Shown here in pieces: positions 1 to 11,452 of a stretch of 11,452 bases of DNA. Within the stretch, counting starts at the first letter, position 1, and each line of letters begins with the position of its first letter. The translations under genes were made by a program, and so were the position numbers. The stretch lies in the NCBI GenBank assembly GCA_003154025.1, contig PMCE01000514.1, positions 5,173-16,624 on the forward strand, written 5' to 3'. The notes below the pieces were generated by a model that saw only the letters and a program-made list of their open reading frames with translations, was not told the DNA's origin and searched no databases. Source of the DNA: Syntrophaceae bacterium (lineage in GTDB: Bacteria > Desulfobacterota > SM23-61).

Positions 1-1134
1 ATGGGAATCAGCGGCAATCTCGATGTCCCCGGGGGAAACGGTAATGCCCGGGACCCGAAGATCATGGGGCTTGCACAGTTTGTCCGTGCCGATCTCATTC
101 CCGACAAACGTACGGAGATGATCGGCGCCTATCATCACGTCATCCCGAGGCTGATGACCATCCCTTCGGCCTTCTTCCGTAAGGCCGTCTTGGAAGGCAA
201 GCCCTATCCCGTGCACGGCTACTATGGGATGTGCACGAACCCGATGATTGCCTGGGCCGATAGCAAGGTCACCTATGAGGCGTTTCAACGCCTCGATTTC
301 GTGGCCATTGCAGAGATTTTCATGACCCCCACCGCCGCCATGGCTGACATTGTCTTCCCTGTGGCCCATCAATATGAGATGAACGACATCGGCCATTATG
401 GCATCGGCCACGGGATGATCCTTGCCCGCCCAAAAGTCGTCGATCCGCCCGGGGAGTGCTGGCCCGATATGAAGATCATGAACGAACTGGGCAGGAGGGT
501 GTCTTCTCCGGAGCTGTGGCACGAAGATCACGAGGCGTTTTTGGAAGATCTTGTCAAACCGGCTGGACTCACCTTCCGGGAATTCGTCGAGAAGGGATAC
601 CTGAAAGGCCCTGCCGGCACCCGGTCCTACGAAGCGAAGGGTTTCCCCACGCCCACCGGCAAGGTGGAACTGCGGCTGAGTACTGCTGAGAAATTCCGTC
701 TGAAGCCTCTGCCGGAGTTCACGGGATTCCCGGAACCCGAAGACCCCGAGTATCCCCTGCTCGTCATCAGCGCCAAGAGCCGTTATTATCTATTGTCATC
801 CTATCGGTGGGTTGGAAAGCTGCGCGAGAAGAGGCCGCACCCGCTCGTGGAGATTCATCCCGATACCGCAGCAATGTATGGGATCGGCGAGGGAGATGAA
901 GTGATCATCGAAACGAAATACGGGGCTATCACCCAGCGGGCCCGGGTCACCGATATTATCCACCCTCGCGTGGTCAGTGCCGCCCTTGGCTGGTGGTTTC
1001 CCGAAGGCCCTCCGGAGACCCAGTACGAGTGGCGGAAATCCAACTTCAACATGCTGACCTCGATCGGGAAATTGGGGAAGGAATTCGGGACCCCGAACAT
1101 CAGTAATCTGCCCTGCCGGATCCGGAAAGCATAG
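1..1134 (+). CDS. Molybdopterin oxidoreductase, C-terminal part (5' partial)
   Basis: This is the C-terminal 377 residues of a molybdenum/tungsten bis-MGD enzyme of the DMSO-reductase superfamily. The family catalyses two-electron redox reactions or, in relatives such as acetylene hydratase, hydration. The first ATG sits at base 1 within a mid-protein motif (GNLDVPGGN, residues 5-13), so it is almost certainly an internal Met. The missing part would hold the N-terminal [4Fe-4S] and first cofactor-binding domains. Visible landmarks are a CTNPMIAWADS segment (78-88), FMTPTAAMADIVFP (107-120), typical of the large MopB domain, and a C-terminal molybdopterin-dinucleotide-binding beta-barrel (about 251-374) with IHPDTAAMYGIGEGDEV. 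No signal peptide can be judged. The substrate cannot be read from this fragment. A short 5-bp hairpin overlaps the stop codon (1134-1150) but has no T-tract. Confidence 0.88.
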   Translation: MGISGNLDVPGGNGNARDPKIMGLAQFVRADLIPDKRTEMIGAYHHVIPRLMTIPSAFFRKAVLEGKPYPVHGYYGMCTNPMIAWADSKVTYEAFQRLDFVAIAEIFMTPTAAMADIVFPVAHQYEMNDIGHYGIGHGMILARPKVVDPPGECWPDMKIMNELGRRVSSPELWHEDHEAFLEDLVKPAGLTFREFVEKGYLKGPAGTRSYEAKGFPTPTGKVELRLSTAEKFRLKPLPEFTGFPEPEDPEYPLLVISAKSRYYLLSSYRWVGKLREKRPHPLVEIHPDTAAMYGIGEGDEVIIETKYGAITQRARVTDIIHPRVVSAALGWWFPEGPPETQYEWRKSNFNMLTSIGKLGKEFGTPNISNLPCRIRKA

Positions 1135-1246
1135 CGGGTTCCTATCCCGCCGTAAAAGAGGTCCGATTTGGGAGTCCGTGGTATATTGCTGGAATAAGCG
1201 TCTTTTCGGGATCAAATTTATTCGCCAGGGTTTTCGCCGGCTCGCC

Positions 1247-1319
1247 TCCGCCATGCAAGGCGCCAATAATTAAGGGTTACGGCGCAACGCCGCAGATGGA
1301 CTTTTTACGAGACCATGAA
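1247..1319. repeat. Probable dispersed intergenic repeat of Desulfobacterota type
   Basis: Read on the minus strand, the segment carries ATGGTCTCGTAAAAAGTC (1316-1299), then CTGCGGCGTTGCGC, then GCGCCTTGCATGGCGG further on. From memory, this word order (TCGTAAAAAGTC, CTGCGGCGTTGCGC, GCCTTGCAT) belongs to multicopy intergenic repeats in deltaproteobacterial genomes. A small hairpin, CGGCG-caa-CGCCG, lies at 1280-1292. Only one copy is in this window, so repetition cannot be shown here, and the boundaries are approximate. Confidence 0.4.
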
Positions 1320-1680
1320 TTATAGGAAGGTATGGATAATTGTTAAACCTTCACCTTCAAGAACAGCGATATTCTTTGTTATGATGTAGCCAAAAAGAGA
1401 GCGACGTTGCCGTCGGGCGAATCCGGGGGGGGCGGCTCTCAAAGGGGAATGCCCCCAATGCTTGATCATGGCAAGACTGGATCGCAGCTGGGAAATCCCT
1501 TCGATTTGTTTCAGGGAACACCCCGGTATGGCGGAGAAATCGCATAGTCTAAAATTTCCGGGATGCTTGGGCCAGCCAGCCGAAGGAGGACCACCCTTCG
1601 GTAGCGCCCTTTTATAATTCCCTTTGAGCGGTTCACGGTTTTTCAAGCCTCCAGCTCCACCCGAGATCCTGACTGCGATC

Positions 1681-1704
1681 TTCTTCGGGGGAAACCCCGG
1701 AGGG
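1681..1704 (+). promoter_or_regulatory. GNRA-loop hairpin at the carboxylase ribosome binding site
   Basis: The RNA can form a 10-bp stem closed by a GAAA tetraloop (1691-1694). The core CGGGG/CCCCG (1686-1690 with 1695-1699) is extended outward by U-G, U-A, C-G, U-G and U-G pairs. The 3' arm includes GGAGGG (1699-1704). The likely Shine-Dalgarno AAGGAAGG (1706-1713) directly follows, 10 nt before the ATG at 1724. It could modulate translation; that role is inference. Confidence 0.35.
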
Positions 1705-1723
1705 AAAGGAAGGCGGATGCCCA

Positions 1724-3271
1724 ATGAACGAGGAACAAAAGAAACTCATCCAAGAGCTTAGGGATAAAAAAGAAAAAGCCGCGCTGGGCGGGGGCCCCAG
1801 GAGTGTTGAAAAACAACACGAAGGGGGGCGCCTGACCGCTCGGGAAAGGGTCTCCCGCCTGGTAGACCCTTCCTCCTTTATTGAAATGAATATGCTCGCC
1901 GCCCTTCCCGCTGACAGCAAAAAGAATTTGTATGGAGACGGAGTCGTGGTGGGGTACGGAAAAATCGACGGCCGGAAAGTATGTATCTATGCCCAGGATT
2001 ATACGGTTCATGCCGGGACAACCGGCCCCATCCATCGCAGCAAGATCACGGGCATCATGGAAATGGCGGTCAAGGTCGGTGTACCCCTGGTGGGTTTTTG
2101 GCACTCGGGAGGCGGAAGGCTGGATTCGGAGAATAGGCCCCTTCCCGTTGCCCGTTCGTCCATCTTTTTCCGCTGCACCCAGGCGTCCGGAATTGTGCCT
2201 CAAATCTCCGCCATGCTGGGGCCGGGAGCGGGCAATGCCGGCTACGCCATGGCTCTCACCGATTTTGTCCTGATGGTTGATCAAAGGAGCTACACTTTTG
2301 CCACCGGGCCGGTGGCGGTGAAAGAGGTTCTGGGGGAAGATATTACCATGGAAGATCTCGGCGGGGCGAGGGTCCATAGCCAGCTCTCGGGCCTGGCGGA
2401 TATGCGAGTCAGCAGTGAGGAGGAATGCTTTCAGCAAATTCGGGCGCTCCTCAGCTATCTTCCTTCGAATTGCCGGGAAATGCCTCCGAGAATTCAGACC
2501 GGGGAGGATTCGGAACGATTCGATGATAAGATCGGCGATTTAATTCCCACGGACCCCCGGAAGAGCTATGACATGAAAAAGATTATCGTCCGTCTTTTGG
2601 ATAAGGGAATCTTTTTGGAGACGAAAGCGGAATTCGCCCGAAACATCATCACCGGCTTCGGCCGTTTGGGCGGATTCTCCATCGGCCTCATTGCCAATCA
2701 ACCCCTGTTTCTAGCCGGCTCCTTGACCATCGATTCCTCGGACAAGGAGGCCCGGTTCATCCGGTTCTGCGACGCCTTCAATATTCCTTTGATCTTTCTG
2801 GTGGACACCACGGGATTCCTGCCGGGTTCCCAACAGGAACACGGAGGGATCCTGAGGCACGGTGCGAAAGTTCTATATGCCATCGCCGAATCCGTGGTCC
2901 CCAAAATTTCGGTCTTGATTCGCAAGGCATACGGGGGAGCGAAGCCGGCCATGGGAATCGACAAAGACATCGGAATGGATCACATCTATTGCTGGCCGAC
3001 GGGGGAGTCGGCGATCATGGGCGCAGAAGCGGTGGCCGAGGTGATCTACGGGAGGGAGATCTTAAGGGGCGGCGATCCGGAGAAATTTAGGCGGGAGAAG
3101 ATCAGAGAACTGAGAGAGGCCGCCAACCCGTACCCCATGGTCTACGGCGAGCTGGTGGATGACATCATCGAGCCCGGAGAAACAAGAGGGAGGCTGATCA
3201 GCGTGCTGGAATCTCTGGAAGGAAAGCGAGAAATTCGCCATCCCAAGCGGCACGGGAATATTCCCCTTTAA
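1724..3271 (+). CDS. Acyl-CoA carboxylase/decarboxylase carboxyltransferase subunit
   Basis: This is a full-length (515 aa) biotin-dependent carboxyltransferase of the PccB/MmdA family. It moves a carboxyl group between biotin and an acyl-CoA, for example propionyl-/methylmalonyl-CoA or glutaconyl-CoA. The N-terminal KxxHxxGRLTARERV region is at 30-43. The first oxyanion-hole segment is GPGAGNAGYAMALTD (167-181), against GPCAGGAVYSPALTD in classical enzymes. LGGARVHSQLSGLAD lies at 212-226. The C-terminal crotonase half has NIITGFGRLGG (307-317), IDSSDKEARFIRFCDAFNIP (336-355), TTGFLPGSQQEHGGILRHGAK (362-382) and the second oxyanion segment RKAYGGAKPAMG (400-411). The tail PKRHGNIPL is the usual family ending. 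No biotin carrier or biotin carboxylase gene is adjacent, so the partner and direction (carboxylase or Na+-pumping decarboxylase) are open. GlyAsn replacing GlyGly at 170-171 and the Ala/Lys-rich second loop suggest a substrate other than propionyl-CoA. The ATG at 1724 is preceded by AAGGAAGG. Confidence 0.9.
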   Translation: MNEEQKKLIQELRDKKEKAALGGGPRSVEKQHEGGRLTARERVSRLVDPSSFIEMNMLAALPADSKKNLYGDGVVVGYGKIDGRKVCIYAQDYTVHAGTTGPIHRSKITGIMEMAVKVGVPLVGFWHSGGGRLDSENRPLPVARSSIFFRCTQASGIVPQISAMLGPGAGNAGYAMALTDFVLMVDQRSYTFATGPVAVKEVLGEDITMEDLGGARVHSQLSGLADMRVSSEEECFQQIRALLSYLPSNCREMPPRIQTGEDSERFDDKIGDLIPTDPRKSYDMKKIIVRLLDKGIFLETKAEFARNIITGFGRLGGFSIGLIANQPLFLAGSLTIDSSDKEARFIRFCDAFNIPLIFLVDTTGFLPGSQQEHGGILRHGAKVLYAIAESVVPKISVLIRKAYGGAKPAMGIDKDIGMDHIYCWPTGESAIMGAEAVAEVIYGREILRGGDPEKFRREKIRELREAANPYPMVYGELVDDIIEPGETRGRLISVLESLEGKREIRHPKRHGNIPL

Positions 3272-3405
3272 ACTGTGCCAGCCCTCGAATGGGTAAGCTT
3301 AGGTCCTGCGCGGCCCTTTCTTCTAAGACCGGGATCTTCTTTTCGATCGGAGTCGACGCGCCCCTGCAGGTTATTTCTGAAGCCCTGGCGCTATCGAATC
3401 CCAGC

Positions 3406-3423
3406 CGCTTCCCTCAGGAAGCG
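3406..3423. other. Perfect 7-bp hairpin over the FAA-hydrolase stop codon
   Basis: CGCTTCC and GGAAGCG flank a 4-base loop, and the minus-strand stop codon (3416-3414) lies in the loop. It sits at the end of the convergent gap between the carboxylase (ends 3271) and this gene. There is no T-tract on either strand, so it is not a standard intrinsic terminator. Confidence 0.35.
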
Positions 3424-4177
3424 ATTGCCTTCACCGGATTTCGCAGGATGCCAATCCCCTCGATACTCACTTCAACCACATCCCCTACCTCCATCGGCCC
3501 GATCCCTTTGGGCGTGCCGGTAGCAATGAGGTCTCCCGGCAAGAGGGTCATGCACTGGGAGAGATAGTGGATTAGAAATGGTATCGAAAAGACCATAGTT
3601 GAAGTACGATCTTCCTGGACCAGTTTCCCATTCAGAAAGGTGCGAACCATAAGGGTGGAAGGATCTAGGCCAGTGGCAATACAAGGCCCGAATGAGGCGA
3701 AAGTATCAAACCCTTTGGCACGGGTGAGCTGGCCTTGAAGCCGGGTCAACTCTCGTTCGGTAACATCGTTGAAGCAAGTGTAGCCCAAAACATGATTCCA
3801 GGCATCCTCTTGAGAGACATCCTTCACCCGGTCCTTGATGACCACCGCCAACTCCCCTTCATAGTCTACTCGCTTAGCGACTCTGGGAAAAAGGATTGGC
3901 TCTTCCGGGCCGATGATCGCGGTGAGGGGCTTGATAAAATGACTGGGAAATTCCGGTATCTTTTCCTTTAATTCTTCGATGTGATTCCGAAAATTTAAGC
4001 CTACGCAGAGGAGCTTCGTAGGCTCACAAGGAGGGAGAAGTCTAATTTCGGAAAGTCTATGCTTCGTAGAAATGACCTTATAATCTCCAAAGATGGAACC
4101 GGAGATCTCCTGGACGGATTCGCCTTCCAAAATCCCATAACCTTTTTGAACCCGACTTGGTAACGGACAAATTTCAT
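3414..4177 (-). CDS. FAA hydrolase family protein, frameshifted near its N-terminus
   Basis: This is a fumarylacetoacetate-hydrolase superfamily enzyme of the short (~250 aa) bacterial type, which includes acylpyruvate hydrolases, oxaloacetate decarboxylases and 2-hydroxyhepta-2,4-diene-1,7-dioate isomerases. In repaired numbering (254 aa), metal ligands E107 and E109 (DYEGELAVVI) and D138 (FNDVTERE) keep the E-x-E...29...D spacing of the family. The catalytic Lys region RAKGFDTF is near 155, and ATGTPKGIGPMEVGDVV closes the site. The open frame to 3414 begins only at a TTG (4130). Upstream, in another frame, an ATG at 4177 with perfect AGGAGG (4190-4185) encodes MKFVRYQVGFKK, the typical N-terminus. 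Adding one base near 4141-4142 joins it to GYGILEGESVQEI. So one base is missing, either a real mutation or a sequence error. It lies downstream of the MFS gene on the same strand and may be co-transcribed. The physiological substrate is not evident. Confidence 0.85.
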
Positions 4178-4184
4178 TTTATTT

Positions 4185-4190
4185 CCTCCT
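4185..4190 (-). promoter_or_regulatory. Ribosome binding site AGGAGG for the FAA-hydrolase gene
   Basis: Read on the minus strand, AGGAGG is followed by 7 nt and ATG (4177-4175). This decides the start: the true N-terminus is at 4177, in a different frame from the rest of the gene. The 284-base gap between here and the MFS stop (4464-4462) is AT-rich, and I see no clear gene, terminator or consensus promoter in it. Confidence 0.75.
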
Positions 4191-4461
4191 TAGAAGGATG
4201 GTTGAGAATTTACTAAGGCGGTTCGATGCAGAAGTGAACCCTTTTCAGCGTCATTACAGCCGATCCCTCATACCCCAATGCCGCATGAACCAGAGTTTAT
4301 CGATGAAATACCAAATCTCATCGAATCGAGTAGCCCGGGGAGATTTCACACGACACTTCGGAAAGCAATTGGATTCTAGCAGGAATTAACATTTTATAAA
4401 AAGAGAAGAAATCAAAAAGGAATGAAAACAATAATTCTGAACAATAAGGATCAAGATACAT

Positions 4462-5733
4462 TCAATCCCTTTCCGAAGATTCAAGAATATCTCTGCCAAC
4501 CCGAAGGCGAAGTGTTTCGGGCATTCGAATCAAAAGTGGTGTTCTCAAAATAAGGTCCAAGGCAATAAAGGCCAGAAAAACGTATTGAGGCCCTATTCTA
4601 TCCCAGATAATGCCGGAAATGACGGCGATAAGGGCATTGAAAAACATTCTGGAAAATCGGACTATCCCCAGCCATCTCCCCATTTGTTCCGGCGGCACCA
4701 ACTCCCTTTCCATTGCCGCTGCAATAGGGGTGCCGATGTAATAGAAACCCTGTAGGATTCCAGCAATTAGTAGGAATGCCGGCATGTTCGCCCATACCAG
4801 CATCAGGTTGGAGATCCAAAAAAGTGGCATCGTCAAATACAGGATTCTCTTTCTTCCCACCCTGTCCGCCAGGCGACCCAGGGGAATCGCAAAAACGATA
4901 GAAGTCAAAGCAGACCCCGTAACCATTGCCCCTAAGATAAATGGATCGGCTCCCTTTATTTTATGTGCAAAAACCTGAGAGAAAGGGAAAACCATCGCCA
5001 TAGGCATAGAATTGAGGGCAGAAATAATCAGCCACCTCTTTAAATGCTTTCCTTCTTTCAGAACTTGATAGAGATCATGAAATATGTGGGGCCGGGTTTT
5101 CCTTTTTGATCCCTCCATCCTGCCCGATATCTGTGTCCATATGACTACAAAAGTGAATCCGCTAATAAGCGCGCTGACAAAGAAGAGGGGCCGGATGCCG
5201 CTGGCATTCACACCCCCAAATAGGGTGACCAGCCATGCCCCCAGCATAGGACCTGCCATCCCCAGCAAGCCAGCGGCAACAGTTTCGCATATTGTCATAC
5301 CTGTTGCCCTATCTTCATTTGCCAAACAATTTCCGCAAATTGTAGCACAGCTATGAATGCTCACCGAAGACCCAATCCAGTACGCCACCATTGCCAAAAT
5401 CGTGAGTAGCCAACTTTGGGCGATGCCGTAAGTTAAATAGGAAATGGCGAGAAAACCGATCCCGAGCAGGTAAATCTTTTTAGGACCGGATCTGTCTATG
5501 AACCAACCGGTTAGCGGACTAATGATACCGGCAGCAATCATTCCTAAGCTGTTCACGAAGCCTAATTCGGTTGCTGTTGCTCCCAAGGCGACGATATAAA
5601 GGGATAAATAGGGAAAGATTGTTTGGTAGGCGAACCTATCGAGAGACGTTCTTACGACCGTGATCTTCCAGTCCCATTGCTGCCTTCTGAGAAAGACCGC
5701 TGCATTCGAGGAGAGCAAACGTCGCAGGTTCAC
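4462..5733 (-). CDS. MFS transporter, 12 transmembrane helices
   Basis: This 423-residue inner-membrane secondary transporter belongs to the major facilitator superfamily. Twelve hydrophobic segments can be read in two halves, separated by a basic loop around 204-232. The MFS motif A loop occurs after TM2 (GWFIDRSGPKK, 76-86) and again between TM8 and TM9 (GRLADRVGRKR, 286-296). The N-terminal WDWKITVVRTSLDRFAYQTIFPYLS is an amphipathic lead into TM1. The substrate is not predictable; an organic acid or drug is possible. The start is GTG at 5733 with no good Shine-Dalgarno. An ATG at 5749 is in another frame, so the exact start is uncertain by some residues. A consensus sigma70 promoter lies about 80 bases upstream. 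The FAA-hydrolase gene follows 284 bases downstream on the same strand, so transporter plus hydrolase may form one catabolic unit. Confidence 0.87.
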   Translation of the reverse strand: MNLRRLLSSNAAVFLRRQQWDWKITVVRTSLDRFAYQTIFPYLSLYIVALGATATELGFVNSLGMIAAGIISPLTGWFIDRSGPKKIYLLGIGFLAISYLTYGIAQSWLLTILAMVAYWIGSSVSIHSCATICGNCLANEDRATGMTICETVAAGLLGMAGPMLGAWLVTLFGGVNASGIRPLFFVSALISGFTFVVIWTQISGRMEGSKRKTRPHIFHDLYQVLKEGKHLKRWLIISALNSMPMAMVFPFSQVFAHKIKGADPFILGAMVTGSALTSIVFAIPLGRLADRVGRKRILYLTMPLFWISNLMLVWANMPAFLLIAGILQGFYYIGTPIAAAMERELVPPEQMGRWLGIVRFSRMFFNALIAVISGIIWDRIGPQYVFLAFIALDLILRTPLLIRMPETLRLRVGRDILESSERD

Positions 5734-5813
5734 GGAAACGCAATCGCATTAAACTGAATCAAGATTTTTCCTTCGCTTTCTGATTCTGAAGATAAATTCC
5801 TTTTTACAGATTG

Positions 5814-5842
5814 ATTATAAGGGCTTGGGGGTAGAATGTCAA
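5814..5842 (-). promoter_or_regulatory. Consensus sigma70 promoter for the MFS gene
   Basis: On the minus strand, TTGACA (5842-5837) and TATAAT (5819-5814) are separated by exactly 17 bp, a perfect match to both consensus hexamers. The predicted start near 5807 gives a leader of about 74 nt to the GTG. The rest of the 276-base gap (5734-6009) is AT-rich, and I see no strong terminator for the upstream regulator gene. Confidence 0.8.
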
Positions 5843-6009
5843 ACAGGGGCAATAAGGCGGGAATCGATCGCCAGTTTTTTCTTTGGGCTAAGTATAATGA
5901 TAGTTTAAGCGGATTATGCGCGATTTTTTAAGTCGTTATGTATAGTTACGAGTCCCAGGAATCTGCGTCCAGAGGCCTTTTAGGTTATCCGACGGAGGAT
6001 CACCTCAGG

Positions 6010-7371
6010 TCAGAGGTTCTTGAGTTTCCGCCAGAGTGTCACTGGGGAAATTTTGAGTTCGGCCGCCGCTTTTTTCCGGTTTCCCCCATGTTTCTCCAGC
6101 ATCCGTAAGACGGTCTGCCTCTCTGCCATCTTCAAGGGATCCCCAGCGGAGGAAACCCCGGGAATAGCTGCCCGGGTCCGGTTGAGGAGTTCTTGGGGGA
6201 GATGCTCCTCCCGGATCTGAGCGCCGTTACACAGGACAAAGGCGTTCTCCATGGCGTTTTCCAGCTCCCGGATGTTCCCGGGAAAATCGTAACGCATGAA
6301 TAGCTGCATCACCTCCGGAGAAACCGAAGCGATCCGTTTGTTCATCCTCACATTGAAGCGCTTCAAAAAGTGGTCCACCAGGAGGGGAACATCTTCCCTT
6401 CGCTCGGCGAGGGGCGGAAGCTCGAGCTTGACCACGTTCAGACGGTAGTAGAGATCTTCCCGGAAACGGCCCTCCTCAACCATTCGGACGAGGTTTTTGT
6501 TCGTTGCCGCCAGGATGCGCACGTCGGCTTTTCGCGACTTGGCGGCCCCCAGGGGCTCATATTCCCGATCCTGGAGGAAGCGCAGCAGCTTCACCTGAAC
6601 GGCCGGGGAAATGTCTCCCACCTCGTCCAGGAAGAGGGTCCCCCCCTCGGCCCGCGCGACCCGTCCGGGTTTATCCTTCTTGGCGTCGGTGAATGCCCCT
6701 TTGAGGTACCCGAAAAGCTCGGACTCGAGAAGCGTATCCGGCAGGGCGGCGCAGCTCACGACGACGTAGGGACCCTTCGACCGCAGACTGGCGGAATGGA
6801 TGGCCCGGGCAAACAGTTCTTTTCCCGAACCGCTGGGCCCCTGGATAAGAACCGTGCTGTTGCTCTCCGCCACGGCGGGCAGAAGGGAAAGGATCTTCTG
6901 GATCTTTTCATTCTTGCTCACAATGTCGCCGCTGCTGTATTTGCCCGTCAGCTCCCGCCGCAGGGCCTCGATGGCCGAAAGGTCCCGGAACGTCTCGGCC
7001 CCCCCGATGATCTTGCCTCTTTCATCCCGGAGGACGGCGGTGCTGATGCTGATCGGTACGGTTTCCCCCCTTGACGTCAGAATATCAACGGGCAAATCGA
7101 TGATCTCCCGGTTCGTCTCCTGGGTTTTTTTCAAAGCACAGGCGGTCTGGCAGATGTTGGCGTGGAAGACATCGAAACATTTTTGTCCCATGGCCCTGCG
7201 GCGGGAAACCCCGGTGATCCTCTCGGCGGCCCGGTTGAAGGAAGTGATCCTCCAGTCCCAGTCGATGGTGAAGACGCCGTCGGCGATGCTCTCCAGAATC
7301 GCCGAGAGCTGAGCCTCCCTACCTTTTCTTGCCGGCCTTGCCGGGCGTCGGCTCGTTCTTGGAGTTTCCAT
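6010..7371 (-). CDS. PAS-domain sigma54-dependent transcriptional activator (ORP-type regulator)
   Basis: This 453-residue bacterial enhancer-binding protein has no receiver domain. The PAS domain is at about 21-137 ([14 protein letters not shown] type) with three cysteines, C65, C74 and C78. The AAA+ domain is at about 148-395: Walker A GPSGSGKE (178-185), the sigma54-contact loop GAFTDA (225-230, a GAFTGA variant), Walker B TLFLDE (245-250), and the [10 protein letters not shown] arginine region (304-313). The C-terminal Fis-type helix-turn-helix is [27 protein letters not shown] (431-453). The ATG at 7371 is followed by a short basic tail before PAS. It is divergent from the NifX/MinD operon, which has a sigma54 promoter and paired palindromes, so that operon is its likely target. 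This matches the cognate regulator of the Desulfovibrio ORP operons. The gene has its own sigma70 promoter; the palindromes lie about 20 bp upstream of that -35, so autoregulation is possible. Confidence 0.93.
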
Positions 7372-7403
7372 GGAAGAACCTTTTCGGAGAAATCGTTGCC
7401 TTC

Positions 7404-7432
7404 AGTATAAATCCCCGCCCCCTCCCGGTCAA
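7404..7432 (-). promoter_or_regulatory. Sigma70 promoter of the sigma54 activator gene
   Basis: On the minus strand, TTGACC (7432-7427), a 17-bp spacer and TATACT (7409-7404) make a strong sigma70-type match. The predicted start near 7397 gives a short leader of about 26 nt to the ATG at 7371. Confidence 0.72.
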
Positions 7433-7452
7433 AGGATTTTCCACTTTCCGTA

Positions 7453-7468
7453 ATTTCATTTTTGAAAT
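7453..7468. promoter_or_regulatory. Enhancer palindrome 1 (ATTTCA-N4-TGAAAT)
   Basis: A perfect 6-bp dyad with a TTTT centre, centred at 7460.5, about 161 bp before the predicted sigma54 start site. It is a likely binding site for the divergent Fis-type activator, since identical arms recur in site 2. Confidence 0.68.
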
Positions 7469-7492
7469 GCATTTCATTTATGCATTTCATTA
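7467..7492. repeat. Tandem 13-bp direct repeat between the two palindromes
   Basis: ATGCATTTCATTT (7467-7479) is followed directly by ATGCATTTCATTA (7480-7492), differing only in the last base. It supplies an extra ATTTCA half-site at 7471-7476, and ATGCAT is palindromic with a second ATGCAT (7467-7472 and 7480-7485). It may be a third, degenerate activator site or the trace of a local duplication. Confidence 0.6.
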
Positions 7493-7500
7493 TTGAAATG
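7483..7500. promoter_or_regulatory. Enhancer palindrome 2 (CATTTCA-N4-TGAAATG)
   Basis: A perfect 7-bp dyad with a TTAT centre, centred at 7491.5, about 130 bp before the predicted sigma54 start. It is 31 bp (about three helical turns) from site 1, which would place two activator dimers on the same DNA face. The intervening stretch 7501-7594 shows no clear IHF consensus. Confidence 0.7.
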
Positions 7501-7594
7501 TCGCTGGCTGGACCCGACCCTCCTCCCCGATTCCGATCGGCCCCAAGGAGTTGACATTACTGGGTTCTTTGTCCGGATACCGCAAGGAAGGCCC

Positions 7595-7612
7595 TTGGCA
7601 TTTCCTTTGCAT
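7595..7612 (+). promoter_or_regulatory. Sigma54 (-24/-12) promoter of the ORP-type operon
   Basis: TTGGCATTTCCTTTGCAT has the -24 GG (7597-7598) and -12 GC (7609-7610) with the required 10-bp separation. It matches TGGCAC-N5-TTGCW except for the C6 position. The predicted start near 7622 leaves about 13 nt to the ATG at 7635, with GAGGAG (7626-7631) as ribosome binding site. Confidence 0.85.
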
Positions 7613-7634
7613 ACTCTATTTCAACGAGGAGCTT

Positions 7635-8006
7635 ATGAGAGTCGCCATCCCCATATTCGGCCCCCGGGTTTCGCCCCGGTTCGATTGCGCCCCCGGCCTC
7701 CTTCTCTTCACCCTGGAGGACGGCAAGGTGGTGGGAAGCGAGAAGTTTTCGCTCCAGGCCTGGGATCTCCTGCAGAGGCTGCAAAAGTTGAAAGAGCTCG
7801 GCGTGCAGACGCTTATCTGCGGGGGAATCGACGGGAATTCGGCGCAGGTTCTTTCGGAATATCGCATCCGGGTCATTGCCTGGGTGGCAGGGGAAGCCGA
7901 TGAGGCCATGCGGTGCTTCCTGGAGGGCAAGCTGCGTTCGGGCGTCGAACTGTGCCCGACATGCCGCCGGGGACAAAAGAGGGGGAGGAAATTTCGTTGG
8001 GCTTAA
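7635..8006 (+). CDS. NifX/NifB-family (dinitrogenase cofactor-type) protein, first copy
   Basis: This 123-residue cytoplasmic protein belongs to the DiNase Fe-Mo cofactor-biosynthesis fold (NifX, NafY, ORP; RNase H-like). Family signs are MRVAIPIFGPRVSPRFDCAPGLLL at the N-terminus, ICGGIDGNSAQVL (61-73) and GIRV/W-type strands at 78-84. Cysteines are C18, C62, C94 and a C-terminal CPTC (107-110) before a basic tail; the last could bind metal. An in-frame TTG at 7551 would add 28 residues, but it lies upstream of the sigma54 promoter. The ATG at 7635 has a proper GAGGAG and was chosen. It is the first gene after the sigma54 promoter, 24 bp before a second NifX-like gene. Context suggests a small metal-cluster carrier or scaffold in an ORP-like complex. 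There is no nif structural gene in view. Confidence 0.85.
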   Translation: MRVAIPIFGPRVSPRFDCAPGLLLFTLEDGKVVGSEKFSLQAWDLLQRLQKLKELGVQTLICGGIDGNSAQVLSEYRIRVIAWVAGEADEAMRCFLEGKLRSGVELCPTCRRGQKRGRKFRWA

Positions 8007-8030
8007 AAAATCAAATCGAGGAGGTATCCG

Positions 8031-8411
8031 ATGAAAATCGCTTTTGCCAGTGAAGACAAGATGGGACTTAGCGGGGAAGTCAGCGCCCACTTCGGCCGGT
8101 GTGCCCACTACACCTTCCTGGAGGTGGAGGAGGGAAAGGTGAAAGGATGCCAGGTTGTGGATAATCCTTACCATGAGAACCATATCCCGGGGAAAGTCCC
8201 GGAGTTCATTCACTCCCAGAAAGCCGACGTGATGATTGCGGGGGGAATGGGACCGCGGGCCATCGAATTCTTCGACGGCTACGGAATCGAAGCCGTGACC
8301 GGAGCATTTGGGAAGATCGAAGATGTCCTGAGCGCCTATCTCCGGGGGAAACTGCGCGGAGCCGGAGGGTGTCACCACGACCATCCGGAAAGCTGTGGGA
8401 ATCATTCCTAA
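8031..8411 (+). CDS. NifX/ORP-like protein, second copy with His/Cys tail
   Basis: This is a 126-residue DiNase-superfamily protein. It opens MKIAFASEDKMGLSGEVSAHFGRCAHY (typical of ORP/NifX-like proteins, with C24) and carries DVMIAGGMGPRAIEFFDGYGIEAVTGAFGKIEDVLSAYL (66-104) in the second half. The C-terminal extension GGCHHDHPESCGNHS (112-126) concentrates His and Cys, so metal binding is likely. GAGGAGG (8018-8024) precedes the ATG by 6 nt. In Desulfovibrio, the orange protein of this superfamily holds a Mo-Cu sulfide cluster; this gene is the best candidate for the ORP counterpart. Whether it binds Mo-Cu cannot be read from sequence. The next operon gene (8514) appears to be an insertion. 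Confidence 0.86.
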   Translation: MKIAFASEDKMGLSGEVSAHFGRCAHYTFLEVEEGKVKGCQVVDNPYHENHIPGKVPEFIHSQKADVMIAGGMGPRAIEFFDGYGIEAVTGAFGKIEDVLSAYLRGKLRGAGGCHHDHPESCGNHS

Positions 8412-8436
8412 AGGGATTAGGTCCGATTAAGAGGTG

Positions 8437-8443
8437 GTTAGGC
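8437..8443 (+). other. GTTAGGC core site, left edge of a putative integron cassette
   Basis: It matches the integron core GTTRRRY exactly. Recombination would fall between G8437 and T8438. It lies 77 bp before the secreted-protein ATG and 26 bp after the previous stop. No attC or attI fold is visible upstream of it. Confidence 0.55.
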
Positions 8444-8513
8444 ACACCCCCTGAACGGGTTGCAGTGGTTGCGTCCGTTAATTGAAACGACCCAAAGTCA
8501 TAAGGAGCCTACG

Positions 8514-8852
8514 ATGATTAAACGTATACTGATGGTGTCCGTCTTAGCTGCTGCCCTGTCTTCGTCTATTGGGTTCACGCTCGCGGCTGACCAGCAAGAA
8601 CAAATCTACGGCAGCCAACTGATGACACAACAAGAGCGAACCGAATATCGCGCCAAAATGCGCGCCGCGAAAACCGTCGACGAGCAAGAGCAAATCCGAA
8701 CGGAGCATCACGAGCGCATGAAGGAGCGAGCCACGGCACGTGGTGTGACACTGCCCGACGAGCCACCCGCTAGAGGAGGTGGAATGGGTCCCGGCGGTGG
8801 TATGGCTCCGGGTGGCGGTGGCATGGGACCTGGTGGGGGTCGAGGCCGCTGA
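8514..8852 (+). CDS. Small secreted Gly/Met-rich protein on a cassette
   Basis: This 112-residue protein begins with a signal peptide, MIKRILMVSVLAAALSSSIG, with likely cleavage near LAA-DQQ (about residue 24). A hydrophilic helical region follows (QIYGSQLMTQQERTEYRAKM, then EQIRTEHHERMKERA, about 29-76), then a repetitive GGGMGPGGG tail (about 83-112). From memory, similar periplasmic hypothetical proteins with the QIYGSQLMT...EYRAKM...HHERMKERAKARG pattern are common in other Proteobacteria; no function is known to me. AAGGAG (8502-8507) sits 6 nt before the ATG. An upstream in-frame TTG at 8460 would add residues without an RBS. Codon use (CGT, GCG, CAA) differs from the GGG/CCC-rich neighbours. 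Together with the flanking sites, this suggests horizontal arrival as an integron cassette. Confidence 0.82.
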   Translation: MIKRILMVSVLAAALSSSIGFTLAADQQEQIYGSQLMTQQERTEYRAKMRAAKTVDEQEQIRTEHHERMKERATARGVTLPDEPPARGGGMGPGGGMAPGGGGMGPGGGRGR

Positions 8853-8862
8853 GCCAGGCATC

Positions 8863-8920
8863 ACCTAACACGGTGCTTGAGAGGGACACCCCAAAAAGCA
8901 CGGCGCCCCTCAGCTTGCCG
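8863..8920 (+). other. attC-like recombination site
   Basis: R'' is ACCTAAC (8863-8869, consensus RYYYAAC). A 5-nt spacer ACGGT precedes L'' GCTTGAGAGGG (8875-8885). L' CCCCTCAGC (8906-8914) pairs with it, leaving T8878 and A8882 unpaired, like extrahelical bases. A 5-nt spacer TTGCC then precedes G8920, the expected crossover base. The pairing, equal 5-nt central spacers and extrahelical bases are attC hallmarks. The right part of R' is absent: GTGAT follows instead of TTRRRY. Confidence 0.6.
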
Positions 8921-8993
8921 GTGATTCGTGGCGGTTGTAGTTATGGAGTGTTGACTCTGAAGCCTACACTTGTCTTTAAGGAGAAAGAAGACC

Positions 8994-9452
8994 ATGACCT
9001 TGGAAGAAATGAAGGAAAAAGCGATACAACTGATGCTGAAGCGGTTCCATTGAAGCCAGGCCGTTCTTGCGGTCGGGCAAGAAAAATTGGGGCGAAACGG
9101 GGACGAAGTCACCAGGGCCTTGGGGGCCTTCGGGGGCGGATTGGGGGGAAACGGAGGAGTTTGCGGAGCCCTGGTGGGGGGGCTCGCGACCATCGGTCTT
9201 AGATTCAGCCGCGGCCGCGAGGAAGAAAAGGAAGACCCCCGGATGTGGGTTTACGCTCATGAGCTCTTCGATCGTTTCCGGGACGAGATCGTCAAAGAAC
9301 ACGGAGGGATTTCGTGCCGGGAGATTGTCCATGTGGATTGGCGAGACCGCGATCAGGTGAAGAGCTTTCACAGCGGGGACAAGAGGCTGGAGTGCAGGCG
9401 CATCGTAGGGGAAGCGGCCAAGCTGGTTGGTGAACTTCTGGAGCGCACCTAA
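8994..9452 (+). CDS. C-GCAxxG-C-C family selenoprotein (UGA at codon 20 read as Sec)
   Basis: One continuous frame from the ATG at 8994 to the stop at 9450-9452 is interrupted only by TGA at 9051-9053. Read as selenocysteine it gives a 152-residue redox-family protein: MTLEEMKEKAIQLMLKRFH-U-SQAVLAV, where the family has Cys in the CSQAV motif. Then come GAFGGGLGGNGGVCGALVGG (44-63, with C57), C108 (GGISCREIV) and C134 (RLECRRIVGEA), which completes the C...GxCGAxxG...C...C pattern. AAGGAG (8978-8983) lies 10 nt before the ATG. A SECIS-like hairpin follows the UGA. Automated calls would probably start at TTG 9087 or ATG 9243 and lose the Sec. The family is thought to be redox-active or metal-binding; the exact function is unknown. 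To my memory, Sec-containing members are recognised elsewhere. It sits in the ORP-type operon before the MinD ATPases and may handle electrons or metal for that complex. Confidence 0.85.
9051..9053 (+). other. In-frame UGA, predicted selenocysteine codon (Sec20)
   Basis: TGA falls exactly at the first conserved Cys of the C-GCAxxG-C-C family. Family-typical sequence continues in the same frame on both sides (LMLKRFH before, SQAVLAVGQEKLG after). Confidence 0.82.
9064..9083 (+). promoter_or_regulatory. Bacterial SECIS hairpin
   Basis: TTCTTGC (9064-9070) pairs perfectly with GCAAGAA (9077-9083) around the loop GGTCGG (9071-9076). The loop GGU is 18-20 nt after the UGA. By my count the E. coli fdhF SECIS has its GGUC about 19-21 nt after the UGA. 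A short stem with GGU in the loop at this distance is what SelB recognises. Confidence 0.8.
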
Positions 9453-9522
9453 GGTGCAGCCCTGCCGGGCAACCTTTCCATAAGCGGCCGAGTATTTGGG
9501 CGGCGGCTATGAGGAGCCTTTC

Positions 9523-10386
9523 ATGATCATTTCAATAGCCAGCGGAAAAGGGGGAACCGGGAAAACCACCGTGGCTTTGAATTTGGCCCTTTCTCTGGAG
9601 AAGGTTCAGCTCATCGACGCCGACGTGGAGGAGCCCAATCTGCATCTCTTTCTCCCCATCGAAAGAAAGAGGATGTTTCCCGTTTGCCTGCCCGTTCCGG
9701 AGGTGGATGAAGAGAAGTGTACCTATTGCGGAAAATGCTCCGAGGTCTGCCGGTTCAACGCCCTGGCCGTGGTCAAGAACCAGGTCCTGATCTTTCCGGA
9801 ACTCTGCCACGGATGCGGAGGGTGCTCGATTCTGTGCCCCGAGCGGGCCATCCGGGAAAAACCCAGGGAGATCGGGTATGTCTGGGAGGGAGAGGCCAAG
9901 GGACTCTCCCTGGTAGAGGGCATCCTGAACGTGGGGGAGCCCATCCCCGCCCCGGTTATCCGCAAAGCGAAGGAACGAATCGACCGCACCCGAACGGTGA
10001 TCATCGACTGTTCTCCGGGCACCTCCTGCCCGGTGATCGAGGGAGTCCGGGGAAGCGATGTCTGCCTCCTGGTCACGGAGGATACTCCTTTCGGTTTGAA
10101 CGACCTTGAACTGGCCGTGGAGATGGTCAGGGCCATCGGAATCCCCCTGGGGGTCTTCGTCAACCGGGCGGACCTGGGGGATGGAAGAGTGAAAATGTAT
10201 TGTCAAAAAGAAGGCCTTCCCCTCATGGGCGAGATGCCCCATGACCGGCGGATCGCCGAGGTCTATTCCCGGGGAGGAATCGTAGTAGAGGAGTTGCCCG
10301 AGTATCGACCTCTATTTTCAGCCCTCTTCCATGGAGTCCGGCAGATCTGCGAATCCAAATCCCCCTTCCTCCCCGGCAGGGGATAG
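9523..10386 (+). CDS. MinD-superfamily ATPase with inserted two-cluster ferredoxin domain (first)
   Basis: This is a 287-residue cytoplasmic P-loop ATPase of the Mrp/MinD/NBP35 class. The deviant Walker A is SGKGGTGKTT (7-16, signature K9 and P-loop K14). LIDADVEEPNLHLF (30-43) is the Walker A'-type strand. The inserted 2x[4Fe-4S] ferredoxin domain has C66, C69, C72, C76 and C95, C98, C101, C105 (CTYCGKC...C and CHGCGGC...C). VIIDCSPGTSCPVI (159-172) is the switch II/Walker B region, and VTEDTPFGLND (184-194) follows. GAGGAG (9511-9516) lies 6 nt before the ATG. An in-frame TTG at 9496 is less likely. In Desulfovibrio ORP loci, a pair of such ATPases belongs to the complex. They are thought to couple ATP hydrolysis to redox or metal-cluster handling, and a link to cell division has been reported there. 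Confidence 0.92.
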   Translation: MIISIASGKGGTGKTTVALNLALSLEKVQLIDADVEEPNLHLFLPIERKRMFPVCLPVPEVDEEKCTYCGKCSEVCRFNALAVVKNQVLIFPELCHGCGGCSILCPERAIREKPREIGYVWEGEAKGLSLVEGILNVGEPIPAPVIRKAKERIDRTRTVIIDCSPGTSCPVIEGVRGSDVCLLVTEDTPFGLNDLELAVEMVRAIGIPLGVFVNRADLGDGRVKMYCQKEGLPLMGEMPHDRRIAEVYSRGGIVVEELPEYRPLFSALFHGVRQICESKSPFLPGRG

Positions 10387-10413
10387 GGAGAGCCATTTTC
10401 GGTTAGAACAGAA

Positions 10414-10956
10414 ATGGACTGGAAGGAAATATACCAGAAAGAAAGCAGCGATCCCTACGAGCCGATCGTTTATACCGAACGGGCCATGGAGCATTTCCGT
10501 AACCCCCGGAACGTGGGCCAGGTGGAAAAGCCGGACGGCAGCGGGAGCTTCGGGGACCCCTCCTGCGGGGACTATATCGAGGTGGGCATCCGCGTGGATG
10601 AGCAAGGGGAACGTCTTTCGGAGGTAAAGTTTCTCATCCACGGCTGCGCCGGGGCCATCGCCACCTCCAGCGTCATGAGCGAACTGGCCATGGGCAAAAC
10701 CCTGAATGAGGCCCTCTCCCTCACGGATGACGACATCATCCAGGCCCTGGGGGGATTGCCCAAAAGGAAGCAGCATTGTTCCCTTCTGGGTCTCCAGGCC
10801 CTGCAGCAGGCCATCGGAGATTATCTATTCAAAAAGCTCCTGTTCCGGGAAGGGGTGGTGAAGACCGAGGAAGAATACCAAAAGATCAAGGCTCAGCACC
10901 AGGTCAATTTTCAGCCTCACTCCTGCGACGGGAGCTGCGAGGAAGAAAAGCCATGA
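10414..10956 (+). CDS. IscU/NifU-N type iron-sulfur scaffold protein
   Basis: This 180-residue protein carries an IscU domain (about 18-145). All three cluster cysteines are present: C51 in GDPSCGDYIEV with the conserved Asp53, C78 in IHGCAGAIATSS, and C122 in KQHCSLLGLQAL. MEHFRNPRNVGQVEKPDG (25-42) is the usual N-terminal motif. A C-terminal extension ends HSCDGSCEEEKP (169-180), whose CxxxC may be an extra metal or thiol site. No NifU C-terminal domain is fused. It starts 27 bp after the first MinD gene with only a weak RBS. Its stop overlaps the next start in ATGA (10953-10956), so translation is probably coupled. No cysteine desulfurase is in view. Placement between two ferredoxin-type ATPases suggests assembly of a cluster for this operon's own proteins rather than general housekeeping; this is inference. 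Confidence 0.9.
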   Translation: MDWKEIYQKESSDPYEPIVYTERAMEHFRNPRNVGQVEKPDGSGSFGDPSCGDYIEVGIRVDEQGERLSEVKFLIHGCAGAIATSSVMSELAMGKTLNEALSLTDDDIIQALGGLPKRKQHCSLLGLQALQQAIGDYLFKKLLFREGVVKTEEEYQKIKAQHQVNFQPHSCDGSCEEEKP

Positions 10957-11452
10957 AGCAACTTACGGTGATCAGCGGAAAGGGCGGAACCGGCAAGACG
11001 ACCCTCCTGGCCTCTCTGGCCACCCTGGCCGGGCGGGCGGTGATCGTGGACGCCGACGTGGACGCCGCCGATCTGCACCTCCTGTTGAAGCCCCGGGTTC
11101 GGCGCCGGGAACCTTTCGTGGCGTCCCAAGTCGCCCGGATCGAGCCGGAGCGATGCGACGGGTGCAACCGGTGCGTGGAGGTTTGCCGCTTTTCGGCCAT
11201 TTCGAGCCTGAAGGTCGACCCCATATCCTGCGAGGGCTGCGGGGTTTGCTTTCACGTCTGCCCGAAAGCAGCCATTTCCCTGGAGGATGTCCAGAGCGGA
11301 GAGTGGTTCATCTCCCAAACTCGCTGCGGTCCCATGGTCCACGCCAAACTCGGCGTGGCCCAGGAGAATTCGGGAAAGCTGGTGACCCTAATTCGGAAAG
11401 AGGCCCAGCGACTGGCCAAAGAAGAAGGATATCCCCTCATTCTCATCGACGG
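10953..11452 (+). CDS. MinD-superfamily ATPase with inserted ferredoxin domain (second, 3' partial)
   Basis: At least 166 residues are visible before the window ends. The deviant Walker A is SGKGGTGKTT (8-17), followed by VIVDADVDAADLHLLL (30-45). The inserted ferredoxin has CDGCNRC...C (C68, C71, C74, C78) and CEGCGVC...C (C93, C96, C99, C103), so two [4Fe-4S] sites. LILIDG at the window end begins the Walker B region. The overall layout mirrors the upstream MinD gene, but the sequences are clearly diverged, the usual heteropair arrangement in ORP-type loci. The start overlaps the preceding stop by 4 nt. The remaining ~120 residues and any further operon genes are outside the window. Confidence 0.9.
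   Translation, partial: MKQLTVISGKGGTGKTTLLASLATLAGRAVIVDADVDAADLHLLLKPRVRRREPFVASQVARIEPERCDGCNRCVEVCRFSAISSLKVDPISCEGCGVCFHVCPKAAISLEDVQSGEWFISQTRCGPMVHAKLGVAQENSGKLVTLIRKEAQRLAKEEGYPLILID

Follow-up and report, generated by a model that had tools for sequence, protein, structure and literature searches.

A Putative Selenocysteine-Containing C-GCAxxG-C-C Protein with a Bacterial SECIS Hairpin Encoded in an ORP-Like Operon of a Syntrophaceae Bacterium

Introduction

In a stretch of 11,452 nucleotides from a Syntrophaceae bacterium (hereafter the window), a gene of the C_GCAxxG_C_C family (PF09719) is strongly supported, by comparison with related sequences, as a selenoprotein gene with a bacterial SECIS (bSECIS), in which an in-frame UGA would encode selenocysteine (Sec) at the family's first Cys. 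Sec-containing C-GCAxxG-C-C proteins are an already known kind, and the present analysis adds (i) the frequent exchange of Sec and Cys in this branch of the family, (ii) the existence of two hairpin types, and (iii) the placement of the gene in an operon. That such members are known had been noted in the original prediction and agrees with the published tables of selenoproteins, where two Sec-containing C-GCAxxG-C-C protein forms are listed by one review with reference to work of 2007 and 2008 (PMC13188914) and one form by another (PMC9312934). The tables of both reviews give the family without a Sec motif (PMC13188914; PMC9312934).

Family Membership of the Read-Through Protein

The TGA at 9051-9053 shares one frame with the ATG at 8994, which is preceded by AGGAG, and with the stop codon at 9450-9452 (Table 1). 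The read-through protein of 152 aa scored above the cut-offs of both PF09719 (86.4 bits, cut-off 27) and TIGR01909 (60.8 bits, cut-off 47.4), the latter bearing an NCBIfam name that includes "(seleno)protein". The proposal that the TGA stands at the family's first Cys with family sequence on both sides in one frame is borne out. All four conserved Cys positions of the family, the first of which may be Sec, are present in the protein (U20, C57, C108, and C134). In an alignment of 22 diverse rows the columns of Cys57, Cys108, and Cys134 were invariant and that of the first Cys was at least 90% conserved, two rows (L082 and L085) beginning downstream of this column.

Two more specific models were matched below their cut-offs. 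Residues 8-150 matched the DVU_1555 family C-GCAxxG-C-C protein (NF045669) with 85.4 bits (cut-off 103), and residues 1-138 matched the first part of the HUGP/GUXX-star fusion selenoprotein (NF045501; positions 5-144 of 236) with 59.8 bits, far below the cut-off of 325. The letters HUGP in the name of the fusion protein may place its Sec at the H-U-S-Q site of the window protein. In a second group of Sec-containing PF09719 proteins (L068, L069, L071-L074, and G017:C57), the first-Cys place lies within the motif N-U-A-E and the UGA is followed by a different sequence.

Table 1. Features of the window with their positions and strands.
Feature	Position	Strand	Remarks
Divergent σ54-dependent regulator (PAS, AAA+, Fis HTH)	6010..7371	-	
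σ54 (-24/-12) promoter-like site before the operon	7596..7611	+	1 mismatch; no mismatch at the corresponding position of L001 and L092
NifX/Orp8-type protein a (nifXa; Nitro_FeMo-Co)	7635..8006	+	Start moved to ATG 7635, downstream of the promoter-like site
NifX/Orp8-type protein b (nifXb; Nitro_FeMo-Co)	8031..8411	+	
Small protein, signal-peptide-like start, Gly/Met/Pro-rich tail	8514..8852	+	Without family match; absent from L001
C_GCAxxG_C_C (PF09719) putative selenoprotein gene	8994..9452	+	152 aa with Sec20; other conserved Cys at residues 57, 108, 134
UGA putatively read as selenocysteine	9051..9053	+	Residue 20, the family's first Cys; column is TGA in 30/51 and a Cys codon in 21/51 copies
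Putative bSECIS upper hairpin	9064..9083	+	7-bp stem, loop GGUCGG
MinD-type ATPase with two 4Fe-4S motifs (minDa; Orp3/Orp4-like)	9523..10386	+	
NifU N-terminal-domain scaffold protein	10414..10956	+	PF01592, 134.6 bits
Second MinD-type ATPase with 4Fe-4S motifs	10959..11450	+	Cut by the window end

The UGA Codon in Related Genes

A scan of genome contigs gave 26 loci, and after exclusion of three distant loci, all with Cys (L024-L026), a first set of 23 loci was retained, the source genomes of which are named Syntrophales, Syntrophobacterales, Syntrophaceae, Smithellaceae, or unplaced Deltaproteobacteria. The codon at the Sec column was TGA in 15 and TGC in 8 of these loci. Of 395 genomes sampled from the phylum, 30 gave matches at an E-value of 1e-35 or better, and the 23 loci were combined with 27 copies from this sample (duplicates removed) and the window into a set of 51 copies. 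Among these the column held TGA (30 copies), TGC (17), or TGT (4) and no other codon; Cys does replace U20 in homologs, as the original prediction had asked. The recurrence of TGA at the same codon, in 15/23 genome loci and 30/51 copies, refutes the reading that the TGA is a Cys codon altered by an error in sequencing or assembly, for which no evidence was found and to which we assign next to no probability.

If the UGA were instead a true stop, a protein of 121 aa would start at TTG 9087 and the 19 upstream codons would be a leader peptide or a relic. Public gene calls do resemble this form: among the 120 homologs listed (of 371), 34 are without the N-terminal motif, 29 of them with lengths of 110-128 aa. 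The codons upstream of the UGA, however, vary in the manner of coding sequence. In 10 of the 16 TGA genes (15 loci and the window; 19 upstream codons each) 388/717 base differences were at third positions, and synonymous differences amounted to 219/526 in frame vs. 27/533 and 27/529 in the shifted frames. This pattern, the restriction of the column to TGA, TGC, and TGT, and a hairpin that is frozen solely in TGA genes (see below) speak against a true stop, which we consider very improbable.

Trp occupies the position of Sec in two of the public proteins (P0007 and P0080); P0007 is nearly identical to the product of L009, a locus with TGA, and its Trp is therefore probably a TGA translated as Trp by a pipeline. 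In a third (P0088), encoded on a contig of 1133 bases, the later part of the C-GCAxxG-C-C family is joined to a PF01558 (2-oxoacid oxidoreductase gamma) start, and this protein may be an assembly chimera.

The Putative SECIS Hairpin

The predicted hairpin, a 7-bp stem with GGU 18-20 nt past the UGA, was confirmed in the letters: TTCTTGC (9064-9070) pairs perfectly with GCAAGAA (9077-9083) across the loop GGTCGG (9071-9076). With its 7 bp, this loop, and 17 nt from UGA to loop it falls within the bSECIS limits stated in the review (loop of 3-9 nt with G in the first two places, upper stem of 4-16 bp, 16-37 nt after the UGA; PMC13188914), the energy limit of which was not applied. By itself the window hairpin is only moderately unusual, since 3.6% of synonymous recodings reach the stem; the window's own sequence folds at lowest energy into a rival hairpin, and a scan of the window at the Rfam gathering threshold gave no match. 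Single-sequence folding (z -0.56), being weak alone, was rejected as proof of a SECIS, and comparison was used for this reason.

A 7-bp stem with a GGT loop is shared by 15 of the 16 TGA genes in the first set (including the window); in the remaining one (L018) the stem is 5 bp long, differs in sequence, and has the loop GGTCG. Stems of the GGT-loop type reach 4 bp at best in the 8 Cys genes. In codons 1-10 downstream of the UGA, synonymous codon differences amounted to 195/1141 in TGA genes and 116/216 in Cys genes, so that the low synonymous change in this part goes with TGA; further on in the TGA genes they rose to 299/662 (codons 11-20), 1754/3436 (codons 21-60), and 2347/4676 (codon 61 to the end). 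More distant TGA genes, e.g., L101, L105, L116, and L117, have another type of hairpin with the loop GTG. Under the review's limits (PMC13188914), unbroken stems of at least 7 bp were found in 21/30 TGA copies and 0/21 Cys copies, and of at least 6 bp in 22/30 and 4/21, respectively. Counter-evidence comes from the 8/30 TGA copies without an unbroken 6-bp stem (L018, L102, L104, L110, L112, L114, L115, and L119), the stem of L104 being 3 bp. The case for the predicted selenoprotein is built on these comparisons.

Selenocysteine Machinery in Related Genomes

SelB was above the cut-off in all 23 genomes of the first set vs. 2/14 in the control. SelA and SelD were above the cut-off in 10/10 of the related genomes searched (10 out of 26), and in each of these ten SelD itself carries an in-frame TGA. 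A full-length tRNA-Sec scoring at least 70 bits was present in 18/23 genomes, with partial matches at 51.8 bits in two more (G019 and G021). In the other three (G003, G006, and G014) tRNA-Sec was not distinct from other tRNA-like matches, misses being soft at 117 first-look candidates scored per genome; in G003, which has a TGA gene, the best score was 45.6 bits (117 of 1048 first-look candidates scored). The nearest genome (G001) has SelA, SelB, SelD, and tRNA-Sec, SelD as a contig-end piece of 139.6 bits, and from these relatives we infer that the organism of the window would possess the Sec machinery as well. In G024 a selD gene with an in-frame TGA is located directly before the ORP-like operon (L094:1062-1988).

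Exchange of Sec and Cys

In a quick tree built from 78 of the 108 rows prepared, in which long branches are present, Sec and Cys genes were intermixed, with at least nine changes, two of them forced by well-supported branches. A single origin of Sec was rejected, the constraint to one Sec clade giving a p-AU of 1e-5 on the same long-branched tree. L018 falls in a supported group with 41 Cys rows, and this placement together with its own stem letters suggests a separate Sec gain. Two neighboring copies were found in four genomes (G078, G216, G299, and G337), Sec and Cys in three of them and Sec and Sec in G299; pairs of Cys and Sec are seen in L122:4102-5085 (G078), L112, and L119, and a pair with both Sec in L116.

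The ORP-Like Operon

The gene set of the window is supported as an ORP-like operon, as had been proposed, by a σ54 regulator, a promoter-like site, two NifX (Orp8)-type proteins, and two MinD-ferredoxin ATPases, and by an Mrp NTPase (PF10609, 333.9 bits) that comes next in L096, a related stretch of the same class. The σ54 regulator and the Orp8-type and Orp3/4-type proteins are likenesses to the ORP operons of Desulfovibrio vulgaris as described in the sources for the layout and the part names (PMC6345978; PMC3897727), as is, in a related genome, the Mrp NTPase of L096; a counterpart of MrpORP (Orp9) would lie past the end of the window. The operon differs from them by its NifU-type gene and, solely in the lineage of the window, by the selenoprotein gene.

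Using the -24/-12 consensus of σ54 promoters, four sites with at most two mismatches were found in the window against a chance mean of 3.85, and weight was therefore placed on the position common to L001 and L092, which is 24 bases upstream of ATG 7635. Repeated TGAAATG/CATTTCA-like elements at ~7450-7500, before the NifX gene, are kept in L001 and are possible binding sites of the σ54 regulator.

Genomic Context of the Putative Selenoprotein Gene

The original prediction went on to propose a redox partner for the ORP machinery, and a dedicated role in this ORP-type Fe-S/metal-cluster machinery, as electron donor or as reductase, would fit an operon with its own regulator and σ54-like site. 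It would also fit the window and L001, where copies ~89-90% identical occupy the same slot between nifXb and minDa on the same strand. In the window, but not in L001, an extra small gene precedes the selenoprotein gene. Against a dedicated role, the slot is empty in five other genomes of the class of L001 that have the operon (G003, G008, G009, G024, and G025; the G008 contig starts inside nifXb), i.e., in 5/5 same-class operons besides that of L001 in G001, and no such MinD gene was found in the remaining two of the eight genomes (G002 and G026). A Sec ortholog is located on another contig in G003, G008, and G009, and a match to the selenoprotein gene at the threshold used was absent from G024 and G025. 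When 58 MinD and operon loci were searched with the family profile, the window serving as positive control, family members in the operon appeared only in L001 and in L031, a copy of L001; L092 and L093 have a different Cys paralog 5 to 8 kb downstream. Across 42 other genomes (17 + 25 of 217 matching), the MinD loci are without a family member in the flanks examined, which extended up to ~1.5 kb on either side and were shorter in 12/51 loci. A narrow literature search returned no paper that pairs selenoproteins with ORP genes.

Orthologs elsewhere adjoin other genes: an acyl-CoA synthetase subunit upstream (L002 and L003 by Pfam; L008 and L020 by a like protein start), a short-chain dehydrogenase (L015 by Pfam; L012, L014, L016, L018, and L023 by a like start), a thiolase (L019 by Pfam; L021 by a like start), or varying genes at other loci. 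In ten wider loci, L124 and L130 have two upstream genes in common and L122 and L123 one neighbor, and matches to ORP-type proteins were absent except for weak σ54-regulator matches in L126 and L129. The neighbors were rejected as a clue to function, and no function was built on them.

The proposed partnership thus found no support beyond one lineage, and we regard a dedicated role in the ORP machinery as improbable. Since the gene is in the operon only in the window and L001, it most likely entered the ORP-like operon in one lineage, where co-transcription with the operon and a local use are possible.

Fold and Putative Function

A Foldseek search with the predicted model matched split-Soret cytochrome c (PDB 1h21) with an E-value of 0.013, and on this model the protein has the same fold as the split-Soret type. 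The title of the PDB entry describes the cytochrome as having a novel iron centre. Identity is 22% over the aligned part, between proteins of 240 and 152 residues, and the sequence alignments stop short of the first Cys. As its name implies, the cytochrome contains haems, which would be a further difference from the window protein. No signal-like start was seen in the 152-aa protein, which is therefore probably cytoplasmic.

As a whole, the following explanation appears probable to us from the sequence comparisons. The UGA would be decoded as selenocysteine with the aid of the hairpin just downstream, giving a redox protein of 152 residues with Sec20 at the first position of a conserved thiol quartet (Sec20, Cys57, Cys108, and Cys134) and a predicted fold like that of the matched part of split-Soret cytochrome c (1h21). 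The four positions may form one site, either an iron or Fe-S centre or a selenenylsulfide/thiol pair, which Sec, compared with Cys, would make faster or more reducing. In the lineage of the window the gene would belong to a σ54-regulated, probably co-transcribed ORP-like Fe-S operon, a local placement that would lie outside the general function of the protein. More tentatively, and with rather low confidence, we suggest that Sec may coordinate a non-haem iron or Fe-S centre within a fold of the split-Soret type, i.e., a natural selenolate centre exchanged repeatedly with a thiolate one within the family, including neighboring Sec and Cys copies in one genome.

Implications

Gene calls appear to truncate or misread the gene, so that short or Cys-like entries partly conceal a Sec-containing branch of a redox family. 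The link in fold to split-Soret cytochrome c provides a concrete and testable idea of the chemistry of the protein, and the repeated Sec/Cys exchanges, in which Sec genes have retained the hairpin and Cys genes have lost it, provide a ready comparison set for what Sec adds at a single site.
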